Positions 1 to 64,000 of a DNA stretch of 64,000 nucleotides are shown in pieces. Numbering within the stretch: position 1 is the first letter of the stretch; each line of letters opens with the position of its first letter. The notes beneath the pieces were generated by a model. That model did no database searches. It was not told the DNA's origin and saw nothing but the letters and a program-made list of their open reading frames with translations. The translations under genes were made by a program, and so were the position numbers. Location of the stretch: assembly GCA_963931925.1 (NCBI GenBank), contig OZ007570.1:46232487-46296486 (forward strand). The letters run 5' to 3'. This DNA comes from Onchidella celtica (taxonomy: Eukaryota; Mollusca; Gastropoda; Systellommatophora; Onchidiidae).

Positions 1-2133
1 TGATATTGTAATTTTTCAGAGTTTGGTCAAGTATGATGGTATTACAACTGCATAACCCTTAGAAAATGAGAAGGCCGGTCATCAGCTCAGTTATTTTATG
101 GTGAAAAAGATGATGGGGACTGTATTTTAGTGGAAAAGGCGAACGGGCCGATTATTGGCCTGCTTAGAAAGCAGTTCTGATTAGTCGTGTCATGGTCTTG
201 TAGCCAATCCACACAGGGATGCCAAAAGTCCGGTTTTTCCGTCAGTCCTGATTGTTAGTGCTTACTTAAAACCTGTTAAAAAAAAATTTTTGTTTTGGTG
301 CAAACACGATAACACGTTCATTTTTTCAGGGTTTTTTGCCAGAACCATTTGGCATCCCTGTTCACAGATCTGTACATGTCAGTGGCGGGTCTTCCTACTG
401 TTCTAAATACATTGTTTTTTTGCCCTGTGAACTCCTCTGGACGGGTAACATCCGAAATACCCCCATCTCCAAAGGGTTAACACTATATTGGCCTCCCCGC
501 GCAACACGCGAGATACGGGAGGCCGTTATTTTGTCCGACACGCTTAACCGCGGGTCCTGTGGGAGGCCACATTATTGTATAGCAACGGTGCGCCTCGCGC
601 TTTGGTTATTCGGTTGCCAAGGCTGTCGTTGTTGTTGTTTTTTCACGTTTTTTTTCCACACTATTTTCGCGTGTTTATCTATCCTGTCACCCCTACTATA
701 TCTAACAAAATGGTATCGTCCGATTACGTTTATTACGATGCAACTATTCGTCATACTCGTGTAATAGTACTGACGGTCTGAAGTTTGAACTGGGGAAAGT
801 CTTGGGGAAACTTTTACTTTGATGCTGGTTGTCGTCTACATGTGAAATGAGAAGAAAGGGGCCATGTGCGTATTTGAGACGCCGTTCTACGTCTGTAATT
901 ATGAATTCCGATGTATTGTTAGAGCATGCTGCATAAAGGCGTCTGTCAGTAGGTTTTTCATCAGGGAAAACTGGGAGAAAATGACCGACTTTGTTGTTGA
1001 TCGTTGTCTTTATTTGATGTGGTAATTAGAGAGATACTGTGTTCCTTTGATTAAACCGCTTTTCAGTACATGTATGTGCTCTACGACCTGGAACTGGAAA
1101 TCAAATCTCTCGCTAAAACTAACATTATAGTAAGTGAACGCTTTACATAGTAGAGGAGGGAGAAGGCAATGTCACGATACATGTGGTTAGTAAATTAAGC
1201 GAATGGCTTAAAAAATAATTTGTTCACCTGAATGGCCTGACATAGGGACAGAAAAAGCGCAGAGGTCTTGGGAACATGATAAAACATGTGCTAAACGGCA
1301 TGTAAATGCAGAAAATTCTTGATTTGGGGCCTTCCATTTCACAATAAAACCTACTGCATATCATCACAAGTACTTTATCCAAATATCATAGGGATCCCTT
1401 ACGATTTATCCACCACTATAATTGTTGTTATTGCGTCCTGGAGTATATGCGATACAGGTGTTCACACGGACCCGATTGACCCGACCGCCGAGGTTATCGG
1501 CAACACGCGAACGATCGGCTGACTGGCCACTGGCTATCCCCGCACGGGGCGTTACGTGGACGAGTTCACTCAACGCAGGACGAGGGTTAATATTAGATAG
1601 CCTCCAAATGATAAATTACAGAGATTAACATTATTACTTTCATTTGAATGAAGTGAATAGCATATATAGGCTAGTAGAATATACTCTATGCACTTAGAAA
1701 CAGATTGTTTGAGAAAGTGATACAGACTTTACAGTTTCCTAAAAGGGTATGAGCTCTGTTCATTTTTAAGAAGTACATTTTCAAGTGATGAAAATTTATG
1801 TCCTGTGCCTCTTAAACTTGTGAATGGGAGATCGTAATTGAAATATGTTATGTCCATGTGGTTCATCATGGTGGTCCCTCATATCTCAAGGAGGACGCAT
1901 CTGCAGAGTCATTTGTGTACAAGGGAAAGGCTTGGTAGTCCATGTGATTATCAAGATTATATATAATAGGGATAAAAATAATATGTTTGTCTTTGTATCG
2001 ATAAGTTTACATCTTTGATAGCAGTGGACTGTGTTGTTTACAAATATTTTGATTGCCTGCTGTAGGTGAGATACATTTGTCCTATTCCATTTGTTCAGAG
2101 ATTTCTTGCAATACTCTTGCTTGTTTCTTACAG
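1..2133. other. Left-edge non-coding sequence, probably PAXBP1 intron
   Basis: No exon is supported here. The first recognisable exon of the + strand gene starts at 2134 and matches the family far from its N-terminus, so this stretch is probably intron. The preceding family exon (with a GLCLPKL-like motif) was looked for and not seen. A G+C-rich patch lies at about 440-600 with a short inverted repeat (GGCCTCCC at 490-497, GGGAGGCC at 517-524). A second G+C-rich patch lies at about 1460-1580. The short frames here resemble no protein I know. Confidence 0.5.
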
Positions 2134-2281
2134 GAAGACTGCAGTGACTTTGAAGATAGTTACTGGTTTAACTGCCTGGTATTCATGGGTTATAAGGAAG
2201 GAGAAGATGTAGAAAGGACGGATGATGATTTGAGAATATTGCCATCGATTGTGGAAAAGCTCATCCTACCTAAATTGACAT
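2134..2281 (+). CDS. PAXBP1: PAXBP1/GCFC2-like protein, internal exon 1 of 7 in window
   Basis: This is an internal exon of a GCFC-domain protein. It follows a pyrimidine-rich acceptor ending in CAG at 2131-2133 and precedes a GTAAAT donor at 2282. The reading ends in LPSIVEKLILPKLT, the family signature that in the human protein reads very similarly (IVEKVILPKLT). An acidic stretch (residues EDCSDFED) precedes it. One base of the last codon is left over and is completed by two bases of the exon at 9549, so the phases agree. In animals the family has two branches: PAXBP1, which links PAX3/7 to histone methylation, and GCFC2. Both are nuclear and tied to intron-lariat spliceosome complexes. 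The branch cannot be settled here. The N-terminal two thirds of the protein lies left of the window. Confidence 0.88.
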
Positions 2282-5262
2282 GTAAATATGGCTGTGGTTT
2301 GACCACTGTGAATGTTGTGATTTTGTAGTTTTTTATAAATTTGTTTATTTATTTTTTTTACTTCTTTTTCTTTCCTGTTACATTAATTTTTATTTTCCTG
2401 AAGAAGGTTAATATACCAAAAGTTTGATTTGTCTTTCCTTTGTGTTTGATTGTATCATTTCTGTATTATTTCTTATGCGAGGCTTTGCTACAGACAACTT
2501 TTTCTTTTTGCCATATTTTGTCTTTGCTCCAAAGTCTTGCCTTGAGCCCACAGATCTTCTAAGGATTTTTTTTTGTTGATATTTTATACATTTGACTGGC
2601 TGTGTTGGACAGCAGGTACAGAATTAAATCTCCAGTCATTGTGTAAAATTGTTTCAGTGTAACTACGGTAATGCTGAGCTTTCTGTTGGTCGTTATGTCT
2701 CAGTGACTCATTCGTTAGGGTAGCTCTTGTGGGTGTATACAGATGTGGAAACAAAGTGAGAAAAAGCTGTTTCTTTGTCTTAAACGTGGATAGGATTTTG
2801 ATATTTCAAAAAATTTGGATTAGATTGTAGAGCTGGAAAATTGCTGTCCAGTCAAAACGAGTATTCATTTTATGGTGGTGAATTAATTGAAAAAAATGTT
2901 CTCTGGTGTAATGTTACCCAGTTTATAAAAAAAACAGATACTTTATCATGTTGATTTAAATTTATAAATGTTCAGGGCAGAGACGCTACCTGATCTTGTT
3001 ATTTGGCAATAAAATTTCAGTATTTGCGATGTGCTCAAAAGTGACATTCAGATAATGCCTAATTCTTGGTGTTTCTGTTACCAAATCATCTAGTGACCTC
3101 AGAACTGAAGGGGATAATGGTAGTAAAGGACCTTCAGGGCATGCCAGTGCCATTGTATAAAGTAGAATATCAAAGAGAGGAAGATTCAATTTATCAAATA
3201 TTATTATAGGGAGGATTAAATTTGTCAATTCTTGTAATTCCCTGCGAAATCATCGTTCAAAATAATGGCAAATTATAATCACAAACTATATGTGAGTGGA
3301 TCTGAAGAAATCAGGAAGACAAAAGACCAAATTCCTGAGAGAAAAAAACTCAAAGGGGAAAAAGTTTCTATGGAAATCGAGATTTGCTGACAGTATGAAA
3401 AATTCGCTATTTTTCTGTATGCAGTTAAACATTTTGCTTGAAATCATCTCAGAAATATTTTATTAAAGAGGTCTAACAATTTCCCTGTTAGCCTGGTTTT
3501 GTCAGATCCACCCACATATTTTAGAAATGAGTCATTGCCAAATAAGAGTAGGTCAAATCTACCTGGAAAGAGGTCACCTTACAAGAATCTCAGTAAAGTT
3601 ATTGAAATATCATTTGGCCGCTCACATTTTGAATTGACAAACAAAGGAATGGTTTACCTATGTTTCCAATCAACGTTCAACTTTATATAAGCCTTGTTTT
3701 TCTTTTTCTCGGCGTGTTGTTTCGCTATCACTTATCACACGTTTTTGTTGTCAAAAATTCACAAAATTGAAAATCCATTTCAAGTCTTTTCTGTCGAAGA
3801 AATTCGCTGTCAAAATAATCTGTGTTTCTAATCTATATTCTGTAGTAATGAAACATGCATTGTTTTTATCATATTCTGCGTAATAATTAAAAGAATGGGT
3901 TCTGCTTGAGGAAAATACTGCATTGTCGTCAAAGTATCGTGTGAAAAGTGATAAATTCATGAGGCTGCACCTCAGGGTTTTCTTTGTTCTCTTCAATCAA
4001 TTTAGTTCCCTATCTTTATGACATCACAGACTGTAACAGATTACCCAAGCTTTGTTTGAATTCGAAAATGAACGTCTATTTGTTGGTTTCGATTCCTAAC
4101 ACACCCCGTCACGCGTGACGCCATGAGAGAAAACGCGCTGCGGCGTCTCTTTGTCTCGATTGTGTGTAGATGAGGTTTTGGTACTGACCTCTTCTTTCCT
4201 TGTGGGATACAACCTGCTGACCATGCTGTAAGTACATAAGATATATTTTTATTGTCTTTCTATTATTTGAAATGTGTATTTTATGTCAGGAAAATATAGG
4301 AATCGACACGTTGTGATCACTAACATACAAGAAGCATCAAAGACACCATGCTTTGTCAGGTTAATGGCGTCAATAACAAAATGTGGTGTGTTAAGTGTCG
4401 CAAAGCCCAGAGTGAAATCAAATTCAGCCAGCGTTCAGAAAGTCTATGTGCCTAATTGAATTCTGATAAATGTATTGAAGGCTGAGAATTATCTCTTATG
4501 TTTTGATGGGAAGAAATTCTGAGCTATTCTTGCTTTGTTATCATCATCACACTGTCGACATTTGGTAGACAAACGTTTTTGTTGTCTCTCTCCCAACCCG
4601 TGACGTTAGTGAAACAAAACCAATCATGCTGTCCTTTTTGGATTCAACTCATCTTGTTAAAGAAAAAAATCACTAACATGAAGCAGACTTTTCTTTTTTT
4701 TTAATTTGAAATGTGTGTACATGTCAGGGAGAGGGTAGTAATCGACATATTGTGATCACTAACATACAGGAAGCATTTAAGACACCATGGCTTTGTCAGG
4801 TTAATGGCATCAATAACAAAATATGGTTTCTCAACGCTTTTCTTCATTTTTCTTTGTTATAGTGACATTTTTTCTCCATGTTGTTGATCTCTCCAAGTGT
4901 TCATCACCAGCCATGCTGCAGGTCCACATATTTCATGCAAAAATTGAAATTCTTTTGGAATGTTTTTCTTAACACACAATTTCAATAGTTAATTTCAGTT
5001 GCTTTTTGTGTGTGTTTCTTTGAGTGTAAAATAGTAAGTAGATCTACAGCTTAAAATACAAGAATCAAACAACTTTTTTTTTCCTTCAACGCGTTGATGT
5101 CAAATGTAACTTTCATGCAGGCAGACATGGCGAAGAAGGAAATACAGTGAAAAAATTGTTGAATGTTGATCTGATGAACTTAAAGTTAATTAGGCCTGTT
5201 GTCTTTTTGTTGTTTTTTCTTTTTTCAAATTGTGACTTAAATAAATTTAATATAATTTTACA
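2282..5262. other. Intron sequence with a local duplication
   Basis: This is the first part of the 7.3-kb intron between the exons at 2134 and 9549. It is AT-rich and I see no exon of the host gene in it. It holds a pair of related ~115-bp segments (4270-4385 and 4709-4829), listed separately. Other short frames show no recognisable domain. Confidence 0.5.
4270..4829. repeat. Duplicated ~115-bp segment, two direct copies
   Basis: Segments 4270-4385 and 4709-4829 are clearly related over their whole length. They share blocks such as TTGTGATCACTAACATACA and CTTTGTCAGGTTAATGGC with scattered differences. They are about 440 bases apart in the same orientation. This may be a local tandem duplication, or two copies of a dispersed repeat. 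Function is unknown. Confidence 0.7.
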
Positions 5263-7870
5263 GTGGCCTGCTTGAACCTGGGGAAGGTCAAGAGGAAACA
5301 GGCTAAGACAGCATAGTAGAAAATGCCGACCATGACTTTGCGGCCCAAATCAGCAGCCAGGAAGGTAAGATTCAGAGTGAAAGATTTTGTACAGAGGAAG
5401 CTTAACTATCGTCTTTCTTTGCAGATTTCCTTATTTCCAGATTTAAAGTTTGATTTTTCTTTCTTGAGGTGGGAATTTACTATCAGAAAATCAAAATTGG
5501 AATGTGAGGGAAAAATATCCTCAACACCACATCATAAGATAGGCAAAATATGAGCTAATTTCCGACTCTCCAATATATAATATCCAAGAGCCATGTGTGT
5601 CGCGGTTGGCGGTGACGCTTAATGTCTGAAGTAGAGGAAATTATAATGGCTTTAGCTTCCCCCCCTTATCATGAACAAAATGTACACAGTAAGCCAAAAA
5701 AGTGTTCAGAAATCATGTCAAAACTACAGGTATAAATTGTTTTTGTGAACTGTGATTTTTAAGGCTGGACTGTCACATTTAACTCTTAATTTTTTTTGCC
5801 ATTGATCATAGATTGAGGAGCCTTTGTCAGTTGGAAAAATACCATGAATACTTTTTTCTGTTTCAGAAGAGGTCAACAGGAATGTGGAGGAAGCTCAGAA
5901 GACAGATGCTGAAAAAGGCAGAAAGGAAGGTAAGATTTAAATGGCAGGTTTTATCCTGAGAAAGTCCTGAATATTTTCTTGCCTAATCTGTATACCAATG
6001 TAATAATTGTAAATTAATAAGCAATGCTGCTAAAGCATTTGTTTCCATTTGAAATTGCAACTTAACTCATCCCAACTTGATGGAATCAAATGTGTGTTTT
6101 CAGGTGATTGAAAGTGAAAATAAAGGACCTGGTGAAGGCAAAGTTGGCCCTCTTTGGCCTGAAACACTTCCACTAAGAATGACGGAGAGAGAGTTATATC
6201 TCACATGTAGTGTGTAAAACAATTTCTTAAACTTTGTCCATGTCTCGGTAAAGTGAAATGCACTGATAATTACATGACAAAATAATTTTTTTAACAAATA
6301 GCGAAGAAATTAGAAATAATTAAATTCTTCTGCTTGGATCCCAGACATGCACAGCTGGAGCTTGCCTTGGATTAGAGTAAGTCAATATGGGGTTATTATG
6401 CAATTCGCTAGTGTTTAATCTTTCCCTTTATTTTTGTTGTTAACAGAATACTCGTGGCTGGACCACATCAAGTTCAATTTCAAGCCTCAGAGACTGGGAA
6501 AACCAAGAGCAGAACATCAGGCTGCCTAGATACAGAGGCTAAGGAAGAATCGGAAAAATGGGCCGCCCGCAGAGAGAAGCAGCTTCAGATCTATGGATAG
6601 ATAGATCTATAGATAGATATAGAATTGTTGAGCATTATCTGGAACATTCCGTCAATTTGCCAGGAAAGGGGCAGTACAGCAAGAGATTGAAAGAGCAGAA
6701 AAAAAATTCTCAGTCAACCACTTTAAACTTTGTACAATGATTTTTTTTTTGTTGAGAATCCTCAAATTGAAATAGCAAAACAAACTTTTTTCAGGTGTCC
6801 CCCTGCTCATGCATTACCAATGAAATACTCTAAATTTGTTCAGTGCATGTGTGGTATTTGTGAGAATGCAACAATGATGCTTTGTGCCTTATCATCTGTT
6901 GGTAGTCAATTTAAGTCTGCCAATGAAGCACTGAATGCCTCACTTTGTCCTATGTCTTTAGGACAGTTGTTGAAGCATACATGCGTTTTCGACAATGATC
7001 ATATTGTGGCACAGGTTCTGTTAAGCTGAAAATCATAACAGATTGTGACATTACGGCTTCAGTGAATTACCAGCACTGGGAGTATAATACAAAGTTGGTA
7101 GAAAAATCATGAACAGTTGATGAGTTGGTCTACCGTTTTTCTCAAACTTTTGAGCTTACATGTTTGTACACCCAGGTGGCAGTGGCACCAGTTGAATTTA
7201 TTAAGAAAGAATCTGCCATGTGATACTGCACTTCTTGTGCTTGATTTTTCAGAAAATCATTCTTGTAAATATCGGTTTGAAGTTCAATCTGCTCACTGGA
7301 TGTTAAACTAGGTTACTGTCCACCCTGCTGTCCTATACACCAAATATTCTACTTGTGGAGAGCTCCACACTACTTATCATGTGTACTAATATCAGATGAT
7401 CTCATACATGATTTAATTTTTTTTCATTTTGTTCTTGAGTATGTGTTGCAGCAATGTACGCAAACCCGGTTTGTCATCTTCTCTGACAGCTGTGAGACAC
7501 AATACAAGTCCAAACTGCCATCCCACCACCTGAGTCAACTCTCAACTAAATATAGTATTGAGAGATGTTGGTTTTTTTGGGGGGGAGAAAGGCATGGGGA
7601 TAAATGAATGTGACGCTTGTGGTGGAATGGTTAAAGCTTTTCTAACCCAGGCAGCGGTTTCAAACAGGATGATATTGAGAGCATTAAAAGAAATGTTTGA
7701 ATTTTTAAATTCCTCCTTGTCCCTTTCAGGATCGGCTTGCTCTCACCATGAGAGGCATTTTCATCGTATAAAAACCATCCCATATTGATAAAACTGCTAA
7801 GTCATCCAGTTTGAAAACAATGCCTGGCACTACAAAGATTCACGCTTTGAAGATTCTGAGTAAGGAGAAA
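5263..7870 (+). pseudogene. Decayed copy of an unnamed transposase-like gene family, with introns
   Basis: This is a broken, multi-exon coding relic in the intron of the PAXBP1-like gene, on the same strand. Two exon-like blocks (5263-5365 and 5869-5929) have good acceptors and GTAAGA donors and join in phase 0, giving a basic segment (KRSTGMWRKLRRQMLKKAER) after a block that contains two stops. Further on, 6623-7020 reads with frame breaks as VEHYLEHSVNLPGKGQY, then ENPQIEIAKQTFF, then a cysteine segment KFVQCMCGICENATMML. At 7130-7420 it reads LPCDTALLVLDFSENHSCKY, then EVQSAHW, VTVHPAVLYTK and HYLSCVLISDDLIHD. At 7480-7640 it reads a SDSCETQYKSK block, then GGERHGDK and DACGGMVKAF in different frames. 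This order of motifs matches, from memory, a repetitive uncharacterised family found in many invertebrate genomes. The acidic residues in LDFSEN and SDSCE could be RNase H-fold catalytic positions, which is inference. Frameshifts and stops show that this copy is dead. Confidence 0.6.
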
Positions 7871-9548
7871 ATAACAATGTTCAAATAACTTGAAAGATTT
7901 TGTACTGATCAAATGGCCAAATACCAAGAAATATGTTGATGATTGTGTGAGTACTGTGAGACAGGCTGAAGCTGTGGCAATGCCAGTTCGCAAAATAGTA
8001 CCAGTGGTGCACTTGATACTACATTTATTGAATATGAAGAAGAGGATAAGATAAGATAATGATGTTGTTAATGATGAAGCTGTTGTGATTATCAGCGCCG
8101 GAGAACCTTTTGAGGTTGATTGTGGGAGAGAGTGTGAAACTGTAAATGAATCATTTGCTTATATTTATGTAAGGTATGGTTTAACATCAAGTATTGGTGT
8201 ATTGTCTGTGCTGATTATTTCGGAATTTAAGGATTTAACTTTTAAGGAATTTTCACGATTAAATTATGCTACAATTGATGTATTTTAATTTTTCATTTTG
8301 TTGTCTATAAAAAGAGAAATAGTAGTGTGTTTATTTATAATTATTTAATCAGAAATGAAGTGGGGAATTTCCATGCATTAGAACCTCAAAATATGGGCAC
8401 CCACTACTATATTATGTAATTATGTACACAAAATATGTAGTCACAATTGATCAAGGACGTCAAAATGATCGTATTTAATTGTAATAATTGTTGTTTGTTC
8501 AACAATTTTTGTTCTTTGAGAACTATTCATTTCAGCAGACTCTGGGTGAAAGGTATTTATGGTTCTGATTAATGCACACATAGGGCCTACATTTTAAAAA
8601 TCGGGGGGGGGGGGGCGCTTCTCTTACGCAATGAGATTGCTTGACAACGCGGAAATGTTTTCATGTGACAATCACTGCTCGACAATATTATTATTGCTCC
8701 TTTGGGGTGTATCTAGGTACTGGCAGAAATAGTGAAACATTTTTTACACATTGAGGAGTGAATAGGCATGATAGGTAAATTGAAGGGTACAACTCCTACA
8801 CAAGATTCAGCATGACAAAATAAGAACTTCTGCAAACATCACAAACACTGTTCTACTGATCTGCTTCTGGTGGGTGTGTTGATCTGTGCAGAAATTGTGA
8901 GACAGTGGCAGTTTTGATGAATGGACACGTACAATTGGTTGATAAAGTGACGTAACTCTTACACAAAGAGTTTCAGTAGAAAAAAAATACTAACTTCCAA
9001 GCATGAAATTCAATTTCCTGCAATTTTGCTTCTTTGAGAAGTATTGATTTTTTTACGGTTTTCGAGATAACTGTGGTTTTATAGATGGTCGGCAGTTTGC
9101 AAAACCAAGGGGCGCAACTCGCTAAGAAATTCTTAAAATATTGAAAGAGCGGTTATTATCGATTTTGCTTGGTGTCCTCTTCAACTTTCCTTCCTTAAAT
9201 AGTAATATTTCACAATGATTGTAGACTCAAAAACCTAAAAATACCGCTAAATAGTAGTTAATCTTATCTTATTATGGCAAGGGCAATAACTCCGGATGAG
9301 TATTCAATATATCATCAAAAACAACATTTTTCACCTTTTGTGGATGTGATCTACAACTTTGCTTCTTTGGGAAGTATTCAATTCCCCGTAATTCTAGAGT
9401 TATGATGAATTACAATAATCTTATTTTAGTAGGTAGATTTGACCCACTCTTATTTGGCAATGACTCAAATATGTTTGAGAGGACTTCATCTTTGTGTAGT
9501 ATGCTAATTCTTACATTTATTCGAATTTCTCACCTTGGCATTTCACAG
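7871..9548. other. Rest of first PAXBP1 intron
   Basis: AT-rich intron sequence. Degenerate short repeats recur: a GAAGTATT-containing phrase near 8520, 9035 and 9370, and an AACTC(C/T)TACACA phrase near 8790 and 8957. A run of G lies at about 8604-8615. No coding signal is seen. Confidence 0.45.
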
Positions 9549-9667
9549 TTCTGGTAGAAAACATCTGGGATCCTTTATCAACAACACAGACAGCAAGACT
9601 AGTTAATTTGACAGTAAAGCTGACCAAAGATTACCCTACAGTTCATGCACAGAGCAAAAATTTTAGG
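9549..9667 (+). CDS. PAXBP1: PAXBP1/GCFC2-like protein, exon 2 of 7
   Basis: After a TTTCACAG acceptor the frame reads ENIWDPLSTTQTARLVNL and then TKDYPTVHAQSKNF, ending at a GTGAGT donor (9668). This is the most conserved block of the GCFC domain; the human paralogue has ENMWDPFSTTQT at the same place. The first two bases complete the codon split at 2281, and the last codon (AGG) is whole, so the next junction is phase 0. Identification rests on this exon more than any other in the gene. Confidence 0.93.
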
Positions 9668-10136
9668 GTGAGTACTGCCTGAATTTATCAGTATGATTTT
9701 AGGTGTCAAGGAAGGCAGGTATCATAAAGCAGACCTGCCAACTACCCCATATTTTATAGGACTTTTGTGCATCTGGAGTGTTGAGAAGACTGTGAGAAAA
9801 ACTTTTCTTATGAAAAAGAAATTGTTTCTGCCACGTATGAGGATAAAATGTCAGTATAATAAAGCTTAAAACAGCAATGACAAGAGTGCATATTGTACTA
9901 TTCATACAGTGTATTATGTCACATATGGAGTGTGTCAGAATGTTTAGTATTTGAGTTTTCTTTTCAAAGGAAAACATACCTATTGACTGCTACCAGTCCT
10001 CGATATGCAAGTTTACAGGTAGGTTCAGGCCGCCTCAAGTGGTTTTGGCGTTTTTCAATTCCCACCTGTGGGACATTTTATGTAACTGATATTGCCTGCA
10101 TGAATTTTATAAGTTCTTTCTTTGTGTTTCACATAG
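9668..10136. other. Short PAXBP1 intron
   Basis: A 469-base intron bounded by GTGAGT and a TTTCACATAG acceptor. No element or gene is recognised within it. Confidence 0.75.
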
Positions 10137-10213
10137 GCATATCTTGAAGCTGTGGTAGCAAGATTGAAGAAAACACTGGATGATGATGTATTCATGCCAA
10201 TGTACCCCCTGAG
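10137..10213 (+). CDS. PAXBP1: PAXBP1/GCFC2-like protein, exon 3 of 7
   Basis: This short exon reads AYLEAVVARLKKTLDDDVF followed by MPMYPL. It matches the family segment RMRRTLDDDVFMPLYP. The acceptor is TTTCACATAG and the donor is GTAAAG at 10214. Two bases (AG) carry over into the exon at 11674, where T completes a serine codon. The TLDDDVF block is nearly invariant in the GCFC domain as I recall it. Confidence 0.93.
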
Positions 10214-10445
10214 GTAAAGTAGAAAGCAGGGTTTAGTATAGTGCGGAGGTGCCATTCTTTCACTTTTTGGCAGAATTCCACTTTCAGCCTCTTTTATAAT
10301 CAAAATTTATAAACTCAAAATTAAAATATATACCAACTGTATTTTTCCTCTGTTTATTCATCATATCATTTATTGGCATTGGGGTCAGGTGAGACCATTC
10401 TTCCTGTTTGAAAATTTTGATGGGAGTTTACTACTTTTTGAGCTA

Positions 10446-11249
10446 CAGTCCAGTCCACTTATCTCGGCCTTTTCTCGACATTCTGGGTAACTCGACACAA
10501 TTTTTAAGTCCCAACCTGTTCCTTCTTTAATGCTACTAAATATTTCCCCGTAACTCGACCTGTTGATCCATTCTTTCCTCTTATATCGACACATTTCTCC
10601 CCGGTACTAGATCTACTACTGTGCTACCAAAAATGCCCACGCAACTCCTCGCATATAAGACCTATTTCTTTTTGCGGTGCTTGTGGGGAGGGGTAGGAGA
10701 GGGGGAGTGTGGACACAGAGGATGACCCTTGGCTTCACTAACGCGAGTGAAGTGCCTTGCATAAGCGTACGGCAGTAAAGGTACAGAGTACTGCATGTAC
10801 TACTACAGACTGAGTAATTTTTTTTCCCGCAAAACATTCGTGCGCCGTTGATACTAGGCCTTGACCTAGATCTCTCGGTTAACTGTCGTACTGTGTGTGT
10901 ATCGGTATCATCACTTCTTCTAAAGAAACAGGTAGAGGTTAAAAAAAAAACAACAGTAATGCACTGCGCATTTGATAAGCTACAGCATTTCTCCATTGGT
11001 AAAAATCTTTGCCACGCAGCTGCTCCGCACAACAGTGATACTGGAGGAATGGGTGACAATGTGCCGATAATTAAAAGAAAAAGGGACATAACTGCGTTAT
11101 TTATTGGACACATCCCATTATGGTGATGTTTGATCCCCCCCACCCCCCATTTTTTTTGCTCTTCCTCCACTAATATGCTATTTCGACTTTCTCTTTACTC
11201 AACACAAGTCAGGCTGCCCCGCTGATGTCGAGATATTAGGATAGCACTG
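10446..11249. mobile_element. Pogo/Tigger-like inverted-repeat element (non-autonomous)
   Basis: The left end starts CAGTCCAGTCCACTTATCTC and the right end, read on the opposite strand, starts CAGTGCTATCCTAATATCTC. Each is flanked by TA (10444-10445 and 11250-11251), which fits the TA target of the Tc1/mariner-pogo group. The inverted ends are imperfect (about 16 of 23 positions agree by eye). Phrases like CTCGAC recur inside the left end, as in Tigger-type elements. The 804-bp interior shows no transposase that I recognise, so it is a non-autonomous or decayed copy. It lies in the PAXBP1 intron between exons 3 and 4. Confidence 0.62.
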
Positions 11250-11673
11250 TATTTTAGATTGGCAAGTCTTGTAGTGCTACATGAACATTTCTTGTCTTTG
11301 AAAGTTTGAGAGGGGAACATGATATTGACAAAACTATTTTGTTTTGAGAATTTGTCCTGACAGAATGTCTCTGGTGGGGAAAAAAATTAGGTCTATAACT
11401 TCTATGGTAAAGTTAAAAGAAGAAAACGGGGTGACTTTGTTTGCACAATGAAATTTTAGGAAAGTTTTAGGACTAGTGTTAGGATTACTATCCTATTGTG
11501 AGTATTTTGGCTGTACGGCCCTAACGCCGTAGTGGCTTCTTCTATCCATTAAAAAAAGAATGTGCTGTGGACATAATTAAATTGTTAATCACTGTCAGAA
11601 ATGTATTCATTGCTGTTTCTTCCATATAGAACTACTCTACTGTTGTTGCTTTTTGTTGTTTATATTTCCACAG

Positions 11674-11740
11674 TGTGTTAGATAATAGATCTTCTGGTCC
11701 AGCTGTTTTCTTTCATCGGCAGTCATGGACTTGTATAAAG
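11674..11740 (+). CDS. PAXBP1: PAXBP1/GCFC2-like protein, exon 4 of 7
   Basis: After TATTTCCACAG the exon completes a split serine codon and then reads VLDNRSSGPAVFFHRQ and SWTCIK. This matches the family VLENKNSGPxLFFQRQFW segment. It ends exactly on a lysine codon before a GTAAGG donor at 11741. Both junction phases agree with the neighbouring exons. Confidence 0.92.
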
Positions 11741-12563
11741 GTAAGGTCTTTGCAATTAAAGTAATTTTTTTTGCAGCTTAATTATCCCATTTTATTTTTT
11801 TTTTCTTGTTTCTTCAATTTTTTCCATGGGGCACTAAGTATCAAGACACATTTTTCTTGACACTTAGTCTTTTGTTCAAATTTTCTATGATGTTATGAAT
11901 TAGTTTCCACATTGTGTTGATTGCGGTTGCAGCTTGGAGTTCCCATGAAATTCTTGAAATTGAATTTGCTACAATTTAGAGAGGAAAAAAGAGAGTTAAT
12001 GTCAGGATCACATTATTTCTTTTCATCTATTAGGGGTGGAACAAACCAAGGCTGGAATAGGCGGCGGACTGGGAGCTCGCCATCTATGAATTTCCTTCAC
12101 ACTGTCCCAATAGGCACTGCCCATGTGGCAATCCAGTACCTGTTGTGTTAGCGTGAAGAAAAATTTATGGGCAGCGAGCCACTGGTCTGGTGTCTGTACC
12201 AGCCACTGTCTCTTTCATCCCTAATATCATTGCTGCCCAGGAAAACTGCTATATATATGTCAAATTTTCCAAAGATTCAAAATGTGATTTGTTAAAGTTT
12301 CTGACCTCCCCAGTTTAACTAGCTGGGTTACAAGATGTTAACTACTTTCTGTTTTTAATAATCAGTTTTGAAATAAATAATTCTTCTACAACAGAAATAA
12401 AAGTTTTTGCTTTTCCTGAAAAGTAGTGGTTTTCATACCTGACACTTTTCCTTGGTTGGCAATGATGTATAAAAAGCTTATTGGAGAGTTCTTACCATGA
12501 AAAAGTGTACAAAGTTATTTTGTCTTCACATTTTATGTACACAAGCTTTCTATTTTTATCCAG
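11741..12563. other. PAXBP1 intron
   Basis: An 823-base intron between GTAAGG and a TTATCCAG acceptor. An open frame at about 11921-12151 overlaps a decoy acceptor (GTTGCAG near 11933), but its protein does not match the family. No mobile element is recognised. Confidence 0.7.
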
Positions 12564-12710
12564 TTGTTGGGCAACATTTTGTCCTGGCATCACCTGATTT
12601 CCACCCCAGTGTTACAAAAACTGGCTCTCTCAGGCCTGTTGAACAGATACATCATGGTGGGACTGGTGTCTTCACATATCAACAGGGAGGCTCTTCAGAA
12701 ATGCCAGTCT
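12564..12710 (+). CDS. PAXBP1: PAXBP1/GCFC2-like protein, exon 5 of 7
   Basis: The exon reads LLGNILSWHHLIS, then LQKLALSGLLNRYIMVGL, then INREALQKCQS. It ends at a strong GTGAGT donor (12711). The family has LLGNFLQWYGIFSN and LSIDGLLNRYI at these places. The acceptor is TTTTTATCCAG, and both junctions are phase 0. This is part of the helical C-terminal half of the GCFC domain. Confidence 0.93.
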
Positions 12711-12882
12711 GTGAGTTGTGTTCCATGTTGTGACATATCTGCTATTGTAAGCTTGTCCTAAAAGTTATTTTGTGACATTGATTTCATGTTTTTCTCAGTC
12801 TGTTGCACTGCAAGGAAGCCGAAGTCTGCAAGTTGATTTAACATACATGTATTTTTATCATATATTTCCAAAATTCATATTA

Positions 12883-13045
12883 CATATAGACATACTTTAC
12901 AGTACAGGCCTTTTCTCACTAGATTTTTAATTTCACTTTTGTTTGATCTTATTTATAAGAATCGTACAGCAGAAAACTAACTGAAAGTAGGAATCGTGCA
13001 AAAACCCCTGAAAGGTGCAAAGTGGCCGTTATCGTAATTTTAACT
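12883..13045 (+). repeat. Dispersed repeat family D, copy 1
   Basis: This segment, starting ATATAGACATACTTTACAG and containing GCAAAGTGGCCGTTATC, recurs near 56758-56970 in the same orientation. Related parts occur inverted near 30670-30760 and 50275-50405. It lies in the PAXBP1 intron between exons 5 and 6. It has no coding capacity and no clear terminal repeats were seen. It is probably a short interspersed or MITE-type element of unknown class. Confidence 0.7.
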
Positions 13046-13466
13046 TCTGTCATGTTGCATGTCATTTCTGAATGTCTCTAAGCACCTAAACTCCTATTTT
13101 TGAAGAAATACTAATTAGCCTTTAAACAAGACAGTACTTTATGGCTGGATGTGTGCATATGTTACTAAGGTTCCATGCCATATTATTTCATGCAAAAAGC
13201 CTGTTATTGAATTATGATATGTTTATGCCCTGATGCATTAGATGTATGTACCATGTATGTGCTCTTAAATATTCCGTGAAAGTAAAGTTCCCTTAGACAT
13301 TTGAAGTGTTGCATTTTCAGGCCACCTCAGTCATGTTTTGTGCCGCCTTTAAAAATTTCATTTTAGGAATTTGGTGGATTGAAACCTACACTAAAGATGT
13401 GCTTTCTCTACATCATAGACTGAACACATTTTCTCACAGGTGACATTTTCTTCTTTTTCATTACAG

Positions 13467-13621
13467 ATTATATCCACGTTTCCGAAAGACTGGTTCAGTA
13501 ATTTAGAGGGAGACTCCACTCTGCCACAGCTGGAAAACCTTTGCAGATACTTTGTCTCAGCTGCCAAAACGTTACACAAAGCCACAGCACTGGAGAAAGA
13601 CAGTGAAAGGCTGGAAGGAAG
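13467..13621 (+). CDS. PAXBP1: PAXBP1/GCFC2-like protein, exon 6 of 7
   Basis: After CATTACAG the exon reads IISTFPKDWFSNLEG, then LPQLENLCRYFVSAAKTLH. It matches the family CFPKQWFMNLKG and ISQLENFCRYLVHLADT segments. It ends with AG before a GTAAGC donor (13622). The first base of the exon at 18759 completes an arginine codon. The following 5.1-kb intron contains the nested SINE and LINE. Confidence 0.93.
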
Positions 13622-13643
13622 GTAAGCATAAGGCTGGAATTAT

Positions 13644-13714
13644 TTGTAATTCACTAATTGTATACTACTTTAATCCCATTTGGGAAATTTGCCTTTGTGT
13701 TATTGCACCCGGTT
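13644..13714 (-). mobile_element. 3' end of a tRNA-derived SINE split by a LINE
   Basis: Read on the - strand this is the 3' tail of the SINE whose body is at 17946-18289. It matches the tail of the SINE copy at 59075-59505 (shared phrases GGCAAATTTCCCAA and ATTAAAG). The outer edge is the 9-bp repeat TGGAATTAT (13635-13643), found again at 18290-18298. The inner edge is the 15-bp LINE target duplication TTATTGCACCCGGTT (13700-13714). Confidence 0.75.
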
Positions 13715-13942
13715 TGGTATCAGTGGTCGTGCACCTGTCGGTGCAAACGGCCAGGGCGGAGGAGGTTTCATCTAACCCAACGGCCAATGCTAGGGCACAA
13801 TGTGACCCTCAGTACTTGAGTCCTTCACATTGGCCCCCAGTAGCGGTGTGGTCATAGGCTTGTTTGCCTAAATCACAGACGAAGAATTGAGCAAACTTCC
13901 CGGACGCAGCTTCGAAGCTGGCGGCAGCAGGCCAGTGGTTGA

Positions 13943-14542
13943 TTGATAGGGCAGATGGCAATATACCGTCACTCTGGCCTGGATATCGTGACACAGAGCA
14001 TCCACCAGTATTGGTGTTCTTTGGTTTGGGTCTTTCACCCTAGTCAGTTGGGACTGCGAGGCTGTGGAGTAGCCTACAGGCAGCCGGTCAGGCAATATGA
14101 CTGTCCCTCTGGCATCCTCCTGCACCTGGATACATTTCCAGTCGTCTTGACCCTGTCTTGCCACTTGGATAAGTTGTGTCCAGGCGAGAGAGTGAGTCTG
14201 ATGTTTGCGCAGCTCTTTCTCACTAAAAACAAATTCTTTGCGCCAGTCTTAACACTCACCTCGTCTTCTTTCATCTTTGTCTCGTCTTCTTTCCTCTCAA
14301 AATTCCAACGGCGATGGGCGAGTGCGGTGGCAGCAGGTTTGGATAGACTGGAAGCTGTTAGCACAGACCTACACGTTGGTGGCTGTGGGCTATGGTCGCT
14401 TCATCGTCGATTGAAGTGGAGGCGTGGGGAGGCAGCACCCACAGTAGCTGAGCAGCCTTATTTAAGGATAGCACTGCTCACCTCAACTGAGGAAGGGGCT
14501 AGAAAAGGTGCCCTAAAGAAAGCCCACTTCACATCACCCTGA
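13943..14542 (+). other. Open frame in LINE leader overlapping the RT frame
   Basis: A 199-codon open frame runs through the LINE leader. Its first in-frame ATG is at 13955. It ends at 14542, after the RT frame has already opened (14503), in a different frame. The protein is not recognised and lacks an obvious ORF1 domain (no RRM, no CCHC knuckle, no coiled coil). It could be a chance opening in a G+C-richer leader. It is listed because the RT frame has no ATG before its endonuclease domain. Confidence 0.3.
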
Positions 14543-14559
14543 CTGGTATACCGCGACCA

Positions 14560-17500
14560 GTGGGGATCCCTTTTTGCGGTCGAAACAAAAAGAAATTCAG
14601 CTTACTCAGGCTAGGAGCCTGGAATATACGCACACTACAGGACAACTCAAACAACCCGGAAAGACGCACTGCACTTATTGCCATTGAGCTCAGCAGGTAC
14701 AACCTGGACATAGTGGCACTCAGTGAGACCAGACTCCCTGATAGTGGCCAACTCAAAGAGCTCAGTGGTGGATACACCTTCTTCTGGAAAGGCAAGGGTG
14801 CAGTCGAACCGAGACAGCATGGTGTTGGGTTTGCAATTAAAAATGACCTTGTCAGAAACTTGCAGTCCATGCCAATTGAAATAAATGACAGGCTAATGAC
14901 ACTCAGGATCCCAGTTGGGAAAAGCCAGTCAGCCACCCTCATTAGCGCATATGCGCCCACCATGACAAACCCAGATGAAGCCAAAGACAAGTTCTATTCT
15001 GATCTAGAATCTGTCATATGCTCTGTCCCGGCAGCTGATAAGCTGATTCTCTTGGGGGACTTCAATGCTAGGGTTGGCTCCGAAATCTCAGCGTGGCCAA
15101 ATGTTTTGGGCCCTCATGGAGTTGGTTCATGCAATAACAATGGGTTGCGCTTACTTACTTTGTGCGCTGAATTTGGCCTGTTCATTACCAACACAAATTT
15201 TAGTCTCCCCGTGAGAAACAGAACGTCATGGATGCATCCCCGCTCAAAGCATTGGCATCTCATAGACTATGTCATTGTGAGGAAGACTGACAGAAAGGAT
15301 GTCCTTGTAACAAAGGCGATGTGTGGTGCCGAGTGTGGAACTGACCACAGACTCATTGTTTGCAAGCTCAGACTAACATTGAGGCGCAATAGACGCCCTC
15401 AAGGGAAAGCGCCACCTAAACGCCTAAATGTTTCAAAACTCTGCTCAGCTGAGAAACAGAGCGAGCTCTCATCAGAACTCTCCTCAAAATTGGATTGCGT
15501 GACTTTTGACCCTGAGAACATTGAACAGAGCTGGACTGACCTAAATACGACTGTACACTCTTGTGCCAGCAGCACAGTTGGTTTTCCTGTCCGCAAGCAC
15601 CAGGACTGGTTCAATGGTAATGATAATGAAATCAAAGTGCTCATCAAAGAAAAAAATAGTCTCATCCAAGCTCACTGCAGTGACCCCTCTTCCACAGCAA
15701 AAGCTGATGCACTGCGTGCATGTAAGGGTGTACTCCAGAAGAAGCGGAGGAAAATGAAAAATGACTGGCTTGAAGAGCGAGTAAGAGAAACTCAGAAATA
15801 TGCCGACACAAACAACACTAGAAAGTTCTTTGAGAGCCTCCGAGCTGTGTTTGGACCATCCCGCTCTGGCACTACGCCACTTCTTGCGTCAGATGGTTCA
15901 ACACGCATTGTTGAATTGAATGCCATAATTCAGCGTTGGGCAGAACATTTCGGAGGTGTGCTAAATCGGCCATCAAATATAAATACTGAGTCCATTGACC
16001 GCCTCCCTCAGACTCCTATTAATGCAGCTCTTGCCAAGCCATTCACAGCAAATGAGACCCGAACTGCCACAAATCAGATGTCCTTTAACAAATCACCAGG
16101 CGTGGATTCAATTCCTGCTGAGGTGTATGCTTTCGGTGGAGAAAAGCTTATTGAAAGGTTAACCGAGTTGTTCAATCATATGTTGAAAGCAGGGAAGCTG
16201 CCACAGGACTTCAAAGATGCTTCAATCATCCATCTGTACAAAAACAAAGGGGACAGCCAAGTCTGTGACAACCATCGGGGAATCTTTCTACTTTCAATTG
16301 CTGGCAAAATATTGGCAAGAATGCTTCTGAATCGCCTTCTTGATCACCTCTCGTCAAATGACTTGCTTCCCGAGAGCCAATGTGGCTTTCATAAAGAGAG
16401 GGGAACGGCGGATATGATTTTTGCTGCCAGACAGATTCAGGAAAAATGCATGGAACAAAATAAAGCGCTGTATATCACATTTGTTGACTTCACAAAAGCA
16501 TTTGACACAGTGTGTCGTAAAGGTCTCTGGAAAATCTTGGCGAAGTTTGGGTGTCCACCCGAATTCATCACAATAGTGCGCCAGTTTCATGATGGCATGC
16601 AAGCTGCAGTCAAAAGCAACGGCAGTGTTTCAGAGCCCTTTGCTGTCACAAATGGGGTAAAACAGGGTTGTGTCTTAGCCCCAACTCTGTTCAGCATCAT
16701 GTTCTCTGCAATGCTACAAGAAGCCTTTAGCTCTCCTCCTCAAGGGGTAAGCATCAAGTATCGAACTGATGGCAGTCTATTCAACCTCAGGAGACTCCAG
16801 GCAAAAACCAAAACCAAAAGTACTCAAGTCTGTGACCTACTATTTGCTGATGATTGTGCACTTCTGGCACACGATGAGGATAGCATGCAAAACTGTGTTG
16901 ATAAGTTCTCTAGTGCCTGTGACAACTTTGGCCTCACAATAAGCACAAAGAAGACGGAAGTGCTCCATCAGCCTACTCCAGACGACAAGTATCCTGTGAC
17001 CCCAAATATCAAAGTCCATGACAGTCTTCTGAAGGTGTCGGAGAACTTCACCTATCTTGGCAGTACACTGTCTTCCACGGCTCGTGTTGATACTGAAATT
17101 CTCTCAAGAATCAGCAAAGCCAGCTCTGCATTTGGCAGGCTTCGAAAGAGAGTGTGGGATGTTGCCGGCATTCGCACAGACACTAAGCTGAAAGTGTACA
17201 ATGCTGTGGTCCTTCCCACTCTACTCTATGGGGCTGAAACCTGGACAGTGTACCAATCGCATGCCAGAAAGCTAAATCACTTTCATCTGGCCTGCCTTAG
17301 AAAGATCCTAAGGATCAAATGGCAGGATAAAATTCCAGACACTGAGGTCCTCAATCGTGCCAAGGAATTGAGCATCTTCTGCCACCTGAAAAAAATTCAG
17401 CTACGTTGGGCAGGACATGTTGTCAGAATGCCCGACTCCAGACTCCCTAAGCAAATCTTCTTCTCTGAGCTCTCCAATGGAACGAGGAATGTTGGGGCCC

Positions 17501-17787
17501 CAAAGAGACGTTACAAAGACACTCTCAAGCAATCACTGAAGGCCTTTGCCATTGATGTGAGTGAGTGGGAAAAGCTCTCGCTTGATCGTGCAAATTGGAG
17601 GGCGGCCCTTACCAGAGGCAGCAAAGCATGGGAAGCTGACAGAGTCCAGCAGGCTATCAAAAATAGAGAACGGCACAAGAAAAGGCCCAGTGGTACTGAA
17701 CCAACGGAGCACTCTTGTCATTTATGCGGAAGGGTCTGCAGGGCAAAAGTAGGACTTATCAGTCACATGAGAAGCCATAAGTCATGA
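14560..17787 (+). CDS. LINE endonuclease/reverse transcriptase polyprotein, 1075 codons, intact
   Basis: An uninterrupted frame encodes the replication protein of the LINE. An APE-type endonuclease occupies residues ~15-275: LGAWNIRTL near the start, ETRLP, GDFN at 166-169 and GTDH at 260-263, the usual metal and catalytic positions. A linker follows. The reverse transcriptase covers ~480-830, with SIIHLYKNKG, the GVKQGCVLAPTLF block and the catalytic FADD at 762-765. The C-terminus has the LRWAGHVVRM region and ends in a C2H2 finger with ligands C1053, C1056, H1069 and H1073. The frame is open back to 14503 but has no ATG there; the codon at 14560 is GTG and the first in-frame ATG is at about residue 105, inside the endonuclease. 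Translation may therefore start at a non-ATG codon or by frameshift or reinitiation, or the start may be lost. All catalytic motifs seen are intact. Confidence 0.93.
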   Translation: MGIPFCGRNKKKFSLLRLGAWNIRTLQDNSNNPERRTALIAIELSRYNLDIVALSETRLPDSGQLKELSGGYTFFWKGKGAVEPRQHGVGFAIKNDLVRNLQSMPIEINDRLMTLRIPVGKSQSATLISAYAPTMTNPDEAKDKFYSDLESVICSVPAADKLILLGDFNARVGSEISAWPNVLGPHGVGSCNNNGLRLLTLCAEFGLFITNTNFSLPVRNRTSWMHPRSKHWHLIDYVIVRKTDRKDVLVTKAMCGAECGTDHRLIVCKLRLTLRRNRRPQGKAPPKRLNVSKLCSAEKQSELSSELSSKLDCVTFDPENIEQSWTDLNTTVHSCASSTVGFPVRKHQDWFNGNDNEIKVLIKEKNSLIQAHCSDPSSTAKADALRACKGVLQKKRRKMKNDWLEERVRETQKYADTNNTRKFFESLRAVFGPSRSGTTPLLASDGSTRIVELNAIIQRWAEHFGGVLNRPSNINTESIDRLPQTPINAALAKPFTANETRTATNQMSFNKSPGVDSIPAEVYAFGGEKLIERLTELFNHMLKAGKLPQDFKDASIIHLYKNKGDSQVCDNHRGIFLLSIAGKILARMLLNRLLDHLSSNDLLPESQCGFHKERGTADMIFAARQIQEKCMEQNKALYITFVDFTKAFDTVCRKGLWKILAKFGCPPEFITIVRQFHDGMQAAVKSNGSVSEPFAVTNGVKQGCVLAPTLFSIMFSAMLQEAFSSPPQGVSIKYRTDGSLFNLRRLQAKTKTKSTQVCDLLFADDCALLAHDEDSMQNCVDKFSSACDNFGLTISTKKTEVLHQPTPDDKYPVTPNIKVHDSLLKVSENFTYLGSTLSSTARVDTEILSRISKASSAFGRLRKRVWDVAGIRTDTKLKVYNAVVLPTLLYGAETWTVYQSHARKLNHFHLACLRKILRIKWQDKIPDTEVLNRAKELSIFCHLKKIQLRWAGHVVRMPDSRLPKQIFFSELSNGTRNVGAPKRRYKDTLKQSLKAFAIDVSEWEKLSLDRANWRAALTRGSKAWEADRVQQAIKNRERHKKRPSGTEPTEHSCHLCGRVCRAKVGLISHMRSHKS

Positions 17788-17945
17788 AAGAACAGTCTTT
17801 CCATTCTGTCCTCTGTGTCCTTTAGTTCTCTTTATTGTCCATGTGTTGAAATTCTCAACAATTTCTGTTCTTTATTCCTCTGGTGTTGTTAAGGTCATCA
17901 TCATACCTGATGGACGAACTATTATTATTATTATTGCACCCGGTT

Positions 17946-18289
17946 ACAACTGGAGCAGGCACGTTGTCGTCACAGTGCAGCGGCAGTTGGCGGTTTTTTG
18001 GGGGGGGGGGGGGTGGTAGGGATGAATTTTATTTGATTTTGGCCAGGCAACCGCCTACTCTTTTTGATTTCCAACTACCAAGGTATCTTTAAGGTGCACA
18101 GCATGCATACAGGCCCTCCGAATTTTTTGTTCTTGTTCGAGAAGACTAGGTATTTGATCCTACCCCCCAATAGGATCAGGGACAAGAAAATGTGAGAAAA
18201 ATCCCAAACTTCCAACATGCCTGCACCAGCCGGGTTTTAAACCTGGTACCCTTGGTATGAGAGGCGAGCACCTTGCCTCTAGACCACCT
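17946..18289 (-). mobile_element. tRNA-derived SINE copy 1, body and head
   Basis: On the - strand this copy begins with a tRNA-like head: an A-box-like GTGGTCTAGAGG and a degraded B box, GGTTTAAAACC. The core shared by four copies in this window follows (CTGTCCCTGATCCTATT..., then GGATCAAATACC, GGAGGGCC, AAAGATACCTTGG). A C-run (G-run on +, 17998-18013) precedes the tail. The 3' tail continues at 13644-13714 beyond the LINE. The SINE is flanked by TGGAATTAT at 13635-13643 and 18290-18298. Unsplit length is about 415 bp. Confidence 0.82.
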
Positions 18290-18298
18290 TGGAATTAT

Positions 18299-18758
18299 AA
18301 GAGAGGTTGCAGAAAGTTGAAGTCCTAGACAATCTGCCAAAGATGGTGGCAGCAAATTATGCTATTTCAATGAAAGTCATCGAAGTTTCAGATACATGCT
18401 GGAATAACTTAAATATACTTGTAGGAAGAAGACAAGGCTGTTTCATTGGGATCATGAGCAAACTACAAGAGCACCAAAGTTGACATATCAGGTGTTGATC
18501 TGAGAGGATCAATTGGTGTAAGAAATACGTTTGTACATAATCTACACAGGTTTCATGTTATATGATTTAAGAGAAGTTGTTTTACTGCCATTACGATAAA
18601 GTAGGTTTTAAGTAACTCTGAGTGATGTAGCTCATAAGATTTTTAAAACATTCTGGTGCATCTGCTTTGAGCAAAACATAGTTTTCTATATTTGTTTCTT
18701 TAACATGAATTTCAGACATTGGCTTATACTGGCACCTTTGTCCTGTTTTTGTTTACAG
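18299..18758. other. End of last PAXBP1 intron
   Basis: Intron sequence between the SINE target duplication and the acceptor GTTTACAG at 18751-18758. No coding or mobile signal is recognised. Confidence 0.6.
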
Positions 18759-18855
18759 AGAACTGGTGAAGCAGATCAGCAAACACCTTGTCAACATTCA
18801 TGCCATGGACCATGCTATGTCTCTTGCTAATGAATTTAGTTTCAAGATCTCCTGA
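18759..18855 (+). CDS. PAXBP1: PAXBP1/GCFC2-like protein, terminal exon 7 with stop codon
   Basis: The first base completes the arginine codon begun at 13620-13621. The exon then reads ELVKQISKHLVNIHAMDHAM and SLANEFSFKIS before TGA at 18853-18855. It matches the family C-terminus (IVKLLASVRALDHAMSVASD in the human protein), but the tail is a little shorter. The acceptor TGTTTACAG is good. The seven exons give about 270 residues, the C-terminal third of a protein usually near 800-900 residues. Confidence 0.9.
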
Positions 18856-18909
18856 AAAACTAATGTGTTCAAGACCAGAGTTGTTGTTGTTGTTTATTGT
18901 TGGTTTTCA

Positions 18910-19330
18910 ATCTGTTGAACCGAGGGCATCACAGAAAGAAGAGCTTTCGGTCAGCAGCCTGGGAAGCCTGTCTTGGTGTAGTGCGGTAGGTCGTCAGAGC
19001 TTCTTTGATGCCACAGGTCCAGGTTTTCCTTGGACTGCTTCTGGCCTTGTATCCAGAAAACCGCATGTTGTATGCACAATAGGTCAGCTGGGAGATCGCC
19101 ATTCGCAAGAGGTGTCCAAACCATTTGACCCTCTTTTGCTCTATATATATAATATATGACAGTGGACTGGTGTTGTTCCTGCCATTTCTCCAAACCAAAG
19201 TAGAAACCGCGATGTTCTTATTCGACTTAAATACGGAGGCACAGCAAGTATTCCTTCGTCTGTAAAGACATGGAAGTCACTGATGATAAAGTTAGTCTGG
19301 TGAAGATTTGCTGTTAACATCAGGGACAGT
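18910..19330 (-). pseudogene. LINE reverse transcriptase C-terminal fragment
   Basis: On the - strand a frame reads KRVKWFGHLLRMA, then YKARSSPRKTWTCGIKEAL and RKLFF. This is the familiar post-RT segment of animal LINEs (WFGHxxRM, then GRPRKTWxDxI). It is a short relic just downstream of the PAXBP1 stop codon, in opposite orientation. The part at 19141-19330 may belong to it but is less certain. An AT-dinucleotide run at 19141-19157 interrupts it. Confidence 0.68.
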
Positions 19331-19474
19331 GCCCTCTCCTTTGGCAGTATCATCTTTTATTATTCAGTTTTAAGATCTGAGGAGAAACAGCATTGAGAAC
19401 TCATTGCTATTCAGCAGTTATTCTGCTCCCCAGAGCACGCTTACATTGTTCTTAGTGGCAGAGCGCCAGATCAT

Positions 19475-19727
19475 GACCTGAGTTTTTGTTTGTTCCAACT
19501 CCACATTTTGTACAACTGAGAAATTTGATGGTAAATGTGGTGTGGCTTTAGTATTATTATAAAGGGTTAGAATAAATTGTAACTGTGAAACTGCTTGATA
19601 AGTGCCACAATGCATTTTAAACAAGTGTGAGAGTGTGCATTTATCACACCTCTTCTGCATACTAAAAGATCTCGAGGTTTTTTTTTTTTCAGAAAGTGGA
19701 GGCAGAGCAAACAAGAACTAAGGTCGC
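19475..19727 (-). mobile_element. Short inverted-repeat element, family A, copy 1
   Basis: The left end reads GACCTGAGTTTTTGTTTGTT and the right end reads AGCAAACAAGAACTAAGGTC, near-perfect reverse complements. The 253-bp body has no coding capacity and contains CTTGATAAGTG and ACCTCTTCTGCATACTAAA phrases. These recur at 22427-22931, 43455-43608, 55084-55323 and 62391-62541. The structure fits a MITE. The superfamily is not decided because no clear target duplication was found. Confidence 0.75.
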
Positions 19728-21339
19728 AAATTCAGATTTCTGAAGGAACATTTCTAAGTAGCACATTATTCATGAGGTCGCCTCAGTTGGTGGATGATGA
19801 TATTATAATAACCTGATTAAGCTGTTGCATTGTAAATTATCCTGACTGCCAGTATCATCCAGATGAATACAAGTTTTTTTTTCATGACATTTTTTCTTGT
19901 GAGAGATTGAATTCAAGCTGAAATTGTATGAACATTATGTGGAATAGTGTGTTACCAATGACAGCTTGTGTATTGCTGATATGTTTGTAGGTGACTGATA
20001 GGTTTGTTGGTGACTTCATTGTGTAATTTCTGTTGCCACAGTAAAACGGATTTGAAAGTAGACTGTGACTGTGTGGATGTATAGTTGTGAAATCTGTTTC
20101 TTTAACTAAGAGCTATTGCACCTGGTGATTGTCATTCAAGTCTGTTTCATTTGTATGGTTAGTTTTAGAAATGCATGCATTAGTCGTTAGTGCAAGATGA
20201 TGATGCAGTGAAGAGTTGTATTAGTCATTATCGTATGCGATGGTGAACTTGAGACATAAAAAGAACACTGCTTTGTGATTGTATTTTCAGGGACTGAGTG
20301 CGTTTTCAGAGTCAGAAATACTGGTAATTGGGTTCATTTTTGGGAAGGTAGGATTAGAACATTGCTCTTTTTTTAAAGGGTTCTAAAAGATGGTGCTTGG
20401 TTGCAAATCATCTGCCCTTACTCAGAGAGACATAAGCTCACTTTGTGCATAATATGTCCGATGGCATTAATTTGTTCCCATAAAATGTTCATCTCTTTCG
20501 TTATCAATATGAATGCTCTGAATTAGTGATTAATACAGAAAATCAGATCTCTTTACATATCTTGCTTTCAGCATTGTTCCATTGTTTTATTATGTTCACA
20601 CTTCTTTGTTTATGAAATTAAAAAGTGCATTGTTATTTAAATTTTTGTTTGTTATTGTTTTCTTTCACATTGTGATTTTTGTTATCCCTGCATAATGCAC
20701 AAGTTTCTTCCTTGATTTGTTTATCCTTTGTGTTTGATTGTATAGATTATTCCTCTTTTATTTGATGTATAACATTTTACTTTACTGTCAATACATTTTT
20801 TTTCTGTAAGCGTTTTTCTGAACCATGCTGTTTTTTCCCAAAGTGCGAAAAAATTAACCACGTCCATACTTGACTGAAGCCCCTAACACTGACATCCTGA
20901 AAGAGTTAATACTTTAAGCCATGAACAGCTGGCATTTTTCTTGCAAACCAATCGGCCATACTGATAGGACATGGGCATAAAAAATAATAATAATGCAGGT
21001 AATGACAATAATGACACAGGCACTTTCAAGTTCAAAGTTTTAATTTCACAAAAACAGTATCTTTTTAATGCAAAAACACCATTTTATGCAATTTGCTCAA
21101 GGAAATTCAGAGTAATTGCATTGGGTGAAATAAGCAATATATCACAGGTGAGGGAATAATTAGAAATTGTCTTAATTTTCCATTATCACAAATCCTTGTT
21201 TCTTCCTTGTCTCCTTTCTTTCATTTTTATTTGTTCTGCCTTTTTCTCCATATGGAGGGCTGGCAACGCGACTGTTTTAATTTATGTCCAAGTAGTCAAA
21301 CTGAGAAAAACAAGTTTGAAATTTGTAACCTTAATGAAA
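19728..21339. other. Intergenic sequence, nothing recognised
   Basis: AT-rich sequence downstream of the PAXBP1-like gene. No exon, RNA gene or transposon coding relic was recognised. Short homopolymer T runs occur throughout. Confidence 0.45.
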
Positions 21340-21780
21340 ATCTTACTATAATTGAGCTAGAGGGTGAACCTGTAACTAGTGTAAGCAGCTAAAACTTCGC
21401 GACTACGCCATAAAAAATTATGCAACTTGGTGTACTGCATCAATTTTTGACGAAGAGTTACGTGGGCACATGCATTTTGAACAGAAATTAGTCTTTACTA
21501 TTATTTATATTAAAACATTTTGAGCTGCAAAAACATAGACACATTTTCATCGGATAGAACCTAAAAGTGTGACAGGAAATTACGTCCTTGACCTCTCTTT
21601 TCATATTGGTGGTCGAAAATCAACGTTATCACATCTGTATATTTTAAACGTAAGTTCTATTAGTCATTTCATCAGATCCAAATGCTGCTTTTTTGTAGCC
21701 AAGGTCTAGATATATGGTGGCGTTCCTACAAAGATTCTGCAAGATTTATCTTGCGCCGGGTCGGCTAGTTCAAATAATGG
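21340..21780. repeat. Dispersed repeat family B, copy 1
   Basis: This shares long interrupted identity with 25655-26110 and weaker identity with 48525-48835, all in the same orientation. Shared phrases include CAACTTGGTGTA / GAAACTTGGTGTA, AAGTGTGACAGGAAATTACG / AAGTGTGACCGGAAATTGCG, and TATCACATCTGT. It has no coding potential. It is an interspersed repeat of about 400-450 bp, class unknown. Confidence 0.75.
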
Positions 21781-21930
21781 CAATAACTTCAACATATGAT
21801 TACATGTAATGTAGTTTCATTGCATGATGAAATAAAGTCACACACCTTGTGTTTTGGATATCAACACTTTAGGCATTTAAGAGCAAGGTATAAAATTGGA
21901 CATAAAATATTCTGGTTGATGACCCTTGAT
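21775..21930. repeat. Dispersed repeat family E, copy 1
   Basis: A segment starting around AATAACTTCAACA and containing ACCTTGTG, then TATCAAC, TTTAAGAGCA and GGACATAAAATATTCTG. It resembles 34170-34300, where the order of phrases is the same. It directly follows the family B copy, so B and E may be parts of one larger element. Confidence 0.55.
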
Positions 21931-22426
21931 ATTTTATTAAAGTTTTGTGTCTATTATTATAATTTACTGTATGTATTTCCTGTATGTTGATTATTCGTGT
22001 TCATGTTGAGACAATTTCCTGTGCTAATTCTAATTGCCTGTATTTTTCTTTCATATTCTTTTTCGTTCCATCACTGTTGCTAGTAAGAAATTAATCTGTT
22101 GTTAACAAAGGAAAAATTCTGCACATTTTCTCATTTCCACTATCAGAGATCACAGCAAACTTCGATTTTCAGAAAGCAAAGAGGGTTCATTTATCAAGAT
22201 AGAACAAACTTAAAATTAAAATGCAATAAACTTTATCAATATTGAAAGGAAGAATGTAAAACATCGCAGTGCCATAAATATATGAACCTATAACAATATA
22301 ACATTAACAAATGAACTAAAAAATAACATTCAGCCAAACTACATTCAAAATCATGCACCTCTTAAAAGACACTACCACTGAATAGTACTTTTTAAGAGTG
22401 ACTGGTCTATGAAATCGGACCAAATC
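21931..22426. other. Intergenic sequence, nothing recognised
   Basis: AT-rich, with no coding signal and no repeat boundary that I can place. Confidence 0.4.
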
Positions 22427-22931
22427 TTGATCTTTGCTTGTTATCCTATGTCCACTTTCTGAAAAATTGGAGCTGTTTTAGTATGTAGAAGAGGTATAAC
22501 AAATGCACACATGGCACTTATCAAGCGATTTGAGGTCTTTATTTTAGGAGGTTCGCTGCCCTTGGCATTTACACCTCACTTTACTTGTTTTATTATTTCT
22601 TGTTCTGGCGGGGGGGATGATATGGATAAATTTTAATCTATTAATTTCAATTTTGCCCGGGCAGCGGCCTTTCGGCCTGCTCTTTACGATTTCCAACTGC
22701 CAAGGTATCTTTAACGTGCACACGGGCCCTCCGAATTTTTTCGTCCTTATCCGAGAAGACTAGGTACTCGATCCTACTTATCAAGCTGTTTCACAGTTCT
22801 GATTTATTCCAACTTCTTTGTCATAATACATGTACAATGTACATGTAGGCCTACCAAGGCCGCAAACGTTTTATGTCGAATTTCTCAGTAGTGTAAAAAG
22901 TGGAGTTGGAGTAAACAAGAACTAAGATCGC
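22427..22931 (+). mobile_element. Family A inverted-repeat element, copy 2, interrupted by a SINE
   Basis: The left end carries GATCTTTGCTTGTTATCC and CTGTTTTAGTATGTAGAAGA; the right end carries AAACAAGAACTAAGATCGC. The interior is broken by the SINE at 22527-22775. Removing that insertion restores the family A order (GCACTTATCAAGC joined to TGTTTCACAGTT). Orientation is opposite to copy 1. Confidence 0.78.
22527..22775 (-). mobile_element. tRNA-derived SINE copy 2, 5'-truncated, tail type B
   Basis: This copy is flanked by a perfect 11-bp duplication ACTTATCAAGC (22516-22526 and 22776-22786). On the - strand it starts inside the core at AGTAGGATCGAGTACCTAGT. It continues through GGAGGGCCCGTGTGCACGTT, AAAGATACCTTGGCAGTTGG and GCCGCTGCCCGGGCAAAATT to a C-run. 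It then ends in a tail (GTGAGGTGT, CCAAGGGCAGCGAACCTCC, AAATAAAGA) that differs from the tail of copies 1 and 4 and matches copy 3. The tRNA head is absent. Confidence 0.85.
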
Positions 22932-25654
22932 TATACTGACTATGAAAATTGGTTTGGGCCAAATAACCAAACAAATCACTTTTTGTTTTTTAAAGTTACC
23001 AATTTGTCAACTTCCGAAAACATTACTGTGGGTATTTCGCCAGCAAAAAGATTATCGTGGCCGGCGTGCCAGCAGGGGTTTGATGGGCGCATTTGGTAAC
23101 TGGTACTGTGGTAGGGTCTCCCCCTGTCCTACCATTCTGTAATATCTATCAATCTTTTTCTTAGTACAAATGGGACCATTATCATGTCGATGTGATTTCT
23201 CCAACTCAGTCTCAAACGTAAGCCCAAATCCTAACCCTTGCAAGATTCACTGTGTAAACAGAACAATTTGGTCATACGGTCCAATTCTCGAATTATTGGA
23301 AATTGGTCGGTTCGAATACGAATTGTACAAAAAAAATTAACAGAGATAAACAAGAAGGAAAAAAAACACCGGCTGTGAAATTACTTCGATTTAAAAGAAA
23401 CTCCAATTATCAAAGTCCGAATTACATGACTGTACCAGTCACTCTTAAAAAAACTAAAAAACATGTAATTTCATATTGTTCACACACATACACACTGTCA
23501 TGGCACACGCTTTTGAATATCTTGAAGAGTTCAGAATACAAGTATGCTGAAAAAATTTGACGGGCAGAAATTCAGCGCGATTGTTGAAGAAAGTGTCAAA
23601 AGCGGAATGCAAAGACTAGAACCACATCAATAATGTTAACATCAGTTCCCGCCGAACGAGCCATTTTGCCTGTCTGTAATACTCAGTTCATAACACATGT
23701 AACATCAACTCAAGTACTGTATACATGTATAACACTCTTTGATTTGTGATCGAAATTACAATACTAAAACATTTCAGTAAAATCTCGTACCTAAGGAATA
23801 AAACATTTCGGTGAAATCTTGTTTCTGAAAAATGCTTTTGGGGGTAATTTTATTGTAGTTCATGATGTTTTTTAATGGTATGATCTGAATTTATTTGCAT
23901 GAATTACCTAACGAGATATGACTTATGAGGGGAAAACAACAAACAAGAAAAACAACCAAAATATGACATATTAACAAAAACATTTTACATAGGCTGCTAA
24001 AGATGATATGCAGCCTCCTTGCCAGCCTACACTTATTATCAACCATTAACTAACGGGAAAAATCATCCCCGAAAGCATTTTGAAGAGTACATTAAATAAG
24101 TTTTGTTTATCTTTTTAATTCGATCATAGATCCGGAAAATTCTGAACACTTGACGGCGCCTTTGGAGGAATGGAGAGGGGGGGGGGGCGGGGCTGTTGCT
24201 GTAAATGATAATTATGTTTTTAGAGTGGTGTAACGCAAAACCGAAGGAATGGGAGGCTGGGGAATGTCAAAAGTCTGAAATATTTGACACACCGGAATGT
24301 TGCACCGTGACAAAAACAAAACAAAACAAAACAAAAATCTAAGAAAATTGCCGGGCAAAGGCATCCTATACAGCCCGCTGTATACATGTACAACTTTGCG
24401 TATCTTCGCTTTAGTTATTTATACTGCATGATAAACTTTAATGCACATAGTACTACAAGCATAGCGAGCTGGCTGTATTCGATAGTCATAGTTCTTTTGT
24501 TTCAAACTCAGGGGTACCAAACCAGATATAAAGCACCGCGAAAATCCAGCCACAGTAAGAACTGCTTAACCGTGCAAACCGCCGGTCTACATTTGATTGC
24601 CGTATCCGATGCCGGTAGGTTATTCTTTTCAAAATGTAGAGTACTGGCGTCCAGGAGGCAAATGGTTCCCAGCCAGCTACCCTATGGAAATCCACCACGT
24701 AGGACTGACGCTAAGTTTGCACCTTATAGGGATGGCATAGTTCTTAAGTGGATCCGCTGGTTACGACATCTCACTAACGTCGATTTGATCTAGGGAATCT
24801 GCCCGTAAGGTAATCGTACAAACCCTTCGAAAATCCTGTACAGATCTACGTCTGACTGACGTAAAGATACTGGGCTAGGTTGTTTTATTTCCTGAAAGTT
24901 CAGTAGACAAATGCACTACGCATGCAGATCCCCCTACATTCTGGAGCTTTGAAAGCTGGCCTAGAATTGCCACTCACAGCGCTGGAAGCATTGAATATCT
25001 CTGTAAGATTATTCCTCTTTCGTTTCAGAAGTACGGAGCAGAATTTGACGTTTAACAATGACAGGCTATCTTGTCAAACATTCCTTGCTGAAGGCTGGAT
25101 GGACGTTTTAATCTATTTTTGCATGTCCGTTCCTGAGCTTTTCATATCCGATCACGCAGCCTGTCATTTCAAGACAAACACGGAAGCTTCACTCATGGGA
25201 ATGCGTGTTATTTTCACATGAAAAAACATTTGAGAATACCGTGTTATACCGATTATTGATTGCAAAGAGGAAATAAATATCATCAAGGCGAGAAACCTTA
25301 CCACTGGGTTACTTCCCCTACTTCCTTGTTGTCTTGGAGTTATTACGCCGTAACGGGGGTCGTACACCTAGCGGAATCCTCCCTCCTTGTGACAATGTGA
25401 GCTCAGATTTGAAATTAGGCAGGTGTCAATATCTCCAGATTCGGGTAAATTGGTTGTAATTTGGGTATAATTATATGTAGCGTCAGCTGCTGAATGTGGT
25501 CGTTGGGTATCATGTAACGATTCACAACCCAGGGGCGAGGACTCAGCATTGATGGTACAGCCTGCTGGAACACGAATGCCGGTTGTTTATTTCGAGATCG
25601 GATTACGCACACCCCTTTTCGAGTGTGTGGAATAGTGCCCTTAGGGCTTGCTCA
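22932..25654. other. Intergenic sequence, no gene recognised
   Basis: Several open frames of 60-135 codons occur (for example 24386-24793 and 24922-25221), but none matches a protein I know and their frames hold no clear splice structure. A G-run lies at 24177-24187 and an (ACAAA)n tract at about 24311-24340. Confidence 0.4.
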
Positions 25655-26110
25655 ATAAGTTATGAATTATATGCTTACTATAATGAAGCTAGAGTGTGAA
25701 CATGTAAGCGCATGAAACTTTGTAACTACGCGATGAAAGATTATGAAACTTGGTGTATTGCTTCAATTTTTGATGATAAGTTACGTGGACCTCTGTTTTG
25801 TGACAAAAGTCCATCTTTTCATATTATCTATTTACCACTTTGGACCGCAAAATAAGAGACGCATTTTGGTGGAGTAGAATCGAAAAGTGTGACCGGAAAT
25901 TGCGTTCTACGCCTCTCTTTACACATTGCTGACCGAACATCAACTTTATCACATCTGTGTATTCTGCAAAGAATTGCGGTATTACAAAACAATCTATTAG
26001 TCTTTGTATCGAATCCAAGTGCCCGTACTATTGCGACCTAGATCTAGATATACAGATGGGCATGGTACATGAAAATTTTGCAAGATTTCGCCCGGATCGC
26101 TAGAACATTG
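25655..26110. repeat. Dispersed repeat family B, copy 2
   Basis: Same orientation as copy 1 at 21340-21780 and easily aligned to it by eye. Shared phrases include GTAACTACGCGATGAA / GCGACTACGCCATAAA, TTCAATTTTTGATGA and the CCTCTCTTT block. It ends near a CTAGATCTAGATATA motif, as copy 1 does near TCTAGATATA. Confidence 0.75.
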
Positions 26111-26472
26111 TACATGTCATATAATCACGTTCTTTTTCCACATCGTGAAAACGCAGATGGGATAAATTAATCCCTCTGTCAATCATTATTTCTTAGAACA
26201 GACTTAGAGGACACTGAAGTTGCATGTCGCTCTGATTATACACATGAATGAAAGAATGGCCCACCTCCATTTTTGTTGGAAACTGATTATAACCCTACAA
26301 ACGCGTATAGAATCGTCCAATCTTTTACCGAAATAAAGGTCAGACTCTTTGTATATTATTTAAACTAATGATATTGTCTTCTCTCTAAACCTACTATCTA
26401 AATCAAATGAAATATTTTTGTTTTCGAACTAAATTTTCTCAACAAGCAGTTAAAGTGGAGTTAGACCACTTT
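26111..26472. other. Intergenic sequence 3' of the GT92 gene
   Basis: AT-rich, with no gene or repeat recognised. Confidence 0.4.
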
Positions 26473-26478
26473 TTTATT
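26473..26478 (-). terminator. Putative polyadenylation signal of the GT92 gene
   Basis: On the - strand AATAAA occurs 47 bases past the TAA stop codon at 26525-26527, inside GCTCATAAAATAAAAAAG. The distance suits a short 3' UTR. No cleavage site can be confirmed from sequence alone. Confidence 0.5.
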
Positions 26479-26524
26479 TTATGAGCACAATTCAATATAA
26501 AATTCAAAATAACTTTGCTAAGTC

Positions 26525-26785
26525 TTAGTTCCTAGTACTCATTTCGCTAAGCGCTGCTTGAAAATTGTGTGTCAAAGTTTTCTGATACCTATCAGCAATG
26601 ATGGTATCCTTGGTCCATGCGCCACATTTCATGCCGTAGTTGGCGATACAACGTCGGTAGTGGTGGAGGAAGGCGATGGATGGCTCCACTCCCCAGGGAC
26701 GCCAGTCTTCACGGTTCTGTTTGCTGATGTGGTGAATACCCACCTCAAATACTCGCCATGGACACAGCATGACTTTGGTTCGAAC
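26525..26785 (-). CDS. Family-92 glycosyltransferase, exon 2 (C-terminus)
   Basis: The acceptor CTATCTACAG lies just before 26785. The exon joins exon 1 (ending at 27846) in phase 0 and gives residues 451-536. The frame reads VRTKVMLCPWRVFEVGIHH, then PSIAFLHHYRRC and NYGMKCGAW, ending in TAA. The GT92 (DUF23) family has a P-x-x-V-x-E-x-G-x-HH motif and a LHHYR-x-C motif in this order; here they fall at residues 459-469 and 490-496. Finding these in the next open block on the same strand confirms the two-exon model. Confidence 0.9.
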   Translation of the reverse strand, partial: VRTKVMLCPWRVFEVGIHHISKQNREDWRPWGVEPSIAFLHHYRRCIANYGMKCGAWTKDTIIADRYQKTLTHNFQAALSEMSTRN

Positions 26786-27845
26786 CTGTAGATAGAGTTG
26801 AAAGTAAAACTTGGGTCAATTTTACATCTTATTTTGCGGCAAGAACACCAAGAATGTAAAGACATTGTTTATTGGAAAATTCGTTGAATGAAATGTCATG
26901 TTTGTTCAGGAGAGAGGGAGAGAGAGAGAGAGAGATATGGGAGGGGCATGTTATTATGAGCAAGCACGTCAATACTAGTTGGGTTAAATATACACTGCAT
27001 CATACAATTGCAAGAACGAAAGGGCAAACCACAGACACGACACGAAACTACACATTGTATTAAAACGGACATAAACATTTTGTTTCTCCATGTACCACTT
27101 TAATTCTGACAACATGAGGCATGTATATGTAGTTGCTGGGTCTAAACAAAAAAGAGGGATATGTTTGTTATACACGTAATAATATGTTGGGTATAGAGGA
27201 TGTTAAATGCATTTAGTCTAAAAGAAACAATACTGAAAGATCAATACTTAAATCACTGTAAAAATTTATCGTATTACTTCAAACAAGAGCTACTCTCTGG
27301 GTGTTCAAGCATTAGCTAACATACACGTTAAAACACAACGGGCCTTAACAGTTTGGGCCATGTGACTAAACTGGGTTTTGTTTGCACCATGAAGTTTTGG
27401 GAAAGCGCACGGGTTAGGGTCAGGGCTACGTTCAAATCAATGGCCGAAGTAATACATGTGGTTTCACTGCGGAAATGGAAGCGGTAACGTATTTGGGGAA
27501 GTTGGCCCAAAAAAAAAAAAAACTACCAGTAATTCTGGCAGCATGGCCAAAATAGCCTTTACCAGTTTGAAATCATGTACTCAGCTTTAAGACTGGTGGC
27601 GCAGTGAGTCAAGTCTGCCTTTTGCGTCTGTTTTGACCCAGTGGGCGAGGTTTCTCTTTCACTCATCTGACGCGCAGTTTTGACGCGCCCGAACCGACGA
27701 GAGAGATTGGTTTCGGCCTGGCCAGGTCCGTTTAACTCCTTAGATCACATCTCACACTAAAACAAGGACAAAACAGACTTGGCTCAGTGAGCCACCCGCC
27801 TAAGACGACGGAGACTGAAGCAACAGCATAAAACATACTGATTAC
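26786..27845 (-). other. Intron of the GT92 gene
   Basis: A 1060-base intron between GTAATC (27845) and CTACAG. It holds a (GA)n run at 26911-26935, an A-run near 27509-27522 and the family C inverted-repeat element at 27595-27796. No exon is seen inside it. Confidence 0.75.
27595..27796 (-). mobile_element. Short inverted-repeat element, family C, copy 1 (complete)
   Basis: The ends are GGTGGCGCAGTGAGTCAAGT and, on the opposite strand, GGTGGCTCACTGAGCCAAGT, an inverted repeat of about 23 bp with three differences. The body is 202 bp, non-coding, with AGTGTGAGATGTGA and AAGAGAAACCTCGCCCACTG phrases. Related copies lie at 58892-59074 and 60078-60172. Structure suggests a MITE. It lies within 50 bases of the GT92 exon 1 donor. 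Confidence 0.78.
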
Positions 27846-29195
27846 CTTGCTATAGCCCTGAGATCTGGCAGTAAGTTGCGGAGTGAGAGGATTATTGTCG
27901 TACGAAGTCCTGATTCCAGGGTCATAGAAAGCACTTTGGAAGGAGAATCCACAACGATCTTTGGTGAGCATGGAGGAGAAGGCTTCCCTCCAAGTCCTGG
28001 CGGCGGTGTGAGGCACAATAAATTCGTCCAGGTCATTGAAGGAGACCAGATCATGGTGAGGCATGGACCTATATAGACAGTCATTGTTGGCCAGAAGCTG
28101 GCCATGGTACCAGATGTCCGAGTCCACCTCAGGCGGAAGTTTCCACGGCAGCACTGTGGCAATGTTCCTGTTTACATAGTAGTCTAGAGCTACTGAGGCG
28201 TGCATTGTCAAGCTGTGATTATAGAAATAGAAATGATCCGCGCCTAGAATCCGTGAAAGCTCAATGAACTCGATCAATCTATGGACAGATATAGACCCAA
28301 ACAAAGGGGAAACGCAAATGGCGAAAGACAGGGAAGGTTGTGAAGAAGTGGAATTTGCATTTCTGACAAATGCGTTTGGGGATTTCTCCTCCTGGTTAAC
28401 TGTCAAAGGCACGCTTGGGGAATTTGTGTTCATTTTATTATACATTATTGAATATAGAGAACTACGTGGGTATGAATCTAAAAACGCTAATTTGTGTTTG
28501 GGCGGGGCTATACTTAATACCGGCATTTCTACTTTGGGTCCGTATTTTGTCAGAGATATCACCAACGAAGTCATGCTTTTAATGTTAACATAGTCAGGTA
28601 TTCGGCACGAGTAAATGAATCCACCAAACAGCTTTTCATGATTCTCACAGAGCTGATACTCCTCCGATTTCCTTGGCTCGTCCCCAGGCGTGTCGTTGAA
28701 GTGGCAATAGATCAAGAGCGTCGATGATTTCTGAGACATGAGAGTTAATATTCTGACAAAACTCTGCTCTTTCCTACTGTCCAGGAAGATCGAGTACACG
28801 AATGACTCCTTGCCGATGGAAACAAAATCTCCGGCGTATCCTTTGTGGAGTTCCACGTCAATCACCGGTTCAGATAAAGGCGAGGGTTGTTGAAACTGGA
28901 CCTTGATTCTCCTGGGCCTGGCCGTTCGAAAATCGACTCCTGCACTGGAGATGTTCTTCATTTGTCCCTTGATGAGTCGATTAGACGAGTAGTTTTTGTG
29001 GAAGGAGAATGGTTCTTGTTTGGCATGAAACGTTGGCTCCGGGAAAATCAATGAGAAAGATTCTTCCTCTTTCGGTCGTGGCTCGGTCATTTCTAGAGTG
29101 GCCAGACATAGCAAGATCATGAGGAAGTAACAGAACAACATAAACGTCAGTAACTTCCGATACACGAATCGTCTCAAACATACACAGCAAAACAT
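27846..29195 (-). CDS. Family-92 glycosyltransferase, exon 1 (residues 1-450)
   Basis: The first ATG gives a type II membrane protein: a short basic cytoplasmic start (residues 1-14), a hydrophobic anchor at ~15-34 (LLTFMLFCYFLMILLC), then a luminal stem and catalytic domain. Family features of GT92/DUF23 appear in order: CVSPLFGSI near residue 293, HRLIEFIELSRILGADHFYF, then SFNDLDEFIVP with D388, D390 and E391 as the likely metal/nucleotide-binding acids, then CGFSFQSAFY. The exon ends at K450 before a GTAATC donor, and the next exon completes the fold, giving 536 residues, a normal length. Known GT92 enzymes such as nematode GALT-1 add galactose to core fucose of N-glycans in the Golgi. 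The acceptor of this one cannot be told from sequence. Confidence 0.92.
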
Positions 29196-32100
29196 AATAT
29201 AGTAGATTTGTAGGTGATCACTTCCAACTTACTGACACCGCTTTTTGAGCGTCAAGGGCCTCACACAAACTTCCCGCATCGACTGTTCTGATTTACACAT
29301 GGTCTTTTAATGTCTGTCACTGCCAGTGTTTGTTCTCGTACACGGAGGTTTCATTGTGCCCCGTCTGTTGTTATTAAATTCAGCTGGCCGAAAATATCTC
29401 AAATTACCAATTGTCTTCGGTTTCATCAGCAAAGAATATTACAGCCAAAATGCAAACAAGGCAGCATCTGCCCCACACCTCATTTGAATTGTTTCCTTCC
29501 ACTGAACATACCTCTGGGATCTTACTTGAAGTAAAGTTACAAACAATCTATTATGTCAGATTGTTAGTAAGGGCAGCATACACAACCAGTGGGTTCGTGG
29601 AAGCACTTTGGACTTTGAGATAGAGCATGCATAGAGCCAAACTCTGGCTCACCCCTCTTGGCCTCTATATCCTGCCCATTACTCCCGAAACCAAGAAAGC
29701 ATGTTTATGTTATTGTCATTAAGCGCATTAGCAATTAATTTCATGCTGTTCTGACAGTAACTTTATTAGTTTCATGGTTATTACTAAACTCTTGAATTAT
29801 CAGCATTCTGAAGGTGGTCAATAATCTGAAGCCTTACATATTGACGGTGTCCACATAATTAGTCACTTTGAATGGGCGGAGTGCATAATGACCAGTCCTT
29901 TCCTTTTCTCTTGAGACATAATTGCTCAAAATTATGACAATCGAGAAATGATTGCCTGGTTTTGACTAAGCCTCTGAGATTAGTTATTCACCAATCCTTA
30001 TGCGATACAAGCGATCGTGAATGACTAGTCTATAGTCTAAACATGTCTTTATTTTGATCCTTTGGTGATAAAGTTCTTCCTGTGTTTCAAATTCTTTCCA
30101 CTGGTTCGTCGATTGTCTGGAGACAAGTTTGTCAAAAATGTTTCCCAGTGGGTGATCAATATCCGTGTCTTTCTAAATCAGCAATTTCACAAGTATTGGA
30201 TCCATTTTTCGATTTTAACACGAACTTCTACTTGCTGATGAATTGTTTTTTACTTCCTGTCTGTGATGATTCAGCTCATGTCAGTTCTTGGGTGCTTTGT
30301 GTGGATTCTCATTACCCTGTGCAATTTTTCACATGGCCTTGCTATATCATCTCCACATTCGCGCTCTTATTCCTGGCAAAGATATGCGGTTATTATACTG
30401 TTGCATGATAGTCAAAGGTAATTCCGCAGTTAGTCAGTTGGTTAGTTGTTTGTCAGTATGACAACGTAACAAAGTCTTCACTTTCCCTGCACGAACCTCG
30501 ATCTCTAAGCGAGTTCAGCAAACAGTTCACAATGTCTTATGTCATATCGATGTATCTACAGCGCTGGTTTCACGGCTTGAATCCATTCGTGATCTTATTC
30601 ATTGTGGCACCCGGAGTATTGGCGTAATATGGGCACAGTCACCTGAAAGAAATAGACAAAATCACAATTAATGTTTTGACTTTGAATTTGGGTAGAACGG
30701 CGCTTCGGCAGGATAACGGCCACTTTGCGCCTTCCACCGTCTGTTTAGGTACTTTATTTATGTTTGGTATTCAGAGCTTCACTAATCTAAATTTCACAAA
30801 TAGAATTCAATAGTTCCGTATAAATTTTATGACAAATTAATGACATAAATCTTGAATATAGAGCAAAATAATCATTATCATAGTGAAGTTCAGGAAAGAA
30901 TTATGCCATGGTCACCTTATCTCTGTAATCGCTGAGCAAGAAGCTCTGGTATGCGGGAATTATTGAACGTGTCACCTTTTCACTTCTTTTTAACCAGTGC
31001 TTCGTAATTTGTCACTCAGAATTGATTTGAGGGCTAGTTTCTTGTGTGCCATATAGTCAACATATAGTCTATGTGCTTGAACACATGTACTAAATTGTGA
31101 ATGAACACAGAAAAAAAATACAGAAAAAAATGTGGACAAGTACATTGTGCAATAATGTAGATCTAAGCCTTTCCTATCGGCCAGATCTAGATCCAGATCA
31201 GTAGATGATCTGAGATTTAAATCGTTGCTTTTTTTTTTTTTTTTTGCCTGACATAATTATTTCATGTAGACGCCTAACCATTTTTTTGGATAAAATTAAT
31301 GATTATTGAACACAATGGTTGTAATATTTTCGGTTTAACCAGCATTGCTAGACCGAGAACTATCGCAGACTTTCAGCTCTTTTCTTTTCTTCTTGAACCG
31401 CTAGATCTAGATCTATAGTCAATGCACTAGTTGCGGTCAGCATGTCGGTGCGGTCAATATTTGTTTTTCCATACAACTTCATTTACCGGTGTTTTTGTGA
31501 CTAATCCACGTTTTGTGACATTCTTATCAAGACATCACAACATCACATAGAATATGACTGCTGTCTTAGCTTGTATTTTGCCTTGGATAACTTTCCCAAA
31601 TTTTGTTTCCCCACAACTTCCATCTTGAGTTCAAAGGTAAATATGTGACCCTACAGTTTTCTCCATTTAGTAGTCTTGTGTAAGCTCACAAAAGTGCTCT
31701 GAACACTCTACTGTGGGTGGATTTTCATTGAAAATATGTTTTCTGGGGATTGTGAGCTTGATTATGCACATAATGGCATTGACTGCACTGACATGTTATA
31801 TTCATCTGACACTCTGCATGAGGTGCAGTCACTGGTAATTGCAGTGTGAAATCCATGTTGTGTTTGCATCAACTGGGATCACTAGCACCATTATTATTTA
31901 TTAGATAACATGATGTATTCAGAACAAGAGTTCAAAAGAGCCACTGCACACCAGTTAATAGTAAACAACTGACTTTAGGCCTAATGAGAAACAAAGAATA
32001 ATATTGTGGTAAAATCCAAATACATTTAAGGCTTTATTTTAAGGCATTTTGCAACTTGATCAAAGACTAGGTCTAGTAAGGCAAAATATCAGCATGAGGA

Positions 32101-33529
32101 CGAGAAAGAGTGGGAAGACAAAGAATTAGAAAAGAGGAGAATGGGAAGGGTGATTATCGGATCTATTTTGATATTCATCGCACAGAGAGCATGCACTGAT
32201 GGCACTTACATGCAGGTGACTGCACGACCATCAACTTGTGACTGCACCACCAGCAGGTGACCGCACAGACATGCAGTTGATGCTTACACATGAAAAGTGT
32301 TCTGACCAGCACAGATTAACGGAGAGAGAATTTTAAGTGTCCACTGACAAGCCCAAAGTTCAGTGGTTAACGGTCCGAAGCTCGCTGGACTTTGTTTACT
32401 TCTGGGCATTTACCATTTCCTGGCTCGTGACCGCACCTAGTGCATTGACCATAATATGTCTATAACAGCAACTGCCCTGAATAATAGGTCTATTCACGGT
32501 TAGCCTACTGAAATGATAGTTTTTCTCAACTTAAATCCGTAAGGGCAAATAATTTGTATTTCGCTGTTCACAACGCAAAGAGACCGTTGGTAGTTTCCTT
32601 GGTAGATCTAAATCTCAAGCCATTTTTAATTCTCTGCGGCACTCAGTAATTCAAAATCAGGGCCACCTGTCAATGCATTAGATCTAGATTCTAGGCCCAC
32701 TTCTGAAGATTTGTTGTTTTGGTCAGATATGAAAATCAAGGTAAGAAGCTACATCAGCTGAATGCTTGAAACATTCTCTGCACAGTTTAGGTTCCAGATT
32801 TCCTTCAGCTGTGTCGTATCTTTCAATAATTCACAAACGACGACTGTTGGAAGACACACTGAGAAAATGGCGCCTTCTCTGCCAGGAACAACTGTTTCCC
32901 TTGGCGCAGAGGCAACAATGCTCACAGAGCGGGAATTCCCGCATGCCTGAATCTAAAGCGTGTAATGTTGCACATTTTATGGAGATCTTTCGATCTCCTT
33001 CTTGCTCAGTCATATCATCAGAGCAGATGAAACTTAGTGATTTTTTTTTCTTTTAAATGTGACTTTAAATGGTACTTAATCTACATGATACATTTTCAAC
33101 GCTCTATCATAAAAATCACAGAAAAACTGTGGGGTCGCAGCAAGGCTATAAGCAACGTCAAACTTGGGCAAAAAGAAAAAGTTGTATGTAGCAAAGCCCC
33201 GCGTAAGAAATAATACCCAAACGATACAATGCAAATTAAAAGAGACGACAGAAAATGTTCCACTGTGTTAGGGGTGAAGCAGACTGAGGCTGGTGCACAG
33301 ACTAATAAAATACCCAGACTAGATGATCCCATTGTGTGACGTCACAAAACAGCGAAAGGTCATGAACCATCCGCCATTTGAGGTTTACGGTAGCGACCGA
33401 CGCTTCAGCATAGCTACAATTTTGAATGATACCATTTTGACGCGTCTACTGAAATCACCAAGAAATTAATACATGTACAACCAATCTTGACAAATAAAAA
33501 GAAATTTCTACTGTAGATAGAACTAGAAT
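29196..33529. other. Intergenic region upstream of the GT92 gene
   Basis: No convincing gene. The first part should hold the GT92 promoter, but no TATA box or initiator stands out. A family D repeat piece lies at 30670-30760. The CTAGATCTAGATC motif occurs near 31177, 31402 and 32678. A degenerate triplicate of GTGACTGCAC(G/C)ACCA-type phrases lies at 32214-32280. A CRE-like TGACGTCA lies near 33338. Confidence 0.4.
30670..30760 (-). repeat. Dispersed repeat family D, copy 2 (partial)
   Basis: On the - strand it reads GCGCAAAGTGGCCGTTATCC and then CCAAATTCAAAGTC. Both phrases occur in the same order in the copy at 56758-56970. It is shorter than the copies at 12883 and 56758. Confidence 0.6.
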
Positions 33530-33586
33530 CGGAATTTCCCGAGTGGCGGCCATGTTGGTTATACGGTCGCCGCTCGGGAAATTCCG
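33530..33586. repeat. Near-perfect 19-bp inverted repeat (hairpin)
   Basis: CGGAATTTCCCGAGTGGCG (33530-33548) is followed after 19 bases by its reverse complement with a single mismatch (33568-33586). It could fold as a stem-loop in DNA or RNA. The arms contain TTTCCCG, close to an E2F-type half-site. No gene is attached to it. It may also be the centre of a palindromic transposon. Confidence 0.75.
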
Positions 33587-33707
33587 TCAAAAACGACACA
33601 GCCCGAAGCTCATGTTTCCAGTCTGGTTAATTTATTAGACTGTGGGCTGGTGTAGGTGCTAGACTGGTGACTCGCCGCCCATAAATTATCCGTCACACCA
33701 ATGCACT

Positions 33708-33985
33708 AGAAAATATTTTCCTGTCCCTGACCCTATGGTAGGTAGGATCGAGCACCTAGTCTTCTGGGGGTAAAGACGAAACATTCGGAGGGCCCGTGTG
33801 CACGTTACGCACGTTAAAGATACCTTGGCAGGTTGGAAATCGAAAAGAGCAGGCCGAACAGACCGCTGCCCGGGCAAAAACTCTTTAAAAAAAAAACACG
33901 AATGCCCAGCACAACAAGAAAAATACAAACAAGAAAAGTGAGGTGTTAGTACCAAGGGCTGCGAAACCTCCTAAGATAAAGAACT
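33708..33985 (+). mobile_element. tRNA-derived SINE copy 3, 5'-truncated, tail type B
   Basis: The core begins at CCTGTCCCTGACCCTATGG and runs through GGATCGAGCACCTAGTCTTC, GGAGGGCCCGTGTGCACGTT, AAAGATACCTTGGCAGG and GCCGCTGCCCGGGCAAAA to a tail with GTGAGGTGTTAGTACCAAGG and GCGAAACCTCCTAAGATAAA. That tail matches copy 2 and not copies 1 and 4. The tRNA head is missing. Confidence 0.82.
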
Positions 33986-34700
33986 AAACACAACACTCGA
34001 AACTGCCCACATCGCCGCCGCGCCATCACCCCTGGTTTGTTTGATCCCTTTGGAGTTAATAGAATACTGTATTTCGCAAATATCCAGGGTTGGCAGCCAG
34101 AGTGTTTTATGTCCAAAATCGTCAAATTGAGTTCAATATTTATACCCCTTGATGAAAATTCAGATAATTGCAATATAATAACTTCAACACGAATACTTTT
34201 ATTGGGTTATGAACCTTGTGGTCTTGAATATCTACAAGTATTTAAAAGCAGTGAATAAAATTAGACATAACACATTCTGATTGATAACCCTAGATAAAGG
34301 TGTATCTGTAGTTGTGCGAATACACTTGCGCAGTTTCATGCTATGGCAAACGATATGGATGCCAACAAAACTATGGCTAAATTGCCATCTGTTCACCTCG
34401 AGACAGGATTCTCCTCTGAAAGAAAACGAGGACAGATAAATAATCTCTAATGAATAATAGATTGACCACCCAGAGGAGACTTGACTGGCTTGTGACAGAA
34501 TGATAAGTCCAGTAACTCCCCAGAGGACACCGCGAACAGGACAACTTGTCACTTTACTTATTCTCTCCCCTTATGTGCCATTTATGGGGCTGGATATGTG
34601 AGTATATCAATTCCTTGGTTCAGACCTGGGAGCCGCCCGGCTGGCGATAGTTGGTTTGGGAGGGTGTGGTAGTATAGAAAAGAAATATCGTCAGGATTAA
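33986..34700. other. Intergenic sequence with family E repeat
   Basis: About 34140-34310 holds a copy of repeat family E (see 21775-21930), with ATAACTTCAACACGAAT, ACCTTGTGGTCTTGAATATC and AGACATAACACATTCTGATT. Elsewhere nothing is recognised. Confidence 0.5.
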
Positions 34701-34705
34701 TTTGA

Positions 34706-35055
34706 TGATACTGCTACTGCTGCTACTACTACCACTACCACTACCACCACTACTACTACTACTGCTACTACTACTACTACTACTAGCAATAATAATAATA
34801 ATAATGAGAAAATGATATTAATAATAATAATTTCAATTAAAGGACAAATGAGATGGCGGCAAATTGAGACAAAGAATCTGCTTGTCTTATTTGATTCAAT
34901 TCTTCTCTACTCGTATTCATTCATTCATTCATTCATTCATTCATTCATTCATTCATTCATTCATTCATTCATTCATTCATTCACTCACTCACTCACTCCT
35001 CCCTTCCTTCATCCTTCCTTCCTTCATTCTTCCTTTCCTTCTTTCACTCGTTAAT
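34706..35055. repeat. Compound microsatellites (CTA)n, (AAT)n and (ATTC)n
   Basis: Runs of CTA/CCA triplets (34706-34785) and AAT (34788-34805) are followed by an uninterrupted ATTC tetranucleotide array (34915-34980). That array degenerates to ACTC and TTCC units up to about 35050. Serine/histidine-rich open frames across it are artefacts of the repeat. Confidence 0.95.
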
Positions 35056-35254
35056 TCATTCGCCTCTTCATATTATACTCCTTCACTTTCTACGTAATTA
35101 TAATGATCAATCTCCCCCACCAGTGGAAAACCTGCCAGTTTACACGCGACTGGACAATCCATAATATTTCCCATTAAATTCTCAGAAATACAAACAAAAC
35201 CCTAATAATTATTCGTTTGGTTATGTAAAGCACAGGATCTCACAATCTCTTACC

Positions 35255-35690
35255 GTCATTATGCAAGTCAACATTTAACACTAGTAAATCACGGAAGATC
35301 GCAGTAATCGTTATTCATTTAATTATGTTAGAGCAGAGAATCTAAATCGTCACTGTTCTACAATAATGGCTTAGGCCAAAACTTATGCCAAAAAGGCAGC
35401 TGACCGTTCGCTGCATCCCTAAGCATGAGGGGTAACATAATATTATAGAAACAGAAAAATGCGCCTATAGGAAAATGTAATAGTCTAATAGAATCATGAT
35501 GGCATACGACACCAAATGATAGGTAAGAAAAGGTGTTTTCTTCATATATCATAAGTGTAAACAAAATAACTTATGCCATTAGCGCAGAGCAGTGACGAAA
35601 TGCAAGTCAACATTTTACACCAGTAAATCGGGTAAGACCCGAATAACCATTATTCCTTTAGTTAATGTAGAACACAAAATCCGAATGCAA
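35255..35690. repeat. ~90-bp repeat family F, copies left of the Harbinger pair
   Basis: Two related segments (35255-35345 and 35597-35690) carry ATGCAAGTCAACATTT, CACCAGTAAATC, then GTAAT(C/A) and TTAATTATGTTAGAG-like phrases. A part of the same unit is at about 35205-35250. Matching units reappear at 38805-38935 on the far side of the Harbinger pair. These may be remains of one array split by the transposons. Confidence 0.65.
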
Positions 35691-36236
35691 GTCAGTATTT
35701 CGTCCCCTTTAGACTGACAAGGTTCTGACCCCTTTCCACTACAACTACTACTACTACTACTACCACTACCACTACCACTACAACTACTACTACTAGTTGT
35801 GAAGTTGATGATTGAAGTTTCATGTGCTCCTAGCTTTCACAGATACGACTGTTTTTTTGTTCTATTTAGTGAAACTTACAACTTAGCCTACGTATCCTTA
35901 TGCGCGACGCGACGTTGAGTCGCTCGCGATTGTTGTCGCTCCAAAATCAATTGAGTAAGATTTGTGAGAAGCCATCTCCTTATACGCGACGCGACGTTTA
36001 GTCTCGAGCGACCATCGCGTGAGATCAAGTCATGTCGCGATCGGCTAGGTGGTCGCGTCAGACGGTCTGGAGGTGTGTCTGATTTAAAGCATAGTAATTG
36101 GTCGAAATATCTTGCGTGTGCTGATTCATTGTGCGCACCATGTGTAGTACTTTTTCCTTGCACTACATACATCTTGAACGTCTATCCCAAGACCCACTAC
36201 GCCACGGTACAATAGATAATCTATTCAAATAATTGA

Positions 36237-36580
36237 TTTAATGATTAAAGCAAATAAATGAGTATAAACTGCAAACTTTGAATGAAGTTCTTACATACAC
36301 AAGACCATAGGGGAACTGTACATCTTCTAATCTTATGAAAAAGTGTAGGGATAACCAAGGTAGCCGAACAAGAGTAATGAAGTAGGAAAAGAGACCAGAT
36401 GTGCGATTATTTCAATGACTAAAACAAATAAATGGGTATAAAATGCAAACTTCGAATGAAGTTCTCACATAATATAAGACCAGAAATTTACGTCTTATAA
36501 TTTTACCGAAAAGTGTAGAGATAACCAGGGTAGCAGAAAAAGGGTAATGAAGTAGGAAAAGTGACCAGATAGGCGATTAA
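36237..36580. repeat. Tandem duplication, ~174-bp unit, two copies
   Basis: CAAATAAATGAGTATAAA at 36251 recurs as CAAATAAATGGGTATAAA at 36425. The later blocks AAAAGTGTAG(G/A)GATAACCA and GTAATGAAGTAGGAAAAG recur in the same order. The unit is about 174 bp. It lies inside Harbinger element 1. Confidence 0.8.
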
Positions 36581-36624
36581 AAAAACAACAAGAACTCACC
36601 AAATTCCATCCATAATATTCTGAT

Positions 36625-37180
36625 GATAATGAAATTTGAAAGTGTTACCGCCCTTCAAGCTGGCAAGCTTAACGTCTTGAAGAAATGTTTTACGCACCTT
36701 GGAAATCGAAACAGGATAGTCATACAGTGGATACCATCACATTGTGGAGTGCCAGGCATTGAGAAAGCAGACCAACTGGCCAAGGAGGGTTCTGGCTTGG
36801 AGCAGCCACAGTGCCTCTTAAACTAATATAACAAGAAAAACCTCATCAAAAACAACAGACGGCAGCAAAATAAACCAACAGGATAAATATCATCTCCTGA
36901 ACAGAGAGGATCAAGTGATATTGTTCAGACTAAGAACTGGCCACAATAGGCTCCACCACTATATGTCCACAAAGTTTGAAATAGGAACATCTGCCATAAA
37001 AATGTGATTGCAGTCAGTCTCATCAAAACACAGAGCATTATATTGCAGAACTGCATACTCCTCTTAGCACTACGGGAAACATATTGGCCCAAACCAACCG
37101 ACCTGAATGTCAAACTCTATGGTGCTCTGTCACAACTGCAGAAAGCCATAGATGTTCTTAAAAGAACAAATCTGCAGATT
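36625..37180 (+). pseudogene. LINE RNase H domain fragment inside Harbinger element 1
   Basis: The frame reads ALQAGKLNVLKKCFTHLG, then VIQWIPSHCGVPGIEKADQL and AKEGS. This is the C-terminal part of a LINE-type RNase H with its catalytic histidine and aspartate region. After frame breaks the text continues YHLLNREDQVILFRLRTGHN and HYMSTKFEIGTSA, then the usual zinc-knuckle-like tail in broken frames. It is a 3' fragment of a LINE with RNase H (I/Jockey-like), not part of a Harbinger protein. It was carried or inserted there. Confidence 0.78.
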
Positions 37181-38113
37181 TAGATTTGGTGAATGAAAGA
37201 AGAAGAAGAAAGTGTTACTTATGTTGCAGCTTCTTCAGTTTTCCAAGTTTCTTTCCTGAAATTTTCTGTTTTGATGTACTATTTCCTAGCCTGACCTGGT
37301 GATGCAGTCAAATTGTCAGGAACAAATTAACAATATCATCCGGTGTGCAACAGTTGCATTTGGAATACTTGTACTTGAGTGTGCGAGGTAGATGTTTTAA
37401 CTTGCTTTGAAAGTGGTGGCGTATGTTGTCTTGACTTTAGCATTTTGCAATGTCTGTTTGGAAAAACAGCTTCAGAAAAAAATATACAGTCTCTATCAAG
37501 GTTGTGCTAGGTCTTGCCAGCCTTCACCTGTGCTACCATCATATTCTTTTACAGCCACTAGTGTCAAATGTCTTGATTGATAATTGTCTATATCAGCAGC
37601 AATTACAAATAAGGTGCAGGATTTTCTCCAAGATCAACACGAACGACGAATCGCATGTAATGACAGCATGCCTGTGTTTATGATTGTGCGCGCCGAACTA
37701 TTTTTAGAAACTCCTGATTCGGCGGACGGAAGTGCTTGAATTGCACCGTCCTGACGTAATGGGTCTTGGGTCTATCCTCGCAAAGAAAAAAGTCAAACAT
37801 GGCGACTTGACACGCGACGAGACGTCGCTCGCGCATAAGGAGACACTTTTGACTCGAGCGATCGAGCGACATCGCTTGACCCCGGATTTTCGCTAGCGAA
37901 TCTTAGCGCATAAGGATACACTTCGCGCGACTGGTCTCGAGCGACGATCGCGAGCGACTGAATGTCGCGTCGCGCATAAGGATATGTAGGCTTAAGCGGC
38001 CCACACACGCTCAAACTTTTTCATCAATAGTATTGACGTCAAACTTTTTGACAGTTTTGACGGTTGCCATGCACGCTCAATATTATTGTGCAATATTCAG
38101 TCTGTGAACGGCA

Positions 38114-38395
38114 ATGGACGGAGCAACAGCGCTGGCTCTTGCGCTAGTGTGCCGCAAGCGAAGAAGAAGCACAAAAAAGAAACGAACTAAGTGGTCCAAG
38201 CAGTGGTTTCTTCAACGCACTAAATTTGGACGCAGCGAACTATTGAAGGAACTGAGGAACAATGAACCAGATGATTATAAAAACTTTTTAAGAATGGATG
38301 GACTTTCTTTTGATGAATTGCTGGAACTGTCTTTCTTCTGCCTGTCACTGTACTCCTTGCTTTTAATTTTCCAAAGCGCAGGCAAACTCTTATAG
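38114..38395 (+). pseudogene. Harbinger transposase, N-terminal fragment
   Basis: An ATG at 38114 starts MDGATALALALVCRKRRR, then WSKQWFLQRTKFGRSELLKE, then PDDYKNFLRMDGLSFDELLE. The last block is the conserved N-terminal helix region of HARBI1/ALP1-type transposases (YxNFLRM-x-x-x-x-FxELL). After about residue 72 the frame runs into sequence that on the other strand encodes the MADF protein, so the rest of the transposase, including its DDE acids, is deleted. It is not functional. Confidence 0.85.
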
Positions 38396-38445
38396 ACATC
38401 TATGAGCTCAAGAAGAAATTTCTTTTCTTCTTTAGACGGCGCCAT
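38275..38445 (-). pseudogene. MADF/Myb-like accessory protein of Harbinger, N-terminal fragment
   Basis: On the - strand an ATG at 38443-38445 starts MAPSKEEKKFLLELIDVYKS followed by LPALWKIKSKEYSDRQKK. This matches the start of a MADF domain (LIxLYxxxPxLWxxxxxxYxxR). Harbinger elements carry such a DNA-binding protein beside the transposase. Past about 38332 the frame enters transposase sequence of the opposite strand and stops at 38275. It was too short for routine frame listing and was found by reading the opposite strand. Confidence 0.8.
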
Positions 38446-38687
38446 GATAGATCTCTTCTCTTCTGAAAATCAAAAAGTGAATTTGACGCAAAATATTGAA
38501 GAGTGCCCACACACGCTCAATAGTTTGACGGTTTGCGCAAAAAATATCAACTGAAACAGATCCATCAATATATTGACGTCAATACTTTTGAGGCCATCAA
38601 TACCGCCCCTATACGATCAAAAAAGCGTCCAAGAGTTTGACGTCAATACTATTGATGAAAAAGTTTGAGCGTGTGTGGGCCGCTTTA

Positions 38688-40280
38688 CACACCGAATCCA
38701 CTCGATACTTTGCCACACAATGGAGAAAGCTTGTAGAAATAGCGTGTAGTATGTAACTCAGTTCAGCCAAGAAGTGGAGATAGAACCTTGTCAGGTTATG
38801 GGGACAATAATTATTTTACACCAATGAATCACGTTAGACTTGAGTAAGCATTATTAGTTTAATTATGTCAACGAGAAAATCTAATTCATGCCAGTCAACA
38901 TTTTACACCAGTAAATCAGCATAAACCTTGAGTCACTAAATAGCGCTGTTCTGTTCAATACTGTCAGATGACGACGATACCCATTCACTGATCAGGAATT
39001 GGAGGAGTGTCTTGGCTTCAGAGTGACTTGAATACTTCAGGGGCCAAGATAGCCAAAGTTTCGTGTTTTTGTTGTTGTTGTTTTCGTACTGAACCCCACT
39101 GTAGACAGCAAAGTGTTGGTACACAAAGTGCTAGACTGCATTTTCAAACTTCAGGACTGCCATGTACGACTTTTTTTGGTTTTCTGCTCACGACCCCCCC
39201 CCCCCCCCCTCCCGCAAATCCGTTCATTCATCCTAAAAAAAAATTTTTTAAATTATGAAACATTTCGCATATCAATGAATTTTTCGACTTGACCAATAAC
39301 AACAAAAAAAAATCATACCATGGAAACAGTAACCTGCACATTAAGATAGAACAACAGTTGAAACTGGACATTAAGATTGAACAGTCATTAAATACTGCAA
39401 CACTTGTAGGGCATTCTTTGACCTTAATGGTGTCTGGGGAGAACCTAAAAGAGAGAAAAATGTGGAGGAAAGGGGAAGGAGGGTGGGAACCAGAGGCGTG
39501 CACGTTACCATCATCATTAAGGCGCTTGTTATCTCAAGAGTTCCCCTTTTTTGTACTGAAAGTACCGCTGTCAAACATAATCAAAGGCAGTATCATTAAC
39601 TTTGTGACATCGTCTTGGACGTGAATCCATAAAACATTTCCCAGCCCATTTCAGTCTCGGGGGAGTTGCCTTTTATAAGGTCGTAATGGTGTCTTCCCTG
39701 TACAAGGCACCAGTCACGCAATATTGTTTCCAGGAAAGCAATCCCGTTGAATATCCACCGTGGTACTGAGAAACCAAGGAGTATTTTTTCCAAGAAAGTA
39801 ATCACGCTGAAGACACATTGCGATACCCGGTAAAACCAAATACTTTAAATTAACTTCACTTTTAAAATAATAATAAACATGTTAAAACAATGCACCTGGA
39901 TAATAGCATAGAATGTGAATTTGTAGTATTGCTGATGGAACTACAATTAAATATATTATTAGAAACGATAAGATGAGATACTCCCTTCTTCGCACCTCTA
40001 AAAAAACGTGCACACAGTTTGCGGTCTGATCGGGTGGCGGGGCCCATGGCGAATTGCTTGACATAATGATAAATTAATGATGTGGATTTGTTAGAGTTCT
40101 ACTGCGACAAACAACAACTACAACCGAGTTTTCCTACAGCGATTGAAGTTACAATTACAATTACAAAATAAGTGACGTCAGTCAAGGCCTTGAAGGATAG
40201 CTGAACAGTGAACAAAATTCTGTATTTTCCCTATATTGGCTTTGTAAAATACGGCATTCATCATGACTTCTGCGCATTCG
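38688..40280. other. Intergenic sequence right of the Harbinger pair
   Basis: Two units of repeat family F lie at about 38805-38935. A C-run (39191-39208) and an imperfect two-copy tandem repeat (39722-39778 and 39782-39838, containing TTTCCA(G/A)GAAAG(C/T)AATC) are present. No gene is recognised. Confidence 0.5.
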
Positions 40281-40295
40281 CCGCTAGGGGGCGGT
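40281..40295 (+). promoter_or_regulatory. CTCF-like site
   Basis: CCGCTAGGGGGCGGT fits the core CTCF consensus (CCASYAGRGGGCRS) at nearly every position, with G for A at the third base. Bilaterians have CTCF, and isolated matches of this quality are uncommon in AT-rich sequence. Occupancy and function are unknown. Confidence 0.45.
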
Positions 40296-41767
40296 GCGAA
40301 ATCTGAGCACGCTAAACGCTCATCTTACTGTAGCCTATCGAGTATCTTTGCTACAATACCGCCAAAAATAAAAATGTCGCCGTTCGTAGTGTCGCCTGAA
40401 GCCATATTATACACTACTGAACGCCTGAAGCTCTCGTGAGTGAACGGTTCAGTTATTTGCGCATTTAGTGGATTATTCCTTTGCCCTGCCTTATTTTATG
40501 CTCTTATATAGTCTAAACTTTATGGTCCACAACTACATCTCACTTCCTCCAAGTCAAATTTCAGAAAGATCCGTTCTATAGAGTCCAAAGGGGTTCTCTT
40601 CTATTTTTATTTACTAGTTAATGTGAGGTATGAAATTACTATGTATTCGTCTATGTTGGCAGCAACACTCTCTTTTGATCTCCCTTTTTAAAAATTTTTT
40701 TATTGATTTCATTTTTAAATGTGATACTGTTGTTTTCTGATGGTGTAGCTGCGTGGTGTTAGGTCAACACTTTTTGTGCGCTCAAAGTCTTGTGAAATAC
40801 CGCGTATGTCTATTACAGCAGCTCTATCAAGTGATATGAAGTTTCACAAAGATTGGAAAGCCTTGGTAAATACTTTTTGTTTGTTTTCGGTTCGTTGTGA
40901 CATTAGACCATAGGACCTAAAATTATATGTACACCGGTATAGCATAGTCTTATATCCACGATATTTTTTCAGAATATCACATTATATCTTCCGCGGGTAA
41001 ATAATTCTGTCTCATATCAATGAAAACAATCTTTACGTCAGTCACATCAGTTTCACTTTGGAATTATCGAACAGTGGCAGAAAGAGATAGATAAATCATT
41101 ACGACATTAGCGATCTTCCAGTAGATTCCCAAACCTCAGCGAATCTTCTATAGTTAGTAAAGAAACACAATACATTCTGGCGACAGCTTGCTTATATCAG
41201 AATGAGCACAGCTTGTGAGCACAGAAAAAAAAGGGGGAAAGAAACACCAAACCACATGTGCCAATAGTTACATATACTATGCGATAGCCCCGTGCACAAA
41301 CCAAGGCCATTCATGGCTATTTTGATTGAGCACCGCAAATACATGTATTTGATTTTTTTAAAAAGACAAGATTTAATAAGGAAAGGAATAGGCCTAATAT
41401 TTCGTGATCTTAGTTCTTGTTTCTTCTATCTCTGTTTTCTGAAGAACTGAACATCTTTTCAAGTTTATCTCAAGAGGGGCGCACCCATGGAGTCGGGCAA
41501 TATTTTGGTGAGGCAAGAGACTTCTGAATGGGGCGTAGGGAATTTTCATAGAGTATTTTAACTTATCTGTGTAGATAAACTGTTGTTTGTTTATATCGTC
41601 TTGCTGGTTTCTTTGTTTAGCTCGGATTAAAATATCGAACTTAACAGATACACCGCTTGAATGGTATGCGTAACCTGGCCGGTTTGTGTAATATACTGTT
41701 CACGAGCTTTGTCCGATCGCGGTGGGGACACTTTTTTTTCTGTCGAAAAATTGAAGTGAGGCTTGGG
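40296..41767. other. Intergenic sequence left of the 8-bp-TSD element
   Basis: A partial end of repeat family A lies at about 41404-41460 (GATCTTAGTTCTTGTTTCTT). No gene is recognised. The 8-bp direct repeat GGCTTGGG at 41760-41767 marks the edge of the next element. Confidence 0.45.
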
Positions 41768-42170
41768 CAAAGATCTTAAAATAGTATTAACCTAGATTCC
41801 CTAGTCGCGCTGCGAGAACCAGCTCGCGGCGTCCCGGGCGTGGAGAGCGAAAACAATGGCGGCTTGAGGTCAAGTTGTCCAAGCGGCGGCCTAGCAACGC
41901 TACTGTTTACCATAGGAAACACAAACCGTTTGCCTCGAATTTGATAGTAGGCCCACGATGTAGTACATAGTAAGCCTAGCTTGTTGTTTTACGTTGTCGA
42001 GAAAAGTAGATCTTGAGTGCTACAACAATCAGGAAAATGTCAGAGATTCTAGAATAAGAGAACATTGTAGGCCTACAATTGTTTTTAATACATGTATAAG
42101 GAGGTCTAGAAGAAGAAACTCAGAAGCTTGGACCGACAGACTCGCAAATTCTTACTTCAACGTGTGTGTT

Positions 42171-42214
<44 letters not shown>

Positions 42215-42511
42215 GGAGAGAGGGGTATTATAAGACGTACCACCATAACAGCTACAAAATCAGAAAAAATGAAAGTAATCGACAACCTCACCCCCCCCCC
42301 CCCTCTAATAAAATAAACAGACGGATATCAAGATCCAGCAGAAGCTCAAGTGCATGGGCAGACAATCACTAGTAGCATGTGAGAGTGTGAGGGGGGGGGG
42401 GATAAGGCGCAAGCATGATAATGGCTACATAAAATCATAATTTGCTACGTCAACAGCAGCCTCCAACTACCTGTGACAGACACCCCCCTCCCCCCCCCCC
42501 AAAAAAAAGAC

Positions 42512-42596
<85 letters not shown>

Positions 42597-43430
42597 AGGG
42601 GAGACAGACATGTAGAGGAGAGGGAGAATAAATTTCCGGGTTCAGTCCCAGAATTACCCGCTCCAGATTAGACTTAACCATCTTTTTCTTTTTTTTTTGT
42701 CTTATAAAAGTAAATCTGTGTGTGTGTGTTGTTTTTTTTGGCCAAGTAGGCCTACATTGTATGGATAGGCGCTAAATTCTAGGTCTACCCTCCTGCATTG
42801 TAAGTGTATGATTGGGTCATCGTCCAGTTCGAAAATTCGATAATCTGAAAGTTGTAGCTGGGGATGGAGGTGTTCGGATTATCGAGACTAGACTGTAGAC
42901 TGTTGGAATAGAGATCTATACAACACACCTTACTACTACACTACACGACACTACTATAGGCCCCTAACTAGTCTAGTCTACGACACGTCACTTCAACTTG
43001 ACTAGATCTACACAAACTACTACATAAACTAGATCTAGCTCTAGATCTAGGTTCTCTTTAGAACTCAATCTGAATGCTAAATCAGCTGACTGAGTTAGAA
43101 TGCATTACTGCCATTGAGACCATCATGGAATGAATGAGGCTGGAGGAAGGGGGGCTCGTTAACTTCTTAAAATGTTCTCACCTGTGAAAAGATCGGTCCG
43201 TTTCCTTGCTTCTACGATGTGTACAACCGGGGACGACACAAACGTAAACAATGCTGACGATGTGATCAGATGTTTTGGTTTCGCTTTCACAGTGCTTCTC
43301 CTTCCCTTTACAGAAAAAGTAAACCAGGCTAACCGGAAGAGTTGTTTCTGACCTCAATGGCCGAAAGCGTTGAGGTACGGTGACGTGACGTCACTAGGGA
43401 ATCTAGGTTAATACTATTTTAAGATCTTTG
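41768..43430. mobile_element. DNA transposon, hAT- or P-like, with perfect TIR and TSD (1663 bp)
   Basis: The first 38 bases (starting CAAAGATCTTAAAATAGTAT and ending at 41805) are the exact reverse complement of the last 38 (43393-43430). A perfect 8-bp repeat GGCTTGGG flanks both sides (41760-41767 and 43431-43438). An 8-bp duplication with CA...TG ends points to the hAT or P superfamilies. The interior has no transposase: it holds two (GA)n microsatellites, C- and G-runs and a Tigger-like end near 42875-42897. It is therefore non-autonomous. Perfect ends suggest recent movement. Confidence 0.88.
42170..42595. repeat. (GA)n microsatellites
   Basis: Two GA arrays (42170-42224 and 42509-42594) lie inside the transposon, along with C-runs near 42292-42303 and 42483-42500 and a G-run near 42391-42401. 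The Arg-Glu and Ser-Leu open frames across them are repeat artefacts. Confidence 0.95.
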
Positions 43431-43454
43431 GGCTTGGGTCAAACAAAAAAAGAA

Positions 43455-43608
43455 GCACTGTTTTAGTATGTAGAAGAGGTATAACAAATGTACTCGTTGA
43501 CCCTTATTTAAACTGCGTTTCACAACCTGTTGGGAAGCTCCGACGTTTAACGACGTATTTCTCAATTTTGCAAAAAGTGGAATTGGAACAAATAAGAATT
43601 AAGGTCGC
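43455..43608 (+). mobile_element. Family A inverted-repeat element, copy 3, left end missing
   Basis: It starts near CACTGTTTTAGTATGTAGAA and contains GAGGTATAACAAATG. It ends AACAAATAAGAATTAAGGTC, the family A right end. The left terminal part is absent; the 8-bp-TSD element lies just to the left. Confidence 0.7.
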
Positions 43609-46557
43609 TTTATTTACATGGGAGCTCTCTTGAGGTCTATGAAGTACGTGGAAAAGACAGGAACAATGGCTAGGAAAAAGAAGCAAAACTGACAAGGAGA
43701 CGTGTAAATGCTGAAAGTGGTGAGCCTCCAAGCCTACATTGGAGTTTGTTTTTAAGGTTATGAGGTATGTGGAGATGTCAGAGGCAACAGTGAGAAGAAA
43801 GAAAGCTAGCAAAAAGATATGTAAACGATTAAAATATCTCTACAGACAATAAAATAAAACTTACATTTTAGCACACGAAAATGTTTAAGGGTCCTGAAAT
43901 GCACTGTTAAATCCTAAGTCAGTGTAAAGATGAGTTCGAGAAAAGAAAAAATAACGTTTCACTGGCTAAAATCCACGCGAAAACTGCCAAGAAATGTGCC
44001 CCAGTTTGTGGCGTCGAAAAATACAGCCTTCACGTAGAAACAAGTCATTGCATAACTTTAATAGTTACATGCCAGTCTCGGATTACACAATCACGCCAGT
44101 GTGCTGTACTTAGGATAGATGAATATATTAAGCGAAAAAAAATCCCACAAATTTTGTTTCTTTTTCTTTCATTTCTAATTCTGCATTGAGTCAAAATACA
44201 CGTTAAACAGATTCTGATTACTTCTTGTGGCACCGAACGCCCCAGTGGCGTCAGATAATTTGCAGATTGACAAATAACAGATTTCCCCTTGTCGCTAAGA
44301 TTTAAGTACGAAAATGTTCCACGGCTAATTAGCTCTGCTCATTTTGACGTCCACTGAGCTGATTAGAGAGAAACTGGGCAAATCCTCCGGCATGTCCTTC
44401 ATTCATTCGATGTCCTATTTTCCTCATGAGTCGTCGGTCTAATTAACAGACTCTACAATGGTGATCCACATTTTAATAACAAGCTGCTCAAGTCGCTGGT
44501 GCTTCAAGAGAACGACTTTAATTTCCGTACCACTGCATGGGTCTGCGCCCCGCGGCTGGTCAAAACCCCGTATGGGCCAACCATGAAGTACGTAATGCTC
44601 CGAGGGGGTGGTGGCTGTGCGAGTGCGTACAGCATAATAAAAGGCGTACATGGGGAAAGATCGTGTTGTGAAACGTACGTATGCATTTCAGTTATGGTAT
44701 TGAATAAAAACTTTGCTTTTAATATTTTTTTTCTTCAACAAAATAGGTTATAGATTATAAATGATCTAACTACAGGCTATGTTTTTACATGTAATAATCA
44801 AATACCAAGTGCAAAATGCCATTTAAAGCTTCAAATTACCAGGGCCCTGTTAAGGATGTTCAACATTTTAATAGTCGTGCGCTCGAGCTAGAGAGGAGAG
44901 GTGTGTATGGGTTAAAACCAAGCCTATGAAAAGTGCACACGGGGGAAAGTTGGGGGGGGGGGGCTTAAATTGCCAAAATTGAGCATACGTACTTCATGGA
45001 TGCCCCCTTATTTCCAGAGCTTAACTTCCTTCGGTTTTTATAATATTCGTCCCTCAAGTATCAAGATTTGTGTCCAGTTTCACCAGGCAATAAACGCATA
45101 GCGCAAAGTTCAAGGTCAAACATTAAGGTCTGTCCTTTAATAATTCATTTCTAACTGTAATTTCTGAACTTGGCTCGGGTTATACAGTCACTGTTCCTTA
45201 AAACTGCAGTAACTGGTTTTGTCCACTTTTCAGCAGCAGCAAAAAACTGTTCTATTTAAGCACAACTAGTCTGGTGTCGATGACGTCTTGAAGGTTTGCT
45301 ATTCGACTATTCTTCGGCTTAGGAGTCTAGAACCAAGATAATTCGATGCGGTTTTCAATGTAGTTGAATGTGTATAAAAATCGATTTTTTTTAATTGTTT
45401 AGTTACTACCGTCTTAGGGAACGGTGTCGACATGATTTACAGTAAATTTTGAGACAGATTTGACAGCATGAGTTTCGCTTGTTTCGTCCAGCCTTATCTG
45501 GTCGTAATGAAAACTTTATTGGCAGTGAGGATTATACTCCTTCTCACTAAATAAAATCCGCTTCCGTTATCAGGCCCAGGGATTTTTAATAATAGGGACC
45601 CGCAGATCCTGTGGTCATTTACTTATCTTATAATGAAGTTTAGGGTCAATAATATTGACTTATATTGGTTAGGTGAGAAGAACTTTGCATTATTTCTTGT
45701 CACTGAGATAAAAAGAAGAAGGGGGTGGGGGGGGGGGTGGGGCAGAGGCTAAATATTGTAGTGTAGAAATAGGCACCGCAATAAACAAATAAATTTAAAA
45801 AATATATAAATAAATAGATTAATACACAAATACATAAAATTAATGATTAAATAAATAAAATATATAAATAATTAAATAATGAATAAACAAATAAATACAA
45901 AGAAAGATGTCACAAATAAAACTGCCATAAAATATATTGTCAACATCTGAGCAGGGGAAACCAATGGAATTTCAAAAAACAACATACAAAATAATTATAA
46001 ACATAACGATTCCCTTAGAACCATCATATCTGCAGGAGCTATGATTCAAGACTGGAAATTACGCATCACCTTTTGTGGATTAAGTACACATTCCGCGTTC
46101 CAAATTCATTTACTGTAATAATATAACTTCTTTGGACACCTAGTGCAACTATTCTTGTAACAATGCGCAGTTTATCAGGTCAATTAGCACTATAGACAAG
46201 ATAATTATTATGGGCCCATATATATATATATCTCCTGCCAAGGAAGACTTTAAAAGTGAGCTGCTTGACATCCAATAACCACACCCATTTGAATTACTGA
46301 CTAATTTGTTATTAATGGCGAAAATTCTGGGTTAAATTTTGACTTAATTGATAATAATTATATTAAGAGGAAAGTAGTGTATCATTAATTTCGACAGTTT
46401 TGTTTTTCCATGTTTCAACTGTGTACTGAGCTGAGCCCTACTGCGACATTTTTGTGTGTGTTTGTCTAAACGTAAAGAAAGATAACATTAATATGCAAAA
46501 CAATTATAGAGATGTGAGCTGCTAAACCGAAGAAGCCAACAAAATCTAATCTTTGCG
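43609..46557. other. Intergenic sequence
   Basis: A diverged duplication lies at 43626-43711 and 43748-43829 (shared pattern GGT(C/T)TATGA(A/G)GTA(C/T)GTGGA). On the - strand both copies read as hydrophobic segments, but no gene model is supported. G-runs lie at 44949-44964 and 45720-45740. A very AT-rich AAATA-type tract lies at about 45780-45910. No other feature is recognised. Confidence 0.45.
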
Positions 46558-47590
46558 GAATAATAATAATAAATAGAATTTCTATAGCGCATTTCTAATA
46601 AAATTATTACTCAATGCGCTGTACATTGCATCAATAATTCATGCATTCACTTTCAAATCTCATACTGAAACACGCACTCTCATCCATACAAACTTTCAGT
46701 TTCACACACATAGACGCTCTTAGTCATATAGCAATAGCTTATATAATCAATTATAACATCAAAGTACAGAATAGTATTTTGAAAAGTTAACAGTTTCGGA
46801 TGAAAAGGTGATGTTTTACACTTTTCTTAAAGCTTTCAAGATTCGGTGAGTCACGAATGTTCAAGAGTATCTGGTTCCAGACAAAAGGTCCGAAATAATT
46901 GAAGGATCTATGGCCTATAGTTTTATAGATTTTAGATGGGATTCTTAAGATTGTTTTGTCACTTGATGATCTTAGTGGACGAGATGGTGTATAGACGTGT
47001 AAAGAATTTTTGAGATAGCTGGGTGCGGTGTTATTTAAACATTTGAAGCAAAAAACAGCAATTTTGTATGTAATTCTTTCTGTTATAGGAAGCCAGTGCA
47101 GTTCTTTTAACAAAGGCATAACGTGGTCAGCTTGTTTTTTCTTGGTAATCAATTTGGCTGCGTTGTTTTGAATGACTTGAATTTTAGACAGTTTATCTGA
47201 TGTTGTTCCAGCAAGAAGAGAATTGCAATAAACTATTCGAGATAAAATGAGTGAAGTAACTAAAGTTTTGGTAATAGCTTCTGTGAGGAAATTTCGAACT
47301 CTGCTGATGTTTCTTAGTTGGAAACGTGCATTTCTGCAAATATTATTTACTTGGCATGTGAAAGTCATATCAGAATAAAAAAGAACGCCTAGATTTTTTA
47401 TGCACGAAGATGATTGTATGACATGTCTGTTAATGTTCAACTGGATGTTTGGTAGATCACTTATCTTAGCAACATAAGGGTTCGTACACAACATGACTTC
47501 AGTTTTAGCTTCATTAAGTTTTAATCTATTGCTGTTCATCCATTCTTTTACTTTGATGATACAATTGTTGAATCCATGCGAATGCTATTG
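46558..47590 (-). mobile_element. CR1/Jockey-like LINE, 3' fragment
   Basis: On the - strand a 250-codon frame (47539-46787) covers the end of the reverse transcriptase and its C-terminal domain: LNEAKTEVMLCTNP, CIKNLGVLFYSDMTF, YCNSLLAGTTSDKLSKIQ, LLKELHWLPITERITYK, YTPSRPLRSSSD. The catalytic YADD is upstream and missing, so the copy is 5'-truncated near 47590. The 3' UTR ends in GCGCTATAGAAATTC and an (ATT)n tail (46558-46575), like the relative at 52735-54066. The frame itself has no stop. Confidence 0.88.
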
Positions 47591-48099
47591 TATTTGTAAG
47601 TGCTTTTTCTCCTCGTCCAGAGAATAAATTCATCACTAGAACGTAAATCGAACTTTACATGTGGGTCCTAACTTGTCTTAAAAAAGACGGTTCAGAAAAT
47701 AATACGGTACACGAAGAGAAAATGTCAAAGGATCAATCGGCAGTGTGGCTCACGGAATGGACTGTATGGCAGTTGGGGCGGATGGCAATCTGATACAACG
47801 GATGACCGTTAAAAAAAAAAAAAAAAGTTTTTGGGGAAAGTTTTTGTTGTTTTTTTGTTTTTAAATTCTGCATGTCCATCAAAGTACACGTGAAGCACAG
47901 ATTACTTCTTGTCTTAACGTTTTCTTATAGAATCTAGTTTTATATATATATAATATATACAGAATATGGAATATAGAATATAGTTTTATCCTGCATACTG
48001 TCAAAAGCGATATCCTTACGTGGCGGGTGTGAAATTCCAGCTCATATGATATTGCACACTATGAAATTGTAATACAATGTATAAAGAATAACAGATGGA
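47591..48099. other. Intergenic sequence
   Basis: Nothing coding is recognised. An A-run lies at 47811-47826 and a short TA run at about 47941-47953. Confidence 0.4.
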
Positions 48100-48290
48100 C
48101 AATGCCTTGCACTGAACGGAAACGTAGCAAAGGAAAGAGAACAAGAGGGCGCCCCAAGAGACGACAGAGAGATGATATTGTACATACAGCTGGTGGACAG
48201 ACATGGACAAGCGGACGGAAAAACAGAGAAGAATGAAGATCATTGGCGGAGGGCTACACCCTGCAGTGGTCGGACGAAGCTTAACAAGAA
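48100..48290 (+). pseudogene. LINE C-terminal fragment
   Basis: The frame reads GKRTRGRPKRRQRDDIVHTA and then GGQTWTSGRKNREE. After a frame break it continues AEGYTLQWSDEA. This is the typical last segment of a LINE protein (GRPKRRWxDDI, then TWxRxAxDR). The ~190-bp relic differs in sequence from the CR1-like fragments in this window. Confidence 0.65.
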
Positions 48291-48524
48291 CACGAACATG
48301 AAATTCAAAAGTCGATTTTTCTAAACATTCCATGAAGTTGACACTTCCAGCACTGGGAAATGTTTTCAAGAATACCAGTCCTAACTCTGTGTCTTTTCAT
48401 TTATCATAAATGGTTTTTAAAGTGAAAAAACAACAACAAACAAACAAACAAATAAACATACAATTACGTACAAAAACGAACATTTAGGCTACTGGTAGGC
48501 TTTGAAGAGAACGAATCATACTAG

Positions 48525-48835
48525 ACTGGAATTAAACGGTGAACACGTAAGCATCTGAAATATCGAGACGACAAGTCCAAGAATGATAACAATGTGACTC
48601 TATGTACTGTCACAATTTCTGCTGATAAATCACGACGACTTATCCATTTCGGATAAAATTCAGATGAATTATTATCGATTTACGATTTTTTTACCCGCAA
48701 ACATCGAAAGGCATTTTCGACCGTCAGAATCGAAAAAGTGTGGTCGGAAATGACTTTCTGTGCCTCTCTTTTACCCATTTTATCATTACTGGTCGAATGT
48801 TAAATTTATATAACATTTGTGTATTCTCCAAGTCA
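48525..48835. repeat. Dispersed repeat family B, copy 3 (diverged)
   Basis: Same orientation as the copies at 21340 and 25655. Shared phrases are AAAGTGTGGTCGGAAATGAC, GTGCCTCTCTTTTACCCATT and ACTGGTCGAATGTTAAATTT. It is the most diverged of the three. Confidence 0.65.
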
Positions 48836-49056
48836 ACAAGCAAAACTAGTTAAAATTTAAAAAAAAAAAAAGAAGAAGAGCAAAACTAGTTAAATTAAAA
48901 CAAAACAAAAAACTATTCACCACGAAATACAAGGTCAATCTCTAGGATACTGTAGTGAAAATCTTCGATTTCCGACGTCTCAGTACAATTTGATGTGCTA
49001 CAGAAATATCGTTTCCAAATTTCGAGATTTTCATGAGAAGAAAAAAAAGTAGGGAG

Positions 49057-49062
49057 AGCGAG

Positions 49063-49150
<88 letters not shown>
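49057..49150. repeat. (GA)n microsatellite
   Basis: An almost pure GA dinucleotide array of about 90 bases, with shorter GA runs near 49209-49226. Long serine/leucine frames across it are artefacts. Confidence 0.97.
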
Positions 49151-49153
<3 letters not shown>

Positions 49154-49229
49154 GAAAGAAAATTTTAAAGAAAAGAAAAACAGACACACCCCGACAGACA
49201 GAAAAAAGAGAGAGAGAGAGAAAGAGAAA

Positions 49230-51719
49230 CATTCCTCACCTTTCTGTACTATCCTAACCTGCATGATGACGAAACAGTGCGGCTGCAGTTATTTCCATTG
49301 CTCATCTCCTGATACGTGTGACATTTAAAACTTTCTTCAGCTGTTTATCATCATTCAAAAAAACCAGGTACGGAAGCAAGGACCGAGTTGCTTAGTTTGA
49401 AATGTCAATCAATGCTAAATACAACAGGAGGACCTCAGTAAACGCCTACAGGCTGTTCCAGTTCACAGTGCGAGAGGAGCAGAAACGAAACCACTGCTAA
49501 CTCCCGAGGATTTGTCAATGCAGATAAAAAGACCCCAAAACACTGCATGTGAATGTTGTCAGTGAGTGAGTGACTATCACCCCTACCCTGCGCGGTGCGG
49601 TGCTGTGCGTTTGATCCTGTGCCTGGGGGTTCTTGTGGGGAGCAAAGCCAGCGCGCGTGCCGATGATTGACACTGCCTGTCTTCCGTGACAGACGCGATT
49701 ATTGGAATCTTTACAAAGCGAGTACGGTACTGCAGCCGGGACCGCGGTGCCGTGACAGAATACATGTCCACATGAGGAGGCAAATCGGATAATTTGTGTT
49801 TGCTCTGTGGGTAAAACTCTTAAATTTAAGTATAGCTACATAAAAGCTAGTGACTATCATAACAGTTTGGTAACTTGAAGGCCAAATTCTCATTTTTGAA
49901 AAAAAAAAAAAAAAAGGCTGTATGTGCAGCCATAAAACTTTCGGAGATGAAAAGTAATGGAATAAGCTAAGTTTGTGCGGAGCCAGTGTAGGGATAATTG
50001 TTCTGAAAAGTAATTAGTAAGAAAACAAAATGCTGCACGCGAGGTTGTGGATTTTCTCCGCAACTCTTTAAGAAATCGATTCTCCACCAAGCACCACCGA
50101 TCTATTGCATAACTCGCTGTCAGCATCGCTCTGGTGCATTCAATTGTCACGGTGGGCTAAACTACACGAATGAAGGTGTCGATTAAAGCATATTTTTGTA
50201 AGCCCAGGCGTATGCTGGACTATTTTGCTTGTCTAAAGGGGGGGGGGGGATACTGAGTTTGAGTTTGAGTTTTGGTTTAAAGGCGCAGCGGCACGATAAC
50301 GGTCACTTTGTGGCTCTCACGGTCTTTTCATTCTCTCTGGGCTAGTTTTTCAGCCTTCAGATGTCTATAGGTAAGATCAGATAAAAGTGAAGTTAAAAAT
50401 CTGACGGGAAAAGGCCCGTATTAAATATCTAACGGGAGAATGTCCGTACTGAAAAGAATGTCTATAATATGAATTTTGTAAATATGATAAAAGTCTGTTA
50501 AATCAACTTGCACAGTTCGACCTCTTTCAGAAATGACAAGACGCGCTGCGGGTCCATGTTAGAAGATAATTCTTTCATGGATCAGAAGGCATAGTGCCTT
50601 ATTCGGATGTGCATAACGTCTACACATTTAGTTAAAATATGTTTTATTGATAGTTGGCCATTGCATGCCACACATTCGGCAAGATATCCCCTCACACCCC
50701 CCCCCACCCCCCCACAGTAAAAAACAGTGTGTGAAGTAGATATGATTCTTAGCCCGGATTTTCACAGCCAGCTGCTGGATTTACAAAGAAAATACAGGCG
50801 GATACGGTGTGCACTTCTTAGATGGCAGCAGCTGACTGAGCCATCCCGGATTTAGTACGATACCCTCCACTGGGAGGAGGGGGAAGAAAAGGCTAGTGTG
50901 CCCACACTTTACATTTGACTTTAACTTCTGTCCTATCATTCTGTTAACTCTGTCTGGAGACTTACTTTTTTCCCCGCACAACATGACTGCGCTTTCTCCA
51001 AATTCTGAACTGTATTAAATTCCTTCAATTTTGACTCATACTTGAACGTCCTTTGTAATCAATCACCCACAAGTGATTCTTATGAACAGATTATCCCGGG
51101 CAAAGCCGGGTGCCTCAACTGATAATTAATTATGCACCGATATCCAAATTCGCGAGCGTTTGTCCAGAACCGGGCAAGTCAATTTTTACATGAATTATGG
51201 CCCCTTTCGGATAGTTATTCAAAAGTAGTGTAAGTAAAGACGCCGGTGTAAGTGAAAGGAGCCATAACTCATGCAAAATTTGACTTATCCAGTTTTGGAA
51301 AAACGCTCTTATTATACTATGATAATCGGCAAGACCGACAAAATAATCTTTCTATTCAATATTAAATGCACCGAACTCCCACCCCCGGTCCCCCACCCCA
51401 ACCCCCACCTCGACCTTCGACCTACCACTTCACCTTAACTCCCCGACCACCACAGCTACTATATTGGTATGTATCCCGTATTGTCATCCATCATTTTTTA
51501 TTGATTGTTTCGTGGCACAGATATTATCAAATCCGCACTGTCTAATTTCCCTGCCACAACGGTCCTAGCAGCCCCGCTAGATACCACAATCATCCCCCCT
51601 CCCCTCAACTCTACATCTCTAATTTGGAGAATTTTAAACGTAAACTAAAACATCATCTATTCTCACAGTGTTTCCAGTAGGTGGTAGAAAAAGGGCGAGT
51701 TCGTCATAAATGGCACAGC

Positions 51720-51720
<1 letters not shown>
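49230..51720. other. Intergenic sequence
   Basis: No gene is recognised. A family D repeat piece lies inverted at about 50275-50405, next to a GAGTTT triplet repeat near 50255. G- and C-runs lie near 50230-50240 and 50698-50716. A C-rich stretch of CCCCACC-type phrases lies at 51375-51415. Confidence 0.4.
50275..50405 (-). repeat. Dispersed repeat family D, copy 3
   Basis: On the - strand it reads TTTTAACTTCACTTTTATCT, then GGCTGAAAAACTAGCCCAG, then CACAAAGTGACCGTTATCGT. The order matches the copies at 12883 and 56758. Confidence 0.65.
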
Positions 51721-51721
<1 letters not shown>

Positions 51722-51776
<55 letters not shown>

Positions 51777-51820
51777 CGGGTGGGAGGAAGGGGGAGAGAG
51801 TGAGAGAGGAAGAGAGAGTC
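51722..51820. repeat. (GA)n microsatellite
   Basis: A GA array at 51722-51776, continuing as a purine-rich GGGAGA/GAGAGT tract to about 51820. Confidence 0.95.
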
Positions 51821-52339
51821 ATGTAAGGCGTATTGAACATTGTTAATGGAAATGCGCCATACAAATGTAATGTATTATTATTATTATTACATAGATGCAC
51901 GGGGCTCCCAGAACATCACAGCCAGTTGCTGCCAGCAAAATATACCATCCAAGAAATAACGGCACAACCTGACTTAGTCTATGCCTGACCGGGCTGAGTA
52001 AAATAGGGTCTTCCCGGATTTGCTGAGAAAGTATAGGAAATTATAGTGTTAACTGCTTGGATGCCAGCAGCTGACAGTGCCCTGCCGGGCTTAGTATGAT
52101 ACCCCTTAGGAAAGGAGGTGGGGTGGGATATATTTTTAAGATTACAGCAATTTTTTTGTGTTTTTTGTTCAGAGATGTAGTCAGCAGTAATTAATCGTCT
52201 CTGCTATGTAATTATTTTACTGTCTTCCCGTTCTTTCCAAGACCAACTTGCACTAAACACAGTAGTTGTGATACAGAACTATTGACCTTTACATTTCTAC
52301 ATTGTACAGGAAGTGGAAGAGAAAATTGATTATGTCACA

Positions 52340-52735
52340 AAAGATATATGTTCCTTCCTTTCTGTCTTCCTTTTTCCTTCCTTCCCTCCTTCCTTCCTTC
52401 CTCCTTCATTCCCTCCTTCCTTCCTTCCCTCCCTCTTTCCCCCCTTCCTTCCTTCCTTCCTTCTTTCCCCCCTTCCTTCCTTCCTTCCTTCCTTCCCTCC
52501 TTCATTCATTCCCTCCTTCATTCCTTCCTTCCTTCCCTCCTTCTTTCCTTCACTCCCTCCTTCCTTCCTCCCCTCCTTCCTTCATTCCTTCCCTCCTTCC
52601 TTCATTCCCTCCTTTCTTCCCTCCTTCCTTCATTCCCTCCTTCCTTCCTCCTCTCCTTTCTTCATTCCTTCCTTCCTTCCCTCCTTCATCCCTCCTTCTT
52701 TCATTCCCTCCTTCCTACTTAGGTACATACCTACC
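52340..52735. repeat. (CCTT)n-type pyrimidine microsatellite
   Basis: About 390 bases of CCTT/CTTT/ATTC tetranucleotide units on the + strand. All three + frames and one - frame stay open across it, giving false proline/serine/leucine-rich proteins. It ends in TACC units at 52720-52740, where the next LINE begins. Confidence 0.97.
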
Positions 52736-54066
52736 TGCCTAATAATAATAATAATAATATATTGCATTTATATAGCGCCCAACCCCGTCGATGACAAGCT
52801 CTGGGCGCTTTAACAAACTCTTACACACACACACACACACGCATACACAAAAGAAATTCAAAAATATTTACTATTGTTGCTGCCGAAAAACACCTAGCCT
52901 AGTTTGTCTGAAAGAAATGGGTCTTCAGATGGCGTTTGAAAGAACCAATGTCATTAATTTCCCTGGTTGTCTTTGGAAGAGTGTTCCAGATGGTAGGGCC
53001 AAGAAATGAAAAGGACTTTTCTCCTACAGTGGACAGATTCATTTTAGGTACTTTCAATTTTGTAGTGTCAGATGATGATCTTAGTTGACGAGATGGAACA
53101 TAGTAATCAGTTAAATCAACTAGGTACGATGGAGCAGTATTATTGACACATTTGTGACAAATGGATGACAATTTGTACATTATTCTTTTCTCGACTGGCA
53201 GCCAGTGCAAACTCTGCAGAAGTGGCAGTGCTGAATCTCTTTTCTTTTTCTTCAAAACAAGTCTCGCTGCATTGTTTTGAGCAATTTGGAGTTTTCTAAT
53301 ATTTTTTTGTGAAATTCCAGCCAAAAGGGAGTTGCAATAGTCAAGCTTTGAAAGTACAAAAGAATTTACTAAAACAGCCGCAGTTTCAGTTGAAATAAGA
53401 TGTCTGATTTTACCAATTTTCCAGATTTCCATGTATAGAATACGAATGAGGTGACTAACCTGAGATGACATAGAAAGATTTGAATCAATGTAAACCCCTA
53501 GGTTTTTTACTTTTTTTGAAATTTCTATTGAATTAGTGCCAATTATCATCTCAGTTCTGTCCACTTCTTGCAGAACCCGCTCACGGCCTAATAAAATAAC
53601 CTCAGTTTTATCCTCATTTAGTGCCAGTTTGTTTTGGTTCATCCAGCTTTTAATTTCTGTTATACAGTTTCCAGCCTGCTGCAGAAGGCTGTCAACATCG
53701 CATGGCAAGGCAGAACTGTAGAGCTGGGTATCATCAGCAGAGAAATGATATTGTAAATTAAATTTCTTTATTTCATGTACAAGTGGAATAGTATAGATAG
53801 TAAACAAAATAGGTCCAAGCACTGAGCCTTGTGGTACGCCATACTGAAGCGCATAAGAAAAAGATCTTATTTTGTTGGTTACAACAAATTGGTGGCGATT
53901 TGACAGGTAAGATTCGACCCATTTAAGGGCGACCCCTCTGATTCCAAACGATGTTTCTAGCCTTCTGAGCAGGATTTCGTGATCGATGGTGTCGAACGCT
54001 GCTGATAGATCCAACAAATTTAGCAGAGTAATATTTCCAGAATCTGCCTTTACTAATATGTCATTC
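52735..54066 (-). mobile_element. CR1/Jockey-like LINE, 5'-truncated copy with open RT frame
   Basis: On the - strand a continuous frame from about 54068 to 52899 covers the middle and end of the reverse transcriptase: LLDLSAAFDTIDHEILL, YGVPQGSVLGPILF, then SADDTQLYSS with the catalytic DD (the usual YADD reads SADD), LNEDKTEVILLGRE, VKNLGVYIDSNLSM, YCNSLLAGISQKNIRKLQ and YYVPSRQLRSSSDTTKL. The endonuclease half is missing. The 3' end is AGCGCTATATAAATG-like followed by (ATT)n at 52740-52760. It sits between CCTT/TACC and CTAC repeat arrays, so it appears to have inserted into a tetranucleotide tract. Confidence 0.9.
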
Positions 54067-54420
54067 ATATGCCTACCCACCTACCTACCTACCAATCTTC
54101 TTACCTGCATAACAAGCTACCTACCTACTTACCCAACTATCCACCTGTCTGTCTGCCAGCTTGTCTCCATGTCCACCTCCCTCCCTACCTCCTTATCTGC
54201 ATATCTCCCTCCCTCCCTGATTAACTACCCACCTGCCTGTCTGCCTATGGACCTATCTACTACCTACCTACTTACCTGCCTGCCTACCTACCTACCTACC
54301 TACCTACTTACCCACCTACCTACCTACTACCCATATCTATCCGTCCACCATATCCTCCTACCTGTATTCCTACTTACCTACCTACCTGCCTGCCTGTCTA
54401 CCTGCCTATCTACCACTTGT
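54067..54420. repeat. (CTAC)n-type microsatellite
   Basis: About 350 bases of CCTA/CTAC/CTGC units, degenerate in the middle. The tyrosine/leucine/threonine/proline-rich frame across it is an artefact. It resumes the TACC motif seen just left of the LINE. Confidence 0.95.
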
Positions 54421-55083
54421 CAATCGTCCCGACAATATGCCAAATAATCGATCCATCCTCTCCGTCTTTCTATCTAAATCCATACATTTCCCACAGAACA
54501 AACTCCAACTCTACAAACACAGACCCCCTATGAAGACAGACCCCATGTGGATATGTGCAAAGCCTTACTTATCCACCTAAGAAACACCAGCACACAGAAC
54601 GCTCCACATAACAGAGATTGTCATGATAATTGTCGTCATAGCCGAGCGTGCTTCGCGCCCACTAAAAACACAACGGTGAGAACGGCTAGCCGCTCACTCA
54701 CCCCCGACCAAGAAATAATAATCACTTGTCTAGGAAATCAGTCATTTCAGGACCCTAATCGGTAATCAGAACCGGCCATGGGGACCCTAACAAGATGGAT
54801 ATTAGGACTCTGAACACGATGGTAGGCCATCCATCTCCTTGTCAGGGCGTCCTACACAGACGGACGATACCAGTTCCATTCTGACGTTTGATACCGTATC
54901 GATAGTCAGGTACCATTTACAAAATAACTTTTTACTGTCTGTCTGCATGGCTGTCTGCTTGCACGCCTATTCACCTGTTAATTTTAGTCCCACCTCTCCC
55001 TGTGCTTGCATTTGCTATGGTCAGTACGTCAATTTAGTCGCCTATTTTTTAATTTTTACAGCTGCCTTGCTGAATGTCAGTTC
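54421..55083. other. Intergenic sequence
   Basis: No gene or repeat is recognised. A 72-codon frame at 54547-54765 shows no known domain. Confidence 0.4.
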
Positions 55084-55323
55084 ACGATCTCAGTTCTTGT
55101 TTGTCCAATTTTCATTTTCTGAAAACTCGAGATCTTTTACTATGTAGAAGAGGTATAACAAATGCACACTTTGACACTTGTTTAAAATGCACTGTGGCAC
55201 TTGTCAGTTCCGATATAATCTAAGTCCTTATCATAATTCTCAAGCCGCAAACGTGTAACGTCGGATTTCCCAGTTGTGCAAAGTGTGGAGTAAGAACAAA
55301 CAAGAACTAGATCTACGTCGCGA
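55084..55323 (+). mobile_element. Family A inverted-repeat element, copy 4 (complete)
   Basis: The left end reads CGATCTCAGTTCTTGTTTGT and the right end reads ACAAACAAGAACTAGATC, an inverted pair with few differences. The interior carries GTAGAAGAGGTATAACAAAT, CTTTGACACTTGTTTAAAAT and GCCGCAAACGTGTAACGTCG. Length is 240 bp. With copy 1 this defines the family's two ends. Confidence 0.78.
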
Positions 55324-56580
55324 TGTTACCTTGTCCTTCACTTACATTCAAAATGAACACAAAACGTGCGTCTAAATGTATTGAACAACAAACCTGTGTC
55401 AAAATTTGGCAGTTTCTCGTTCCTGCACCCCGACTACAGACCTTTCCTATTCAGTTACCTTGTCACTACGTAGTAAATTTTTAATTTTTACAAGTGTTCA
55501 ACTCTTTGGGATCGCATGCTTTATTTCTTTTACGTGCGAGAGATTGATTTCACAATACTTCCGAAATAATCAGTTTATATCCACACAAGGTTACTGAATA
55601 AGAAAGGACTGTAGTCGAGGTGCAGGAAAGGGAAACAGTCAAATTTTCACATAAGTTTGTTTTTCAATAGTACTTTTCATTTAGACGCACCATCCCCCCA
55701 CCCCCCACCCCCACCAAAATCCAACCCCTTTAAATAATAAATGTTCCCCTTCCGAGATATTACATTTTGGTTTCTTTCCAGGTAAAAAGTGACAATACTC
55801 ACAATCTAGGAATAATCACAGCCAGTAACAGTATGGAAATCCGACACCTCGGGTTGACGTCACTGACATTGTTCCTGCGTTACGACTCGCACCGACGGCC
55901 GGTTTGATGATTGTAGGGAACCCGCCCCTTCGGTATTCCTACCAATCATACGGAACTCTACTTCGGATTGACGCAGTGGTGCTGGCTGGGATATAATACT
56001 TCATGTCAAATGAATATTTAATACGGTTACGTTAAATGCTAAACATCGGAACTGATATTTGTATAATGGCAATGAACGTGCTTGTCCTTTAAATGACTCA
56101 CTCCTAGTGTATTCTATAGATGACCACAGCTCTCAAAATACCTAATCTGAGAGTCAAGGATTAGCACTATGAGAAAACAATGTGAGATATAGGAAAATGT
56201 CAAATTATTGGAGGTTTAAAAACAAACATTTTGTGTGTGTAATTTTTATGCTCCATTTGAACTGAGTGCCTTTTCGTGTGAACCGCTGAGAGCGGCGTAC
56301 AGGAGTGAATCAGTTAAAGATATCGTAAAGTGCATAACTTGTCTCTTCACACGATACCGCCCTAGCTCCAGGCTGCCCTCTAGGCCGACGGTTAACCACC
56401 ACTTTCACCGTAAGCTTTTATGGTGGGACAAATTATTTCATTGTGCTGTTTTTCTGATGTAGTTGCCGTATATTGATTTGTGGGGCAAAACTGCTAGAAG
56501 AATCTGCTGTACAGACATGGAAATGAGGAAAAAGTCTGGCTTCTTGGCGCTGTATGCAGAATTTCATAAACGGCCGCTGA
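55324..56580. other. Intergenic sequence
   Basis: No gene is recognised. C-rich runs lie at 55694-55718. Region 55830-55990 has G+C-richer text with weak internal inverted similarity. Confidence 0.4.
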
Positions 56581-56594
56581 TTTGAATTAGTGTA

Positions 56595-57530
56595 CGATAC
56601 AATGTTTTATGTATACCAGTTCCGACGGTCAAAGGTTCAAATAAATCTTTGTAATTTCGGTATACATTTCCCCCGGAGCGGCTGGTTTATGGTTACTTTT
56701 ATTGCGAACTATGCGCCGATTTCTATGAAAGATATTATCGGGTGAACAATTGCAGGGTTCATATAGACATACTTTACAGTCCGGGCCTTTTCCAGTTAGA
56801 TTTTTAACTTCACCTACATTTGATATTATTTATAGGAATCTGAGGGCTGAAAGCTAGCCCAAAGTAAGATAATAAAAAACAACAACCCGTGAAATCCGCA
56901 AAGTGGCCATTATCATGCCGTTCTACGTTAAGCCCAAATTCAAAGTCGGACAAAACCTTACGATAGTGTTACAGTCGAATGTTCAACCAGAGAGTGTTAG
57001 TACATTCGGTATATTTTGCTCTGTAGCAGATGGTTTCAAAGTTACCGCTATTGTGGACTATGCACCTATTTCCAGGGAAGTTATAGATTGAACGATTGCT
57101 GATTTCAATTAATTACACGACTGTACAATTATTGTTGCATGGCCAAAAGATTCAACCATAGACCGCAGGTAGGTTCGGTATATTTCTCTCTGTAGCAAAC
57201 CTTTTCAAAGCTGCTGCTGTTGTGAACTATGAGCCCATTTCCAGTGAAGTTATTATAGATTGAACGATTGTACAAGTAGATTTGCATTTCTTCACAGCAC
57301 AATAGTTGCACGGCCAAAGGTTCAACCACAAGGCTTTTGTAGCTTCGGTATGTCTCTCTCTGTAATAGATAGTTTCCAAGTTACTACTATAGTGAACTAT
57401 ACGCCGATTTCCAAGGTAGTTACTACGGATTGAAAGATTGTAGATTTGAATTACCTCACTGTTCAATAACTCTACAGTAAAAGGTTCAAACACAGAGCGC
57501 TGGTAATTTTGGTAATTTCTCTGAGGCGAT
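56595..57530. repeat. Diverged minisatellite, ~167-bp unit, interrupted by a repeat
   Basis: The phrase (A)GGTTCAA(C) recurs at 56634, 56981, 57149, 57319 and 57483, giving spacings of 168, 170 and 164 for the last four. Each unit repeats the order TTCGGTAT, CTCTGTA, GAACTATGCGCC and GATTTCC. The first spacing (347) is one extra interval plus the family D repeat at 56758-56970. About four units and a partial one remain. Units differ at many positions, so the array is old. Confidence 0.82.
56758..56970 (+). repeat. Dispersed repeat family D, copy 4, inserted in the minisatellite
   Basis: This begins CATATAGACATACTTTACAG and carries GGGCCTTTTCCAGTTAGA, GCAAAGTGGCCATTATCATG and CCAAATTCAAAGTC. 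It matches the copy at 12883-13045 over most of its length. Its position explains the doubled spacing in the 167-bp array, and part of the array unit seems to be lost at the insertion. Confidence 0.75.
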
Positions 57531-58891
57531 TACTCCATGATTACTATGATTACTGCATTATTCTGAGTTGTACATCAGTTTTCAAGGGGGAAGGGTGCAG
57601 GGTGTGTGTTTTATCACACATTGGACAGGTTTAGATACGAATTACAAAAGATAATATTGAACTGCCAAGTTCTGGTGCATACATGTCGTTGAAGTTGACA
57701 AAAACCTAGGAGAGTCGTTAATGATTCAAACCGCTGACATTTAATCTAGATTGACACAATGACATCTTTCCCCAGCCCCGAGCCAGTCTGTGTTTTCCTA
57801 TAAATTCATTTCGCCAAACAAGTCACAGTGGAGGTTTGTGTTTACAGGAGTACCGTGCGGGTGAAGATTTAAATTAGAAGGCGGGCGACTGAGCCTGATA
57901 GTTTATGCACCAGAAAATGATTTGTCATGATTGTGTGAGCCAAAGTCATAATTGAAGACCTTGGTTCTATACCATGTTTAAGTTCACGTGGACTCCAAAG
58001 CAAACGGCAAAGTTACATGCATAAAGATCAGCGAGGTACTAATTGTACCTGAGACACAGAATACCGAGAAGGTTCAATTCGCCAAATTCCGTCCGTCTAC
58101 TTGTACGCGCATCATCCATGTCAACAAGGAACAATTCGCACCACACCCCATCATAATTGAACGAAAAAGGCTAGCGCCACAGAGCTCTGTGAGTAGTACT
58201 CACCGTGTTCATACGCGCACAAGCTGTGGACAGAAAGAAGGAGTGGTCCGTCTCGGTATTCTGTGTCTCGGCTTGTAGTGTCTCTTTTACTGTGCAAAGC
58301 AGGACGGTTATTATTCGAGTGCGGAATATTGAGAGAGCTAAGGTTACGAGAGTTATACCATGCTCGAATTTTTTCTCAATTTCTAAATGCTTGAGTTGTG
58401 TGATTTATGCACGATATGAAACTAAGCCTTTTAATTGTAAATAAAAATGATATCGCTTGGAAGATAATAACAATAACAATGACAACGACAGCAACAGCAA
58501 CAACAGCAATAACAACAACCTGCATGAGAAAGCCCGGACTTCCACGATTATGCGTCAACATCCAGCACTCAATTATACTGCAATCAATGAAATAGTACTC
58601 CCTCAGACAAGTCAGTCTTTTTTAAAAAGGGCTGGGTTGTGGGGGGGGGGGGGGTGAGAAGGATCTTAAAAAAAACCCACTAAAAACAAGAATAATGCTG
58701 AAAATGAAGATAAAAGGTGGGCAAACGAAGACCTTTGAATTCCTTCCTGAAATGGCACCAAGCATAACATCAACGTCCGAAGCTGACAGGTCTTGCTGAG
58801 CCAAACTTCCTGCAATGTCTTGCATGTCCAGGGCTACAAAAGCTAATCAATGTGAACACTTTCCCCTTTTGTTCCAATTGTTACTTAGTCT
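57531..58891. other. Intergenic sequence
   Basis: No gene is supported. A 96-codon frame at 57988-58278 is of unknown nature, with no domain recognised. A (CAACAG/CAATAA)n tract lies at about 58466-58517 and a G-run at 58641-58654. Confidence 0.4.
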
Positions 58892-59074
58892 GGTGGCTCA
58901 TTGAGTCAAGATTGTTTTGTCTCGGTTTCAGTGTGAGATGTGAACTGCGGAGTTAAAAGGGACCGCGCGCACTAGCGGGGCCGAAACAATTCTGTCGCAT
59001 TAGTTTGGGCGCGTCCAAACTGTCTTGAGTCAGCTGTCGGGAAGAGAAACCTGGGGCACTGAGTCAAAACGGTG
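58892..59074 (+). mobile_element. Family C inverted-repeat element, copy 2, cut by a SINE
   Basis: This starts GGTGGCTCATTGAGTCAAGA and carries AGTGTGAGATGTGAACT, TTTGGGCGCGTCCAAACTGT, AAGAGAAACCTGGGGCACTG and GTCAAAAC. It then passes into the SINE at 59075. The far inverted end is not clearly present after the SINE; a GTCTTGAC phrase at about 59523 may be its remains. Confidence 0.7.
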
Positions 59075-59505
59075 GACACGGTGATCTAGAAGCAAGATGC
59101 ACGCATCTCATGCCGAAGGTGCAGGGTTCGAATCCCAATCGGTGCAGGCATGTTGGAATTTGGAGATTTTTCTCATATTTACCTGTCCCTGATCCTATGG
59201 TAGGTAGGATCGAGTACTTAGTCTTCTCGGATAAGGACGAAAAACTCGGAGGGCCCGTGTGCACGTTGCACACGTTAATGATACATTGGCAGTAGAAATC
59301 GGGAGAGGAGCAAGCCGAACAGGCCGCTAGCCGGCCAAAATTAAATAAATTTATCCCTACCACTCTCCCCCCCCAAAAAAAAACCCAGCCGACCAGCGCT
59401 GCACTGTGGCGACGACATGTCTGCTTCAGTTATAACTGGGCTGCAGTGACACTGGGGCAAATTTCCCAAGTGCAATTAAAGAAGTATACAGAATACAAAT
59501 TACAA
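59075..59505 (+). mobile_element. tRNA-derived SINE copy 4, most complete copy
   Basis: The head has an A-box-like CGGTGATCTAGAAGC and a perfect B box GGTTCGAATCC (59125-59135), as needed for RNA polymerase III. The core follows: CCTGATCCTATGGTAGGTAG, GGATCGAGTACTTAGTCTTC, GGAGGGCCCGTGTGCACGTT. Then come a C-run (59370-59379) and tail type A with GTTATAACTGGGCTGCA, GGCAAATTTCCCAAG and CAATTAAAGAAGTATAC. This is the reference for the family in this window. Confidence 0.88.
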
Positions 59506-59843
59506 AATATAAAAAGAAAACAGTCTTGACATAGTAAATGTTATTTTCATTGCACTGTCGTTTGCGCTGGTGTTGGATTTGAAACAATCAATGCTGGCAT
59601 TACCTCATAGTGTGTTGAGGGCCCTTATTATGGAATCTGATGAACACAAAACATGAGGCAAAAACCAAGTTTCAGGGAAGTTCCATGTTAAAACGGAGAA
59701 AACGAGCAAACTGCGGCAACGGAAACGTCAAAAATCCACCAAGTAGTAAAGAGAAAGAATGTTTTCATGTGTACGGAAATGGCGTTCCAGTACACAAGAA
59801 ACTGTTCTTTCTAGTTCACTACTTTAACGTTTTGGGTGTTTCT
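59506..59843. other. Intergenic sequence left of the VNTR
   Basis: It contains a single inverted piece of the VNTR unit: TTTTCATGTGTACGGAAAT at about 59762-59780 is the reverse complement of the unit's middle. No gene is recognised. Confidence 0.55.
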
Positions 59844-60033
59844 GTTTCCGTTTCCGTACACATGAAAACCCGGCTGTTGCCGTTTCCGTTTCCGTACACA
59901 TGAAAACCCGGCTGTTGCCATTTCCGTTTCCGTACACATGAAAACCCGGCTGCTGCCGTTTCCGTTTCCGTACACATGAAAACCCGGCTGTTGCCATTTC
60001 CGTTTCCGTACACATGAAAACCCGGCTGTTGCC
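59844..60033. repeat. VNTR, 38-bp unit, five copies
   Basis: Five head-to-tail units begin at 59844, 59882, 59920, 59958 and 59996. Each starts (G/A)TTTCCGTTTCCGTACACA and ends CCCGGCTG(T/C)TGCC. The units differ from each other at only one or two positions, so the array is young or homogenised. It is not a CRISPR array: the repeats have no spacers. Confidence 0.95.
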
Positions 60034-60077
60034 CTTGTCGTTTCCGTGCGTACTACAGAAAACCCAACTTTAAGGGT

Positions 60078-60172
60078 GCATCAAAACTATCTTGAGCCAG
60101 CTGACGGAAAGAGAAACCTCGCCCACTGAGTCAAAATAGACGCGAAACTAGACTTGGTTCGGTGAGCCGACA
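60078..60172 (+). mobile_element. Family C inverted-repeat element, copy 3 (right part)
   Basis: It contains CATCAAAACTATCTTGAGCC, AAGAGAAACCTCGCCCACTG, GTCAAAATAGACGCGAAACT and the end AGACTTGGTTCGGTGAGCC. The left half is missing. It lies 44 bases right of the VNTR. Confidence 0.72.
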
Positions 60173-60600
60173 GCTCTGTACATAGTAGACTGGGTACATG
60201 ATCACAACTCTTTGCTCCTACAATTTTGTTCTTGTTAAATTTGCCATGCCTTTTTTTTACAATTCGGGATTAAACACACATGTTTGGCTCCCCAAAAACC
60301 TTATCTTTTCGGTTTACTGCATGGCGAGGTTTTTCGATGAAAAGATTGATACGAAAGCACTGTGTAAACTGGCACAACTACGTTTTACTGATATCGATAA
60401 AATCAATGGAATCTCTTATGATGTAATTTTCATGTAAAACTTACTGTATCTGAGGAATCTGAAAAGCACGATTACTTCACGAGTCGATAAGGTCCATGTT
60501 TCTTACAATTGCTTAGAGATACAAAACACGAGTCATGAATGAGATAAACTGGTAGGAGGTTAAAAGAGCACTATCGGGCAAGGGAACAAGAGAAGGGGGA
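60173..60600. other. Intergenic sequence
   Basis: No gene or repeat is recognised. Confidence 0.4.
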
Positions 60601-61010
60601 CTGAGGGAGAGAGAGAGAGAAAGGGAGAGGGGGTGAGAGAGAGGGGCAGCGAGGGAGGGGGTGAGAGGGAAAGAGAGAGGGAGAGAGAGGGGGAGAGATA
60701 GAGAGGGGGGAAGTGAGAGAAAAAGTAGACAGACAGGCGGACGTATAGTGAGAGCGAGAGAGACAGACTGAGAGAGAGGTGGAGAAGACAAGAGAGCCAG
60801 AGAGAAAAGAGAGAGAAAGAAAGACAGAGAAAAGAGGAGAGAGGGAGAGAGAGAAAGAAAGAAAGACAGGGAAAGAAAACAGGAGAGAGAGAGAAAGACA
60901 GAGAAAGAAAAGAGGAGGGAGAGAGAAAGAGAAAGAAAAGAGGAGGAAGAGAGAGAGGGAGGGAGGGAGAGAGAGGAGGAGGAGGAGGAGGAGCAGAAAC
61001 AGTAGAGGAG
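60600..61010. repeat. Purine-rich (GA)n/(GGGAGA)n tract
   Basis: About 400 bases of almost pure purine on the + strand, built from GAGA, GGGAGA, GAAAGAAA and AGG units. The Arg/Glu/Lys-rich open frame (60779-61030) and the Ser/Leu/Pro-rich frame on the - strand are artefacts. Such tracts can form triplex DNA. Confidence 0.93.
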
Positions 61011-61628
61011 ATATAGAAAGATGTGAATAATTACATTATGAGTGTCTGCTAATATGCGCCAGTTTGGCCATCCAGCCCTACAAAAGATCTCCCTCGTTCC
61101 TCGTGCGTTGTGATTCAGTGAACAACAAAGGTAAAGAGATCATTCATCACCAGCCAGGATAATAACATACTGTATTCGAATGAATAGGAAAAACATTAGC
61201 AAACTGGCACATTAATAGCCTTCTATTTGTCTATGGAATTATTTATTTGCACTGTATATTAGAGACAAAGAGATTACCAGCTCGTTTGTGGAGGGATACA
61301 GAGACAATGGATAAGATGATTGTAGAAAGACACACAAGACGGGTTTCTCTTCTTCGGAGCGTTCTCTACTTGACGTACGCTCTAAATCTCGCTGGAAAGG
61401 AGTAACGACAGGGATATTATATGGATAATGTATTGTGGAATAATGTAATAGAAAATCAATAGATTATAGGGTGTAAAATCAAAGATAATCACAGAATGTG
61501 ATTTTCACCTTGATCCTGTTCTCCATACAATTCTCCAATGAAATATCTTCTGAGTCCTCGTGGAGCGGAGCACAGATAGAAGCACTAAAAACGTATTATG
61601 GGGAAATGGAATAGAAAATGCAGATCAG
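61011..61628. other. Intergenic sequence
   Basis: No gene or repeat is recognised. Confidence 0.4.
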
Positions 61629-61756
61629 GGGGGGGGGGGGGTACAAAGTCACAAAGGTGAGTTTCGCCTGTTTCTCCCCCCCCCCCAACACACACACACA
61701 CACACACACACAGGCACGCACGCACGCACGCACCCACGCACCCACCCACCCACCCA

Positions 61757-61805
<49 letters not shown>
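61629..61805. repeat. G-run, C-run and (CA)n microsatellite
   Basis: A G-run (61628-61640) and C-run (61677-61686) are followed by CA repeats (61689-61711), GCAC and CCAC units (61714-61756) and a long CA array (61757-61804). Cys/Val and Thr/His-rich frames across it are artefacts. Confidence 0.97.
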
Positions 61806-61806
<1 letters not shown>

Positions 61807-62390
61807 TAGTGTAACAGCTAGGTGAAGCAAACGGGGTCAAAAAGATCCACTCCCAGGGGCAAAATGTCACATGGATTTTTAGAAAGGTGAACAATGTCTG
61901 GGTTATGAAATGACGTGATAGCAATCGTGATCGAGGAGCTCTTCAGGTAAAAAAAAAAGATATATCTGTCCGATATATATTCAGTTACGTACCTTTTGCT
62001 CCCTGCATAAACACAATTCATGATTAAATGTGAGTTTGTTGGACTAAGCAAAACCCCACGTAAGTTATGCAATCGCGTCCCTGTTGAGGAATGAAATTGA
62101 AACAGCGCTATATGCACAAGCTTCGTTCATCTGCATCGTCTGTGCAAAACAAAAGTTCGAGAAAAGAATTTGCAATCACAAAATATAAGAAATCACCTTT
62201 TCAGTAAGAGACAAGTTCTGGACTTTCTAACCTTGACAGTTGTCCCATGTTCAGTACTATGATCATTGTATTGGTGACTTGAGTGTGAGTTGAAGAATGA
62301 CTTTAAAGCGCTTGGAGTTTGACTAGCCTTGAACTTGCATTTGACGGGATGAAGCTCAATATAAATGTTAATTATTTATCTATTTATTTA
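61806..62390. other. Intergenic sequence
   Basis: No gene or repeat is recognised. An A-run and short AT run lie at about 61950-61980. Confidence 0.4.
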
Positions 62391-62541
62391 GAATAAATCG
62401 CAACTGTGAAACAGCTTGATAAGTGGCACAATGCATTTCAAAACAAGTGTCAAAGTGTGCGTTTGTCATACCTCTTCTACATACTAAACGATCTCCAGTT
62501 TTTCAGAAAATGGAGATACAACAAACAATGAACTAAGTCGC
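62391..62541 (-). mobile_element. Family A inverted-repeat element, copy 5 (partial)
   Basis: It starts GAATAAATCGCAACTGTGAA, continues CTTGATAAGTGGCACAATGC and CATACCTCTTCTACATACTA, and ends CAAACAATGAACTAAGTCGC. Orientation is as in copy 1 (19475-19727). The part left of GAATAAAT is missing. Confidence 0.72.
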
Positions 62542-63939
62542 ATTATGTAATCCTACGAACAGAATTTTAATAGATGAACAGCCGTTAATTAATCGCAGTC
62601 ACCAGCCTGCCTGAAAAAAAAAAAGACTACAAAAAACATTCTCTTAACCCTTTCAGCCTGAGACAAAGTTTCTGTCCCCAGGGAGATACAGCTGCCCCCC
62701 TCTGCTAAAAATGAGTGCGTCGCTGCATTAATATTACAAGCCGTTAGGGCCTCTAAATCTAGTTAGGGCATTTCCATGCTCTAACGAGCCAAATTGCTCG
62801 AGCGGCTTTAAGATACATCAGCGCCAGGGGCGAAATGACTTTAGAGCATAGGCAGTAAAACTGGAAGACCGGACCAAATGAGGTGGCTTGGAAGATATAA
62901 AATGTGAGCCAAAACAAGAGTAGGATGAAGATATAAAAATAGATTGCAGTATGATCAGGCAGGTCTTCCACTAGATTAGGGATTTCCAACGGGAGGAGGG
63001 AGCGGTGTCTCAAGCAGAACAAAGGCGGAATGAGTTTGCGGGAAAGGTGTTTTTGGGGGAGGCGGGGGGCTCCGGCTCAGGTGATCAGGGCTTTGATGAA
63101 AGGGAAGGAGCCCCGATTCTTTAGAGAGGGAGTAACTGCAAAATGGGTATCTGGAAAGTGAAGTATCATGTTTGGAAAAATTATCGTGATACAGGCATCA
63201 GCTTTTCAGGTATCATTTGTATCGATGGTATCGATGTTTGTTGCCCGCAACTATCGCAAAACAAAACAAAACAAAACAGGTGAAAATCCCTACTTCAAAT
63301 GAACCCATCAAACGGTGTTCGCCTCTTATGTCGAGGAAGTAAAGAGTTAAGCAGAGAAATAGTCAAGTTGACAACAAAAAACAGTCATTAAAAGCTTTGT
63401 TTTAATTAGTCGTCATAGTGATGTGGTAGGTGGGGTATAAATAACTCGATTTCTTTCATCTCGGGACAAAATAACAGTCTTTGATTAAATATTTACAAAA
63501 CCAAAAGACATTTCTTGTTATTTGTATATTCATCAATCATACTGTCATTGACACAGTCACCAATGCCAAACGCAATCATCTAACCTTAATCTAACCTTAA
63601 CTCTTGTTTTTTTTTATATCTGGATTTGTTTTTTTTGTTTGTTTTATTTTGTTTTTGCTGATTTACTTTTTTTTTCCACCTGCCCTTTTTAACTCTTGAC
63701 ATATTTTTCGTAGGATGTGCACATTTCTCATCAACATCTGACTTTTTTCCGTTTGCCTTTCTTTCCCCAGTTACCCTCTTTGTTCACTGTCTCGCAGTTG
63801 TTGTTAACTGCTTATTCGCCAATGTCGCTGGGGGGAAAAAAGGCAGTGGCACGAAGCGGAATCTCTTCAAGATAATCACTTGTTGTGTATCATTATTTTT
63901 TAGCTTAGGAGTTAATGTAACTTTCTTGTTTCCTCGCAG
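62542..63939. other. Intergenic or intronic sequence at right edge
   Basis: No gene or repeat is recognised apart from an (ACAAA)n tract at about 63258-63279 and T-runs near 63609 and 63668. If the exon at 63940 is real, some of this is intron. Confidence 0.4.
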
Positions 63940-64000
63940 GACAAAGATCAGAAGAAACGGGTTCCGGGTTATGCAGGGTTTAAAGAATATAAAAATGTTA
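63940..64000 (+). CDS. Possible exon of an unidentified gene, cut by the window edge
   Basis: A good acceptor (CTTGTTTCCTCGCAG, ending 63939) is followed by a frame with no stop to the window end, reading DKDQKKRVPGYAGFKEYKNV. The base composition shifts from the T-rich upstream tract to coding-like sequence exactly at the acceptor. I do not recognise the protein. The PGYAGF segment recalls motifs in some axonemal proteins, but that is too short to use. Confidence 0.45.

Follow-up and report, generated by a model that had tools for sequence, protein, structure and literature searches.

Order of insertion at a LINE nested in a SINE within the final intron of a PAXBP1 homologue, and the missing ATG of its second open reading frame

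The window analysed here, a stretch of 64,000 nucleotides (G000:C4:46232487-46296486) from a genome of 1.14 Gb in 43 contigs, holds one mobile element inserted into another within an intron, and raises the question in which order these layers came together, and how the long second reading frame of the innermost one, which offers no ATG ahead of its first endonuclease motifs, might be translated. The host gene is a homologue of PAXBP1. When the two exons bordering the intron are joined and translated, they match residues 828-908 of the PAXBP1 chain 8ro2_PX (E 4.4e-18), and both the LINE and the SINE lie within this last intron. The gene and the elements show the genome to be that of an animal, perhaps a mollusc. 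The features that concern the nesting are as follows, in window coordinates:

13467 to 13621, plus strand: coding exon of the PAXBP1 homologue preceding the intron (phmmer match to 8ro2_PX residues 828-869, E 3.8e-9; splice borders read in the sequence)
13635 to 13643, unstranded: left copy of the SINE target-site duplication, TGGAATTAT (sequence)
13644 to 13714, minus strand: 3' part of the SINE, tail side (alignment to 59077-59506)
13700 to 13714, unstranded: left copy of the LINE target-site duplication, TTATTGCACCCGGTT (sequence)
13715 to 17930, plus strand: LINE copy, 5' leader short by about 71 nt, (TTA)n 3' tail (compared with 20 genomic copies)
17931 to 17945, unstranded: right copy of the LINE target-site duplication, TTATTGCACCCGGTT (sequence)
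17946 to 18289, minus strand: 5' part of the SINE, tRNA-like head with box A-like TGGTCTAGAGG and box B-like GGTTTAAAACC (alignment, box matches)
18290 to 18298, unstranded: right copy of the SINE target-site duplication, TGGAATTAT (sequence)
18759 to 18855, plus strand: coding exon of the PAXBP1 homologue following the intron, stop TGA at 18853-18855 (splice borders read in the sequence)
59077 to 59506, plus strand: another copy of the SINE, free of interruption, serving as the reference (alignment)

Elsewhere in the window, an open frame of 498 codons at 27735-29228 on the minus strand encodes a family 92 glycosyltransferase (PF01697, E 2e-30).

The 9-bp duplication that the initial annotation had reported around the SINE halves is present, with TGGAATTAT at 13635-13643 and again at 18290-18298. 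Since the window contains 55 families of repeats of at least 9 bp (20 of them listed), a repeat of this length, with a per-base match chance of about 5e-6, would not convince by itself, but it coincides with both boundaries of the SINE. Joined together, 13635-13714 and 17946-18298 align as the reverse complement to 59077-59506 with 75.5% identity over 433 columns (E 5e-80), and the alignment crosses the LINE junction unbroken. Removal of the LINE restores the SINE as had been proposed; the match, first described for the tail, extends over nearly the whole element. The SINE is a minus-strand element and thus antisense to the gene; its head lies near 18289 and its tail near 13644. It shows the features of a tRNA-derived SINE, i.e. 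box A- and box B-like matches to the Pol III consensus in the head, many dispersed copies and the 9-bp duplication. ARAGORN found no tRNA in the window. A genome search yielded 6,978 first-look candidates; among the best 40, which were scored, one is the window SINE, and the remaining 39 show 82-86% identity to it, a figure that, like those for the LINE below, derives from best-scoring copies and is biased low in divergence, so that the true spread of the LINE family may be larger. Four of the best-scoring copies lie close to one another on a single contig, perhaps as products of local duplication, and two further SINE fragments are found elsewhere in the window.

The LINE has a length of 4,216 bp and is flanked by the perfect 15-bp duplication claimed for it, TTATTGCACCCGGTT being exact at 13700-13714 and 17931-17945 (per-base match chance about 2e-9 at fixed register). 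This repeat is not common at unrelated sites: it occurs five times in 1.14 Gb, two of these occurrences being the flanks of this LINE and the other three (L002, L003 and L006) lying outside SINE matches, and a control read backwards occurs once. As the (TTA)n tail of the LINE and the target, which starts with TTATT, share bases, tail and duplication run into each other at the exact left boundary of the latter.

Near-identical copies of the LINE, which the initial annotation had proposed to look for, are indeed present. A search with 1,146 bases of the 3' part returned 719 candidates, and in the best 40, which were scored and of which one is the window copy, the other 39 are 99-100% identical and distributed over many contigs. 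For the family comparison we used the window LINE and 20 of these 39. The mean pairwise difference was 0.67% (210 pairs), that between the window LINE and the others 0.84%, and the window LINE carries 17 private substitutions in its 4,216 bases. A degenerate pattern in which one codon was required to differ from that of the window found four matches, 98.6-99.4% identical to the window LINE, and none of these was a diverged relative suited to a selection test; note that the pattern is narrow and that such relatives may exist elsewhere. Judged by these identities, the LINE family is young.

The ends of the copies are informative as well. The same leader is found upstream of the first base of the window LINE in 7 of the 20 copies, an eighth (L038) having most of it, and reaches 71 nt beyond that base in the three copies measured. 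Since full-length copies carry this leader, the window LINE has lost about 71 nt at its 5' end. A further difference is a single base missing at LINE position 73, which is present in all 10 copies covering this position. L055 has only the inner part of the 71-nt leader, L039 begins at LINE position 4 and eight copies begin between positions 631 and 2971, while the 5' ends of L044 and L046 lie outside the compared stretch. A flank repeat of at least 9 bp was detected in 8 of 17 copies, the window included, versus 2 of 272 mismatched control pairs, and the remaining 9 of the 17 are without one; this test left out L038, L044, L046 and L055, in which one end lacked an anchor or was out of view. 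Among the eight, L039 is doubtful by virtue of its TTA-rich flank, and in L043, L047, L048 and L051 a gap of 6-17 bases separates the repeat from the anchored 5' junction. Individual copies show further peculiarities: L043 has flank filler at its 5' junction, and several hundred extra bases are inserted within L044. L046 is interrupted near LINE positions 241-247 by about 426 bp of SINE-related sequence (L046:128-553) with a partial head, possibly a later insertion or a chimera. It was considered as a clean case of a SINE inserted into the LINE and rejected as such, as its head is partial and no clear duplication is seen. The earlier suggestion of a possibly active family finds support at the level of the family, by its near-identical copies on many contigs and by the flank repeats, but not for the window copy, with its missing leader, its 1-nt leader deletion and the lack of an AUG before the motifs WN and SETR.

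With the nesting, the alignment across the junction and the relative ages of the elements in agreement, the proposed order of gene, then SINE, then LINE holds. LINE copies are 99-100% identical and the SINE relatives 14-18% away, so that the LINE is clearly the younger insertion, and this age difference supports the order independently of the nesting. We are highly confident of a history in which the last intron of the PAXBP1 homologue first received, in antisense orientation, a tRNA-derived SINE that is now old, and in which this SINE became, much later, the target of a LINE from a young multi-copy family. The second event would have proceeded by target-primed reverse transcription; we infer that the target was nicked, that the (TTA)n tail, which shares bases with the TTATT target, served for priming, and that the 5' end was truncated by about 71 nt, with the 15-bp duplication left behind. 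That the nesting is an artefact of assembly or haplotype is highly improbable, for while the data come from a single assembly, the duplication at the LINE ends is exact, the tail is present, the SINE continues on either side and an equivalent end structure recurs at other loci. Such nesting is ordinary genome history and its general point is small, but the locus provides a clean, datable record of two transposition waves, an old one of the SINE and a very recent burst of the LINE.

The coding capacity of the LINE resides mainly in one long frame:

14503 to 17787, plus strand: ORF2, with endonuclease, reverse transcriptase and C-terminal C2H2 finger (PF03372, E 9.4e-15; PF00078, E 6.9e-35)

This frame is open as the initial annotation had stated, and its length is 1,094 codons from stop to stop (14503-17784), the 1,075 codons given before being counted from a GTG at 14560. 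The endonuclease, FADD and C2H2 motifs noted earlier are all present: WNIRT, SETR, GDFNAR, HWHLIDY, DHR and FADD are in place, and a finger CX2CX12HX3H starts at residue 1072, although its zf-C2H2 score of 17.8 bits remains below the cut-off of 25.2. An RNase H family was found neither with the whole ORF2 frame at E 0.001 nor with residues 781-1094 at E 10. With an AP-like endonuclease and a reverse transcriptase in one frame the element is an APE-type LINE, i.e. a non-LTR retrotransposon, and its family shows the hallmarks of this type in target-site duplications, 5' truncation at varied points and a simple 3' tail. Searches among viral contigs, phages and contigs of GTDB yielded no relatives of the LINE protein. 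An Alicyclobacillus plasmid record (L001, NZ_CP104070.1 17756-24303) contains an unannotated match to a LINE-like reverse transcriptase, 26.3% identical over query residues 469-1018; no long frame underlies the match, and it was set aside as probable eukaryotic contamination. The window itself holds a reverse-transcriptase remnant at 52902-54080 on the minus strand (RVT_1, E 1.8e-22) and a second, weak one at 46790-47584 on the same strand (E 0.018).

In 9 of the 13 compared copies spanning it, the ORF2 frame is open over 1,090-1,094 codons; it is broken in L044, L045, L046 and L051. Variants common to at least two copies are synonymous in 9 of 15 cases versus 29% expected (binomial 0.012), and the 146 single-copy variants comprise 52 synonymous ones (binomial 0.047), 88 that change a residue and 6 stops. 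From these few events, selection on the source copies of the LINE is suggested.

The frame nevertheless lacks an obvious start. In the window no in-frame ATG occurs until residue 123, past the endonuclease motifs WN and SETR, and the same residue is the first ATG in 9 of the 10 copies mapped, the frame of L045 being broken ahead of it and unreadable; L058 agrees with the window LINE. This reading covered the window and 11 copies and left out L057, L059 and L060, which are reversed in their loci, as well as L044, L046 and L053. Damage in the window copy was rejected as a cause, for other copies with open frames share the absence. Because 9 of the 13 copies spanning ORF2 keep the frame open, the absence of the ATG looks like a trait of the family as far as it was seen. 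That a family should keep its frames open and yet offer no AUG is the part of these findings that could matter, if only as a small puzzle.

A candidate solution lies at the 5' end of ORF2, where a second frame terminates:

13943 to 14542, plus strand: ORF1-like frame of 199 codons, putatively coding, first ATG at 13955, stop TGA at 14540-14542 (open-frame list)
14539 to 14542, plus strand: CUGA, a CTG in the frame of ORF2 overlapping the stop TGA of the ORF1-like frame (context ATCACC[CTG]A)

The context of this CTG is, by the Kozak rules, the best near-cognate one in the stretch, and the CUGA stretch is exact in 12 of the 13 compared copies that reach it, L051 being altered just beyond. The preferred and most likely of several readings is that the endonuclease and reverse transcriptase frame would be translated without an AUG, from the CUG that overlaps the upstream stop, perhaps by coupled reinitiation. 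We rate a CUG start of any kind as plausible, if slightly short of an even chance, and remain doubtful of the coupled form, in which ribosomes that terminate after the 199-codon frame would reinitiate at CUGA to make the protein. This step is weakened by the ORF1-like frame, which contains no Pfam family reaching its cut-off, has a length that was reached by chance in 16-27 of 5,000 resamples and bears no mark of selection (synonymous are 6 of 25 single-copy variants and 0 of 1 shared variant, with about 30% expected; one of the single-copy variants is a stop). It is weakened also by the RNA directly downstream of CUGA, whose structure does not reach significance (z -0.7 and -1.1). Compared with shuffles, the 101 bases preceding CUGA (window 14440-14540) have slightly more structure (z -1.8), while z was +1.2 to +1.9 for three control stretches taken from ORF2.

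Two alternatives dispense with the CUG. A spliced or differently started transcript of the LINE could supply the AUG, in line with an unspliced frame that offers no ATG ahead of the endonuclease motifs and with a leader as long as about 860 nt (71 plus 788). Still, none of the 10 copies whose sequence includes the leader from position 4 of the LINE, or from further upstream, lacks a leader block, as a spliced one would, and although spliced copies might be rare, we consider this explanation unlikely. A -1 ribosomal frameshift out of the 199-codon frame appears less likely still. The ORF1-like frame and ORF2 have 37 nt in common and stand in the -1 register, an arrangement that suits a frameshift and is the same in the window and in 9 of the 10 copies mapped (ORF2 is broken near its start in L045, and L051 is interrupted further on), but the overlap contains no canonical slippery heptamer of the type X XXY YYZ, and both the insignificant downstream structure and the putative coding status of the upstream frame count against this route as they do against coupling. 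A limited literature search on AUG-less translation of LINEs brought up no CUG start in the excerpts it returned. If true, a CUG start coupled to the upstream stop would add a mode of translation to those of animal LINEs.

Among known systems, the reverse transcriptase core resembles those of L1 ORF2p and R2 in sequence (8c8j, 1.2e-28; 8sxt, 1.8e-28; R2 9nl2, 5.9e-14), with the difference that the best stretch to the L1 entries spans residues 490-738 of the ORF2 frame only. The SINE, with its tRNA-like head, its long body and thousands of first-look candidates, is like tRNA-derived SINEs of molluscs and other animals and like Nin-SINE, compared here by its description only, for which an excerpt of PMC11121367 describes box A and B in limpets. 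For SART1 of the silkworm, a stop-start coupling is cited with UAAUG in the title of a reference, and an excerpt of PMC5972666 places structure downstream of the stop-restart site. In the present LINE, too, the stop of the upstream frame overlaps the candidate start of ORF2; the overlap however is CUGA, the candidate codon is CUG and not AUG, and the downstream structure is not significant.

The architecture of the LINE fits the Vingi/Ingi type, a placement by architecture alone and not by a tree of reverse transcriptases: it combines an APE-like endonuclease, a reverse transcriptase and a C-terminal C2H2 finger, and no RNase H was found in it. A C-terminal C2H2 finger is characteristic of Vingi/Ingi, and Vingi is said, reportedly by Kojima et al. 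in 2011, to be without RNase H. An HDV-like 5' ribozyme is reported for the L1Tc/ingi clade in an excerpt of PMC4035085. The HDV family is not among the three weak Rfam matches in L037 150-1150 (E up to 10) or the two in window 13600-18320, where Rfam may miss divergent ribozymes. As far as excerpts of the two sources go, Repbase lists both the Vingi and the Ingi clade (PMC5753468), and Ingi elements are frequent in several gastropods (PMC11203168).
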